Source: Cryphonectria parasitica EP155
Taxonomy: Eukaryota; Ascomycota; Sordariomycetes; Diaporthales; Cryphonectriaceae
Direction of reading: 5' to 3'
Assembly (NCBI RefSeq): GCF_011745365.1
Contig: NW_024468914.1
Coordinates: forward strand, 3,312,228-3,376,227
Length of the DNA: 64,000 bases
The position numbers and the translations under genes were made by a program. Position 1 is the first letter of the stretch, and every line of letters begins with the position of its first letter. This document shows positions 1-64,000 of the stretch, in pieces. The notes under the pieces were generated by a model that was not told the origin of the DNA, did no database searches, and was given only the letters and a program-made list of their open reading frames with translations.

Positions 1-3000
1 TAACAAGCGCCTCATAGGCTGGCTCCTCCTTGGGCGAGTGACCAACAAGCTTAGGCTATGGGGCAGAGGGAAAATGGATTCGATATTATCGTCTCTCGCG
101 AGCAGCACGGTTCACTCGCCTGTGTTGACCGACTCCTGTCGTGTTTTTTCCCTTCCGAGGTCGAGACCAGCGGACGGACCAAGAACCACACTCCCTATCG
201 AATTTCCCTGTAGATTTCCCTGTGAATATGGCGTCCCCAGTAGCAAGTTTACCGTGGCGCCCCCTGCGCTGGAGCTCAGATTACTAACTTGGCGGGGCTC
301 CAACTGCGAAAGATTTCGGAAATGTTAGTTGCCGGGAACAAAGACAATCAGTATTACCACAGAGGATCGTTCCCAGGTCCTGCCTGTCAAGATCACAAAT
401 GCCGGTAGTTGACAAACCTGAGCTTTTCGTCATTGGCATCGCCCCTCGCTCCTTTGACGTCGATTTTCCCCCACGGGCCCCAACGATGTCATCTCCTAAT
501 TGAAGGGGGAAGAAAAAAAAAGGAAAAAAAAAAAAAAAGCCCAGTGTTCATCACGTCTGCACTCGCGGCTGCAATATGAGCCGTTCTCTAATACCTTGTA
601 ATACGTGATTGTGTTCTTCCCCTCATACTACATTCGCCACCCTCCGTTGAAACCTTATCGGGCTTGCTATTCTTCCCTCCAGGGGTGCGCCTCCCAGCCT
701 TTGTTCTCTTCACTGCCAAGATGGGCATGTAGCGCGAAATAGCTCCCCATGGGCAAATCCAAAGAATCCCATCCTTCTCTATCATGGCATTCCTGCTGCT
801 TCCTTCCGACTCCACTTTCCCTTCCAGCCAGTCGGATCTCTCTCACCCAGCACATCTGCCTGCTCATTCGTCAAATCCTTCCTCCTCGTGCTAGGTGGGC
901 GTCGAACTATTGCCAGAGGAGGCTGGCCGAAGGCGTTTTGTGTGTGTGGTTGTTGTGTGTGGAAGAAACGTTCCCCAACAGCCCGCAGTGCTCTCAGCGC
1001 CAGGTCGTCAGGAGGCGCGCCATGGTTGTGCATACGTGTGGTGGTTGTGTCTTGCATATGAACCAGGGGGGGGGGGGGGGTTAACAAGAATTCACGTTTC
1101 TTGTTTTGAAAAGCTATTGCATTCGCCGGGATTCCTAGTTCAACATCTTGCGTGCACTTTGCTCGGCACACACCTTTTGGCTGTCAGGCAGTTCTCTTCT
1201 CTCTGGCATTCTCAAGAGCTCGGCTGCTTCCAGAGAATGGAGCGTCTCTTGACACGAGAGAGAGAGAAGAGAAGAGGGTTGTATGAGAAGAGAACTTCCG
1301 ATTTCCCAAACCCTGTCTGCTCCACTGCTCTGTTCCAAAACATCTACGCGATCAACGGCATGTACTGCATATTCTGCCCATCGGTGAGAGTGTAACGCCG
1401 TCCTCGTTGTAACGAGATCGAAAGAACATTTTTCCTTCCGATCTAGACAGGACCCTTCTTGACGTCGAAGGTGAGGCCATTTCCCGATCTGCCATTGACA
1501 GTCACGATAATAAAATCCCTCTCAAAGGGGCGCATTTTGGGAACCAAACCCTTGGCAGCAAGAAAAAGGCTAGGGGCTGCCTGCATGGGCTTGTTCCTGT
1601 CAACCGATCTCCAGATGATGGGATCGATACCACCTGCAACCCTAGGCCCTGGTAGATCTTGGGAGGGAAAGGAAGGGTAACACACGACCCAGGAAAAGGG
1701 TCAGCCTAGGCGGGAAGAAGGAAAAAGAACATTGAAAAGACTTATTGGAACCCCATGCTTCTTATTTTTTTTTTCTTCTTTTCTTCTTCTTTTTCCATCT
1801 TCTTCCCTTTCATCCCCACAAAAGTGGGTTTGATAGAAGCAGAGAAGCCTCCTCACCCGTCCTGATCCTAGTTGCTATTGCATCATTTCTTCTTTCAAAC
1901 CGCCCAAGTCAATCGCCGCCCGCCCCGGCGTCTCGGGCTCGATCGAGCTTGTTTAGGGCCTGTTAAGTACCCACCCATCAGCAGGCGAGATCTTCGTTGT
2001 GGTAACTGCAACCACGATGCGTGTGTCCCCTCCACAGGATCTTGCAGATCGAGAACTGATCATTTAATTTTACTTCTTCCTTCCCGAGGTTTTGTTGATG
2101 ATAAGGGACCAGGATCTCAAGGAAAAAGGAACATGCCCGTGGTAGACACAAAGTATGACCATATCATGCCGTTCACACACTGCCCGCTCGAATTGTTTTG
2201 TGCTGCTTGATCAAGGAGGCATTGTCTGAGAGTTCCTTCCATCCATGTGCTGTGCGTCTGGTCCAAAAGCAAACCATTTGGGCCCGAAACACGCTGTCTG
2301 TCTCTCGGTCGGTCGAGTAGAAGCTGAAGGGGGGGTGGGGACCATAACTCACGATCAATGCCGTGTCCAACTTAGTGGCGATGGACTTTGGAAAGATTGC
2401 ATCTCACGATGTGACCCCATACATCTATGGTAGCACTGGCTGTACCATAGTACCAGCTAATCCCCCGCCTGCAGACCGCCTGCATACCCACTCACTGCCA
2501 CCCTGCTATCGACGCCAACCTTCTAGAAGGAAAAATCAAGAAGGAGAGAGGGAAGTGAAAGAGGGGAAAAAGAGAAACAGAAGGGTACATTGACAAAGTT
2601 CCCACATGGAACCACTGCGGGTAGCCTGACCAAGATAAACGAAACTCCCTCCGATCTCCGCTACCATGGCGATTTCTACCACTTTAGCCAATCGCCAAGC
2701 CGGGCAGGATGAGGAGGGTGGGTAGGAAGTACCAAGAGGGAAAGTGTTTCGCGCGATCGAACGTGGTCATCAGTGCGAGGTCAGCAGAGCACGCGTCGTC
2801 CTCTTCTTCACCTTTTATGTGTTGGTCGGAGAAGAGAGAGGTAGACGTTGCCCCCCCCCTCGGACTTTTCATCTTCCCGTCCTCCTTGCCATTCGGCATA
2901 ATCAGCACGATAACTACCATGGTAATGTTCCCCAGCATGCGGCCAGACTTCATTCCCATGTGGCTTATGCCTCTAATCATTTCTGTGTGTGTGTCTCGTC

Positions 3001-5983
3001 TGTCGCCCCCTCTCCCCCCCCCTTCTTTCTGTTTCTTATCGTCTGCCACTCTCCCAAAGTTTCCCTTCCCGAGCCGCCCCAGGTCCAAGATCTCACCAGA
3101 TCTGCCCGTCTCTCCTAATCGAGCCTATCCTAGATGGGTGTCTCTCATGTCAAGCCAGGGGCCAACCCAGTGTCTCGGGAGCTCAATGCCCCACGATCTA
3201 AACTTTAACCTATTGCCTACCAGCTGCAAAGCCCAAACCTAACCGCCCCAGCCCCAGCCCCCCGACATGTCAGTGCGAGGAATGTTTTGCACGTTCTGTC
3301 CATTTGTTTGTTTGTTTGTTTGTTTGTTGAAATTCCACAACACACTTCGAGTATTGATACGCCCTGATTTCGAGAGCCATGTGCTCCATGATGAGCGCCC
3401 CCCCCCCCCTTTTCTCCCTCGCTGCCCTGGCAAGTCTGGCTTGCGTGAATTGAAAAGCCCGTCATATCATCGTGAACACTTAGCTAACTCCTTCGCTTTC
3501 CTCTAAATCCAACCCAGCCTTCAGTCCCACTGGCCACCTCATACTAAAAGCCTATTCCAGTGGAACACCTGCGGAATAGCTTCTTCTCCCCTGTCAGGAG
3601 GATGACGTCGCAACAGCTAGAGAGCTGAGCATGCCCTGCTCTTTCTCTCTCTCTTCCCTTCTTCTTCTCCTCACCAGGTACTGCAAGCGGAGCACAGAGC
3701 TGAGGGCTACACGGCGCTACCCCAGCTTGGCACAGTGCTGGTGGCAGCAGGAGACCGCTCACTCTCTTTTTCTTCTCAAGACCAGGCCAAAAACACATGT
3801 GCCCCCCCCTTGGCGGATGCTTGTCGTTATCTTTTTTTCCTTTAGTCTAATTTACTCTCTCTTTTCCCCTCTCTCCCTCCCTGGGCATCCTGCTTTCGAT
3901 CCTCGTACAGGAAACGTGCCGAGGGATTTCGGGGGGCGAATCATTTGTACAAGGGAGGGGCCAGGACGGGCGGCAAGGGGGGGCGATGGAGAAATTGGAA
4001 ATACTACCGGAACCGTATTGAGATGCCGGGGCTCCGCCTTTATACGGCTTTCCCGGGTCTCTTTGTGATTTTCCTGTGGCCTACCGTAGACGGTATCTCT
4101 CTACTCTGCCACTTTTTCTCTATGGATTTGTAATTGTCTCTTTAACTGCCCCCCACCCTTGAACATGACCGAAATCGTTTCGTCCGGGATGTCAGTCACA
4201 TCCAAAGTCGACTGGGCAGGAGAACAAATTAATACATCCAGGGCCACAAATTGCCCAAATACTTATGCACCGTGCTGAAAAGAAGAAGAAGAAGAAAAAA
4301 GGGTCTCACACAGAGACCATCCCCCTTCCCCCTCCCTTCACTGCTACACATTCACATTTTTTTGGTCCTGTGAAAGAACCGGAAGGGCCCAGAAGCAGAC
4401 TAGCAGACATGTTGGTTCTTCTTGATGCACCGGCGCGTAGGAGCTGAGTAAACACGTGACGAAGCGAGAACGGGGAGGAGGTGCCTTTCCAACCTGAAAG
4501 CAGACCGGTCAAGGACTAACTGTGGTTGGGGAGATGCGCGAGCCCTACCGAGGAAAAAGGCTATACTGTTTGATGCTCTTTCTGCTTTACCCGATTCGCT
4601 ACCCGAGTCCTCCGTTTCGTGGTTTTGCTGTGCTGACTGCGTACATTGTTCAAGGAAGGGTTGCTTTTTCCTCCCTTCTTCTTCTTTTGGCTTGCCTCTT
4701 AAGGGTTTGGGGTTACTTTTATAGCTCTGGCAAGGTCGCAGAGCTAGGCTCAGTAGCCGCCCAAGGCTTGAATTTCACCTCAGATTGGTTTTCGTTTTTA
4801 TACGGCCAACTTCGCTGGCCAGACCACTAAACCACCTCACCAACGTAGCCGAACCAGAAAGTTCTTTTGGGTTTGACGCTGTCAGTCAGCAGTCAGTCAG
4901 CACAAGAACCGAACTAAGAAAACGTTCATGACAGCAGAAACAAGTTGGCTCTCCGTAGCCTAACAAGGAAAGGATGGGAGCAAACGAAGAAAAAGCGCCG
5001 AGGGGGTATCCTTTTTGACAATTCACCGAGTGGCCTTGGCGGATTTCTTCTGATTCGCCGCCGAATTAGTTCTCGTCCAAAGTAAACTTCTTTCCCACTC
5101 CCTTAGCATCGCAGGGCTCGGTCCCTTTCTGACCAACTGCTGTCCAAAGGGCACCGAGACTCGACCGGCGCTCGAGCGAGCGCTGTCTAGAGGGAATGGG
5201 GCATGGAAAAGAGCAGGCCAGTGATTGCTCGGGGATTACGGTTTAGGGAGGGATGTCCAAGGAGGGAAAAAGGAATTTTGGCCGCCTGAGAGCGATCCTA
5301 AGGGCAGAAAGAGAATGGTGCAAAGAGAAAGCCGAAGAGGGGAGGATACGTATGAGGTGAGGAGGAATAATCAATACAGATATAGGGGACGCAGAGAAGG
5401 ACCCCTACAAGGAGCTAAGCTGGAGTGTGACGTGTGAATCCATACACAATGTTGCCATCTCATGCCAGCTTTTTGTCCAGTCTCATCCTACCTGCCTCCC
5501 CCTCGTCAACAGCATGGCAATGCTATATAATATGGCGGTAGAGGGATTTCTCTGAAAACCCTCATGGAGGTCTCAACAAAGGGCGTAAAAGTCAAAGAGG
5601 GAAAGAAGTAGGTGATAATATTACGGGGATTTTCTGCAATGATAATTATGCAATGCCAACATGTTACATAAGAATGCGCCACAACAGCCTCAAGGACATA
5701 TTGAAAGACAATATTAAATGATTCACATTGATATCACTGAACCATGGCTAAAATGTCAAACCTCGTCCAAAAGTGGAAGTCATTTGTGCAATTCGGTAGT
5801 ATAAATTTCCGTCGTTGAAAACGAACAAACCTCAACCAAGAAGTCGTGTTCATCCATTGAGCTCCTGCCCAGCTTAGGACTGAAGCAGAGAGTGCATATG
5901 CTCTGCATCCACTGCCTGCGTCTCATCATTATTGTACAGTCTCGTGTCTCTCTCTACACAGCACCAGCATTCCCATGGTCCGC
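1..5983. other. Long spacer, no gene recognised
   Basis: I see no supportable gene in this stretch. All open frames are short (under about 180 codons), overlap one another on both strands and show no domain. The DNA is rich in homopolymer and homopyrimidine runs: an A-rich tract near 505-538, about 15 G at 1066-1080, T/C tracts near 1763-1810, and a TTTG microsatellite at 3303-3326. A short tandem CAGTCAG motif lies near 4877-4900. Such length is compatible with the regulatory region of a gene beyond the left edge or with a non-coding transcript, but nothing here proves either. Confidence 0.5.
3303..3326. repeat. (TTTG)6 microsatellite
   Basis: Six perfect TTTG units lie in the gene-free left part of the window, followed by a partial unit. 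No coding role is apparent. Confidence 0.85.
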
Positions 5984-7414
5984 TTAGCCATCTTCGCCTT
6001 CACCATCATCCCCCTCTTCGCTGCTCTGGTCATTCCTCTCCACACTCCATGGACTCAACATCAGTCGATACCACTTCTCAATCGGCCCATCGCTAGAGGC
6101 AGCACCAATGAGATCGTCATCTAAATAGATCTCAGTCACCTCGCTTGCGTCCGCGGCTGCAATCTGGTCATCTTGAGTGACTCTGATCGCTGCCATCCTT
6201 CCATCTGCAAGCGGCTCGCCACGCTGGTCTTCCACCCTTGATGTTCCGAAACGGTGTGGGCCTTGGGCGAGGATCTGCCCCGGCTCACTATCGACGACCT
6301 CTCTGAACCGGAAAGACTCATCACGTGTGGAAAACGGAAGCTTTCCCGCCCGCCAGGCCGCGTACAGGTGTCGTACGCAGGCAGGAGACTTGCCTCTATT
6401 GATGCCAGCTTCGCCGAATGAAGCCCTCTTCCGAAGCAGTGGCGAGCGGGCTGTTCCTGGATGGCTGGACTTGCCGGTTTCGAGGTCACCAGGAACCTTA
6501 GCAAGGGAAGTATCTACCGAGTCGCCCGCAATTGATTGTGATTCCTGCTGTGAAGTCTCTGCATTCTGCATGCCTGTCTGAGATGCAGGTATCGGCGACA
6601 TAGGGGCTTGGGTGTCTGGTCTAGATGCGGACCTGGCTGCTGAGATAGTCGTGAAAGTTGGATTCGGGAATTCATTGCAGAGGTGACCTCTTTCGTCAAG
6701 GGTTTGTGCCCACTGCGGCCAGTCCGGCAGCAAGTGTGTCTCGCCAATACTAACTTTGCCCACATGAAATGTCTGCGTCGGTAGGGTGTTCTCAGAATGC
6801 GCGTGGCTGTCTGTCTCGACCAACCCAGCCACCAAGGGATTTTCTCTGTCCCTTGTGCCTCGATCAGGCTGATCTCTGCTACTTTCCTTTCGGGGCGATA
6901 GTTCCACTCTGCCGCGGAATGTGACCCCTGGAGCGGTAGGAGGGGTTCCGTCATGATGATCCAGGGGCTTGTCAACCAGTGACTTGAAGCCGCTGTGTCT
7001 GTCTACGTGTGGCAGATCTGAGGTCTGTCCGTGATCAAGATAGAGCCCAGAGCGGTGTGAAATCTCTGTTCGTGCTGAAGCGGTATCAGGGGTGTCCAAG
7101 TTCATTGCATCCTCTTCGTCGTTGTATGTCTGTCGATCGCCTGCACTGCCCAGATCCAGCATACTTAGATCTTCTGGTGTGTCGTGGCCCAAAGATGGTC
7201 TGGTCGACACCTGGTCCACGTCCACATGCCCTCTTCGGGATGACGGGACCACGTCTGCGTCTCCTTCGGCAATGTGTGGCGCTGAAATACTGTTACCAAA
7301 CAACGGCCGGCTCAATGTTTCGTTCGTAATGACGCCGGGGGTTGACAGAAGCGATGCGGACGTCTGGATAGTGTCGCGCTGCTGCTCGTGGCACTGGTGG
7401 GAACAATGCGGCCG
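5984..7414 (-). CDS. Open frame directly downstream of, and in frame with, UBP2
   Basis: This 476-codon open frame ends in TAA at 5986-5984. It begins immediately after the TAG (7417-7415) that closes the ubiquitin protease and lies in the same reading frame. There is no ATG before 7162; a separate gene starting there would make 392 residues. The protein is hydrophilic and probably disordered, rich in Asp, Ser and Pro, with an acidic C-terminus ending in a Gly/Asp/Glu stretch. No domain is recognised. It may be (a) a separate small gene starting at 7162, (b) a C-terminal exon of the protease joined by a 51-nt intron (7444-7394, weak GTGATT donor, CCACCAG acceptor) that would remove the TAG and keep frame, or (c) a read-through extension. 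The UBP2 family normally ends near the TAG, which favours (a), but the open frame between 7414 and 7162 is unexplained by (a). Confidence 0.45.
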   Translation of the reverse strand, partial: RPHCSHQCHEQQRDTIQTSASLLSTPGVITNETLSRPLFGNSISAPHIAEGDADVVPSSRRGHVDVDQVSTRPSLGHDTPEDLSMLDLGSAGDRQTYNDEEDAMNLDTPDTASARTEISHRSGLYLDHGQTSDLPHVDRHSGFKSLVDKPLDHHDGTPPTAPGVTFRGRVELSPRKESSRDQPDRGTRDRENPLVAGLVETDSHAHSENTLPTQTFHVGKVSIGETHLLPDWPQWAQTLDERGHLCNEFPNPTFTTISAARSASRPDTQAPMSPIPASQTGMQNAETSQQESQSIAGDSVDTSLAKVPGDLETGKSSHPGTARSPLLRKRASFGEAGINRGKSPACVRHLYAAWRAGKLPFSTRDESFRFREVVDSEPGQILAQGPHRFGTSRVEDQRGEPLADGRMAAIRVTQDDQIAAADASEVTEIYLDDDLIGAASSDGPIEKWYRLMLSPWSVERNDQSSEEGDDGEGEDG

Positions 7415-10400
7415 CTAGTCGTCTCGATCCTCCACGTGAATCACATGAGCGTCTTCCATCTCTGTATCGGGATGAATGGCCTTGTCGACACCAAGATTAT
7501 GTGGACCTGCAGAGGGATCATGGATATTGGCGGTGGTATTGGTTGCATGCCCATACCCGTCTTTAGCTGAACCTCTGGTTGTCAAACTGCCAGTGGTAGC
7601 CTCGCCTGTCTCGTCTGCTTCTTGTACAGGTGGAAAACGTTCCGGTACGGCGACCATCTTTTCGATTTCGTCCAGGCGAACGTATGCAAGGTAGTAAGGA
7701 CTTCCACTCGAATTCAGCTCTGCCAGTACCTTGGCGCTGTCGGACTCGCTGTGCTCTGTGACCGTGTCGTCGTTGTACTTGCGCCAGACCTTCTTCTTGA
7801 AGTCGTAGATCCACACCCAGTAGTGCCCGCTCGTGAGAATACCTCCGTGGCAGATTACGGCGTGGAGACGATAGCCGATTTCGTGTTGGTCGGCGAAGAG
7901 TGTGGAGAGCTCATCCTGCGCCTTGATCTTGTCCAAATCAGCCTTTTCCTTGACGCGCCGAGAGGCACCAGGGTCAAGATTGGCCAGCTGGACCTCGCGC
8001 TCCGATGGCTCACCCATGACACTGTCGCGGCTGACATTCGAAGGGAGAAGGTTGTGATCGGCCAAGATCTTCTGTGTCTCAGGATCCAGGATCGAGACAA
8101 ACTCGTCCTCGCCCTCACCCTCGCCAGTATTGTCGACACTAAGAAGAGCATCCTCATACTGATCGACATTATCGTTGATGATCTCAAAGCCCGCCTCTTT
8201 GACGCTTGCCTTCTTGAACTGGTCATTGACCTTGGATGGCTCTTGTGGCGGCTGACCATTCAAGGCCTGAAGCCTTCTCTTCAGGTTCCAGCTCCGCTGC
8301 CGCCTCTGGAAGATGTCGGACTCGCTCGGACCATCCATGTATCGGTCCAGCCACAGCGCCTCGGGAATCTCGACAATGTTGTTATTTCTGCCCAGTCGAC
8401 CGTCGATGTTCTGGCTCCGCTGGATGTAGACGTGGAGAATGGGTGACGTCCTCGTGATGGAAGTGAAAGTTTCGTGGCCATCCTCCTGAAATTCTTGGTC
8501 GAAGCTGCTATCGAGCGCTGTGTAAAGGTCGACTTTGCCTTCGGGTGCCGGGAACGCGGTCATCCATCGGGAGAGATCATCCACAGTACGGTAGTCTGAC
8601 TTGGGCTTACCCGTCTTCAAGTCGACAGATCTGATATACTTTCTGCTACGCCAGTAGAATGTCTCCGTAATTTGATCCGTTTGCTTGCCCGTCGTCGCGT
8701 CGGTTCCAGTCGGCATGATGGCAGCGTGGAGGTGCTCAAGAATGTTGCCCATGACTTCTTCGACATCCTGCTGGTCAGTTCCGGTGACCTTTTCGTTGCC
8801 TAGAGCTTCGACGATCTTGTCTTCAAGGGTGGCCGTGTCTTCGGCCTTCGTATCGCCAGCGGGATCATCAACCCCGCTCATCTTGACATCCGAGCCATCT
8901 CGTATCTCCTGCTCTCGGGTGGAAGATCGCCCGCGCGTGGTAGAAACCACGCCCTGACTTGTCTCCTTCTCGTCATCCTCAAGGGGCGATCGCTGCTTGG
9001 CCGGAATGACAGGAGGGACAGGCTTGCCATCTTGACGTCCGGACGTCACGTAGGTCTGACCCACATCCTCGGTGTTCTCATCCACCAGGGTTCCGGAGCT
9101 CACATCGCTAATGCTGTCAAAGTTTTCCAGGACGGGATTCACCGTGATCGTCGGTCCGGCTGGTGGACCTTGGGTTTGCTGTGCGGACTTATGCGAGGGT
9201 CGGTCGGGGAGGGGTGGTGGGGGAGGCAGGTCGTCGTCGTCTGCATTCGGGTTCGGCAGAGGGCCCACGAGGGGGCCGATAAATGCGGTCGGCTTCTCCT
9301 CCGACTTGCGCTCTACAAGCTTCTCTGGAGTGTTGAGTGCTGCGAGAGCAAGGCGTTGTTTAGGCGTGACGAAGCGTGCCTCCGACGTCTGGAGCTCATG
9401 GAACAAGCCGCGCATCTCCTCGACGAAGTTGGCCGCCAAGAAGGCCTCGCCCTTGTCAAGGGTTGACCCGCTGCCACCAAGACGACGAGACTGAATATTG
9501 GCCTCTGTTGGCTCGAGCCTATAACTCTCCCAATTCATAATGACGTCGCGCACGGGCACGACCGTGTGCAAGTATTGGAGAATGCTGTTCAGGTAACAAG
9601 TGTTGCGGATGTTCGCCAGGCCAGCCGGAAGGGTGTAGTTGATGGCAGGCTTGATTGCGTCAGTCAACCAAGGCTCACCAGCCAGCGACTGTTGCTCCGA
9701 AGCAAAGGAAAGGAGGCCTTGATGATTGCCGTGTGACTCGGCCACAAGCCTGGCGGCCGAAGCCACCAGTATCCTGTCGAATGAGCTGTCGGAGTCGTCG
9801 GCGGTAGCAACCAGATGGGCGTGGACGAAATCGGGATCTTCTCTGGTCCCTCCTGCCCCTGCGTCAAATCCGATAAAGCTCAACGCTTCGGCAGTGCTGT
9901 CAAAAGTGCAGACGCGATCCATGATTGGCCGGCTCCTCCTGGCCTTGCCGATGATGGAAGCATTGAGCCTGGCTGCCTTGGTGTCGTCCGGACTTCGAGA
10001 GTTCGCGAGGGCAACGTTGAATGCACCTAGTACCTGAAGGACAGTGCAGTCTTCTGGTAGGTCAAAGTACCGCAAAGCTCTGGAGAGCGGTGTGCTCGGT
10101 TGTACATCCTTCTTCGAGGCCTCGGTGGCCCAATAGATCTGCTCGTTTTCCAGAAAGAGTCTCAGATCGGCGCAAACGGCCTCTCTGCCCTGACTGACAT
10201 GACTGATGGCCTCAAAAATGGCCTGACGGCCGGCCGGATTCGTCTGATTCTCGCAGATGCAAGCATACCAAAGTAAGAGCTCATGCATGTCCTTTACGAC
10301 CCCCAGGGTATCGAACATCTGGGCATCGTAGTCATCCAAGTTCCGAAACGTCGTCTTCGTGTAGTCAGCATCAAGAAGCTGCATCAAGGTCTCCTTGCTG

Positions 10401-11558
10401 GAGCGGTCAGCCTTGACGTCGATGGGTGGCTTAAGGTGTTTGGGCATGTCTGTGAGGAGAAAGGCGAGATGGATTCGGAGAATTTCGAACCAAGCCCGTT
10501 TCGATTGATAGGGCGTGATCATAAACGATTCCGGGGGGTAATCCTCCAGCGTAGGCAGCTGCACGAACACCTCGTCGTCCTCGGCGTAGCTTTCGAAATC
10601 AAGGTAGTCCAGGATATCCATCTTGTCTGAGAAGCACAAGGTGAAGAACTTGTTGCGGATGGACACCCTACGCTTCTCCTCCGGGTTGAGGCTGACGACA
10701 TCATTGAGGTATTGTAGTAGATAGTAAGAAGGAACAAGCTTCGGGAGCCTGTCCGGGGACAGAAGGTCTTCGTAGCGAGCTGGCTCGGCAGCCATGAATT
10801 CGTCCAGCCTCGCCCGCACGGCAGCCCGATCGACCAGAGCTGCCTCGAAGTTCGCTGGCAAGCGCGGCTCACACTTTTGGAGTTGGATAGACAGCTGACA
10901 AACGCTGGCAGAGCATCTGAATTCAGCTGTGTATGTATTTGGGTAGTATTTATCGCTGCTCGTCGTTTCGCGTGATGCGACTGGGACGATGTGATGCATG
11001 CGTTCGATGCCCGGTCGACAACACGTTCCAGCGAACTGCACGATAAAGGTGAAGGTCGCCTTACACGTCTCACAGATACATACAACGACCTCCTCCTCGG
11101 CATCGATTCCAGTCTGGCTGGTAACGGTGTGTAGATTGTGAGCCGGCCGTGAGGCACTGCAGGCGAGGGCAGGGCCCGCGAGCGTTCCACCCATCAAGTC
11201 GGCAATCCATTTTGCGGCCAAACGACCTTGCGCCCGGGTATCCGAGTTAGCAGTTTGGCCTTGTTGAGCTCGTAAATAAAAGGTGGGAGAGTGAAGAGTG
11301 GCAAGAACAGCCAAGCAACATACCTCGTCTGCCGAGATTATCGTGGACTGGGTCAGCATTCTCTGCGTTTAACTCTGTATATGGCGGAGGAAGACCCTGC
11401 GAACGGGTGTGGGGGCCAGTAGTGGACTCGCCCATCACAGCCATGTCCAGGGACGACTGAACCTGGTTGTTGTCATCAGTGTTGGCATTCTCGGATCGCT
11501 GACGCTTAGGTGGTGGCGGGGGAGAAACAGAGGAGTGTCGACATCTTGAAGATGGCAT
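7415..11558 (-). CDS. UBP2: Ubiquitin carboxyl-terminal hydrolase, UBP2-type
   Basis: A peptidase family C19 (USP) deubiquitinase that removes ubiquitin from proteins. Yeast Ubp2 trims K63-linked chains and antagonises Rsp5. Exons read 11558-11324 and 11226-7415, joined across a 97-nt intron with GTATGT donor and CTAAC branch point, giving 1348 residues. The N-terminal half has the fungal UBP2 region with Cys pairs (CxxC near 128-133). The Cys box, with NTCYLNS, puts the nucleophile near residue 622. The His box (SGHYW, His near 1213) and a following YYLAYV segment close the catalytic domain. The stretch between the boxes holds a long acidic and Pro-rich insertion with DDDDLPPPPP. The ATG at 11558 begins a Pro/Ser-rich, probably disordered leader. 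The family is about 1250-1400 residues, so termination at the TAG (7417-7415) gives a normal length. See the adjoining open frame for a possible extension. Confidence 0.88.
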
Positions 11559-12902
11559 ACTTAGTAGGCTGTGTCGGTATTGTTATTGCGTTGAAGATGA
11601 TGTTTGGGGATGGGATGTGTTGAAACACCGAATCGGCAGGGCTATGTTGTCTCTACCAGGAGTGAAGCTCAAAGCGCCTTAGAGGAGGGCTTCGACTGTT
11701 GTATGTGAGTCTGTTGACTGTAATGACAGAGATGACTCCTGGTAATGGCAAATGGTGGTATGGTGCGGTGTGCTGTTGTGCTTATATGTTGCGGATCTTC
11801 TTGGATGCGTGCTCCCTGCTGTGAACAAAGAGGTGGTCAGGTTCGGCAGCTCAGGGTGCTGTGAGCCTTGAGTGGTCAAGGCAGAGCTGATGAAAATGAG
11901 TGAAAGACTCTCGTTGTCGAAGTGGTCTAGGAACTTTTTTGATCCTGGACAGCAAGCATTAGTCACTGTCTGATGCTTCATGCAAACAGACCTGCATAGT
12001 CTGGTGCCAGTGTATCAAGCCACAGCAGTCAAGGAGCTGTGAGACTGGACTGAGACCATCAAAACTCACAGAAGAATGATATTGGGAGAGGGGCAGTTTG
12101 GGTTGTTCTCAAGATCAACAACAAAACAGTGAGTGGTGAGTCCTGGTGATGATGTTAATGGGGGATTGGTGATGATGTGGTGCTGTTGCCTGCGGAGGAG
12201 GTGACGCAGCCTCGTCGCCTCGTGAGGTAAACCAAGAGCTAGCACCCACCTAGAACAGGGGATCAGGGGTGGTCCAATACCTTCTGTAAACCGTGGTCTT
12301 AGGCGTCTGGGGTGTTGGGGTACAGGGCCTGGGTTTACAAGGTGGGGGTAGGAAAGTGTACTGTACGCACCAGCGTTTGCAGGGAAAGTGCTGGACTGGT
12401 CTGAGGTTGTCCAAGGAGAGTCCAAGGAGAAAGACCTTCAGGAGCATGGAATGACTACTCTTGGGGATAATAACAGAGTGATGAAAGGCGCATCAAAAGA
12501 CTGACAGTAGGAATTCTGGCATGCAGTTGCTAAAGACTCCAAAGAGGATTCACCTTGAGGACCTGCTGGCAGTTGTCCGAAATTCACTAGGTTGGAGCTT
12601 GGTTGGCAGCCCCACTTCAAAGAGAGGGAGGGAGGCAGTCGGGGCCGGCCAGGGTCTGAGTAGCAGCCCGAAGCCAGTATCACGTGCTTGAAAACGCTGA
12701 CTCAGCAGATACAGCCAATTGCTGTGATTGGGTTAGCTATCAATTCAGGCCTGCTTTCAAGCTCCACCTAGATTGACTGACGGAGGCTGCAACAAGCTCG
12801 CAACCTCAAAGGCATCTGTCAACCAGCCCGACAACCAATTGACCTCCCCCTCCACCCCCTCCCTGTCGACAGTCACAACAACACCGGCACCTACCATCCG
12901 AG
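11559..12902. other. Divergent spacer between UBP2 and the complex I subunit gene
   Basis: This 1.3 kb stretch separates two divergently read genes and should hold both promoters and 5' leaders. Several minus-strand open frames of 65-119 codons occur (for example 12066-12425), but they are low-complexity and show no domain. No gene is supported. Confidence 0.45.
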
Positions 12903-13736
12903 ATGGCGCCCCACGGTGAAAGCGACGAGTATCACCCGGGTGACGCTCTCGCAGCAGGCGTCAAGGGCGCCATGATCACGGGTGCTGCAGGCCTCTTCGC
13001 CGCCAGTGTCAAAAACGCGACGCGCAAGACGAACGTCGGCGCCCTGAGCGTCTTCACCAAGAGCGGTGGATTGATCTTCACATTCAGTATGTATCTGTCT
13101 GGGAACCTGGGGAAGCGGTGATGGCGATTGGCCTTTGGGGGCAGGAAACAACAGCCTGTCGATTGACTGACATCTTTGCGTAGCTGCCGTCGGCGGTACC
13201 TTCGAATTCTTTAAACAAGCGTCTGCAAACCTGCGCCAGAAGAACGATCACTACAATGCCGGTATTGGCGGCTTTCTTGCCGGCTCTTTACTAGGCATGA
13301 GAAGTATGTCAAATATCGATGCAACGATCACGTCGGATTAGCATGGAAGAGCAGAGAGAGAAAAAGAGAAAGGCTGACGACATTTTACAGGTGGTCGCAT
13401 GTCCGTCATCCTGGGGTACGGTGCCGCCACTTCGGTAGCGCTGAGCCTCTTCGAATACTCAGGCGGCAGTCTGAGAGGAAAGACGCCCGAGATAGCAGGC
13501 ATGGATGCTGCCGAGAGGAGAGATTACCTGCGGAAGATCCGGAGGAAGCCGATTGAGGAGACATTGGAGGGAGTGGGCGAGGGTCGAGGTAAGTGGACTT
13601 TTCTTCTACAAGCAGGCCGAGCAGAGACTAACCCCCTGCAGGAATTCAACCACCAGGCTACCAGGAGCGTCGGCGGGAGAGGCTCAAGGAGAACTACGGC
13701 TTTGAGGTCAATCCTGTGTCAGCAGATGTGGCATGA
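12903..13736 (+). CDS. NADH:ubiquinone oxidoreductase subunit, NDUFA11 / 21.3 kDa type
   Basis: An accessory membrane-arm subunit of mitochondrial complex I with the Tim17/Tim22 four-helix fold. It corresponds to mammalian B14.7 (NDUFA11) and the Neurospora 21.3b kDa subunit. Four exons join in phase: 12903-13086, 13184-13303, 13391-13588, 13642-13736. They give 198 residues, close to the roughly 200 of the Neurospora protein. Donors are GTATGT, GTATGT and GTAAGT; the last intron is 53 nt and carries a CTAAC branch point. Gly/Ala-rich membrane segments are visible (VKGAMITGAAGLFAASV; GIGGFLAGSLLGM; VILGYGAATSVALSLF). The C-terminal tail is charged, with GYQERRRERLKENYG, as in fungal homologues. 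It is read divergently from UBP2. The alternative would be a TIM17/22 import protein, but the tail and length favour complex I. Confidence 0.85.
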
Positions 13737-13974
13737 GTGCTGGTTTATCCTGCTGGCGTGTACATACTAGAGCTCCCAACCCAGGAGCAGGATCTGTCAA
13801 GGACTGAATCAATTTTTGTTTTCTACATCACATTGCAGGACCCAGCTGTCCTGACCGGGGGGCTTCGTGCTGGTTGCCTGGACTGACTTTTTAGAGCATT
13901 CCAAGAGGGACAGTACTGTTTTCAGGTCCTACCTCACTCACCTTCATCAGAGTAAGTTGGCCTCCATTACACCT

Positions 13975-14084
13975 CTCCATCCTCCCCTAGTACCATGATG
14001 TCATGTCATAGAGGCTGTTTATGAATTTGTTATACACAAGCATGTTTATCTTTCACTCACCTACATTGTTCATTTGTCTGAGAA
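13975..14084. repeat. Dispersed repeat, copy A (most diverged)
   Basis: The block has a CT-rich lead, then CATGATG, then GAGGCTGTTTATGA (from 14012), then CTCACCTACATTGTTC. Compared with copies B and C the middle part has diverged, whereas the two ends are nearly identical. Confidence 0.7.
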
Positions 14085-14369
14085 TCACACCATGGCTTTC
14101 TAATATTTCCCCTCTTGGGTGGCAAACAACATCTGACTAACTCCATTGTGTAGCTACACAGCAGCAAATCTAGCAAGTGCTGAGGGGTATCTGGAATAAT
14201 CTCGGATAGCTCTCGGTATGTGTTACCCTGCAATTGGGGAAATCCCTTCTAGAAGATGGTCTTGCAGAAGTATCGAACCATATTTAGGTCATCCCACCCA
14301 GATGGACAACCATTATGGCAGGCTGCCCGCAGAAAAAGGTGAGCCGCCCATGTTGACATCCGCCCTCTT

Positions 14370-14486
14370 TCTTTTCTTCCTCCCCCTCCCCCCCTTCTTC
14401 TTCCTTCCTATGATGATTTCTCAATAGAGGCTGTTTATGATTCCATATGATTCATCAAACTCACCTACATTGTTCTTTATTCTGAC
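14370..14486. repeat. Dispersed repeat, copy B
   Basis: The same order of blocks as copies A and C: pyrimidine tract, ATGATGATTTCT, GAGGCTGTTTATGAT (from 14427), CCATATGATTCAT, and CTCACCTACATTGTTCTTTAT. It lies 415 bp after copy A. Confidence 0.8.
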
Positions 14487-14644
14487 TACTCCCCTTTCAT
14501 CACTCTTGCCAAAACCTTACCTTTCTGGGCGAAGTTGACGCTGATTTGTTCACACAGACCCTACAACCTGTCATCGCCTGCCGTTTCTTAAGCTCTTGCT
14601 TGGATTCTAAATACTAGAAGCTGTAAGTATAACCTCGTTCCCTG

Positions 14645-14748
14645 GGCCCCTCTCCTATTCTTCCCTCATTTCCATGATGATTTCTGAGGCTGTTTATGAT
14701 ACCATATGATTCATTAAACTCACCTACATTGTTCTTTATTTATCTGAT
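14645..14748. repeat. Dispersed repeat, copy C
   Basis: Nearly identical to copy B through about 60 bp from GAGGCTGTTTATGAT (14685) to ACATTGTTCTTTAT. It lies 258 bp after copy B. Each copy is preceded by a CT-rich tract and an ATGATGATTTCT motif. Confidence 0.8.
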
Positions 14749-15062
14749 CCATACACAATCAATTTGTTGCTGCATATTCTGAAACTACATGATGGAATAC
14801 ACCGCTGATTGACCAGACAGGCCAGCGTACTCTAGTCACTCAAGTTCAAGCTGACACGTATTGAAACAACTCAAAAATCCACAGTCCATTGAATTTACCT
14901 CTTCAAGCCAAAATCTTCAGTAAAAGGATGATGAGATACAAGAACGAATCCAGCCAAGACTCCAGACACGACACGTGTGCTCAACTAAGAAAACGCCAGC
15001 AGTCTTCATCTCCCCAACACCATCTTCTTTTCTAACTCTGTGTCTCCCTTATAGCTCTAACT

Positions 15063-17787
15063 CTAGCTCTGCTGCTGCCCTGGGTGCCTCACCTGGGACT
15101 TCCAGAGCCCGTTATGGGGCCATGTCCAGTTGCTCAAGAAGGCCGGGTCGATACCATCCTCAAAAGCCTGGGTCCTTGCGTTGATCTGCTGGTTCAGCAG
15201 GGCCTGCCTGGCGGCGGCACCCTTGTTGCGCAGGATGGGAATGCGGTCAATAGCATCCATGGCCAGACTGAACCGGTCAGTCTGGTTCCGGATGGCCAGC
15301 TCCAGCGGGGTGTCGATGTTGCCCTTCTCCTTGTAGCCCCTGACGTGCAGGTTGGTGTGCGCGCCAGGCCGCTTGTACGTCAGGCGGTGCACAAGCCAAG
15401 GGTAGCTGTGGAAGTTGAAGATGACGGGCTTGTCGTTTGTGAAGAGAGACGTCCACTCGCTGTCGGTCAGGCCGTGCGGGTGGTCCTCGTGCGAGATGAG
15501 CTTGAAGAGGTCCATGCAGTTGACACAGCGGATCTTGAGGTCCGGGAAGTGCTGGAGCAGCAGGTCGATGGCGGCCAGCGACTCGTGCGTGCTGATGTCA
15601 CCACAGCTGGCCATGACCAGGTCGGGCTCCTCGCCGGCGTCGGTGGAGAACTGCGGCCAGATGCCGATGCCCTTGGTGCAGTGCTCGATGGCGGCTTCCA
15701 TGGGCAGGTACTGCAGGTGGTCCTGCTTGTCGGCGACAATGACGTTGACGTAGTTGGCAGACTTGAGGCAGTGGTCCATGCAGGAGAGCAGGCAGTTGCC
15801 ATCGGGCGGCAGGTAGATGCGCACGACCTCGGGGGACTTGTTGGCGACTACGTCGAGGAAGCCTGGATCCTGATGAGTGAAGCCGTTGTGGTCCTGCCGC
15901 CAGACGACTGCGGTGAGCAGGATGTTGAGGGAGGCAACCTTGACGCGCCACTCGACCTCGAGACATTTCTCGATCCATTTGCAGTGCTGCGAGGTGGGGG
16001 TTTTGTGTGTTAGCCAAAAGGGTGTTGCTTTCATGTCCGTCTCGGATCTGTGTGAAGAAGGGGGAAGGGAGAGGGGAATCACTACCGCCCCCTGACTTGA
16101 CGTACCTGGTTGACCATGGAATCAATGACATGGATGAAGGGCTCGTAAGAGTTGAGCAGACCGTGGCGCCCGCTAAGGATGTATCCCTCGAGCCAACCCT
16201 CGACGGTGTGCTCGGACAGGATCTCCATGACTCGCCCATCTGGGGCCAAGTGGCCACCATCAGCATCCTCGGGGAAGTACTCGCCCATCCACACCTTCTG
16301 GCCGGCCTCGTACACCTTGGCCAGCTTGTTGGACTCGGTCTCGTCAGGCCCAAACAGGCGGAAAGACTTGAGGTTCTTGGCGACGACATCCCGCAGGTAG
16401 GTCGACATGTTGACCATGGACGGCGAGAAGGTGACGCCCGGCGAGTCGACCTTGATGGCGTAGTCCCTGAAGTCGGGCAGCTTGAGCGGCTTCTTGAGCT
16501 GGCCGCCGTTGGCCACGGGGTTGGCAGACATGCGGCGGTTGCCCTCTGGGCAGATGGCCTTGCGCAGCTCATCGCTGATCCTGCCGTCCTTGCCGAACAG
16601 GCGGTCGGGCTCGTAGCTGCGCATCCACGCCTCGAGCAGCTTCAGGTGCTCCGGGTTGGTGCGCACGTCGGTGATGGGGACCTGGTGGGCGCGCCAGAAG
16701 CCGGCGAGGTACTTGTCGTCGATCTTGCGGGGGCCGGTCCAGCCCTTGGGCGTGCGCAGGACAATCATGGGCCACCTGGGCCGCACGGCCTTGCCGCTGG
16801 CGCGGGCCTCGGACTGGTACTTTCGGATCTCGGTCACGCACTGCTCCAGGGTGGCGGCCATGGCCTGGTGCATGGTGTCGAGGTCGTCGCCCTCGACAAA
16901 ATACGGGGTGTAGCCGTAGCCGATGAAGAGGTTCTCGAGCTCCTTGTGGCTGATGCGCGAGAGGACCGTGGGGTTGTTGATCTTGTAGCCGTTCAGGTGC
17001 AGCACGGGCAGGACGGCGCCGTCCGTGATGGGGTTGAGGAACTTGGTGCTGTGCCACGAGGTCGCGAGAGGTCCCGTCTCGGCCTCGCCATCGCCCACCA
17101 TGGTGAGCGCGATCAGATTTGGGTTGTCAAAGACGCTGCCGAAGGCGTGGGAGATGGAGTAGCCCAGCTCGCCGCCCTCGTGGATACTGCCTGGGGTCTC
17201 GGGCGTGGCGTGCGAGCCGATGCCGCCCGGGAAGGAGAACCACTTGAAGAAGCGCTGCATGCCCTCGACGTCCTGGGACTTGTCGGGGTAGACCTCCTCG
17301 TACACGCCTTCGAGATACGACTGAGACAGCACGGCAGGTGCGCCGTGGCCCGGGCCAGACACAAAGTATGCGTCCAGGTCATACTTCTTGATCAGCCTGT
17401 TGAAGTGCATGTAGGTAAAGATCTGGGGGGGGGGGGGGGGGAAATGTTGTTGTGTTAGCCCTTTGTTGAAACACGACTCAAATTTCTGCCTCTTCCTTCA
17501 AACAAACAGAATCCTACATGCAGGAAATGAAGGGTGCTGTTACTACTAACCTGGCCAGGGGCAGAGCCAAAGTGACCCAGGAGGCGAGCCTTGATGTGCT
17601 CCAGCTTGAGAGGCTCGCGCAGGAGGGGATTGTCACGCAGGTAGATCATGCCTAGTGACAAATAAAGAGAGGCTTGGAAGAAATCATTGTACTGTGCAAT
17701 CTCCTCCTTGGAGAGAGGCTCGCCCTTGACGGTAGAGCGAGCCTTCCCGAACGGAGAGATGCTCTCGATGTTGGACTCCTCAGCCAT
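15063..17787 (-). CDS. Phosphoketolase (xylulose-5-P / fructose-6-P)
   Basis: A thiamine-diphosphate enzyme that cleaves xylulose 5-phosphate (and often fructose 6-phosphate) with phosphate to acetyl phosphate plus glyceraldehyde 3-phosphate or erythrose 4-phosphate. It bypasses part of glycolysis and supplies acetyl units. Exons 17787-17551, 17422-16106 and 15986-15063 join in phase and give 825 residues, typical of the roughly 800-residue family. Visible motifs include SGPGHGAP (about 101-108), the ThDP/Mg motif GDGEAETGP (about 189-197), and the [14 protein letters not shown] junction crossing intron 2. The product resembles Aspergillus PhkA and Metarhizium Mpk1. Intron 1 carries a run of about 17 C on the coding strand just before its acceptor. 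Long frames on the opposite strand are shadows of this GC-rich gene. Confidence 0.95.
17425..17441. repeat. Poly(G/C) tract inside phosphoketolase intron 1
   Basis: A run of about 17 G on the plus strand (C on the coding strand) abuts the CAG acceptor of intron 1. It takes the place of the usual polypyrimidine tract and is likely to be unstable in length. Confidence 0.85.
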
Positions 17788-17983
17788 GATCAGGCGTTTG
17801 GGTGAGAGGGGGAGAAAGGAGAGAGGGGGGGATGGGTATCCTTTCGTATGTGTGGATTTGGGAGGGTATATTATTGTTCTTGGAAGATCTGATGTTGTTG
17901 ATGAGTTGAGGAGAAAGACCAAGAGGACCAACGTCCAGGTAGACAGACGACAACTCTTAAAGAGGTTGGGCTGTTTATATATG

Positions 17984-17991
17984 AGTAAGAA
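17984..17991 (-). promoter_or_regulatory. TATA box, phosphoketolase
   Basis: TATATAAA on the minus strand, about 200 nt before the phosphoketolase ATG, in a plausible core-promoter position. Confidence 0.45.
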
Positions 17992-20100
17992 ACCCTCCTG
18001 GAGCTCTCCCTAGCTAAAACGAAGAGAATCGTCGGTTCATGGGCTCATAGGCACAGAGCCAAGCTCGGCGCCATACGTGCTTAGTCTTGGGAGGGAGTGG
18101 GGTGGCCACTGGTATCCGTTCCGCATTCATGCTCCACAGGTTCACCAACCAGGACCGAAGACGTTGCCATGCCTGCTGGAACCACACACGAAAAGAGAGG
18201 GGAGGGAGAGATAGTGAGCGGGATAGAGAGGGGTTGGTGGGGGTGAGAGGGGGGGGGTCGGCATCGATCATCCTCGCAGGCGGTTGTCGCTAGGGGCCGG
18301 TCTATCCGGCTTCCGAGAAGCTCTTTTCCATTCAAGCCTCCTCCTGCAAAAGACAAAAGTGAGTTGGCCTGGCTGGGTCAGGAATCCTTCCTTCTTCTGC
18401 ACCAGAAATCTCTTGACAAGTGGACTCTCCTACCAGGCATACCACATGCCTAGCAGAGGAGAAGGCCCGATGGCCTGGTACCATGAAAGTAGCACATGCC
18501 ACATGGAAAAAAACCTAGATCAGTTGGATGGCCATGTTCGCTTACGCTGCGTGCAGTAATGGTGGCCTGATTCTTACGTGCGCCGCCCATGGAAAGTAAA
18601 ACGTCATTTCTTCGCGCCAGGACTTAATAAGCTCATTGGGAGACGGGGGGGGGGCTGCCCTGGTGTGTCTTTCAGGACGACGATGAGAAGGAGGGTTTGC
18701 ACTAATCCTTTCCCTCGGATACTTCGCCTGTACGTGCTTTTGCGGTATCCGGGCTGCCCCCAAAAGCTGCAAGAATTGCCGGCCCTGCAATCGGTCACTC
18801 TTGGGCCCCGTGGATAACCCTTCTATGCTTTTTTTGTCCCTGGTCGAAACCCCCTGCTACTTATTTGCAAGGGAGGGGGGGTCGAGAATACAATGTTGCG
18901 CCAAATAGAAGAGAAAGATCAACAGATTGGTGGCTCTGTTGGATCAAGAAAGAAGCGGTCTCGGAACAGCGTCGTGTGATGAATATGATCATTTCCAAGG
19001 GCAGAGAGAGGAAAAGAGAGAGGCGAGGCTGGATCTCTACGTGGCATTGGGCGCCACTACGGCCTTACCAGGACATCCAAAAACTTACTTGGGCCTGCGA
19101 ATCGAATGGTGGGCTACTGCGCCTCAGCACCAAAAAAAAAAAAAAAAAAAGGGCGAGCGCATGTAGAAACACCTGATATTGAGGGGTTTTTTTCCTCGGT
19201 TGTTTTCTTTTTGTTCCCTCCCCCCTTTCCTAGCTTTTTCCTTTTTAGAAGGTGTAAAGATACAGGGTCTCAATACCCCCCCCCCCTCTTCTCTGTTTTT
19301 TTTCTGGGGTCACCCTTTGGAATGAGTGGTAGCATGCATATGGAATGGTGTGGGTGATCAATGAGCCACCTATCCGGATCCGACCTGTCACTGGCGGTCG
19401 GTCCCGGGGTTGTGGTCCTTTTCCCACAAACAACAGAGATCAGCGGATTCTACTCCGGATTTATTTTCAGGGGCCCCACAGGCAACGTCTGGAGATTCGC
19501 CAAATCTTACTGGGTGCATCTGTCAATGAGCGTGTGACTACTTGTGCAACAGAAGGTCACGAGATAGAAGGGAAAGAAAGACTTCATGTCGTTGCAATCA
19601 ATATTTTTTTTCCTTCGAGGTGTATGGGCCTCGAACACGACGTCCCTGCTTATTTTGCCTTTCTTCTCACGCTCACTCATGCCATCTTTGTCATTGTTCT
19701 TATCGCAGGAAGCAAAGACGCCCAGTCATGACCACAACTGGTGCCACGAGAGCCCGGGAGACCGACCGCCTGATCAACATAAAATAGGTCGAGCTTGGCA
19801 ATCTGAATCTCCTGTTTATGATGAGAACAAAGGGTCAGAGTAATCGAGAGGCGACGCTGGGCACACGAGATTCTGTCTGGTCAGACCCCAAACAAGGTGC
19901 GTGGGGTCGGGGGTCTGCAGGGCGTAGACAAAACAAGAAAAATCAGGCCACTCACTCTCACGAAGGCTTCCGAGGCTAGGAACCCGGCGCTGCCCCAGAT
20001 ATGCGGTGCCATGTATGTTCTTTTTCCCCCGGCTTTTTCAGTGGGACGACAAAAGGTCCAAGCAGGTTCAGCAACGAGATTGTAGGACTCGTTTGCCTTC

Positions 20101-20133
20101 CCTCCTCCTCCTCCTCCTCCTCCTCCTCCTCCT
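20101..20133. repeat. (CCT)11 microsatellite
   Basis: Eleven CCT units in non-coding DNA. Confidence 0.85.
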
Positions 20134-21776
20134 TCCCGATCGACCATCATATGAAAGATTGCAGTCCGCCAGACAGCACTCTGTGGCCGGCCCGATTCGC
20201 CATACTATATCATCTTCTCTGTCAGGCTGGACCCTGCTGCACTTCATCGCCGATGATGGGGCTGACTGCCACCCTGAGAAAAGACAACTCCACTTTCAGC
20301 CAATTTTTCATGCTTGTCATCCGCAGATCCCTTCTGAACGAAGGTTGACCATGTTTCATGCTATGTAGGAGCTGCAATGGCCTCATGGCTTCTCTGATCC
20401 CGTTGAGTGTCCTTTTAGTCCGGGGCAGGTGCATAAGGCTTTGCACAATGGTAGACGCGCCATACAAAGAAGCTCAGACGCAAGGCGGAAGGTCAAGAAA
20501 GCCGCAATGTTTCTGTTGCAGCTGTGGCTACTCTTTCGCTACCAACGGAACCCTAAAAGGCTATAGGATTCCGTCTTGCTTGCGTGCGTGATATCCTGGT
20601 GGGGGGGGGGGGGGGTTCATGCACGCACACCCAACTCGATTTCGAGGCCATGCATGTGAATGACTACGTGTATCCGGGATAGAATCTGATTTGCCGTCTC
20701 TCCACTTTCTCCCCTCTCTTCTGCGCTGGCCTCTTTTTTTCTTCTTTCTTTTCTTTCTTTCTTTCGATAAACGGCTACATAACGCAAGCATTCTTGATCA
20801 AGCAAGAATCCCCGAGGCTCCGGCGGCAAACCCTGGATAATATTCATCCTTTCTGGCTGATAGAACTAGCGGATAATACAAGTTGCGTCCAAAGTGGGAT
20901 ATGCCAATCTTATTACTGTTTTTTCTTTACTACCTTGCCATCCTCTACCACCGTGCTTCCCACAGCCCGACAGCTCGACGATCTCTACAAACATGCCCGC
21001 AATGGAACCCAGTCGGGGATGCCTGAAGCGTAGACATACGTGTCTACACTTGTTGCAACGTTGCTGAGATAAGGCTGTGATCTGTCACAAAACGAATCCG
21101 GGGTAATTGATCAGTCGTCTGCAAGACTCAGGCAGGTGTATGTATACGTAGTACCTAGTGTAACCACCCACTGGTGCTGATCCACTTCTTGATTTTTGTC
21201 GTCTGTCAGCCAGTTGGCTGTCGCCGTTTTTGAAGACAGCCAAGTGTTGAAGTCTCGGGCTCTCAGATAGCTCAGGCAAGTGTATTATGAGTCCGGCGGG
21301 GGTCTGGCGATATAATTATCTTTGCTCAGATTTCGAGGGAGCAAGAATTCATGGCCAGAGCGTGTGGCCGTCAGCCACTAAAAAGCATGACATGAATTGG
21401 CGAGCCGTCTCTGCCATGGTGATTGGGCTGAGCGGATCTATGATTGATCAAAGGGGCGCCTGATTACTACATGATCAAGCAGAACGATGAACTGTACCGA
21501 ACGTATGCGGTAATCATATCCCGAACCTCGTTAACATTTTAGAATTAGGTTACTAAACTCAAGTGTATCATGTCTATATCGCGAGTGCGCTCCCCTCAAA
21601 CAACCCAAACACCGCCCTGACCTTACGCCGATTTTTTAGGAAATTCCGTACTGCGCGCTCCAGCGCATCTCTAATCCGTCCTCCACAGTGATGCCCACTC
21701 CTATCGCTGCGAGTTGTGTCCCCCCCATGGTCCAAGTACACATGAGGGGAATCCCCGTCGACCAAAGCCCAGAGAC

Positions 21777-22732
21777 TCATACATCGAGATGGGCCTCAGA
21801 GCCCACCTCCTGCATAGTTGAAAGCGAGGTGGTGCTCTCCTTTGTGGGCTCATGCGGGCTGATGACACGGCTCGGGTGGAAACCGCAAAACAAGATGGTG
21901 ACCAAGACCATTGGCACGGCATCAAACACATACAGCCACCACTCCTTGTCCTGAATGACTCCATTGGACCCCGTAATGTACTCGGCCACACGATAGATGG
22001 ATCGGATCAGGATCAGGCAGCTGCTCGCGTACAGAACGTACAGCAGAGCCTGCCAGGGGGCACTGGTCGTCTTGGCCCGCATGGTAGGGTACTTCCGGAT
22101 GCGTATGTGGAACAGCAGGGCGACGATGACGAAAAGGCCGAAGAAGACGATCTGGACACCGAGACCAGCGACGATGATCCAGTTGCCCGTCTTGATCTTG
22201 GACTCGGACTTGGCATTGGAGAGCATGGCGCCTCCGCCGCTCTGGATGAAGAACGAGAGGACGTCGCCCATGACGAACACCTTGGTGAGCCACTTGGGCG
22301 GGACCATGGAGAACTGCTCGCCGTGGAGGAGGGTGATGATTCGCCCGAGGACCATGTAGATGGATGCTGCGAAGAAGGTCGGGCCGAGGAGGAGGAGTAG
22401 AGACTGGATGATGTATGGGGTCTTGGTATAGTTGGGAGCCTCCGTCGACGAGAGGATGCGTCCTATGTAACCCACGCCTTCGACTGTTTGCACATTGCTT
22501 ATTAGCTTGTCTGCGCCCAACACAGCCGGGTAGGAAACAACGAAGGAGGAAGGACAAGAAGAAGAAAGCACTTACAGAGACAGCCAATGACGAACGGTGC
22601 GAAATACCAGGTTCGGTGCCTGAGCAAAAACCAGATCTGGAGAGCGGCTACGATGAAAAACACTACGCACATCACGATGGCTGCTGCCATCGATGGCGTG
22701 TAGTGGTAGAAGACGAAATCCGTGACCGCCAT
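21777..22732 (-). CDS. RTA1-domain integral membrane protein
   Basis: A member of the fungal RTA1 / lipid-translocating exporter family, seven-helix plasma-membrane proteins linked to resistance to toxic lipophilic compounds and sphingoid base traffic (RTA1, RSB1). Exons 22732-22576 and 22483-21777 join in phase (92-nt intron, GTAAGT donor) and give 287 residues, the usual family size. About seven hydrophobic segments are visible. Family-type sequence includes GYIGRI after the intron, FFAASIYMVLGRII, FVMGDVLSFFIQSGGG, and FRSIYRVAEY-like sequence (here IRSIYRVAEY). The C-terminus is cytosolic and hydrophilic. The gene lies downstream of and on the same strand as the Zn2Cys6 regulator, which may control it. 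A TATA-like element is about 160 nt upstream of the ATG. Confidence 0.92.
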
Positions 22733-22890
22733 CTTGTGTGTTGAGTTTTTGTGAACTGGCGGAGGATGTAGATCAATTCATATGAGGCTAAGGGGGCTTT
22801 TTGAGGATGATGGAATGGCAGATTGTGTCTGTATGTTTGCGATATGGACAAGGCAAAATGAATCCCACCAGATGAGGGTGGAATTCATCA

Positions 22891-22898
22891 TCTTTATA
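22891..22898 (-). promoter_or_regulatory. TATA box, RTA1 gene
   Basis: TATAAAGA on the minus strand about 160 nt upstream of the RTA1 gene ATG. Confidence 0.45.
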
Positions 22899-23304
22899 TC
22901 ATCTTCCATTTCAATATGTTATTGCTGTTGTTGTGAGTATTATGAGTTGAGGATTTTTTTTTTTGGCTTCGCTCTCGCTTGATGATTCCGACCGCGAAAG
23001 AGAACCAAGCTCGCATGATCCTATGAAGCCTGCGAGGCTTAGCTGCGGTCTGGCCATATCAATGAAGAGCCTCAACAAAACCCAACACAGGTTTGGGACT
23101 GGTGCAAAGAGGCTGTGCGCTAAACATACGTGTCTGAACAGTTTTCCATAAAAAACGCCGGATAGGGCTGAGCGTCGAACACGCGTATTGGAGTCTTTCA
23201 ATTTTTACCGAGCTCATAGATACGAATACGAGATAATTCAAGCACCTGCTAGTATTTCTGGACCAATCATATCAATTCGCGACGTCAAAGTCTAGATTGT
23301 ATTC

Positions 23305-23344
23305 AAGCTTTCGCTACAAGCTTCGACACAAGCTTTCGATGCTA
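23305..23344. repeat. Three CAAGCTT-type motifs
   Basis: Three closely spaced copies of CAAGCTT(T)CG lie between the RTA1 promoter and the 3' end of the regulator gene. The spacing is roughly 12-15 bp. They may be coincidental or may bind a regulator. Confidence 0.5.
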
Positions 23345-23451
23345 GGTTTGATACCATCAATGAGCACATTGCTGATTGATAGAACCAGTAAATGACTCGG
23401 AAAGGTTTTTTTCTTTTCTTTGTGATAGTCTGTTTTCGTCTTCCCAACGGG

Positions 23452-24925
23452 CTACTCAGGTAAGCGGTCCGCCAGCATCTCCATGGGCCATTGCAACCAG
23501 TGAGCCCATTCAGGACCCAGAAAACAAGAGACGCTACGCAGGACAAAGACGGCAGCATCGCCAATGGCCCAATGAGTCCTCCCGGAATCCAGCAGGACCG
23601 CGTACCAGCCCAAGACAGCTACAGCCTCTGGTCTTCGCTGGCTCAGCAGGTCGAAGAACTCATTCGGGAAATACGCCCCCCAGCAGAAGATCAAGCGGAA
23701 CACATTGTCGGCTCGTGGAGACTGTGCCAGCTCGTCAAAGCCGACCTGCAGGAAGTGGACTGCCGTGCGGCAGGCTTCTTTGGCGATCGGGTCGAGGGCG
23801 GGCGTGATGGATATGAGCTGCCGCAGCATGTCGCATTCTTTTCCTACCGTGGACGAGCGCGTGGCGGCCCAGCTCCCCTCCCGCACAAGGGGTGCCAGGT
23901 CAGACTCGAGCAAGATGGTTGATGTCTTGTTGTAGATGACCCTGATGCCTCTCTGCACCTGCGCTGATCGTATGAATCGCTCCAGGAAAGCAGCGGCGTC
24001 GCCCTCGCGGTTGCCGAGAACATCAATTAGAAGATGTCGATTCAGCAAGCCGACAAAGAGGATGGTTGCCTCGCAGTTTGTCTTGTCGATGATTTGTGTG
24101 GCGTTGAACAACTCTATGGCTTTCGTCTGCAGCTGCACCGCCTGGCGCGAGTAAAATTGACAGCGATCTGGACGGAGGTGGGCGAGATGCTGTGCTGAGA
24201 TGGCCAAGATCTGATGGAGCAGACATGGAGTTCCCAGACTTCTCTGTAGGACAAGGTTTGTCCCTATTCCGAGAAGCTTCGGTGCCAAGTCGGGTGTCAT
24301 GGTGGCAGCTGTGCTTGTTGCGAAATGGACCAAGAGCTCCACGTGGTTCATATTCACCTCCTGGTCTATGTCGATTTGGACTGCATCCTGAGGATGGTCA
24401 CTGGAGCCCGGTCCGGCAACACCGGGGAGCTGTACCTGGCACACTGGAACATCCGATGGATGGGACGATGCAAGGTCTGGAAGAGTGGATGGAGTAGACC
24501 AATCAGACGAAGGATTGGGACGCCCTAGAGTACCCAGCGTGTCTGTAGCGACAGTATCTTGGCAGACTTCTCCATTGCCTGCTGAAGATGGAGAGTTGAC
24601 ATTGGATGTTGCGATGGGCGTAACAAGGGCATTGTGTGATTGGCGTGCGCTGGTAGCATTGCGGCTTCTGCTCGCTACAGACTTGCTGGCAACAGCTTCT
24701 GGGTACTTGCATGGACGGCCGACAACTTTGCAGTTACCACAATTCGGCTTGGTCTCGTCACACTACCAGAGGAACCAAGTCAGTACATTGGCCTGATAAG
24801 TCCACTGAAAGAGCAACAGGGTTAAACCGTTGATATTCGCAGCGTACCTTCATATGGCGCTGCTTGCAGCCCTGACAGCCATTGCGGGACTTCTTGTGTT
24901 GTGCTCTCCGCCGTTCTCCCATCAT
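23452..24925 (-). CDS. Zn(II)2Cys6 transcription factor
   Basis: A fungal binuclear zinc-cluster DNA-binding regulator. Exons 24925-24848 and 24762-23452 join in phase 0 across an 85-nt intron that splits the zinc cluster, a common position in this family. The product is 462 residues. The cluster reads CxxC-x6-C-x6-CxxC-x6-C: CQGC, then KC after the exon junction, then CGNC and PC. Basic residues (KKSRNG, KQRHMK) surround it. A Ser/Thr/Pro-rich linker follows (about 50-130), then an alpha-helical C-terminal region like the fungal-specific Upc2-type domain (HVELLVHFATSTA, LLHQILAISAQHLA). A frame upstream of the first ATG begins with TTG and was not used; the start is the first of two adjacent ATGs. 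Its target is unknown; the same-strand RTA1 gene is the obvious candidate. Confidence 0.9.
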
Positions 24926-26677
24926 TAGTATGCATACTGGTGTGAATCTAAACAATGTGTGAGTGAGAGACCGAAAGCAAGTACTCGTATTGTATAGCTT
25001 TGAAGCAAAATCTGGGTGTCTAAGTCTGGTGCGAGATAGACACGTACCGTATTCGGCAGCGGAATACGCGTATTCACAGTGGATTCGTATAAATAGTATG
25101 CAATCACAGTGGGAGGAATCAGGATTCAGCCTGCATATGTGGAGTCCGAGCTTTCAGCTCTATGCCCAGTTAGCCTATGAAAAGCTCATCCGACACATCC
25201 TAAATCTTATTTGCCCTGCAAGAGTCAGTTCTTATAACATGCTATAGCGGGAGCTAGACTTGGTTAATGCACACACTTGTCTCATGAACCTATCATGAAA
25301 GATATAAGGTCCAGCTAGGTCTGAGACACAGGCGTCGTCTTTTCCCCGACATCTATAAGCCTAGTTCGCTTAGTAGCAAAAACAGCACATTTCTCTGAGT
25401 TGTAAGAGAAGAGAATTCATTCTCTGCCATTTACTCAAGATCTGTAGACATTGCGAGTTTGATTATGTTTTATGCTGAATGTGTTGGATTTAGCAAAACG
25501 GCTGCTCACACAACTCCACAGCACGTGCTATATGTTCAACAACATGGGATGGACCGCCTGAAAAGGTAGAGGGGGTTATTATAAAGAAGGATTTGTCGTG
25601 ATTCTCTTCACGAAGAAAATTTTTCACAAACTGGTAGGTGTGTAGGAGGGAAAAAAGGAAGAGCTGGTTCTGAAAGACTGCCAATCTTTTTTTCACCAAC
25701 AGAATCACGAGTCCAGGACGAGTTCTGCAAGACCATGAACTTAACCATTGAGTCGAAGCTGTTACAAATCACAGGCACCCTCTCATGTGTCACTGCGAGA
25801 GTTAGATGTAAACGCATGCCCCCCACCCTACCCAGCACCATGAAAAGAAGGAAGGTGCGCAGACATGGAGTTAAGTCATGGCTCTCATTCCCATCTGGAT
25901 ACAGCGAGGGCGGCGTAAGAAATGAAACGTGCCATATTTGACATGATCAGAGAGACCCCTGATGATATGCCATAGCACAGCTCCCTCCAAGAACAACTTG
26001 AACGAAAGGAAAAAGAAAAGAAGGAAAAAGCAGGTTGGGACTTGATGCGACAATACAATCAAGCAGTAACGGGTGGAGGCAGCAGTGTGGTGAGGTCTCT
26101 AGACAACAAGATGACAGAAGAGTCAATTTGAGCATGCCTTAGCAGGCTACTTACTATAGTGTATATAGGAATTAGCAAGCGTGAGTAAAGATTCTCATTA
26201 TAATATATTTTGAGCCGATGAGTTCTCGTTGTTGGAGTTAATACTCCCCCTTCACTTGTCACTTAATAAGGCCCTCGCTAGATTTCCGCTGCCGCTGCAT
26301 GTGTGCGCTGTCTGAAGGCGTACATGTATTTGGTATGACAGAAAGCGGATAATTAAGAAAATAGCATGGTTTGTAAACCTTGACGCTTCAGTCAGTGAAG
26401 TGTCTCAAGTGACGAGAACATGATCTTGTGTACATGTTCTGTTTTCGCTACATAATGCTGGAGAAGGATCTGAAGAGTACAAGTCTGAACAGTAATTAGA
26501 GAATTAGAACTCTCATTGGGCATGATCACGTGGTCCTTGAGTGGTTTTATGGTACGACATGCGTTGAAAAAATATATATTACTGCCTTTCTGAAAGGTCA
26601 TGATATTATGCCCAAGGTATTAGATATGCAAAGCAATGCAAGGCGAAGTCCCATGGTCTGCCGATACAAACACCTCT
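24926..26677. other. Spacer, nothing recognised
   Basis: This 1.75 kb, fairly AT-rich stretch holds the promoter of the zinc-cluster regulator and the 3' flank of the surface-protein gene. No frame over 103 codons and no domain are seen. Confidence 0.5.
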
Positions 26678-27217
26678 CTACAGGTTGGCGAGCATAGCAG
26701 CACCACCAAAGAGAGCACCCATGCCGACGGCAGCGGTCTGGACGGGGCCGTAGTTGCCCGATGCGCTGGTGCTGGCGCTGCTCGAGGCTCCAGAGGCCGA
26801 GCTGGCGGCAGAGCTCTGGGCGGCGGAAGCCTTGGACGACACGCTCGAGGAGAGGGAGGCCAGCTCAGAAGACAGCGAGCTGGCGGCGGCGCCGGTGGCG
26901 GTGGAGAGGGCGGAGCCGATGGAGGAGGCGCGGCTGGCGCCGTCAGAGGTGATGGACGCCAGGACGGATGTGACGTCGCTGTTCACGGAGGAGATCTCGC
27001 TAGCCAGGGCCGAGGAGATAGAGGACGCGGCGCTAGCCAGGCTGCTGGTGTCAACGGAGGATCCGGTCACGGCGGGCGAAGATGAATCCTGAGCCTATTA
27101 TGAGTTTGTTCTTGTCAGACTTGTGTGTGTTCCAGCAGACCATGTGAGTTCAGGATCAGGGATGGAACATACCAGAGCCATGGAGGCGAAGGCGAGAACA
27201 ACGGCGGTGAAACGCAT
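26678..27217 (-). CDS. Ser/Ala-rich GPI-type cell-surface protein
   Basis: A small secreted protein of 153 residues. Exon 27217-27173 encodes almost exactly the signal peptide (MRFTAVVLAFASMAL). After a 78-nt intron (GTATGT donor, TAG acceptor), exon 27094-26678 encodes the rest in phase 0. The mature part is almost wholly Ser, Ala and Thr with scattered Asp and Glu in heptad-like spacing. It ends in a short Gly/Asn segment (SASGNYGP) and a hydrophobic tail (AAVGMGALFGGAAMLANL), the layout of a GPI anchor signal. It is likely O-mannosylated and placed in the wall or plasma membrane. No catalytic domain is present. A TATA box lies about 155 nt upstream. Confidence 0.85.
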
Positions 27218-27370
27218 CTTGATGGGTTGGTGTGGTTGTGTATGAGTGACGGGACTTTTGGTAGCACGAGACGATGCTTGTGTATGTCAAAGTTGGAATG
27301 TAGTAATATAGTATCTTGGAATAACCGGAAGAAAAGATGACTCTCAACAAGCAGTAGGGAGTTTGTGCCC

Positions 27371-27380
27371 TCTTTATATA
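27371..27380 (-). promoter_or_regulatory. TATA box, surface-protein gene
   Basis: TATATAAAGA on the minus strand, about 155 nt before the ATG at 27217. Confidence 0.55.
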
Positions 27381-27867
27381 GTACCTACCTTCGCACACAC
27401 GACCTAGTAACGCCTCCGACCGCCAGCCCCCAGATTCCAAGACCCTAGCTAGGGCTAGTCGCACCATGTATACTAAAGCATCAAGGTATTGACGACATTT
27501 GTCCAATGGTGGGGTGCGCACGTTCGGATGGATCGAAAGGATCTTTCTTGGAGCTCTTCGATCTACGTACACAGCCGGTACATCGAAAGCTGAAGCCTGG
27601 AAAAGGCTTGCTTTGTGTACCTCGGGGCTAAGTACAGTAAGGCGCGTGTCCTTTTGCAGGGCGGACCGTGCGGGTGCTTGCATCACTGCTGGGGGGATTC
27701 CCATGTAGTTTAATCTAGTTTAGAGGGAGACAAAAAAAAGTTCCGACTGGTGGCCATTGTTCATGAACCAGGATTAACAGGTTTCCAACAACTTTCGACA
27801 CTTACCATCTTCGTAGGCCACGAAAGCACACATCTTTGATCTCGCCTTTTACTTGGAGCAGCAGTAG

Positions 27868-27892
27868 GGGAGGAGGAGGAGGAGGAGGAGGG
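27868..27892. repeat. (GGA)n microsatellite
   Basis: About eight GGA units in non-coding DNA. Confidence 0.8.
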
Positions 27893-30800
27893 AACTTGAG
27901 CCTACATAGACCGTCATCTAAGAGTCTCTATTGCACTGTAACACAGCAACGCCATGTAAGCACTTAGGCTGTGTGCTCAGTCACCAAACCACTGCCGTGA
28001 CACAGCTAATTCCCTCGGAATCCTGAAAGGCAAGCATCCGTCATCGGAGCGTCTTGGCAAGCTTTGGGGGGGTGTTTTATGTACATACATTTGGCTCATT
28101 GTGCGTGTACATAATACCCTGGTGAAGGTTAGAGACCATAACCTTGATACATAGAGTCTCTGCTGTCTGTGAGAGTGTGTGAAAGAAGCCCTTTGTTCTT
28201 GTTCCCCCTCGGCTCGCGGCGTCTGGCACGGACTCCGCCACTGGCGCATCGCGGATCCCCGGAAATAATGACGGCATTCGTCGTCATAAGAAGGGCTGCT
28301 TGGCCCCACTGTCGTGAAATCCATTACGAAAAAGAAATGGCTTCTTTGGGCTGAGGTGAGCTGATCTCCACCAGGCTTCAAGCCTGTCGGGTTGACGGAT
28401 GGCTGGGCTGTGTTGTCTGAGGCAAAGGAAACGATGCACAGAGCAGCAGCAGCAGCAGCCCTCGTTGGCCGGCTCGGAACGCCGCAGCCTGGACGTGCAT
28501 TCCTTAATCTTGGCATCTTTCCCGCCTCCGCTTTCCTTGCTTCAGAGTCGTAATCTGTCGTCCCCCTGGCTGGCTGCACTCTTAACTGTTGCTGTATAAC
28601 ACGGAGACCGGAGCATGCACCCCAGGCGGGGAAAGTTCCCACCGGGAGGGTGTCTGGCGGAAGATCAGAGCCCCTTGAAAGCCTTCCTTCAGCTTGGCGG
28701 CTGCGTGCAGATGCATTCTTGATGTTTTACGTTCATATGACAAAGTGCAAGCCGCTCGCGACATTAGGATAATTATGCCCCCAACCTTTGCCAGCCCTTG
28801 CGTAATTCAGGAGGTTGGCCGAGCGCCACAGGTTTTAGTGTGTGTCGCCTCAAGCTTCGGGTCTGTTTCGATCAACGGACCTTACAAATGGCATCATTGT
28901 CTAGGATAGACTAACATGTCGTTGCTACACAGTTTCCATGTAGTGAGGCAATATGGGTGCCGGGTCTCGGTTGCCGACTGCATTTGGTAATCTGCACCTG
29001 AACGAGGTTCAAGTCAAGGGAGGATGGTACATGGGATGCGAAAGTCAGGGGCTAGACACGTCTCCGACAGAATAGCACTGTGCTTCTTGGCCTACATTTA
29101 GTGTCAACCGCCCAGAGCGGGTTGATGAGAAGCAAAAGAAAAGCAAGGCCGCTACTGGGCAGTCGTGGTATGTGCACAGACTTCGTGAGCCGTCGGCAGC
29201 ACTGCGGAAAATCTCCTGCAATTTAATGTTCTTGATGGTTACAACTCAATATCTGACTGTTACCGTCCCAGCAGGGACGTAGCAGATTAAGCGTGGCTAG
29301 GTTGAAGAGACTATGACTGTAGTACTTTTAATAAATCGACTCAAGTCTTCAATTGAAGTGCCGGTTCGCAATAGTACCAAAGGACAGCAGAAAAAGAGTG
29401 ACATACCAATTGTGACATCCAGGCGCGTGTCGTAATTGATCAGAGCTGGAGAGTAGAAAGTATGCTATCCAAACAGAACCTTTTCATTTATTCCACGCCT
29501 TTCTTAACAAGTATGAAGCAAATGTACCGAGAGGCAGATCGAATGCTAAGAAGTGCAAAGTGTGGAAAAGGCGTTTTAGCAAGACATCTCATGTCTTGCA
29601 CGGCGAATTTTAGACCTGATCAAGTCAGAGTTTAGTGTTAAACAACATTCCATATGCGGCTTTTGAATTGTATTCAGCATACATGAATCTGTGCAAATCG
29701 AGACAGCCTGGGTAATTTCTATACTCAAACTATTATACCTTATAAAGCGTCTAGTATTCTTTTGAATTCAATCGACTCAATCGATTTGGGATGTCGCCGG
29801 CCCCATCCTTACCCCAAAGAGCAACGTTTCGTGGTCTGCTGGCCTGTCCGTTCTCGAGACCACCGGATCTGTCAGCAAACGTGCCGATAGACATTGCTTC
29901 ACAAAAGACACAGGTGGCCGGAATTAAGGCCCAAAGCCCATAGAAAAGGCGAGTCGCCGAGCCTGCTTTTTTGGATGTCTGACAACAATCTCACCCCCAA
30001 TCTCACCCCGCCCCCCTTCTCGAGACTGTGGTTCAATCACACACCGGCATCCGTGATGTTTCAAAGGGCAGCTGAGACGAAGGCCTGCAATCCAACAACG
30101 CAGTAAGATTCTGACGTTTATAGCCGAGGGTCCCCCTTATCCGGCCTAGGCTTGATTATGGGACAACGTGTGCATACTGCGGTACGCTATAAACGGGCTT
30201 ACGTCGTGCTCAGCTGCAGCAGGACGAGTTGGGGGGCTGCTGTCCTAAAGCAGAAGCGATGGCACATGGGCAACATCCGAAATGGGACAGAAAGGAAGTA
30301 GGATGGGAGATGGAATGAACGTCGAAACGCACATCTACATATCGGACGTTTTTCGAAAGCACACGAGGAGAGTGCGATAATGACATTATTTTGAGATGTA
30401 TCGCCCTTGAATTCATTGCTACATTACAGTTTTCTCGAAAAGCCATGCCATGCAGGGTATTTTGATGTATTGATTAAGACTTTTTCTTCTTCTTCTGTTC
30501 CTGTTTTCCTATCCGAAATCGTTGGAAATTTCATTTTGCCTGGCGTTGAGTCTGGTATTCGAGTGCGATAACGCCAATCCATAATTACATATATGCTATC
30601 GCAGTAGATTGCGCAGGAAGCAGGAGGCAGGATGGCAATTATCTGCAAACCTCATCAAGGACGCGTATGCGCTCGATGCTGAGACGCTCAGGCACATAGG
30701 ATGCATACAAAAAGCATGTAAGGAATTCATTGCATTCCATCCAGGCGCAATCCTCTGCATCAATTTGTGCATTTAACCCAATCCACCAAGATAGAGCACC

Positions 30801-31408
30801 GGCGCACGCCGCATCGAGTCTCGTCCCGCATTCGAGCAGACAGAGAAGAGATGACGACGGGAAACAGCATGACAACCAGGTAAATCTTCAAAGAGAAAGG
30901 AAGCCATCAAGAGATTCGAATAACTTTCTTGCCAAAAATTGGTTTGGACAGGTTGGTATTTCAGGTTGGTGAGGGGCCGCGGCCATGTACGCAACCAGGA
31001 GGGCGTTGGAAGGCCGCGTGGATAGGACGACACGCGAGGCTGACCACTCCTCACCCGATTAAGCAGCCCACCCCTGGGCCCTTGGCCAACCAGTCAACTG
31101 CTAAATTTGATCCTCAGTATCATCGAGTTATGAGTTTTGAACAAGCAAGACGAGGGGAGGAGAGATGGCAGCGCATAAAAAGAATGCCTCGTTCCCCCCT
31201 CCCCCCCCCTTTGCTTTTGTAATGTAGACATCTTCTCCCTTTTGCGGTCCTCCAACAACCAGCCATTCTCTCAGAGCTGACGATCCTTTTCTGTGCCCTG
31301 GCGGCCTTGGTATTACTTGCCTTTCATATACACGCTCATTTGTTATAGCCATTCTTTCCCATCTTACGAAAGGTTCAGTGTGGTTGATCACACACAAACA
31401 CAACCATC

Positions 31409-32071
31409 ATGTACACCCAATCCCTCTTTCTCGCCGCCCTGACCGGCGTAGCAACAGCCAGCGTTCTTCCCCCGCGGGACTCCTCCCCAGGCGTCAACAT
31501 CTACAACATGGGCTCCGCCCAGCAAACCTTCTACTTCTGCAACAACGCCGCCAACGGCGACGGCACCGCCGACCCAGGCTTCACCTCGGGCACCTCAGGC
31601 TGCTCGAACCTCGTGACCTCCGTGGCCGTGGCCCCGAGCGCCTCGACCACCGTCGCCCTCGCAACGACCTTTAGCGGCCGCATCGCCCGCAGCACCGACA
31701 CCCCGGCCACGTGGGTCGAGGTGCAGTTCCAGAGCGGCGGCACGGCGTGGGGCGACGTCAGCCTGGAGATTGGCTGTGACGGCCCTGCGCAGGTTGGGCC
31801 TGCGTCCGGCGGCGGCTCGGCGCAGGTGGTGGGGTTCTCGACGCCTGCTGATATCGTCAGTGGTGCGCCGGACGGGGCCACCGAGACCAGGGCCGATGGT
31901 GTCAAGGTCATCTCTGCGCCTTACTCGGAGGGCCAGGTGACCAACCAGGCCGCGGCCGACTATCTGCTGAGCACAGTGCCGCAGGGCAACACCATGGCGT
32001 ACATCACCACCACCTCTGGAACAGATGTGACCACGAGCTCCAACAACCAGCTTGATGTGACGTTCTACTAG
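31409..32071 (+). CDS. Secreted protein, weakly thaumatin-like, function unknown
   Basis: A single-exon gene encoding 220 residues. It begins with a clear signal peptide (MYTQSLFLAALTGVATAS). The mature part is Gly, Ser, Thr and Ala rich with few charged residues and three cysteines (FCNN, GCSN, GCDG). The NIYNMG start of the mature chain, WVEVQFQSGGTAWGDVSLEIGCDGP in the middle and a C-terminal beta-rich tail look like a compact extracellular beta-sandwich. The overall character recalls small thaumatin-like or necrosis-associated fungal secreted proteins, but I cannot assign a family. The ATG has a good Kozak context (CCATCATG). Third-position GC is high, unlike the flanking spacer, which supports real coding. 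It could act at the wall or as an effector; there is no direct evidence. Confidence 0.8.
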   Translation: MYTQSLFLAALTGVATASVLPPRDSSPGVNIYNMGSAQQTFYFCNNAANGDGTADPGFTSGTSGCSNLVTSVAVAPSASTTVALATTFSGRIARSTDTPATWVEVQFQSGGTAWGDVSLEIGCDGPAQVGPASGGGSAQVVGFSTPADIVSGAPDGATETRADGVKVISAPYSEGQVTNQAAADYLLSTVPQGNTMAYITTTSGTDVTTSSNNQLDVTFY

Positions 32072-32561
32072 ACGACAGGACGATAGGGGGCCAGGGCGGA
32101 GAAGAAGGCGGTAGTAGAAGGGGGCTGGCACTGAAGGGTTCAAACCTGGCGGAAACACTGGCGTTAGCACTTGATTTCTCTCATTTATGATTTTGTGTAT
32201 TTTCCCAAATCTTCACTTCTCTTGGACGGCCTTGGGCCTCTTTTTGTTGTTTTATTTACAGGTCGCATTGAGGAAAGGTCGTTGGGGACAAGAAATCTTT
32301 TTTTTTTAAAAAAAAGTCTTTTCTATTTTGCTTCCTTCTTTCGATTCTCTATCTGGGTATCCATTTTGTATGTCTCTAGCTTTTAAGCTGCAGCTACCAG
32401 CTATCGAATGCTCGGACGGTGGAGCATGTCAGCCTTTATCTGAGGCAATTTTGTAGGAGGGGCGGCCGGAGAGGAACCTCTCTGCTGCCCCAGCTGATGA
32501 TGGCCTGTTGATTGCAAGAGCCGTCATGCTTCTTGGGATTCGGAATCATAGCAGGGCGAGA
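32072..32561. other. Convergent 3' flanks
   Basis: This stretch lies between two converging genes, the secreted protein and the DEAD-box helicase. It has T/A-rich tracts around 32300-32340 that could serve 3'-end formation. No gene is seen. Confidence 0.5.
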
Positions 32562-34430
32562 TCAGGCGGGTCTGGGCGTCGCGACAATGTTGAGTCCAGG
32601 CACGCCTTTCAGACCCATCTTTCCGACAAGCCTCTTCTCGACAGGCGGAACCGACGTCGCACCCAAGCCCTCGAGAGCAAACGTGTTGCCCTGGCGGACA
32701 AGCTCTGCAGGGGTCCAGTTCAGAGTCTTCAGGTGCGACTTGTAATAGCCAAGCCAAGCCCGATACACCTTGGCTTGCTTCTCGGGGTCCATGTCCCTCA
32801 CGATCCTCATGACTGAGGCGTGACCATCCAGTCCGGCAGGCGTGTCTACGAACTTGATCATGGACATGGTCTTCCTCGGGAACTGAGCCTCGTGTGAGGT
32901 GACCACCAAGGTGCCCCGACCTTCTGCGCCAGCACGGGCGGTTCGGCCGAGGCGGTGGATGTAGGCCTCCTTTTCAGACGGAAGACCAACCTGGAAGACG
33001 TTGGTCACGCCGGGAAAGTCCAGACCACGAGCGATGACATCTGTGGCCACCAGAATTCCGCTTTTGGCTTTCCGGTATGTGTCTGTGTTCTTGGTGCGCT
33101 TACTCTGCGTCATGCGGGAGTGGACCTCAGAGACGGGGGGAAGGTCGGGAAACAGTGCCAAGACATGGCTGTAGAACTCGACTTGTGCTGCCGTGGGGGC
33201 GAAGATGATGGCCTTGAGCCCATTGCTTCCGACAGTGGCCATCTCGTGGCGCAGGGCCCCGAGGACAGCAGTGGCGAGGTCTGAGAAGTCCTGCACGGTG
33301 ACGAGGCGCTGGGGCACGTGCTCGTGGGTCTGGGCCTCGCCCTTGGGGATGGTGGAGATGAACTTGTAGCCGTTTGACAGTGCGATGCTAGCGAACTGCT
33401 CGACGCGCTGGTTGATGGTGGCGGAGAAGAGCATGCCCTGACGGTTGGTCGAGGCCTTGTCTGGCAGGTATCTCACAATCTTCTGGATATCAGGGAGGAA
33501 GCCCATGTCCATGAGGCGATCGGCCTCGTCCAGGACGAATGTCTGTAGGCCCTGCATTTTAGCCTGCAGCTGCCCGCCCTCATCACCGAGGTAGTCCAAG
33601 ATGCGACCAGGCGTGGCGACCAGGATATCGCAGCCCGCCATGATGTTTCTGAAGCCAGTCTTTGGGTTGGTTCCTCCCACGGCGATCTGGACCTTGTACC
33701 CAGGAAAGCGGGATAGCAGGCGCTTGGCGTCTTCTGCGATCTGGATGGCCAGCTCTCGCGTGGGAGAGATGACGAGGAGAGAGACGGGGCGAGACGTGGC
33801 GGAGGCTGCTTGCGAGGTGCGGCCAGGGTTGGTGATGAGCTTCTGAATGGCAGGAATGAGGAATGCAAACGTCTTGCCGGTGCCAGTCTTTGCCTGGGCA
33901 AGCATGTCGCCGCCAGTCATGGTATATGGAAGGGTCTGGGCCTGCACGGTGGTCATCGTCGTCAACTTGAGGTCCTGGGTGATCGTTTTGAGAAGCTCTG
34001 GGTTGATGTTGAACTGGGCAAGCTCTTCGAACCGATCTTTGCCCGAGACATTGTCGGGTGAGGCTTGTGTCGGTATCGCAGTCGCGTTGGCCGTCGTTGC
34101 GAGGGAGGGAGAGGGCGAGGAATCAGAGGAGAAGGGGGCAGACAATGATGGATTCTGCTGCTGGTTTGTATTCGGGTTAGGAGGGCCGCGTCGGTTGCGA
34201 TTGCGGTTGCCGAAAGGATACTGTCGCTTTCGAGAGGAATTATTCCTCGAACCACCGGCGGTGGACTGACCATTTGAGCCGTTCATGGTCAAGAAGAGGG
34301 TGGAATGAAGGCGTCGAGATGAAGGAGACTGCAAAGTGTTGCACTCAATTCCACAAGGCACGCGCGGCTGCTGACAATATACAGGTCTGACGTGACGAAG
34401 AAGCGCAAATCGACGGAGAACTTGCGACAT
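32562..34430 (-). CDS. MSS116: Mitochondrial DEAD-box RNA helicase, MSS116-type
   Basis: An ATP-dependent RNA helicase and chaperone of the DEAD-box family. Yeast Mss116 promotes splicing of mitochondrial group I and II introns, and translation. The single-exon product is 622 residues from the ATG at 34430; a longer open frame extends 99 codons upstream but begins with a non-ATG codon. The N-terminus (MSQVLRRFALLRHVRP) is basic and Arg-rich with no acidic residues, as in mitochondrial presequences. The helicase core carries the Q motif (about 140-168), motif I AQAKTGTGKT (178-187), Ia PTRELAIQ, Ib TPGR, motif II DEAD (301-304), motif III SAT (336-338), motif V ATDVIARGLDFP, and motif VI HRLGRTARAG. 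The middle linker (about 50-125) is Asn/Ser/Pro-rich. It is read divergently from the SIMPL gene. Confidence 0.92.
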   Translation of the reverse strand: MSQVLRRFALLRHVRPVYCQQPRVPCGIECNTLQSPSSRRLHSTLFLTMNGSNGQSTAGGSRNNSSRKRQYPFGNRNRNRRGPPNPNTNQQQNPSLSAPFSSDSSPSPSLATTANATAIPTQASPDNVSGKDRFEELAQFNINPELLKTITQDLKLTTMTTVQAQTLPYTMTGGDMLAQAKTGTGKTFAFLIPAIQKLITNPGRTSQAASATSRPVSLLVISPTRELAIQIAEDAKRLLSRFPGYKVQIAVGGTNPKTGFRNIMAGCDILVATPGRILDYLGDEGGQLQAKMQGLQTFVLDEADRLMDMGFLPDIQKIVRYLPDKASTNRQGMLFSATINQRVEQFASIALSNGYKFISTIPKGEAQTHEHVPQRLVTVQDFSDLATAVLGALRHEMATVGSNGLKAIIFAPTAAQVEFYSHVLALFPDLPPVSEVHSRMTQSKRTKNTDTYRKAKSGILVATDVIARGLDFPGVTNVFQVGLPSEKEAYIHRLGRTARAGAEGRGTLVVTSHEAQFPRKTMSMIKFVDTPAGLDGHASVMRIVRDMDPEKQAKVYRAWLGYYKSHLKTLNWTPAELVRQGNTFALEGLGATSVPPVEKRLVGKMGLKGVPGLNIVATPRPA

Positions 34431-35309
34431 GAGGAACGAGATAAATGAAGGAGAGAACAACCCAGAAGTGAGAGGGCCGAGAGTGAAAAAAGATGACAGG
34501 AGAGGAACAATGAGAAGGGAAAGAAGAAAAAAAAGGCGAAAGGGGCTGCCGCACTGGTGCCAGGAACAGAGACTTTCTATAGAGGGACGCCCCCAAGCGC
34601 CTTCGAGAATTGACGTCTTATCGCCTGTGTCCGATAAGATTAGCTGATAACGGGTTCGCCGATGACGGTGCCGATTCTCGTCTCTCCAGTAGTAGTAGCC
34701 TGAACCGTCTCCGATCCTTCCTCCCAAATGTTTTCACCTGCTCGTCATCCTTTCAATGCAGATGGCAATTCATCACCTGCAAGCTTTTATTTGAAGATCA
34801 ATGCAGGACGGGGACGTGTCTTTCTATTTCTTTCTTCTCTCTTTAGTATTCTTTTCTTCAGAATGGCTACATGATCGTTTAGATGGCTTTCATACTCTGG
34901 GCCTGGGCGGAGAGGTGCGACTTACCTAACAAGTGAGTCCCACAGAGCACCGCTTCGCCCGAACTGGAACTGGATCAGGCAGACACGGGATCCACCCTCA
35001 TTCACTCACCTCGCACTCCCCTTCCCTCTCTACCTCTACCTATCTTTTAATAGATATGGATTTCCAAGTAGTATCCTCACTGCCTTACAGCGAGGAGGGG
35101 CAAAAAAGTATAAAAGAGGGCTCCCACCCTCACTCTCATCCGTCCTCGAGGAAATTCCAGCTCTTTAGCAGTGCATCTTGACGCGATGGTCCTGGTCTAA
35201 CATTGCCTTACCCGATACCTCTTCTCTTCTGTCCTCTCATCTCGGTCTCCTGCCCATCTTGGTACCTCCTCTGTATCCCCTTGACTTCTTCTTGCCTGCC
35301 TCTCCAGAC
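34431..35309. other. Divergent promoter region
   Basis: An 880 bp stretch between the divergent helicase and SIMPL genes. CT-rich tracts precede the SIMPL start at 35310. No gene is seen. Confidence 0.5.
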
Positions 35310-36242
35310 ATGCCGCCCCAGCTCAAAATCCACGTTCAGGGCTCCGGCTCTGTCTTTCGCACCGCCGAGCGTGGTGTCCTGTACATTGAGATTGCATGTA
35401 CAGGCACAGACAAGGTCAGCGTCTCCTCCACCGTCACCTCGACAACCGAGAGACTTGTCACTACGTTCAGGCAGTACGCGCTTAAGACCGAGGACGGCCT
35501 GTACCCTCACCCTGGCGCAGGCATCACCACCTTTGCTGTATCCGCTCCCACCACGCACTCCTACGTACCTATGGAATGGGTCGGCGATGAGCATAGGCCT
35601 GCCGCCAGGCAGTACACTGTCATCACCAACGCAGAGGTCGTCTTCCGCGACTTGAGCTTGCTCGCGAGGCTGGCCAGCGACATGACGGCCATGCCCAACG
35701 TGGGCATCGACCGAACCGAATGGAGGCTCACCGACGCTACTAGGAAGCTTATCACCCGCGAGGCTAGGGTCAAGGCCATGGAGAATGCTGTGGAGAAGGC
35801 ACGAGACTATGCCTCCGTCGTCGGACGGAACATGGTGGCTGTGAGCATCGATGATGGTCCCTCCAATGTGACTTTTGCAAGTCCGTTCCGCTCCGGTGGG
35901 TTTGGAGGCGTGCGCATGGCTCCGATGCAGCAGCAGAGGCAGATGCAACCACAGCAGATGCAGACGCAACCACGGCAGATGCAGATGCAACTACAACAGA
36001 TGCAGCAAAGACTTGCTCAGGCTCAAGCTGCTCAGGCTCAAGCTGCTCAGGCTCAAGCTGCTCAGGCTCAAGCTGCTCAGGCTCAAGCTGCTCAGGCCCA
36101 AGCTGCTCAGACCCAAGCTGCTGGTACATCGGTCGAAGGGCCCTCCCTGGAGCCTTCGACCATTACCGTCGATGCCCAGGTTGATGTCAAATTCGTGTCC
36201 ACGGACGGCGAGGAGGTGGATATGTCCCTTGGAGACGACTGA
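35310..36242 (+). CDS. SIMPL-domain (DUF541) protein with Gln-rich repeat tract
   Basis: A 310-residue single-exon protein. The first ATG of the frame is at 35310; earlier codons of the open frame have no ATG. Residues about 5-195 form a SIMPL/DUF541 domain: it opens with the typical IHVQGSGSVF strand and has VSSTVTSTTERLVTTF, a YTVITNAEVVFRDL segment, and an AREARVKAMENAVEKARDYA-like helix. In bacteria this family includes periplasmic or outer-membrane-associated proteins of mostly unknown role; fungal copies are soluble and uncharacterised. After the domain comes a Met/Gln-rich stretch, then about seven QAQAA repeats encoded by a 15-bp tandem array. A final strand-like segment (STITVDAQVDVKFVS) looks like the end of the domain and suggests the low-complexity region is an insertion. 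No signal peptide is seen. It may be GPI- and membrane-free cytosolic. Confidence 0.82.
   Translation: MPPQLKIHVQGSGSVFRTAERGVLYIEIACTGTDKVSVSSTVTSTTERLVTTFRQYALKTEDGLYPHPGAGITTFAVSAPTTHSYVPMEWVGDEHRPAARQYTVITNAEVVFRDLSLLARLASDMTAMPNVGIDRTEWRLTDATRKLITREARVKAMENAVEKARDYASVVGRNMVAVSIDDGPSNVTFASPFRSGGFGGVRMAPMQQQRQMQPQQMQTQPRQMQMQLQQMQQRLAQAQAAQAQAAQAQAAQAQAAQAQAAQAQAAQTQAAGTSVEGPSLEPSTITVDAQVDVKFVSTDGEEVDMSLGDD
36015..36122 (+). repeat. 15-bp in-frame tandem repeat (QAQAA)
   Basis: About seven copies of a 15-bp unit, GCTCAGGCTCAAGCT. Early copies are identical; the last two differ at single bases. The array encodes Gln/Ala repeats in the SIMPL protein and is likely to vary in copy number between strains. 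Confidence 0.9.
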
Positions 36243-37048
36243 AGCCTGTGTGTCTCATCAATTTTTCTTCGGAGCCTAGACAATTGATATTTTTCCTTGT
36301 TCATCCTGACTTTCGAAACGAGTTCCTCCATCCAGTTCAGTGTGTAGTGAGTCAATCTCGGCTATCCTCCACGGTCTCCTAGGCGCCATAGATGGCATTC
36401 TAGTTATCAGACGTGTTATCTTGGTCAGGCGAGAGTTCTCAATTTATTAGGATGACTAAGGACGAAGGATTGACACTACTTATAGAAGGTTTTTATAAAT
36501 TCCTCATTCATGCTATTAAGGCTACAGGCAGCAGCGCTAGGGCATACTCCATCATAGTTAAGATAAGAATACACCCAAGTCGGTCGATACTCATTCCGTC
36601 AAATTACATTAGAATCCCGTCAGCTCACTATGGAGAAGCTTCTCATGTACGATTTCTATTGATTTTCTCCTCCATAATATCGGGCAGAGCACGTATCAAA
36701 GGAGTCGTGCTCTCTTTTAAAGCTGACGCGATGAGGCGCTTCTCACAAGCAGAGTTGCCGCGGATGCCTGGAAGCCTTGGGCGCAAAGATTCACTGGCTG
36801 CCGGCCGTCGCTACGGGTGCACTAAAAGCTGCAGTGGCGCCTGTGGACCCAGTAATTATAGGTACTTCAGTAGCGCTGATGTAAGGTGAACCTCGCACTG
36901 GACCCTCTCAGCACGCGACGCAGTCTCGATGGGTTCATTTATATACCGTGACACAGCTCGCCCGTACCGCTCACTGGATTTCTGTACACCTCGCCTCTAT
37001 TCTCAACTCATCGTTACTTTGCACATTTACCTACCTTGACGGTCCACT
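36243..37048. other. Spacer, nothing recognised
   Basis: A gap between the SIMPL and cupin genes. The one longer frame (36413-36889 plus) has no domain and ordinary spacer composition. It includes the cupin gene promoter. Confidence 0.5.
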
Positions 37049-37947
37049 ATGGCCTACAACTGGCAGCTCTGGCTCTCGGCCCGGCCCACGCAGCGGACCA
37101 AGTCCGTTCAGAACGCCACTGTGCCCTCCGCCGGAGATGCCATCCTCTACGAGTTTCCCGTCCACAATGGCCTGAGAGCCGTGCGCGAGACCCACTACCT
37201 CAGCAACAAGACCGTCAGAGATGGGAAATCGGGCCCTCCGCTGTAAGTCTGAGTGTTGAAACAGTAAACGCGGCTGGGATGAAAATGAGTCCAATGCTGA
37301 CGACGATGGCTGAGGGCAAAAGTCATATCCACCTGCGGCAGAAGGAGACCTTTGAGGTGGAGCAGGGCGTGCTAGGTATCGTGAAGAACGGTGTGGAATA
37401 TGCCATCCGCAAGGAAGATGGCCCGGTCTCGGTCACGCCTGGTGTCAGGTAAGCCCCAGGGTTTCGCGGAAGAAAAAAAAAGTGAAGAGGAAAGCCACGA
37501 AAGAAACAATCATCTCACAAATGTGGATGGAACGAAAATTGTAGGCACACATTCTGGACACATGCCACGTCGCAGGAGGACGTGGTCTTCAAGGTCTGGG
37601 TTGAGCCTCAAGACTTGGACCACGGCTTCGACGAGAGCTTCATGCGCAACTTCAGCGGGTACCTGCGGGACTGCGAGCGGGACAAGCTGGCGCCCTCCCT
37701 GTTCCAGATCCTGTTGTTCCTGTACGATGCCGACATCGTCCTCACGCCTCCGTTCTGGTTGCCTCTCTGGTTCTTGGTGTCTCTGCACCATGTTCTTGCG
37801 TACTGGGTCGGGGCTGGTCTGCTTGGGTGAGTTGTTGCGCTCTCGTCTTTGTTGTTGGGTAGATGGCGTTGACTGACCGCGGTTATGTTTTGTTTATGAT
37901 CTAGCTACAAGGCAAGTTATCCCGAGTACAGCAGCCTGAGGAAGTAG
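37049..37947 (+). CDS. Cupin-domain protein with C-terminal membrane segment
   Basis: A small fungal RmlC-type cupin. Four exons join in phase: 37049-37242, 37323-37448, 37545-37826, 37905-37947, giving 214 residues. The cupin barrel occupies about 25-140. Motif 1 is GPPLHIHLRQKETFEVEQG, made across intron 1, with both His and the downstream Glu present; motif 2 is GVRHTFWTHA, across intron 2. A metal site is therefore plausible. The C-terminal part carries a hydrophobic stretch (FWLPLWFLVSLHHVLAYWVGAGLLG) that looks like a membrane segment, with a short cytosolic tail. Intron 1 uses an AAG acceptor, less common than CAG/TAG but required by frame and by the conserved motif. Substrate is unknown; cupins range from dioxygenases and isomerases to binding proteins. 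Confidence 0.85.
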
Positions 37948-38592
37948 GGGTACCATAAACGAGAGGGTATGCGCGCCTCAAAGTATTGTTATCGACGTGT
38001 TTGAGAAGAGGTCATCTATGTCCGCTCTGTTTGGAGTGGAGAAAGTGATGTTCATGAGCCCTTGCAGGACATTGTACTGAGACTTAGTTGGCTAAAGACT
38101 GGAATTTTGCAAAGTAACAAGTAGGAGTCTATTAATACCCGTGGATCTGAATTTACACCTATCCTCGCCTTCATCAAGGCTGTGCTCCCTGTTCCATTGC
38201 TCACTGCTAAGTTCGTTGTCACTGACCATTGATGCGAACCTTGGAAGCGCGGAGTGGTCGATGTTGAAGTTGACGGTGTGTTGACGGTACCCTGTCTGTT
38301 CAAACGATATATGTAAAGACAAATATGCATGCATATGTATATACATTCTAGCGACTCATAGTTTCTCTATGAATCTTAATATAATTCTATATACAACTCT
38401 TTCTTGGTGGACACTATTCGTACAGTTGATACATCGAGTGATGCGCTCCGATTAGCCCAAGGTAAAATCCAATATGTCTCGGTTCTTTTTTTCCCCCTGA
38501 AGCATGTGTGTCGGCGTGGTCCTACACCTACCCAAACTACACCATGCCATATAATACAGATATATAATACAGACCTTTATACATTTGAAATA
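37948..38592. other. Convergent 3' flanks
   Basis: AT-rich stretch between the converging cupin and AAA ATPase genes, with TATA-rich runs around 38310-38350 and 38550-38590. No gene is seen. Confidence 0.5.
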
Positions 38593-40229
38593 TCAAATTT
38601 TTGCGCGGCTTACCAGCTCGATGTCGTCGTCAAGAGCTGTCCTCGACTCTTCGTTGGCTACCCATGCGGCAATACTGGCTGCAGCCTCGGCAGCGTCTTC
38701 TAGATGCAATTGGAAGAAGCCTTGAAGCTGGGAAGGGGCCAAGGTATTTTCTGGGATGTGCCTTGCGAATTCAGACGCCAGGCGGCGCAGGGCAAGGTCA
38801 TACTCCTCGGGGCTCCCACCAGTAGCCGCAGCATTGGCAGCATCTGCTGCATCCACACGAAACATCCTCAGGAACATCTCCCCGGCTGACTTCTGGCTGA
38901 TGTTGCCGAGATGAACCCTCATGTCGACCCGTCCCGGGCGTACGAGGGCGCCGTCGAGGCGGTCCGGCTTGTTTGTGGTCATGATCACGATGCGCCCCTC
39001 CTGGGACCCCACGCCGTCCAGGACATTGAGCAGGCCCGAGAGGGTGCAGTTGGAGGTGGGACTGCGGCTCCCAGACCCGGCGGTCCGATCGTCCCTTTCG
39101 TGCGGCGCATCACGGTCCGCCCAGACGGCGTCGATGTCCTCTAGGAGCACAATGCACTGAGGAGGGATCTCCTGGAACATTTGCTCCAGATCCGCATCGG
39201 AGGCTACACTGGGTATCTTCACCTCGTAGAGATCAAGGCCGAACTCACCGGCAAGGGCTGATGACAATGAGGATTTGCCCGTCCCCGGAGGACCATAGAA
39301 TAGATATCCTGAATAGACAGACAGTCGTCAGCTTCTTTTCTCCTATTTCTCTCTTCGCCTTGGACGCTGGTGATATGGCATGCGTGAGAGTGGTAGGATT
39401 GCTTACCTCTGCGATACGGCATGCTCCGGCTCCGATACCGCCTCTGGGTCTCAGGATCAAGGTACTTGCGAATGTCGGACAACAGGCGCTGCTTCACGTC
39501 CTCGTCAAAGTGCACCGTCTCCAGCAGTCGGATTGGCTTGCGCGACTTGGGCTGCCATGAAATCCCATAGCGATCCCTTGAGTAGACAGTGACAAAGTAC
39601 TGAGTCTGCTGGTCTGCGTACTCCCGACAGGCCCTGATGAAGGACTGGATAGGCTCGGCAGATCTCCCGAGACAGCTGATGGTGAGCTCTTCGCCGCCGA
39701 TCCCGTCGTACCCAGGATCACACATGGAGGCATTGAAGCTCTCCATCGAGCGGTTCAGGATGAAGGGTCTCCCGCAGTGCCAGAACCATAGCGTCTCGAA
39801 GTGGGGCAGATACTGCACGGCCCGTTGGGTCTTCTTCAGGGACCCAGACTCCGAGCCATCACCACGCCCGAGCCTCGTTTCGGTGCGAGCCGTGAAGAAG
39901 CGGGTGTTGTTTCGGGGCCGGACAACATTAGCCAGGACCCAAGACACAACATTTCTATTCAGAGAGTCCCTCCCGGGTATAACGACGGATGCGATGAAGA
40001 AATGCCGAATCCAGGTGTAGGTCTCGTGCCAGGCACGATGCAACAGTCGCCATCCCGCAGGAACCACACCTGCAATGGCGATGATGGAGCCGAGGTGAGT
40101 TATGTCAAGGCGGGAAAGCGAGGGCCAGTAAGATGTTGCTGCCGAGAAGATCGATGCAAACCCATGAGGTATGTGGCCTGAGAGTCGGACAGTAGGTATT
40201 GCGCCTCCCGCATGGAAAGGCTGAGCCAT
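38593..40229 (-). CDS. BCS1-like AAA ATPase
   Basis: An AAA ATPase of the BCS1 type; yeast Bcs1 sits in the inner mitochondrial membrane and inserts the Rieske protein into complex III. Exons 40229-39407 and 39308-38593 join in phase 1 (GTAAGC donor, CAG acceptor) and give 512 residues. A membrane segment (LGSIIAIAGVVPAGWRLL) near residues 46-63 is followed by the BCS1 N-terminal domain (about 75-240). The ATPase has Walker A GPPGTGKS at 280-287, Walker B CIVLLED at 326-332 and the sensor/SRH segment MTTNKPDRLDGALVRPGRVD. Fungi carry several BCS1 paralogues besides the Rieske translocase. An Ala/Asp-rich insertion after the SRH and a divergent N-terminus suggest this is one of those expanded paralogues and not the housekeeping copy. 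Confidence 0.88.
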
Positions 40230-41416
40230 GGCCTTGAGGTGTGAGAGGCGCCCTGGAGAGGGTGAGACGAAAGATAGGGGAGGGTCGGTCGCCTCTCAGG
40301 CCAAGGAGAATTGATGGGAACAGAAAGGATTCAGGGGGCAAAAAGCGCGAAAATATAAATATGTGTTACATAATGAATGAAAAGAAACGTGGGCTGAGTC
40401 ACCATCTGCCTGTGATGAGAGAGAAATAAAGGTGAAGAAAGAATCATGTGTTGTATGAGAGAGAGAGGGAGTTTGATGAGATCAGGTCGGAAGTTTTCGC
40501 ACGGCCTAAACTGCGATGGGAGCCTGCCAGGTGTCAAAGTAGTGCCCACAGCTGCTTGGGCTGAGCTGGCAGCTGGCGGCGATCTCCTCCCGAACACTGA
40601 AGTGATAGTCGTGTCCACCCACTCAAGTTGAGAGGTATATTAATTACTACATAAGACATATTATCCTTTTACTCAAAACATCATTGTAGGGGAACACCGC
40701 ATCATTATTCTCTGTGCTTATTTTCCCGTAGTGCTCTTACTACCTTGATACAATGCATAGGAATTATGTAGACCATGGCGCAACTACTCACTCTTAAGTA
40801 CTCAAGTCCTTGTTTGAAGATGACGGTTGCATTAAGACTTGGCAGGAATTCTGTTTGGGAAGGCACACGTCCCCTTTTATGTGCTTTAACGATGTTGTAC
40901 TGTAAGATTGTGAATTCGGTCTCAATTCTCATCTCACAATGAACTCAGATGCCACAGAAGCCTGACGTCGCTTAATTATGTTTCAATTGAATTGATATCA
41001 CATCACACATATAATTACCATTCATTGATGATGAAGGATGAGAATCAAGACAGTGCCCTCTAATGGCTACGGCACAAGAAACAAAAATAGACGTGCGTGC
41101 TTTTAGACAGACGTCATTTAGATTTGTGGTATGGAACACGGCATCATGGAGACGGAAGGCAACAAGATTGACAGCAGTGAGTTTTGACATTTCTGGACTG
41201 TTGTCACTTTTTATATATACACGTACACTTGCGCCCGGTGAACACATCCAAGCCCCCGTCTTTGAAAAAATGATTTGCACAAGAGAAAGAAGAGAACAAC
41301 CCCAACAGCTTCACCTTCGACAAGCTTTTCCCGCCATCATCAAGCTCATTAGAACATGTCCCAGGAAGGGTCTGGTCAGGTATTGATACAACACGAGATT
41401 GGACCAAAACATTGAC
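40230..41416. other. Spacer, nothing recognised
   Basis: A 1.2 kb AT-rich gap that holds the ATPase promoter and the 3' flank of the eqolisin gene. Short overlapping frames only. Confidence 0.5.
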
Positions 41417-42345
41417 TTAACCGACGTAGTCGCAGGTGACGGTCTCGCCGCTGGCGCTGCACGAGGTGTAGACGGTGCCGGACTGGCGGATGTCAATGAT
41501 GGAGCCGGAGCCGGCCTCGATGGTGGAGGAGCCAGAGGTGGCGTAGGCATCAGTGAACTCGACGCTGTCGAAGTCGGCGAAGGGGACGAGGCTGAGACCC
41601 TCCTCGAAGTCCTCAACGATCCACTCGGCGTCGTACTCGCACAGGTCGCCCTCGGTGTTGGTGAAGCTGTAGGTCACAGACTTGCCGGTGGTGACGTTCT
41701 CAATGACGGCAGTTCCCTTGGAGGTGCTGGTGGCAGTGACGGTCATGGTGACTGTGTCACCGGCATCGATGGTGATATCGAAGTCGTAGGCGTAGTCTGT
41801 GATTTACATCCTTGTAAGCAAATTGTTTTCTGTAGACTCGTGCGTGTTTGCTAACAAAGCAAACATACACAGGTCAGGGGATGGGGAGCAGGGACGGAGC
41901 AAAAGGAAAAAAACGTACCAGGGTACCACTCATACCAGGCGTCGAAGCTGACATCGCCAGCATCGTAGCAGAAGTCAACGCCGGTCTGGAGGATGGCGGT
42001 GTCGCAAGTGTCACCGTCAATGCCGACCCAGGCGGAGGCGCAGTAGCCCTCGAGGGCAGCCTTCAGGCCGCTGCCATCACCAGCAGAGGGGGTGGGGACG
42101 ACAATGGTGCCGGTGACGTAGTCAATGCCGGTGCTGGTGTAGACAGAGCCAGCCCAGTTGGTCGAGTAGGAGACGTGGCTGGTCTCGTTGTAGGTGACAT
42201 CGCTGGCCTGGATCCTGGGCTGCGAGTTGCGCTGCGAGGCACGCTTGGCGGCCTTCTCGGCGTGGCGGGCACGGCGGTGCTCAGTCAGGCGGGCACCGAG
42301 GGCGACCTCGGCGGTGGCCAGGAGGGCAATGGTGGAGAACTTCAT
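41417..42345 (-). CDS. Secreted glutamic endopeptidase (eqolisin, family G1)
   Basis: An acid endopeptidase of family G1, related to scytalidoglutamic peptidase and aspergillopepsin II. It acts outside the cell. Exons 42345-41919 and 41796-41417 join in phase 1 (122-nt intron, GTACGT donor, CAG acceptor) and give 268 residues. A signal peptide (MKFSTIALLATAEVALG) is followed by a basic propeptide with a Lys-Arg site at 34-35. The mature domain starts near TNWAGSVY (62-69). The catalytic pair is present: Gln120 in AILQTGVDF and Glu200 in EWIVEDF, about the family spacing. SFDAWYEWYPDY is the usual strand across the splice site. The Cys residues (102, 114, 126, 195, 255, 264) could form disulfides. 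A TATA box lies about 130 nt upstream. Confidence 0.93.
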
Positions 42346-45300
42346 GTTGACTTGACGAGAGGTCGACGAGAGAGAAGACTTGAGACTTGAGATCGAAGGA
42401 GCTGATGAGACGAGAGCTGCTGGGATGAGGAGCCGAGAGAAATGGAGAGACAGGAGGGCGAGGTCTTGGCCAGATTTATACTCAGAAGGTCTCGAGGCGA
42501 TCAAGGGCAAGATGCGATGGATGGAGGAACGAATTTCCCAAGAGACCGTTGGCCCGTCGGCCATCTTCGAGCCACGCGAGGCGACGACATGACAACTGTG
42601 GAACCACGATAATGGAAAGACCACCTTCCTGATACACCTGTAGCATCCAGTTTCCTATAGGGCACAGCGTAGAGTTGCATCCTCAGAGGGATATGCATGC
42701 AAGAATAGAGGTGCACGGCATTTACTGCATGGGGCGCTGTGGACTTGCATTGGTCGGACACGTGCAGAATCCATTTCTAGCCCCGATAGCCTCGTACGCC
42801 TCTATCCTGCTGCTCCCTCGTAATCCCATTCGTCAGTCTTTGGATTGATTGTAGACTAGTATTTAGTTGCGTCCAGGGTGTTCTGTGAAGGATAATTCCC
42901 TTTGGCGATGCTCTGTGACACAATTCATTCTCTGCTCGCCATTCTTTTTATACCGCATCTTACATCCCCCGAATTCTTAGAGGCTCACACAGACATAATG
43001 GTACACACACTATTAATAATGCATCAACGGCAAGCCCTTTGCCAAGTGAAATATCTCGGATGTATGATTCCGATCAACTATGTGGATGGTGGAGGTACAT
43101 GTGGGCACAGAGGAGCCACCACAGCACCTGGGACCTGCAGGGCTTCCTACAGTATTCACAGGTTGCTCTGTGATCCGAGTCCTGGAAGTCGCTGACCTTC
43201 CATAAGCAGTACGATCTGCACAAGGGCGTTTCCGCGCATCTAGGATGGACCCTTGGATTTTGGAAGCCCGAGGATGCGAGTAGGGTTGTTTTGTTTCCCG
43301 GGCCCCCAGTTACTACGTACACAGCATGATTTGTGTGGATCATCTCTGGGGATATCATCTCTGTTTCTCTCTGGAGTTTACTTCTGAGTAATCAACGTCT
43401 TGTTCAACGGCTGACAACTGGAAACATCTTAATCGGTATTGAGTTTCCTGGTTCAATCATAGACTTTGAGTTTAATAACCCTTCGGTATTATACAGCCAT
43501 GTGCACATACGTATGTCGGTGGCTACATCGTACTACCTTCCTGTACAAAAGAATATATGCATACATCGCTAGTGTGCGAATCTTTTCTATTTTGGCAGAC
43601 AGTGTTACCATCGACCTGTCGGCGGCAATTGGGAAAAGAGCCGATGGAACCTCTGAGAATCCATCTGCTGTTCGACCCAGCTTCCTTTTAAAGTTGACGT
43701 GCATCCGAGTGGCACTCCCAGTGGGTCCCGCCGCTGCGTAGTCAGCCACGCAAGAGTGATCCGATCCACCGACCATGCGGAGATGGTCAACGCCAACTCC
43801 CACCTCCCGCCGGCTGTTGGGCGAGGCTTATTGCCGTTTGTCTGTTGGCTCTCGGCCTAGGACCTGCATTGGGGTGCTGCTGCGGTAGCTCCTTTACAGT
43901 GCTTTGCGGCTGATATGCCCAAGGCGAACAAAGTCTCTGGGGGTCTATAAACGCGCAGTCCACATATAATTGTTACATATCATATAGGTAATGTTTCATT
44001 TTTATGGGGTGCTTCTATGGCATCATTGTATTATGGAGGCGGAATTTTTAATCAGCTCACAGCGGTTATAAACGGTCAGTAAGAGTGGACTGGTCCGGCC
44101 TGCCTGCTCCGGTTGCGTGCAACGCAGACTGATTACCTGTTCCAGTTCAATCCACAATATCAACGTGGGTTGATCACTTCTCAGTCAGTTGGTTCTCACA
44201 TGCCAGCTCTATCTCAGAGAATCAGCAACGAAAGCAACGTACGTGGGTCGATTCTATAGTGCCCAATGACGTGATACCGACGGTACGTGGGAGGAGCTCG
44301 GACATGGCGGCCATGAACAACTTGTTCGGGAAGGAGAAAAGGCCGTATGGGTACTTGAGAATGCATGAGCCTCTTGAGTGGTAGGTGGTATGACGTACAG
44401 ACCATATAGTCCTGGCCACGAGGCTATTGCACCCCAAAGAACCACCTGTTCGTCTCGTGGCTCCTTTGGCTAGAGACTTTCTAGAAGCTTGGCTGCCTTC
44501 CAAGGTTCGTCTGGCGGCCACCAGCAAAAGGGTGGGTAGCCATGAAGGCGACCCTCCCAACCGAAGTCGTTGCTTTCAATCAGAGGTGGCGTGGGGCCTT
44601 ATCAACTCCAAGCCATTTGCAAGGGGTTGCCATTCTAGACCAGGCCGTGCTTTCATCACTCTGGATGATTCCAAGCCGCAAATGGACGTAGGCTATAAGA
44701 TCTGCCGATTGGACATTGGGTAGTCAGGCGTAACGAATCAGATTCAGGCTTTTGACTTTCAAATTATCATCGGCTTCTTGGCATCAGAAACTGAAGGTGG
44801 TATTGCTTCGTGATCACGTTTGATGTTGGCGGACAATCTTTGGACTCCGATTGTCGTCAGATCCAGTGTTGCCAAGAACTGTTGGTCACGATAATAGCAT
44901 CCCATCGAACACGTCAAGGGGCATTATCGCGTATTGGCATGCTAACTTATTCATGCCTGGTCCAGACCTCGCGTGATCTTCATGATCATCTTTGGTCGAG
45001 ACTCTTCTTCCCCAGATATGGGTCGCAGGCTGAGAGGACGCAGATCATCGTCGTTTTTGCGACCACGCGGTGCTTTTGTCTGAATACGCCGATTGCCCTA
45101 GGCTCCACGCTTTGCTCCAGCTTTTGAATTCTGCTGTTTCCCTGTTGGTTCTGTGGGCGGTTGAGCAAGTGTTTGTGTTGTGTCGCATATTTTACATGTA
45201 CTATGAACCATTCACAATTCGTGAAAGTAACATACCTCAAAGTTCATTGTCACTAGGCATCAGATAGCAGTCACCTTGGTCCTATCATCCCATGACACCT

Positions 45301-46125
45301 TCTCCTCTCGATCGATAAATCCTTGATTACAGATTTAAGTGGTTGGACAATCGTTGTGATAAGGCATTACGGGACTGAAGTGCACAGCGATCTGTACCAA
45401 AGAACATTCACCGCCATCGAGAAATCATTTATGCCATACGACCGGTCACGATCAACGGCGCTCCGCCTTTATTAGAAGTTGGCGTAATAATTCACTAACA
45501 GAAATGTACCAAAAACCCCTTTTGCCCTGCTAGATAATGATAGCCTTTATGTCATGGTTTGGCAGGGTCTTCGGGATACGAAGTAGCAATTGTCTATCGT
45601 CACCAGCTTAGCCAGCGAGTGAGCCGTCAGAAATGAGCCATACGTTTCCCTCCCAAGGTCTAGTCGGCCTATATTCGACAGGGGCAAAGAAGTCCAATGA
45701 CCATATCCTTCTTCTACTGATGATAGTCATCTTGACTGCAGTTGCTGTCCTCCACCATAAAAGTTGAGACACAGAAGGTCATAACCCAAATCATTCACTA
45801 TCATGATGCAGTCTAGTTTGTAGTGAGCTACAGGAGGCCACTTTATGATAAACATGTGCAATACGCAACATCTGCCATATGACTACCAAAAAAACAAGCC
45901 GTTAACCACTCCTATGGATACTGGCCGCATGACGAAAACAGCTAGCAAAGACCCCGTCTCACTCCTTAGCTACCTTCGACCATGCCCTTGCCAACATGGA
46001 ATTCATAGCGGAGTCTGTTAAAGTCACTGAGAAAGATGAACTCATACATTTCCTCGCGGGCTGCATGGACGCCAGTCACCTCAGCAATCCGGATCACCGA
46101 TATCCCTCCTCTCGGATGCAAATGA
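42346..46125. other. 3.8 kb spacer, no gene recognised
   Basis: No supportable gene. Open frames are at most about 112 codons, on both strands, without domains. The composition is AT-richer than the coding parts of the window, especially 43.3-44.1 and 45.3-46.0 kb. No terminal repeats or transposase-like frame are seen. Confidence 0.5.
42474..42480 (-). promoter_or_regulatory. TATA box, eqolisin gene
   Basis: TATAAAT on the minus strand about 130 nt upstream of the eqolisin ATG. Confidence 0.5.
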
Positions 46126-47665
46126 TCACCCTTTGGTGACGTACAAATGAACCACCGGCTTTCCGCCCGGCAATCCAGTCCGAGTCTTGTCCCACCCTAC
46201 CTCCTTGATCTGTTTATTCATGTTGTCCTCCTCATCTGCACCGAAGCTCATACCTTTGTACCACCGCCCATTCCCTCCCTGGTGACACTCTGTTACCCTG
46301 TTCTTCCTAGGGTCGGGGTTCACCGCGCCGAAGCCCTTGAGCAGCGAGGCGAGGGTGGTGTTGGTCGGTACATGCACTGTATGAAACGGCCAGACGAAGT
46401 GTGGGGGTAGGTTCCAAGGGGGCGTGTCTCCGGTGCGGAAGACGTGGATCTTTGTGTGCTCTGAAGGGAAAAAGTAGTTGTATCCGGGCTCACAGCCCAC
46501 ACCACCGGTCGAGTTAGTCATGTTTGCCGCTGGTAGAGAGGCGTCGATGACGGGCTGCCCCGTAGCCATGCGAGCCGTGTTGGCAAAGGCAGGTGGTTGC
46601 TGTACACTGGCCGGTGCCAGAGGCTGCTGGGCAGCATTCATCATCGGGTAAGTCCAGGGCTGGTTACCGTAGCCCCAGTAGGGATATTGCACTGGAGGAT
46701 AGTACTGTGCAGCACCGTTAGGATAGGGAAACGAGTAACCGCCGTAGGCCTGTCGGCTGGTCGGAGGAGGAGGGCCAGTATCACGACCCCAAGCTGGATT
46801 GTGACCGCCGCGGGGATGCGCCATCATAAATGTGGCTAATGCGCAAACAGTGTCAATGATTATGCACGAAGGCCCAGGGAGTGTTTTGTGGTCTCACAAA
46901 CCAGCTGTGAAGGTATTGGGATAATATGGAGCCCAAGGACCGTATTGGCCGACAAGTGGGAGCCCGGGAGGCGGAGGGAGGGCCTGGACTGGTTGATGAT
47001 TCCAGTTGTTTGACTGTAATTGTTGATGCAGATGCCAGTATGAAGTAGGCCTCGGTGCTAAACTTGGTGTGACTGGGGGAGGTCGAGGATCTTCTACAGT
47101 GATGGTGTAGTCTTGAGGCTGTTCTTGAAGGCTCAAGTTGCGGAGATCTTGGTCAATGCTAAAGAGTGTCTCTGTCCAAGTAGTGGTAAGCGAGGAGAAT
47201 GGGAGTCTAGGAAGACAAGCTGGTTTATATAACAATCAAAAAGCAGATAGAAGACTGAAGGGTGAGACATTGGTTGTCATTGGATTGTGGTGTCATTCAG
47301 GAGAACAACTCATGGTATGGCCCTGAGTGACTCCCAACTTCAAAATCGTGTTCATCAGTGCTAATGACTATAGCCACACACTTACCAGTGATTGGGTCGC
47401 GAGGAGGGGGTGGGCCGGGATCGAAACCATGTACCGGACTCCAGCCTCTGGGACCAAAGTTGGTTCTGAGTAGGAGGCAAACCTCCTTGTGCCAGACAAC
47501 TCGATTAGAAAGGTCGTAGAAGCTTGCAACTATGAAGCAAGACCAGCTGTTATCCGGGGGATTGACCTCTAGGTAGAGACCGATGATGAGCTTGACAGCC
47601 CCTCCAGGATAGGGGCCTGACAAGATATAATGAGCAAACCCTCTATTGATTTGTGGAAAAGACAT
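46126..47665 (-). CDS. Three-exon Pro/Tyr-rich protein, function unknown
   Basis: Not recognised. Exons 47665-47386, 47219-46902 and 46835-46126 join in phase 1 at both junctions (introns of 166 and 66 nt, donors GTAAGT and GTTTGT), giving 435 residues. The N-terminal part (1-95) looks folded, with FAHYILSGPYPGGAVKLIIG and VWHKEVCLLLRTNFGPRGW. The middle (about 95-320) is Pro, Gln, Tyr and Trp rich and probably disordered, with PPPPGLPLVGQYGPW and a run of short YxPYxG-like segments. The C-terminal 115 residues look folded again: FFPSEHTKIHVFRTGDTPPW, ending in PVVHLYVTKG, rather like a small ubiquitin-like or beta-grasp domain, but I cannot name it. No signal peptide or membrane segment is seen. 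The agreement of phases and the shared composition support one gene and not three. The first exon could extend upstream. Confidence 0.65.
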
Positions 47666-49899
47666 GGGAGGATGGCAAGCCGGAATTTGTCGTTGCTTTC
47701 TCTGAGATTCGGAGATGAGATGCTCATTTAATATGTCCTTAGCGATAGGAGCGAAGACTGCTGTGTTGTTAAGTGGTGTGATTGAACTCAAGTATATGTT
47801 CAAAGAACATTTGTAATTCTGTCAAGCACAAGGGCTGCCATTAAATACTTGTTTGAGTACTCATCATCCAAATGGTTTTTCCACCAGAGGAAATTGTCTC
47901 CAACGACTGAGTGACAACACTGTGTTTATGAATCGTGCACAGTCTTCATATGCTACGCCGAAACAGTCTTTATGAAGAAGGGAGCAGAATATAGGCAGGG
48001 AGAAGTCAAGACTATCGGTTCATTATTCTTGAGTGGCTTTCAAGGTGAAACTCTAACATCACCCATCTTCTGTCATCATATGATAGTTGGTCAGTCATGA
48101 ATTCTCTTTGTCACAATCATGACTTTTGGGTGGAGGTGATCATGATGAGAAATGAGAGTCACTATTTAACAAATATCCTCAAGTGCATCAGTCTCAAGCT
48201 TCAGAGGTGCCTTAATAGGTTAAATATCTCTGGAAGATTTTGAGTGAATACACATCAACCGTCACTAGTCAATAACAGTCAGTTATTAATACTCTGATAA
48301 GGATATGTAAAGCATCCTTGACTGTAGCTGTCCCGTTTCAGTAATGACTCAAATGCCTATTTGATGTCACACGCAAGCCATATTGCGTGGGGGCGTTCTT
48401 TGATGAGCTCCTAGGAGAACCGGTCTGTGTATTCACAAGCTGTCATTGATGATCAAGCTGTCGAGGGATGACAGCTATCTCTTGAAGACGCAGTGCTGAG
48501 TGATCATCACTGGGAGCAGTCCGTGGCTCTGCTATACACCATAATGATGCCTGGAAATAGTAAGTAGATAGAGCTGGACCTTATGCAATTGCTACTTCTT
48601 AGTATTGACCTGAACACCAAGAACCACTTGCAGCTGACCCGAATTCACCCTTTGAAAAGACCAGATTTACGAATTGGATCTCTCTTGGCTATACTCACTA
48701 TCTACCACTCGAATTTGAGGCCCCATTCACATCAGTGTGGTCATTGTCATCTGCACCAAGCTTCACACCATTACTTACGATGAAGTATTTCATCTTTGGA
48801 CATTGCCTCAGAAATGTCACGGTCACTGGGTGTGCAATCCGCCTCAGCACATTAGAACTGTGACTCGGAAAAGACAACAGACAAGGACAGACAGACTATT
48901 ACCTGGTACAATTACCATCTGTCCCCTTTGGCATAGACCAAACCAAGTCTCTCTTAGGCGCAGTTCGCTCTCAGTCTGAAGAACCACTGTGACTCGCAGC
49001 CAGCCAGAACTGTTGACAGGCGCCAACAAAAGAAATTGAGAAGCCCAAGAATAGCCCAGCCAGCCTAGATGCATCACCCGCTTATCACAAGCCAGTTAAG
49101 ACTAAAAACATTGTGGTCCCTGTAAAATGTGAATGTCCACTTGTGGGCGACACCAATTTCATCAGTATGCCCCCCTCCCCCCTCTTTTCAGCAGTGATAT
49201 CCCTGCTACACATTGCACATATTCGTGCACACGCCTGCCTCCTTCAGGAAAATAAACAGAACCTGGCAAATTTGCGCATTCGACACTGCAACAAGAAACA
49301 CACAAGACATTCACGAGAGAATCGGCCGCCTTTCAAGATGTCAACAGGTCTTTCTAAACATGTATTGGACCCCGATCAGACGCGTGGCGCAAACAAGATA
49401 CTCCTCCATTGCATGAAGAAGTAATTAATATGTAGTATCTCAAGCGGGGTCGCAGTGACCCGCAGACCGAGCCGCAATAGCTCCGAAGGAGAAGGAGGTC
49501 GCAGTTTTAGAAACAAAGTAAAGGTGGAGGTGGCGAGTCCATCGTTGTTGGCTCTCAAAGTAGAAACGCGCAGCAGGACAAATTTGCCTGGCTCGCCCAA
49601 GAACTCAATTTTGGCTTGAAAAGATTACATAGCGTAGTCTGCTCGTGAACTCATTTTGTAAGTATGTAGGAGAAATGAAGGTAAACTTGATGGGAACATG
49701 AAGAGGAAAAAAAAAAAGGAAGACAAAGAATTGTATCCTTCGATGGTACTACTCGCTTTTCCTCTGGGTATTATATGCCAAACTTCATCTTTAGGTCTTT
49801 AAGAGTGTGCAACTTAATACACCATCACGCCAAAGCCCACCTCACTTCACTGCCTGCCACACAAGCCTGTCTCTTCCTTCTCAATCTTCACCATTACTA
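47666..49899. other. 2.2 kb spacer, nothing recognised
   Basis: No gene is supported. A minus-strand frame at 49376-49600 has protein-like character in part but lacks an ATG-led gene structure or a known domain. Confidence 0.45.
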
Positions 49900-51678
49900 C
49901 TACAACTCCATACCGTCCCGGTCCGCGACAAACTGCCTGTAGTTCTCCCTCGTCCAACGCCTCGCCGTCTTGCCCCACCATGCCATGGGAAGACTCAGAG
50001 ACAGCGCGGCGAAGGCCAGCACGCCAGCAGCCACAAACGTGTACAGAACACCGTCGGCATCCATCCACGGGCTCGTGACAAAGCTGAAGATCATGCCGAT
50101 GGTGTTGTTGATGACGGCGACGCCCACCATGCCCTCGAGGACCATCTCAGGGTAGGCGTCGACGAGGTATGCCATGGACAGATCGCCGGCGCAGCCGTAG
50201 CCAAATCCGATGAAGCCAAGGCCGACATAGGGCGCGGGCCAGGCCCAGCCCTCGCCGGATCCGATACCGAACAGGAACATGCCGGTCGGGAAGAAGATGG
50301 TAGGCAGGATCATCAGCCACAGCCTGCTCTCGGCCTCCATGATGCCGCCCTTGCGGCGCGTGATCCACAGCGTGAACCAGTCGCTGCCCCAGCCGGCAAG
50401 GAAACAGCCGATGACAGAGCCGATGACCGTAGGGATGTTCATGTTGCCCACCTCGCCGTCGGTGTAGTTCCAAGGCGGGCCATACCAGTTGTCCTGCTCC
50501 ACGGTGAGGTAGAAGGTGAGCCAGGCGTTCTGCGCACCCCACTGGATGCCGGCGTACCAGACGGCTGGGAAGGTGAACACCTTGAGGGTGTGCAGGAGGC
50601 GGCGGGCGTATTGCTTGAAGCCATAACCACGCAGGTTTCCTGCAGGCGTGATGATGGCGATCCGCTGCCAGTACGTCTTGGCCTTCTCGGGGGAGGCGAA
50701 GCCGCCGCTGCGCTCAACATCGACGGCCGTGGGCGTGGCTGCGCCTTGGCCAGTAGTTGTGATCTCTTTCTTCTCGGCGAGACTGGAGTCGGGAAGTGCG
50801 CTGGCAGTAGCACGGTCTGAGAGGCCCAGGCCGTGCATTGTGGTGTACCGAGCGCGGTCGAATGCTGTCTCCTCGAGGCCGAAATACAGCAGGATCAAGG
50901 TGCCGCCAGAGAAGACGGTGCCCATGTAGCCGACCCAGCGGTAGCCGAGGTAGCTCTGCGCGATGTAGCTTGCAATCAGCGAGCCCATGTAGGTACCGAT
51001 GCTGGTGGCCAGCACGTAGATGCCGATGGCGGCACCAGCTTGATGCTCAAACCACAGGTCCATGAGACTGAGCTGGACAAGCGCCTCGGCGACGGACTCG
51101 CTGGCGCCAACGAAAAGCTGGCTCCAGATGGTGTCGCTGGCAGTCTGGGCCAGACCAAACCAGAGATTCCCTGCAAGGCCCAGGACCATGGCGAAGAGGT
51201 ACAGCAGCCGGCGTCCGTAGAGATGGACTGCCGGAGAGGACAGGAGCGTCCAGTAGCCAATACCAATGAACAAGACACCGGCACCCGTGTTGAAGTACGA
51301 GTAGTCGATGCCGAGCTCCTCATTGAAGCCGTCGCTTGCGGACCCGGCATCGTTAGACGTCGCTGCGGTCAGTGCAGTGATGAAGCACACGAGGGCGGTG
51401 TGCCAGATCTTGCGGGCAAGAGACCACTGCAAGGGGTCGTTGGGCGAGTCGGTAGGCTGCGGGATGAGCACGATGTCGCCGTGCTTCTTGAGAGAGGTTG
51501 CGTCGCCGCCGGGCACGAGGAGCATATGCCCCTCGCTGTCGAACAGGCGGCGCGTGCCAGGAAGGTCCTCTGGATCATCTTGAGTGAGCGTGGGCTGGAG
51601 CCCAGGCTGGTACTCGTTCAAACCATTGTCGGATAGTGGTTGCTGGAGAATTGCAGGAGAAGCTCCAGCATCTGCCAT
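49900..51678 (-). CDS. MFS transporter, DHA1 / HOL1-like
   Basis: A major facilitator superfamily antiporter of the fungal drug:H+ type, similar to HOL1-like and other DHA1 members. Single exon, 592 residues from ATG 51678; an open frame of 51 further codons upstream starts with a non-ATG codon. The N-terminus (about 1-85) is cytosolic and carries the NDPLQWSLARKIWHT segment that usually precedes helix 1 in this group. About twelve hydrophobic helices follow, six before and six after a central charged loop (near 270-330). Motif-like sequence is seen in the helix 2-3 loop (HLYGRRLLYL), and ILLYFGLEETAF closes the first half. Substrate cannot be read from the sequence. Neighbours give little hint; it lies about 2.7 kb from the proposed RiPP cluster and is probably unrelated. 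Confidence 0.9.
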   Translation of the reverse strand: MADAGASPAILQQPLSDNGLNEYQPGLQPTLTQDDPEDLPGTRRLFDSEGHMLLVPGGDATSLKKHGDIVLIPQPTDSPNDPLQWSLARKIWHTALVCFITALTAATSNDAGSASDGFNEELGIDYSYFNTGAGVLFIGIGYWTLLSSPAVHLYGRRLLYLFAMVLGLAGNLWFGLAQTASDTIWSQLFVGASESVAEALVQLSLMDLWFEHQAGAAIGIYVLATSIGTYMGSLIASYIAQSYLGYRWVGYMGTVFSGGTLILLYFGLEETAFDRARYTTMHGLGLSDRATASALPDSSLAEKKEITTTGQGAATPTAVDVERSGGFASPEKAKTYWQRIAIITPAGNLRGYGFKQYARRLLHTLKVFTFPAVWYAGIQWGAQNAWLTFYLTVEQDNWYGPPWNYTDGEVGNMNIPTVIGSVIGCFLAGWGSDWFTLWITRRKGGIMEAESRLWLMILPTIFFPTGMFLFGIGSGEGWAWPAPYVGLGFIGFGYGCAGDLSMAYLVDAYPEMVLEGMVGVAVINNTIGMIFSFVTSPWMDADGVLYTFVAAGVLAFAALSLSLPMAWWGKTARRWTRENYRQFVADRDGMEL

Positions 51679-52873
51679 CGGGGTGGGGGATAGTTGCGCG
51701 AGATTCGCGGCTGATCTATCTCGAGCGCCGTTTGGGTGAGGTGAGAGAATTTTTCTTCTTCTTTTCCCTTCAGTAATAAAAAAAAAACAGTATAAATGAC
51801 GATGCTTCCCGCACCGGTAAGGCCTCAGCACATCGTAGGGTATGTTGCAAGTTTATACCAAGAAGAAGAGGAACAGGAGAAGACGACGTCGAAACAGTAA
51901 AACAAAAACTGCAGATGTCAGCGGTGAAGATCCAAAGAAAGGAGGAAATTTTTCACGGGGCAAAATGTGTTTAAAGGTGGGCCGCGAATATAGGTCTTTA
52001 TCTTCTTACGTGCCCTGCCCTTCGCTTCCCCTTATCTTTCCCAATGCGCCCACAAGTGAGTGGGACACAAGGGGGGGTCGATCTGCGACAGGGGAAACCA
52101 TCCATCAAGCTCAGTCTCCTCTCTCTAGGCCAGCATATTTCTCACTCGCTAACCGTCCACCATCCAACATCTTAGTCCTGCCGTCTCCCCTAAACCCGCG
52201 AGGGCTAAGAGAAGAGGGAAAAGGTGCACCATCTGGCCGGCTCTCACCGTGTGCTAGGCCGTGTTGGGTTTGGACAGAACAAGAATCGGAGCATCCGCTT
52301 CTCACGTTGCATGAGGACTGCGTTACTAGCATGACATTGCCTACGCGGCGTTGGGCAAGTGATGGGCAAGCCCATAAACCACTCCCCCCCCCCCCTCCCA
52401 ATTTGTGCTTGGTTGTGTATGCTGATGGGTGGGTGTATGCTTGGTGTGGGGGGACTTTTCTCTCGCAGTCAGTCGGCCACACCAGGACAGGACTATCGGT
52501 TAGAAATGTCGGTTGCGGCTGCGATCGGCGGTCGGTGTTATTGGAGAAAACAGGGCTGATTGGCGTTATGCGACTTTTGTGTGTGTGCGACCTTTGGCAA
52601 TCCCTGCTTGTTCTTCCCCTTCCGCTCTGCTGGAGGGAAAGTTGGCAGATTCGAACCAAAAGCGCTGCTGCGTTGAGATGCCAAATGACATGGGGCATCA
52701 GTTAAGGAGAGTTCAAGCTGTTTGTTGAAACAGTCGAAGCCAACGATTAGAGAGGCGAGGTTGCTGGGCCCCACGAACATCGTGAAGAGCCGATACGCAT
52801 GTTGCACACCATGTCGAGGGTTTTCTTTGTTGGCAGCCGATGCCGTCGCTTTCCTCGTAGTTAGTTTACTGTC
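51679..52873. other. Spacer, nothing recognised
   Basis: A gap holding the MFS promoter and the 3' flank of the ankyrin gene. A C run lies near 52384-52396. The longest frame (51842-52705 plus) is not domain-like and overlaps an equally open antisense frame. Confidence 0.5.
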
Positions 52874-54004
52874 TCAATCATTAGTCTCTGCCACGATGCG
52901 CAGCCCGCCCTTTAGGACCTCGTTTCTCCTGAGCTCTTCGGCTTGCTGCTTGAGCTTCCTCTTAGCTTCAGCCTCAGCAACAAGCCGCTTCAGGTAGACC
53001 TCGGCCTCGACGGTAGCGCTGTACGCAACGGCAGTCCAGCTCCACACGTTTCTTCTCTCGGCATCAGCACCCGCCGCCAGTAAGGTCCGCAGCACGAGCA
53101 GGTTGCCATTACTGCTGGCAAAATGCAGCGCCGTATTGCCCTCCAGATCGCTATTCCGGACCGCCTGCTCGGGCCCGCACGGCACGTAAGTCAGGAGGAT
53201 CTGCAGCACCGTGTCGTGCCCGCCGCGGCTCGCCTCCATGATGGCATCTCGACCCCTAATGTCGCGTCGCAGGATCGAGTCGGGGTCGTGTTGGCTCAGG
53301 AAGTGGACGATCTCGGTGTGGCCCGCGGAGGAGGCGAGCATCAGCGCAGTTTGGAAGTCATCGTTGAGGGCGGGCAGGTCGGCCTCGTGGCCGAGGGAGA
53401 TGAGGAGCTTGACGATAGGCAGGTGGCCCAATGAGGCGGCGAGGTGCAGGTTCGAGTTGGACAGGCCCTCGGGTGATGTGTCTGGGTTGTGGAGGAGCTT
53501 TGGATGGGATTTGATGATGCGCTTCACGAGGAGCGCGTCGTTTGCGTGGATCGCCCGTCGCAGGCGGAGGGGAGCGTCAATCCTGGATGGGATGGACTCT
53601 CCAGATTAGTCACAGGCCAAATCTTGAGGCTTCTTCCAGATTTGAGGTCTGCAGGTTAGAGAGATGGAGAGGGAGCCTACATCTTGGAAGGACGGTGTTG
53701 GTGGTAGCGAGGTAGTGGACCTCGGGAGATTGGGTCATGAGCTGTCAAAGGTATCAACAGTTGACGATCAGGCGGGTTGAGCTCTGGGATCCCTAGGCCT
53801 AGAGTTGCTGAAGAGTTGGAGATGCTGTACTATTGTAGCAGGTGACAGAGGATGACGTACAGGGCCAAGACGCCCCATCAGGTCAGTTGTTACAGAGCTA
53901 CCCCCGCTAGGAGACAAGGATATGGGATTGCTGATTACTGATTGCGGGGAAGGGGTCAGTGCAGGACTGGGAATGCTAGGCTCTCTCACATCCTGTTTCA
54001 GGGC
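52874..54004 (-). CDS. Ankyrin-repeat protein, 5' structure unresolved
   Basis: The main exon (53582 or nearby to 52874) encodes about five ankyrin repeats: SNLHLAASLGHLPIVKLLISLG, TALMLASSAGHTEIVHFL, DAIMEASRGGHDTVLQILL, NTALHFASSNGNLLVLRTLL. A charged, Lys/Glu-rich helical tail follows. Such proteins are binding scaffolds; the role is unknown. Upstream, an exon beginning at 53741 includes ATG 53738 and HYLATTNTVLP. Before it, 53861-54004 is an exon-like 144-nt frame with AG and GTACGT borders and phase 0 at both ends. The junction between 53681 and the ankyrin exon could not be made to fit with standard GT-AG rules in the right phase: the visible GTAGGC donor leaves phase 1, the CCATCCAG acceptor needs phase 2. 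A GC donor four bases later would fit. A possible first exon starts at ATG 54346. Confidence 0.6.
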
Positions 54005-54374
54005 CTACCAAAGTACTGACTAAGTACTTGAATTATGTTTCAAATCACGAATATAGAGGTCGAAATATTCTAACATGAATTGATTTCAAAATCTACCTCA
54101 AGAGAACAAGGAAAAGTAGTATAAGATAGTCTATACTCGGCTTGAGCTTAATTTACGCCTTGTAAATGAGTTCTCCCCTCCTCCCAGTTTATCCTTGAGC
54201 ATTGTGTGGTGATCGGAGGTTCGTGTAATTATCTTGTCATTTTCATTCCCTACTTCAGCCTCTTCAGCGTAAAAACGACTTCACGTTCGAAGACTGACCT
54301 ATTGTGGCTTTACCTGAGATGATATCGAGGAGGCTCGCTTGATCATGAACCCTCGGAAGAATGAGCCAAGTGCG

Positions 54375-56403
54375 TCAACTTCTGCTCCTGGGATAACCAT
54401 TGATATGACTGTATTATAATGAAGTTAGTTATGCAATTGACCTTGATTGTCATTGTTGAATACTCGCATTGATCAGGGCGGACTACAACAATTGTAGTCT
54501 CACTTGTGCCAACACCAAGCGTATCAAACGCATGGCCATGGCCGGAATTGTAACTCATGTCGTCGACGAAGACTTTGTGCAGACCTTGAATGCAAAGTCA
54601 GTGTCAAATTGTGAACAGATGAGAACCAGAAACGCTCACTTCGAATTCTATATTTCCCAGTCACGGGCTTAAACACTTCAGGTATCTGTACCAGCTCAAT
54701 GTTCGTGCGCTCTGCTTTGAGGACCAGCAGGGGCTCGATCAGACTGTCTGGATCAGCTCCATCGGGTGTAAACTCTTGGATGAGCATCTCAAGCTTTCTG
54801 CCAACGTCTTCGAGACGGCTCTGTATAGTCTTTTGCTGAACATCCCCGTCAAACACAAGAATCCTCCATCGACAGTCTGATTTGATCACGCTGAGCAGCT
54901 GGAAAACCCTTGCGTCGCTGTACCTGACGACCTGTGCGCTGGGCAGCCTCATCCCGACCACTAATTGCGGTCCCGTCTCAGCATTGCTGACTGGACTTGT
55001 CTTTGCCACAGCCATCTGCGTGTCGTGGCCCTGAGAAGGCCAGACAATGATGTTCTTGTCATATCTGTACGCCTGGCCGGCTGTGTATCGTCCCGCCTTG
55101 ACAAACGCGTCTCTCACCAAATTCGAATCATGCCCAGCCGCGTCTCCACGACCGCTTGACTTGAAGATCTGGGTCCACTTTCGGTCGAAGTCGATGAGCT
55201 CCGTGGCCGTCTTCTGTCTCTCGCTGACGTACGTCCTCACCAGATCCTCGCTGGCTTGGCCTGAGAGATACGCACCGAGCTTCCAGCCGATATTGTACCC
55301 ATCCTGCAGACTGAGATTCATGCCCTGTCCAGCCTTTGGGGAGTGCGTGTGGCATGCATCACCAGTCAGGAAGACGCGGAATCGCTCGTGAAAGTGATTA
55401 GCCAGTCGCTGTCCTATGGCGTATGCGGACCACCACCTCGTCTCGGCGATCTCCAGCTCGTACGGTCTGAAGATGAGCCGTGCGCGGTCGTGAATATCTT
55501 TTTCGGTGATCTCGCTGGCAATGGTACCGGGGGGGAATTCGATGTAGAACCTTGAGATTTCATCACCCTCGCGAGGGATGATCATAAGAGTGCCCGAGGT
55601 GGACTGAAGAACACTCTTCTTGCGGATGTCAGGGAAGGTGGTGCGTGGGAAAATATCAGCAACGCCCCAGATGGCATTGGTCGAATCGCCGAGCATGCTG
55701 AAGCCCAGAGACTTCCGGACTGCTGAGTGTGCACCATCACAGCCCTGTCAGGAGCAAGCAGTGTTAGCAGCCCTTCTCCTCGACAGTTTCTCTCTCTGCT
55801 GTTCCAGCAAGGTTTAGAGGCACATCAACTGACCAAGGCGTACTTGGCACGGAACAAGACTTCCATGCCATCCTTTCTCGCAGCCACAGTAACAGGATAT
55901 GCATCCGGGTCATCCGCCTCCTCAGAATCAACCTTGACATTTATCACCTCATGCCCATACTCAACATTCGTCCCGCCACACCGCAGCATCTCATTCGTGA
56001 TGAGCTCATTGATGCGCGTCTGACTGAGGATAACATGTGGCTGGTGACTCAAACCAGGCTCCTTGTCAGGCGCAAAATGAGACCTTTTGATGCCGCCGCC
56101 GCCGCCTTCCCCATCCTTCCCATCCGCATCAAGGCCAGTGTTGCCATCAGGCCCCCAGAACGCTATCTCCAAGACATGATACGACTCCCGCAGCAGCTCC
56201 TCTGAGATGCCAAAACTCTCAAAAATCTCAACAGTGCGGCACTGCACGCCGTCGGCCTTGCCCACCACGAGGGGGCCGTCGCGCGCTTCGAGAATTAGGA
56301 ACGGGATGTTGTATTTGGCCAGCCACAGGGCCGCCATTAGCCCGGCTGAGCCGGAGCCGCATATGAGGACTTCGGTTTGACGGACCTTGCGTGGGTTGGA
56401 CAT
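54375..56403 (-). CDS. FAD-dependent aromatic monooxygenase (phenol 2-monooxygenase type)
   Basis: A group A flavoprotein hydroxylase like phenol 2-monooxygenase, which uses NADPH and O2 to hydroxylate aromatic rings. Exons 56403-55834, 55744-54640, 54584-54464 and 54408-54375 join in phase and give 609 residues. The N-terminal Rossmann motif GSGSAG (about 16-21) binds ADP of FAD. The CDGAHS motif (192-197) and GDACHTHSPKAGQGMN (from 318) bind FAD and NADPH. The C-terminus is the thioredoxin-like dimerisation domain of phenol hydroxylases (about 430-600), ending with the VVVRPDQ strand. The last exon is only 34 nt and its intron (55 nt, GTATTC donor, CTAAC branch point) is inferred. The family usually continues a little past RPDQ, so the true C-terminus may differ. 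It neighbours the UstYa gene and may act in the proposed RiPP pathway. Confidence 0.88.
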
Positions 56404-56965
56404 GGAGGATTATATTGCATTGGGATGCTTTTGATAATGGCTCCCAAGTCCAGGGGTTGCTGAGAGGCATTCAAATGTGAATTATAAGTATAAAGGCAGA
56501 GAAAACAGTCTAGGGAAACGGTCTAGGGTGTTTCGTTTCTCCGCACAGAAACCGCTGCGCGTTCCCGTGCTCCACATGGATGATGCGCACCGAAGGACGG
56601 CACTTGAGTATTACGAACGCCATGGGTATGGGCAAGCATAAGGCTTTCATAAGACAGGCTACTCACGATGACTAGTGACCGATTCACAGTGTTGGATTTG
56701 AGTTGATTATGAACCTAATTATATTGATTCAGAGAAGGTTGGAAAAGATAGCATACAAAGGCCGAATCATGTTTTCCTTTCACTGATACAGAAATATGAC
56801 ATCTCCACAACTCATGTCGTCTCTGACTGTTTCTGTTCGTTTTGTTCCATTTTGCAAGACAAATAGGAGCAGATCCACAACTGCACGTACATTGCAAGTC
56901 GTCGAAATATGTAGGTCCGTTACTGGGCCCAAGTACTCATTCGTCATTCTTTCTCAGATTCCCAT
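56404..56965. other. Spacer between monooxygenase and UstYa-like gene
   Basis: A 560 bp gap with the monooxygenase promoter; an AT-rich TATACTTATAATT-like element lies near 56475-56490 on the minus strand. No gene is seen. Confidence 0.45.
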
Positions 56966-58233
56966 TCAAGGAGGCGTCTTCATCCCCTTCACACCCGCTG
57001 GCTTCAACGGTGGGCTAAGCATCTTCTTACCTACACCGTCCTCCCATTCGACAGTGATATCCCGCCCCTCGTTCCACTTGGTAAGCGTATCCCACTTCTT
57101 GCAAGTGTGGATCGTATTGAAGTTGGGATGCGGCACTACCAAGAGCGAACTTGTTAGCTATCTGGACCAGATCGAGCAGCAAGCAGGAAGAGTTCGGCTG
57201 AAGGGGAGGGAAAGGCGCATACTTGACCTGCCCTCGACCCAATTGTAGGTCAACAAGCTAATGTCCCCATGACACATGAGCGTCTGCCGCAGCATCTCGA
57301 CGCAGTGGCTCAGGTGTCCCTGAACAATAGATTCGGGCGCCCCAGCGAACGAGCCCTCGTGCTTGTCGTAATACTCCCTGTGGGTAGCCTTGCGGAGGAG
57401 GTCGACGCAGTGAAGCTGGTGGAAGACGTCCAAGGAGGCGAGGTACTGGCCGGTGCCGTGGTCCTTCTCGAGCAGGACTGGGTAATCGTGAAATTGATTC
57501 ACCGCCTCCCACTGCTCTTTGGTGATGCCGATGGCACCGCCTGCGGGACCTAGGACTCAGTCAATGTCATCCTGACCATTATAAAGAAGGAAAGAAAGGA
57601 TCTTAGTCTTTCATGGGTGTTTTCTCCCTGAAGCTTGTGAAAAGAAAAACACTTACCGTCTGTAATCTTATCCCAGGCTGCGTCAGTCTCTGGGCCGATT
57701 CCCGTGTACTCGTTCTCCCAGCCAAATGTTCCCTTGAATCGTTGCACTTCATACTCCACACCTTGTTCCGCGTCAGGTACTAAATTTAAACGAGAGTTCA
57801 GCGTCAGCAGGTCCCCTCTGATTCAGAATACAACACGATCCTCTCTTTTTGTGCGTATATATATATATATATATATACATGTAATTGAAAAAGACTCACG
57901 CCACTGGCCTAGCAACCTGCCGCACTCCAACTGCCGTTGATGAAGCGAGGGCTTATGATAGACCGTCAAAGTGAAAAGCACACACGAGACGCCAAGGAGT
58001 ATGACCTCGAGCCCGAGGCGCCAGTATCTCCTGAGCAACGACCTTTTCACTGGTGGCTTCCATTCCTCATCATGAAGGAAAGACTCTTGCTCGCTGGAGC
58101 CGTCGCGGCTGGCGTCCTGACTGCTCTGCTCCTTGCCACCATCATCGCTGACGGGCATGTATGAGGGAGAGGTCATCTTCTCCTTGGGAGACAGAAGACC
58201 ATTGGCGATCTGGGAGAACTTTGGGAGGGCCAT
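56966..58233 (-). CDS. UstYa-family (DUF3328) oxidase
   Basis: Member of the UstYa/DUF3328 family. In ustiloxin, phomopsin, asperipin and cyclochlorotine clusters these membrane-anchored oxidases install cross-links or hydroxyl groups on peptides. Four exons join in phase: 58233-57900, 57779-57657, 57549-57223 and 57135-56966, giving 317 residues. The N-terminus is cytosolic, followed by a single membrane helix (about 72-92, LGLEVILLGVSCVLFTLTVY), so the catalytic part faces the secretory lumen. Both signature HxxHC motifs are present: HQLHC at 196-200 and HLSHC at 231-235, followed by the family's CHGD. A YEVQRFKGTF segment and HTCKKWDTLTKW near the C-terminus are also typical. Intron 1 contains an (AT)11 microsatellite. 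It lies head-to-head with the repeat precursor across about 860 bp, which suggests shared control. Confidence 0.93.
57856..57877. repeat. (TA)11 microsatellite in UstYa-like intron 1
   Basis: Eleven TA units within the first intron of the UstYa-like gene. Confidence 0.85.
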
Positions 58234-59089
58234 GATGAATGGGAGAGTGTCTCAATGACAATGCTAAAGGGGGAAGTGCTGTGAAGGGGGCAGGTCATAG
58301 AGAAGCAGAACAGAACGGCAGGGAACGAAGCTGCACAAATAAGATACGAGGGGTATCAGAAGATATTACTCAAGAAACACCTGTTGGATGAATCTCATCA
58401 CGTAATTTACTCCGCTTCTATTATCTCAATGCTGACGGATAGTGGGACCTTGGCCTCGAGGCATGAGACTAGAATGTGAGTACGTCGATCACCAACAGTC
58501 CTAGACTGGACAGCATCATGGGATCAAGTTTACCCTGGTAGTTGCAGCTGAGGGAGCAAGTTTAAATGCAAGATAGGAGGTACGTCGGCTCAATTTGTGC
58601 GAGTGTGATTCGTTATGTTTGGTGATCACCTCATGTGTCTCGTCCTAGACGCTGCAGCATGAGCTCAACGGTGGCGGGATAAGAGGAGAAAAAGAGCATG
58701 AGAACTGGATCGACTTATGCAGGTAAGATCTCATATAGGCAGGAGAATGCGAGTTGTGTTGGCAAGCATCGGCAGCAGATCGCTTCCAGGCCCTGTTCAT
58801 GAGTAATAGTGTGACCATCAGCAAGTCTTATTGCAGATCTAGTGATAGTATTGACTCTTAGAGAATCTTGGCACTTGGTCTTCTGGTAGACTCGTGCCTA
58901 TCTTCTCTTCACTGATTGTATACAATTATGTGCCGCATGAAATGAAAAGAATAATATAAAGAACCAGAGGTGGCCTGATTCTGCATAGACCCATTACTGC
59001 TGAGAAGAACAGCTACCTCGAAATCTTCTCATCACTCCATACCTAGTCAGCATCATTCGTATATCCTCAACACGCAAACTGTCGACATC
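58234..59089. other. Bidirectional promoter of UstYa-like and precursor genes
   Basis: This 856 bp stretch separates two head-to-head genes proposed to act together. It contains a TATA box for the precursor and one palindrome CCTCGAGG near 58455-58462. No gene is seen in it. Confidence 0.5.
58955..58960 (+). promoter_or_regulatory. TATA box, RiPP precursor
   Basis: TATAAA lies about 130 nt upstream of the precursor ATG at 59090, in a plausible core-promoter position. Confidence 0.5.
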
Positions 59090-59703
59090 ATGAAGTTCTC
59101 CACGGTCATTGCTGTGCTTGCTCAGGCGTTCGCCGTCTCCGCGGCCGCCATCCCTGGTAAGTCCTTAGCCACAGGAACCCAAGCACTACGGCTCACTACA
59201 AGAAATATCAATGAGCCAGTGGCTGATGGAGAAATATAGAAGCTGCCAAGCGTGACGAGGACTGGAACGCCGCGGCGTGGTCCAACTTCATCAAGACGTA
59301 TTTCGAGGGTTCTGAGGCTGCCAAGCGTGATGAGAATTGGAACGCGGCCGCTTGGTCCAACTTCGTCAAGAGCTACGTTGACGGAGCCGAGGAGGCCAAG
59401 CGTGATGAGGACTGGAACGCGGCCGCCTGGTCTAACTTTGTGAAGAGCTACGTCGATGGTGCCGAAGAGGCCAAGCGTGACGAGAACTGGAACGCCGCTG
59501 CTTGGTCCAACTTCGTCAAGAGCTATGTCGACGGTGCTGAGGATGTTAAGCGTGATGAGAATTGGAACGCTGCAGCTTGGTCCAACTTTGTGAAGAGTTA
59601 TGTCGATGGTGCCGAGGACGCTAAGCGTGATGAGAACTGGAATGCGGCCGCCTGGTCCAACTTTGTCAAGAGCTACGTTGACGGCGCTGAGGAGACCAAG
59701 TGA
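59090..59703 (+). CDS. Secreted Lys-Arg-repeat precursor, candidate RiPP (dikaritin-like)
   Basis: Exons 59090-59156 and 59240-59703 (83-nt intron, GTAAGT donor, TAG acceptor) give 176 residues. A signal peptide (MKFSTVIAVLAQAFAVSAAA) is followed by a short spacer ending in AAKR. Then come six repeats of 25 residues (the last 24), each ending in Lys-Arg except the final one, which ends in Lys. Lys-Arg is the site for kexin in the late Golgi. Within each repeat the segment DE(N/D)WNAAAWSNF is invariant, and SYVDGAE is constant in repeats 2-6; repeat 1 has TYFEGSE. No cysteine is present, so this is unlike alpha-pheromone or defensin precursors. Fungal dikaritin precursors (UstA, PhomA) have the same plan: signal peptide, tandem Kex2-bounded repeats and a Tyr-led core. 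Together with the adjacent UstYa gene this supports a RiPP precursor. The product is unknown. Confidence 0.85.
59254..59700 (+). repeat. Six 75-bp coding repeats of the precursor
   Basis: Units start at 59254, 59329, 59404, 59479, 59554 and 59629, the last being 72 bp before the stop. Synonymous positions vary between units (the Ala-Ala-Ala codons use several different combinations), while the encoded residues barely change. This suggests protein-level constraint and not only recent duplication. Confidence 0.95.
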
Positions 59704-60887
59704 TTCAGGACATACCTCGATCTTTGGACCGGCTGAGGACGTTTGTCTACTACCAGGACATTCGTTTCATGGCCTCAATAGTTGCTACATGTAATTAGTC
59801 ATTCATTTGGGAATAGTCCTCTTAGCACCATGAATATGATCTGTGGCTATGCAAACACATTCATGAGACAACGTGCTCTACAGTTCTCTTCTTCTTCTTC
59901 CTCATCTTCCCTCTCCCTCTCTTCTTAACAGACTAAAAGTATGACACGGACTAATCCTATGTCTGGATTCACCGTGTACCATGATCCCTATGTGATGATG
60001 AAGACACGTGGGTTATTTTTAGGTTAGAAAAGAGCCACGGAGGTACAAGTCCACCAATCACATCAATCATCATTCGAAACCAAGAAAAAAGGAGGAAGGT
60101 AATCATCATGGTTCTCATACCCTTGCCTTGAAAGTTAGCACTAAAAAGAAGCAAGACTGGATAGTAAAGTTTCCCGAGGCAATATGCAAGGCGAGTCGTT
60201 TGAGGTATGGCGCAAACCGGTCTGGTAGCTCACAAAAGGGACCATGGTGACTCTTTAGTGCTGAGCCCCAGGGGTTTGTGAGACCAGCGTTGTGCGAGAC
60301 CAGCGTTCTGTGCAGCAGGCAGATCCAGTCTGCCAACAAAACTGGTTAAAGAGCGTGTTCACGAGATATGACCACTTTGCATATGCACAATACGATAATG
60401 TATTGTCTCGGTTTACAGAATCTCCAACGTCAAGAAAAAGCTGGAATGCGGCTCTGCAAAAATGGGGCACAGTTCGGGTTGCTGTGGGTTGCATTTCCCT
60501 GAATAGTGGTAAAATCTCAGCGGACAGGGGACTTTTTGTTTTGTGGAGTCGACTCATCACTACTTTGATTGGCGATCTCATCTAAGTTCTTTAATGTGCT
60601 ATACAAAGTTACAGGGTGTCTAAGTAGTGTATCATGCATCTGAATTGCAGCGAAAACAAACTATCAGGTCCGGGGAAAACACGGCATCCTTCATCTCTGA
60701 CGCCAATCTACTGTAACCTTGACACTCCACGAACCGGTTTCGACTTGTTCTTCCCCGCCCCTCTGACCACATCAAGTATCCACACACACCAAGTCAGCGC
60801 CGAAGGAGAAAGAAAAGCCCAGACCTGTCATACATTCCTGCTTTCTTACTCTAAATCTATCTCTCTCTCTCTCTGTCTCAGATTCTT
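59704..60887. other. Spacer between precursor and MFS gene
   Basis: This holds the precursor 3' flank and the MFS 3' end. Between 60240 and 60585 both strands are open for about 100 codons, but neither has domain or splice support. A short direct repeat, GAGACCAGCGTT, occurs twice near 60280-60306. A CT-repeat tract lies near 60860-60878. Confidence 0.45.
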
Positions 60888-62699
60888 TCAAGTAATAGCC
60901 AAGGCGGATAGGATCGGGCTTCGAGCGCGGATGCGCGGTCCCCACAAGACTAAAACCCAGGGGACGACGCCCAAGGCCAGGCCGATGGAGCCAAGTAGAC
61001 AACCAGAACCCGTGGGGCCAAGAGTATTAAACATGGGCTCAACGGCCAGGGGCAGACAGGCAGCAAAGACATTGCGGGTGAAACTCTGGGCAGCGATGGC
61101 AGAGCTGGCGTAGGTGTGGTAGGTGTCGGCCAGGTAATTGAAGACAGCAAGGTAGACGGTAAAAATGCCAAGCGTGGTGCTGCCAATGGAGAGCACAGGG
61201 ACCACCCACGGGATCGAGGGACGGCTCGTGGCGCCGAGCCAGAAAAGGCCGGCGGGGAGGAGCAGGGCCTGGAAACAGGCAAACACCAGCCGGATCTCTG
61301 GCGGTGGCGTCGTGGTCAGGGCTGCCACGTCGGGCCCACCCTGTGCCCCGCCTGCGCGCAGTAGCACGCGGATCCAGCCGAGGGTGTGGCCTCCCGACGA
61401 CGTAGGATCGACCAGGAGGAGACCATCCTGCCATACTGCGGCAACGGTGCCGAGCAGGGATGCAACGATGACGGGGGTGAAGCAGAGGCCAGCCGCTTGT
61501 GCTGAGAAGCCGTACACCCGCTCAAAGACCAGCGGGATGATCTCGAACGTCATGTACAGGATCGACCAGGCAAAACTCATCCAGATGGAGAACCAGAACA
61601 CGACGCTCTCGGTTACCAGAAGCTGGATGGGCCGCAGCAGGGATGTTTTGACGAGCTGTGGGACGGACGCTCGATCCTCGTCGGCCTTGACCCTCCACCG
61701 GATCTGCACCACCCTCCTGCTCCTCGTCAGGCTGCTGTCGACCGGCTTGTCTTGGTCGCTGGCTCGGCAGATGGTCCATGACTCAGACGCAGACGCAGAA
61801 GGAGAAGAAGGAAAAGAAGGAGGAGGCGGGGCTGATTGTGAATGCTGCACGGCGTCATACCAGGCGTTGAGCACGCTCGCCTTCCGGCTGAGCAGCACAT
61901 TGCCTCTTGTCTCAGGGAAGAACAGGCATAGCGCGGCAACCATGAGGGAGCAGGTGATGGTCTGGAGGTAGAAGATCCACCGCCAGCTCAGGTGCTGCTC
62001 GATCACGCTAGACACCAGGGGCCCAACGCCAGTGCCGGCCAGTGCAGCACCGGTGAAGATGGCCATGGCGGTGTTGCGATCCTTTGCGACATAGATGTCA
62101 CTAATCACGCCGCCGACTACGGCACTGAAGACGGAGCACGACATGCCTGCGAGGGCCCTGGTCACCAGCATGCCGGCAAATGACTGTGTCACAGCCGATC
62201 CCAGCTGGCTGACAGCAAAGACCACGCCTGCAGTGACAAAGAGCGGCCGTCGACCGGTGATCTCGGACAGCGAGGCGAGTACCATGGGCGCCACTGCAAA
62301 ACAGAGCGTGAACACGGTAATTCCACAGTAGACGGCGAGGTTGCTGACGCCCCACTCGGTCTGGTATTGAGGAGATCCTGCCGTGTAAGCGCCTGGCGTC
62401 CATGTCGTGAAGAAGGTGGAGAGGCAGGACAGCCAAGTCACAAAGGATTTTCGGGTGCGGGACCAGCCTTGCGGGTCGGAAAATTGGGATAAATGAGGGG
62501 GGCGTGGTGGCACAGGCGGTTGGTTGTTGTCATTCTGGGACAGGATTCTTGGCTCTGCCGGTGACAAGTCGGTCGAGAAGGTAAGATACCTGTATTCGAT
62601 CTCGTCATGCACGTCGTTGTCGCCTTTGCCGCCCTCTTCTTCTCCTCCTCCTCCTCCTCCTCCTCTCTCACCGAGGTGGATCTCGTCGGGATCACCCAT
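60888..62699 (-). CDS. MFS transporter, DHA1 type
   Basis: A drug:H+ antiporter-like MFS protein of 603 residues in one exon, starting at ATG 62699. The cytosolic N-terminus is acidic and has a Gly run encoded by GGA/GGC-rich DNA. The segment WSRTRKSFVTWLSCLSTFFTTWTPGAYT enters helix 1, with the TAGSPQYQTEWGVSN loop usual in fungal DHA1 polyamine and multidrug members. Twelve hydrophobic helices are visible, with ALAGTGVGPLVSSVIEQHLSWRWIFYLQ (motif C and the following loop) and a long charged central loop (about 290-340). In ustiloxin-type clusters an MFS protein (UstT) is thought to export the product. This gene is the nearest transporter to the precursor and may play that role; the substrate is not shown by sequence. 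Confidence 0.88.
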   Translation of the reverse strand: MGDPDEIHLGERGGGGGGGEEEGGKGDNDVHDEIEYRYLTFSTDLSPAEPRILSQNDNNQPPVPPRPPHLSQFSDPQGWSRTRKSFVTWLSCLSTFFTTWTPGAYTAGSPQYQTEWGVSNLAVYCGITVFTLCFAVAPMVLASLSEITGRRPLFVTAGVVFAVSQLGSAVTQSFAGMLVTRALAGMSCSVFSAVVGGVISDIYVAKDRNTAMAIFTGAALAGTGVGPLVSSVIEQHLSWRWIFYLQTITCSLMVAALCLFFPETRGNVLLSRKASVLNAWYDAVQHSQSAPPPPSFPSSPSASASESWTICRASDQDKPVDSSLTRSRRVVQIRWRVKADEDRASVPQLVKTSLLRPIQLLVTESVVFWFSIWMSFAWSILYMTFEIIPLVFERVYGFSAQAAGLCFTPVIVASLLGTVAAVWQDGLLLVDPTSSGGHTLGWIRVLLRAGGAQGGPDVAALTTTPPPEIRLVFACFQALLLPAGLFWLGATSRPSIPWVVPVLSIGSTTLGIFTVYLAVFNYLADTYHTYASSAIAAQSFTRNVFAACLPLAVEPMFNTLGPTGSGCLLGSIGLALGVVPWVLVLWGPRIRARSPILSALAIT

Positions 62700-63693
62700 G
62701 GCTGGAATCCCAGGGTGGGTTGGATGTTGCGAGAGAGCCTGGAAGGAGTTGGCCTGGCTAATAATGAATCGGGACTAGTTAGTAAGTACTCATATGGCGC
62801 AGTTCACCGTCGAGGTGGTATGCTTGGTCCTCGGAGGAGAATCCGCAGGAAGATGTCATAGTAGGATATTGTTGTGCATTACTGTCGAACGAAGACAAAG
62901 GATAGCGGCGGTCTTATAAATTGGAGCCGATGCGTCTTCATTGGTTATCTGTGCGGTAAGACGGAAACACGACGATCAAGGGTCTCATTCTTTTTCCATG
63001 CAGCTGCAGCAAGGGTTTGGATGACCGTTTTGTTCCAAAACAGTTAGTCTTTTGCAAGACTTGCATGGCTCTACTGCACAACGGTTCCTTTGAAGGACCC
63101 TTGAACCGAATCCTCTCCCGCCCCCCAGAAGCCGCAGTGCTTTTTTACGTAACCTCACCGGGATTGCGCTCGCCCTCCTGGCAAGCAAGAAATCAAGACA
63201 GCCTGGTACAATATGCCAGGGAAATTGTCTCATTCTCCTGTTTGCTGACCTCAAGATCCACATAACTAGCCAAAAACAAGTAAAGAATAAGCAAAAGAGG
63301 CAGTGCACGTTGCCATGCGGGAGTGCTTGCTACAGGCGTAATACCGTTGTACTTTGGCTTTTCTTGTCTTGTTATCCATAAAACGGCGCTTAGAATGCAT
63401 TCAACGTCGACTTAACCAAGTGACTATTTGCAGGACCTAATCCTCATTGGGAAACCAAAGCGAGTTCATTCATGAGAATTCAGATCTGTACTTTTATCTA
63501 CCACCCTTGTATCCACCTTTTTTGTTGCCTAAATCCAGGGGATCTTTGTGCGTAGTAATCCACCTTTCCACCTCCCCTCAAGATGCATCTATCTTGTACC
63601 ACGAGAGTAGTACACAGTAAGTATCTATGACGACTATACTAAATTCTAATTCTTTAGCAGAAATCATGTTATGCAACATTGCGCGTTCGCGGT
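62700..63693. other. Spacer between two MFS genes
   Basis: A 1 kb gap. A TTTATAA-like element lies near 62913-62920 on the minus strand, about 210 nt upstream of the first MFS ATG. No gene is seen. Confidence 0.45.
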
Positions 63694-64000
63694 TCACGCC
63701 TCCCCCTGAGCCCACGTAGCACGATCCATCTCCACGCTGTACTTGGCAAAAGGACTGGCTTGTCTCAGCCTCTTGCTATACCGGAGGAATACCCAGGGTG
63801 CCAAGCAGAAAAGTACCGAGACCCCAGCCAGGATGGATCCGGCATCGTTGGCGCTCAAGTTCTTGTACATGGGCTGTGCCACAAGCGTCATCAGCCCGGA
63901 AATGATGGCTCTGACAAAGGCCAGCCCGGAGAAGGCAGAGGCACTATAGAGCAGGTAAGAGTCTGCCAAGAGGCCGCTGAGTGTGTAGGCTATCTCGTTG
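63694..64000 (-). CDS. MFS transporter, C-terminal part, runs off the window
   Basis: The minus-strand frame is open from the right edge to the stop at 63694 and gives about 101 C-terminal residues. It carries the last helices of a fungal DHA1-type MFS protein: NEIAYTLSGLLADSYLLYSASA, FVRAIISGLMTLVAQPMY, and SILAGVSVLFCLAPWVFLRY, then a short tail with LRQASPFAKYS as in polyamine and multidrug transporters of this class. The start lies outside the window. It is the second MFS gene beside the precursor and belongs to the same strand as the first. Confidence 0.85.
   Translation of the reverse strand, partial: NEIAYTLSGLLADSYLLYSASAFSGLAFVRAIISGLMTLVAQPMYKNLSANDAGSILAGVSVLFCLAPWVFLRYSKRLRQASPFAKYSVEMDRATWAQGEA

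What the first reader, a model, noticed from the sequence alone, without database searches (positions are those of the whole stretch)
54375..64000. Candidate fungal RiPP (dikaritin-type) gene cluster with an unrecognised product
Within 9.6 kb lie a Kex2-repeat precursor, a UstYa/DUF3328 oxidase with both HxxHC motifs head-to-head with it, an aromatic FAD monooxygenase, and two MFS transporters. UstYa next to a secreted Lys-Arg-repeat precursor is the hallmark used to recognise dikaritin clusters such as ustiloxin, phomopsin and asperipin. The repeat sequence matches none of the cores I know. No tyrosinase, methyltransferase or peptidase is visible inside the window, so the cluster either is small or continues past 64000.
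Basis: partly seen in the sequence, partly recalled or inferred. Interest (0 to 1): 0.93.

Follow-up and report, generated by a model that had tools for sequence, protein, structure and literature searches.

The report
Conserved fungal secreted-peptide and oxidase pair
In the chestnut blight fungus, a gene for a secreted protein made of six near-identical peptides sits head-to-head with a probable copper oxidase gene, and the same pair turns up in distantly related fungi, which points to a modified peptide product that did not appear in the papers searched.

Summary
The window is Cryphonectria parasitica EP155. At 59090-59703 (+) a two-exon gene encodes a 176-aa secreted precursor with six 25-aa repeats. 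At 58233-56966 (-), 856 bp away head-to-head, a four-exon gene encodes a complete UstYa/DUF3328 protein with both HxxHC motifs. The pair is not a chance neighbourhood: in 4 of 6 other named genomes with a precursor relative (four fungal classes), a close UstYa relative lies on a contig of identical length, with consecutive locus tags in two. The core W-N-x-x-A-W-S-N-F-[VI]-K-x-Y is nearly invariant in 51 repeats of 20 proteins. Within the gene, repeats 2-6 differ at synonymous sites (pS 0.74) but hardly in amino acids (pN 0.03). No other UstYa match lies within 300 kb and no tyrosinase match on the contig, so the unit is small, like asperipin-2a. The FAD monooxygenase and MFS genes are neighbours with no evidence of belonging. 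I read it as a UstY-type RiPP of a known and common kind with a new Trp-rich core. Cross-linking is inferred, not shown. Two text searches found the core letters in no held paper; figures and supplements were not searchable, so it may be an unlabelled type in an earlier survey.

The parts
59090..59156 (+). Precursor exon 1: secretion signal (MKFSTVIAVLAQAFAVSAAA)
   Evidence: Splice model gives one open frame of 176 aa; hydrophobic stretch, 2.2 on the Kyte-Doolittle scale; signal judged by eye, no signal-peptide predictor here
59240..59703 (+). Precursor exon 2: six repeats DE[DN]WNAAAWSNF[VI]K[ST]Y.., five ending in KR and the last at the stop
   Evidence: TRF array 59244-59700, period 75
58234..59089 (.). 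856-bp shared upstream region between the two divergent genes
   Evidence: Gene models
57900..58233 (-). UstYa exon 1: N-terminal tail and single hydrophobic helix
   Evidence: best hydrophobic window residues 73-91
57657..57779 (-). UstYa exon 2
57223..57549 (-). UstYa exon 3, with HxxHC motifs HQLHC (196-200) and HLSHC (231-235)
   Evidence: both motifs in 16 of 18 aligned proteins, own one included
56966..57135 (-). UstYa exon 4 to stop
   Evidence: whole protein identical to P0008, M406DRAFT_357276
54524..56403 (-). Neighbour: FAD monooxygenase of the phenol hydroxylase type; membership not shown; C-terminus not modelled
   Evidence: Pfam PF01494 3.7e-68, PF07976 2.5e-31
60888..62699 (-). 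Neighbour: MFS transporter; membership not shown
   Evidence: Pfam PF07690 3.5e-34
63694..64000 (-). Neighbour: C-terminal part of a second MFS transporter that continues in L010; membership not shown
   Evidence: Pfam PF07690 on its L010 part 4.2e-19, no family on the window part

Best explanation
A two-gene UstY-type RiPP unit. The precursor enters the secretory pathway by its signal peptide. The membrane-anchored UstYa, facing the organelle lumen and holding two copper ions in its HxxHC...HxxHC site, oxidises each repeat at aromatic residues of the conserved core W-N-x-x-A-W-S-N-F-[VI]-K-x-Y, most likely forming side-chain cross-links. Kex2 cuts after each Lys-Arg, exopeptidases trim the acidic tails, and a modified peptide of about 13-23 residues is secreted, up to six per precursor. 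Shown here: gene structures, motifs, co-conservation of the pair, purifying selection between the repeats. Inferred from relatives: copper chemistry, Kex2 cleavage, cross-linking, final size. The little-changed core in four fungal classes would fit a standing role, such as a signal, better than a fast-changing toxin; that last step is inference only.
For: Complete gene models and motifs. A precursor and a close UstYa relative lie on contigs of identical length in Biscogniauxia marginata (562445), Stipitochalara longipes (2788198), Rasamsonia byssochlamydoides (363345; tags VTN77DRAFT_3164/3165) and Acrodontium crateriforme (1278406; tags R9X50_00557400/00557500); four classes. Core: both Asn and Tyr in 50 of 51 repeats, first Trp and Lys in 49 of 51; Ala, second Trp, Ser and Phe are 51 of 51 only because repeats were found by the pattern AWSxF. 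Repeats 2-6: pS 0.738, pN 0.032. The DUF3328 protein CctR is a membrane-anchored binuclear copper enzyme that acts on a peptide (PMC12435403), and a dicopper UstY enzyme makes the asperipin-2a ether link (PMC12186524 passages; PMC6514808 passages).
Against: No product is known and no chemistry was tested. DUF3328 proteins also hydroxylate and halogenate, so a cross-link is not certain. In 10 of 14 other named genomes with a UstYa relative no precursor was listed, and in 2 of 6 named genomes with a precursor no UstYa with a matching contig was listed. Missing annotation may explain both (no database protein equal to the EP155 precursor was returned), but this is unproven. The Acrodontium precursor match is weak by itself (E = 0.036). 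The cores of ustiloxin, phomopsin and asperipin are 4-6 residues (nine in the separately classed epichloecyclins), shorter than this one.
Confidence: 0.8

Rival explanations
1. Linear secreted peptide (pheromone, hormone or effector type KEP) released by Kex2 without oxidation; the UstYa beside it serves another substrate.
For: The repeat architecture is shared with linear KEPs such as mating factors (PMC7329392). The conserved unit is long and keeps non-aromatic residues too.
Against: A close UstYa relative is on a contig of the same length as the precursor in 4 of 6 other named genomes, with consecutive tags in two. In Umemura 2020 the genes of almost all mating-factor or pheromone KEPs (three exceptions) lack a DUF3328 neighbour. 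The species has a separately named pheromone precursor, Mf1/1; I did not fetch or compare it, and that its core holds cysteines, unlike this one, is recalled.
Confidence: 0.12
2. A larger gene cluster in which the phenol-hydroxylase-type FAD monooxygenase hydroxylates the peptide and one of the MFS proteins exports it.
For: The genes lie within 5 kb on either side; asperipin-2a has a cluster transporter, ustiloxin has flavin monooxygenases.
Against: MFS_1 was the most abundant profile in the genomes surveyed by Umemura 2020 and sat on average 7.7 genes from KEPs, against 3.1 for DUF3328. The FAD enzyme is of the phenol hydroxylase family, whereas UstF1/UstF2 are class B flavoprotein monooxygenases. 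The outer neighbours of the pair in other genomes could not be read, so this rival is not excluded.
Confidence: 0.2
3. Membrane-lytic amphipathic helical peptide, analogous to other Kex2-released cytolytic fungal peptides.
For: Four aromatic residues at positions 1, 6, 9 and 13 of the core could line one helix side (by eye).
Against: The helical hydrophobic moment is not exceptional: 12-39% of shuffles reach it for the five peptide stretches tested; net charge of the full 23-mer is -4.
Confidence: 0.05

Closest known systems
Asperipin-2a unit (aprA, aprY, aprT, aprR; Aspergillus flavus)
   Same: Repeat precursor with a single UstY protein; no tyrosinase among the four listed genes and no peptidase gene (passages)
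   Different: Core FYYTGY of six residues; here 13 conserved positions with two Trp, one Phe, one Tyr. No transporter or reductase shown to belong here
Ustiloxin and phomopsin clusters (dikaritins)
   Same: Signal peptide, KR-bounded repeats, DUF3328 proteins
   Different: No tyrosinase match on the contig, no S41 peptidase match in the genome by six-frame search, one UstYa and not two or five; different core
Di-histidine and Trp KEP types with DUF3328 of Umemura 2020 (G-3, G-8, P-3)
   Same: KEP genes accompanied by DUF3328 genes with non-Tyr cores; G-3 and G-8 span 20 and 18 genera
   Different: Here Trp and Tyr lie together in one long core; whether it is one of the 838 types could not be checked (tables in supplements, motifs in figures)
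CctR, cyclochlorotine hydroxylase (DUF3328)
   Same: Same enzyme family, HxxHC(x)nHxxHC, single membrane helix
   Different: Acts on a non-ribosomal peptide, hydroxylates

Membership tests
Dikaritin / UstY-type RiPP | Secreted precursor with repeated cores bounded by Kex2 sites | tested here: met
   secretion judged from sequence, cleavage not tested
Dikaritin / UstY-type RiPP | DUF3328 (UstY) protein with two HxxHC motifs encoded close by (class-defining enzyme according to PMC12048977 passages) | tested here: met
Dikaritin / UstY-type RiPP | Pair conserved together in other genomes | tested here: met
   4 of 6 other named genomes with a precursor: contigs of identical length, 2 with consecutive tags; 2 of 6 not found; 10 of 14 named genomes with UstYa had no listed precursor
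Dikaritin / UstY-type RiPP | Aromatic residue in the core for cross-linking | tested here: met
   Tyr in 50 of 51 and first Trp in 49 of 51 repeats; second Trp and Phe are forced by the search pattern
Dikaritin (five-gene definition of Ding et al., as told in PMC12048977) | Tyrosinase in the cluster | tested here: not met
   All nine matches lie on other contigs; asperipin-2a also lists none
Dikaritin (five-gene definition of Ding et al., as told in PMC12048977) | Transporter or peptidase | tested here: inconclusive
   No PF03572 (S41) match in the genome, other peptidase families not searched; MFS genes are near but not shown to belong
Dikaritin (five-gene definition of Ding et al., as told in PMC12048977) | Methyltransferase | not tested
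   No methyltransferase search was made; none among the ORFs given to Pfam
Dikaritin / UstY-type RiPP | Side-chain macrocycle in the product | not testable with these tools
   Needs mass spectrometry
Fungal mating-factor KEP | No DUF3328 gene beside it | tested here: not met
   UstYa 856 bp away; rule, with three exceptions, from PMC7329392

The most novel reading that the evidence does not exclude
The pair makes a long (13-23 residue) peptide with UstYa-made cross-links that involve the two conserved Trp as well as Phe/Tyr, and because the core is nearly frozen across four fungal classes it acts as a shared fungal signal rather than a lineage toxin.
Probability: 0.2. Interest if true: 0.75.

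Novelty: new member of a known kind. Interest (0 to 1): 0.45.

Why it matters
In Umemura 2020 most Kex2-repeat peptide types are confined to one genus, though nearly 200 types are not and several DUF3328-linked ones span 11-20 genera. This one keeps a 13-residue core in fungi of four classes, beside a close UstYa relative in 4 of 6 named cases. It is a compact two-gene system in which to ask which residues a copper UstY enzyme joins when Trp is available, and what a conserved modified peptide does for a fungus. No database protein equal to the EP155 precursor was returned, so such genes are easily missed.

Tried and rejected
Scans that led nowhere: UstYa and a core DNA pattern in viral contigs gave nothing. 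A shorter core pattern in bacterial and archaeal genomes gave 37 stretches with one match each, all with bacterial titles, which I take as chance and did not use. NCBIfam named neither protein above a cut-off. Pfam matches of the precursor to DUF3669 (whole-protein score above its cut-off) and Inhibitor_I29 (below it) have no stretch that passes alone and are taken as repeat artefacts. No solved structure matched the UstYa profile. The UstYa model is weak (mean pLDDT 55.7, 18 sequences), so I ran no fold search. The UstYa tree has no well-supported inner branch (0 of 15 starred), so transfer between lineages against descent with loss is left open. Amphipathic lytic helix: hydrophobic moment within shuffles. 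A cluster continuing past 64000: large ORFs in the next 30 kb include two MFS genes (one cut by the window end), a beta-eliminating lyase, another MFS, a sulfatase, an SMC-like gene recognised by eye only, and a nitrilase-type, amidohydrolase and hydantoin-racemase group; only ORFs of 130 or 180 aa and more were listed there, and not all were given to Pfam. Two papers, on a copper-dependent DUF3328 enzyme and on phomopsins, are not held. Mended in this version after checking: I had called the spread over four classes unusual, but the survey lists other DUF3328-linked types spread over many genera, so I lowered interest from 0.5 to 0.45 and the novel case from 0.25 to 0.2.

Full report
What is there. 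The window lies at C6:3312228-3376227 of a 43.8-Mb genome. Its UstYa protein is identical to M406DRAFT_357276 of Cryphonectria parasitica EP155 on a contig of the same length, 3,950,794 bases. The precursor gene has two exons, 59090-59156 and 59240-59703, and encodes 176 residues: a hydrophobic signal-like start, then six 25-residue units, five ending in Lys-Arg and the last at the stop. UstYa has four exons from 58233 to 56966 and 317 residues, with one strong hydrophobic helix (73-91), HQLHC at 196 and HLSHC at 231. The genes diverge from an 856-bp gap. The repeat part of the precursor has one match in the genome at E <= 10, itself.

More than chance. The tandem array is unambiguous. Repeats 2-6 differ at 74% of synonymous sites but 3% of non-synonymous sites (uncorrected Nei-Gojobori proportions; all six repeats 0.715 and 0.070), so the peptide, not the DNA, is held constant.

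Relatives. A search with the precursor gave 7 proteins. A profile search gave 20 at E <= 1, including those 7; only the 7,993 candidates sharing most words were scored. With the own one that makes 21. In 20 of the 21 I aligned 51 repeats on the pattern AWSxF; the remaining one, P0040 of Acrodontium (E = 0.036), reads VWSNF and has a single core. Some metagenomic rows are near-duplicates or fragments, so the 51 are not independent. The common core is W-N-x-x-A-W-S-N-F-[VI]-K-x-Y: both Asn and Tyr in 50 of 51, first Trp and Lys in 49 of 51. Ala, second Trp, Ser and Phe are 51 of 51, but the pattern forces that. Flanks vary.

The pair travels together. Searching with UstYa gave 20 proteins at E <= 1e-40, own one included. 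I compared contig lengths and locus tags of the two lists; no tool showed the gene order itself. Six named genomes other than C. parasitica hold a listed precursor. In four a UstYa relative lies on a contig of the same length: Biscogniauxia marginata (562445), Stipitochalara longipes (2788198), Rasamsonia byssochlamydoides (363345, tags 3164 and 3165) and Acrodontium crateriforme (1278406, tags 557400 and 557500). In two, Xylariaceae sp. FL0255 and Penicillium hordei, no such UstYa was listed. Conversely, 10 of 14 other named genomes with a UstYa relative had no listed precursor. Short intron-bearing genes are easily missed (no database protein equal to the EP155 precursor was returned), but I could not test this. 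The four genomes belong to Sordariomycetes, Leotiomycetes, Eurotiomycetes and Dothideomycetes. I aligned 18 of the 20 UstYa proteins (P0025 and P0027 left out). Both HxxHC motifs are present in 16 of the 18; P0023 lacks the cysteine of the first and P0018 has a gap at the second.

Boundaries. Large ORFs in the next 30 kb beyond the window are transporters, a beta-eliminating lyase, a sulfatase and a hydantoin-type group, and a scan of the window and those 30 kb for Kex2-repeat proteins found only this precursor. The nearest other UstYa match on this contig is about 331 kb from the UstYa of the pair. Tyrosinase matches are on other contigs only and no S41 peptidase was matched. The unit is thus small. 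I found no link between the pair and the FAD monooxygenase or MFS genes, but had no means to read the neighbours in other genomes.

Mechanism. CctR, another DUF3328 protein, is a membrane-anchored dimer with two coppers per monomer at HxxHC(x)nHxxHC and needs O2 and electrons (PMC12435403, parts 1 and 2 of 3 read). A UstY enzyme forms the Tyr-O to Phe C-beta ether of asperipin-2a with a dicopper site (PMC12186524 passages). By analogy UstYa here should oxidise the cores in the secretory lumen, before or after Kex2 cutting. Which residues are joined is unknown. The conserved Tyr fits the known chemistry; a link at Trp would be new for a UstY product as far as the passages I read go.

Comparison. 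Umemura 2020 (abstract, section 6 part 1 of 2, sections 7 and 9 read; passages of others) counted 7,878 KEPs, 22% with a DUF3328 neighbour, in 838 types plus 2,560 stand-alone ones. Most types were found in a single genus, but nearly 200 were not, and DUF3328-linked types such as G-3, G-6, G-8 and G-10 span 20, 19, 18 and 11 genera. So both the kind and a wide spread have precedents. The type tables are in supplements that I could not open, so this core may be an unlabelled type there. Two searches with ten core strings found no held paper. Other papers were seen as passages only (PMC12048977, PMC6514808, PMC9233826).

Context in the same genome. I fetched 20 further stretches, covering 34 of the 35 other UstYa matches, and found three more KEP-like genes near UstYa: twelve APAYVW repeats on C8, SYLIV repeats on C4 and HH-containing repeats on C1.

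Verdict. A real, conserved two-gene UstY-type RiPP unit; new member of a known kind; product and function open.

Noticed in passing
L015:3678-4461 (C8, about 2,090,677-2,091,460): Second KEP: signal-like start plus twelve EEEAPAYVWASVNKEKR-type repeats, about 4.5 kb from a group of UstYa matches (C8:2081218-2086176).
   Followed up: partly
L022, about 4435-4130, minus strand (C4, about 106.1-106.4 kb): Four repeats SYLIV[AS]ADEEP[AS]T in two groups, with KR/RR sites, beside a dense group of UstYa matches at C4:107844-114432; looks like two tandem short precursors.
   Followed up: partly
L026, about 1.8 kb and below, minus strand (C1, about 903-904 kb): Long repeat protein with many AREPHHQGKGKKNNGRDVEDLE-type units about 3 kb from UstYa matches at C1:907132-907643, recalling the di-histidine KEP types of Umemura 2020.
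   Followed up: partly
P0040, Acrodontium crateriforme R9X50_00557400: Apparent single-core precursor (signal-like stretch plus one WNSAVWSNFVKSY) with the locus tag next to its UstYa, possibly the minimal form of the family.
   Followed up: no
L012:2561-8666: Nitrilase-type hydrolase, amidohydrolase and hydantoin racemase in a row, probably an unrelated hydantoin or pyrimidine degradation group.
   Followed up: no
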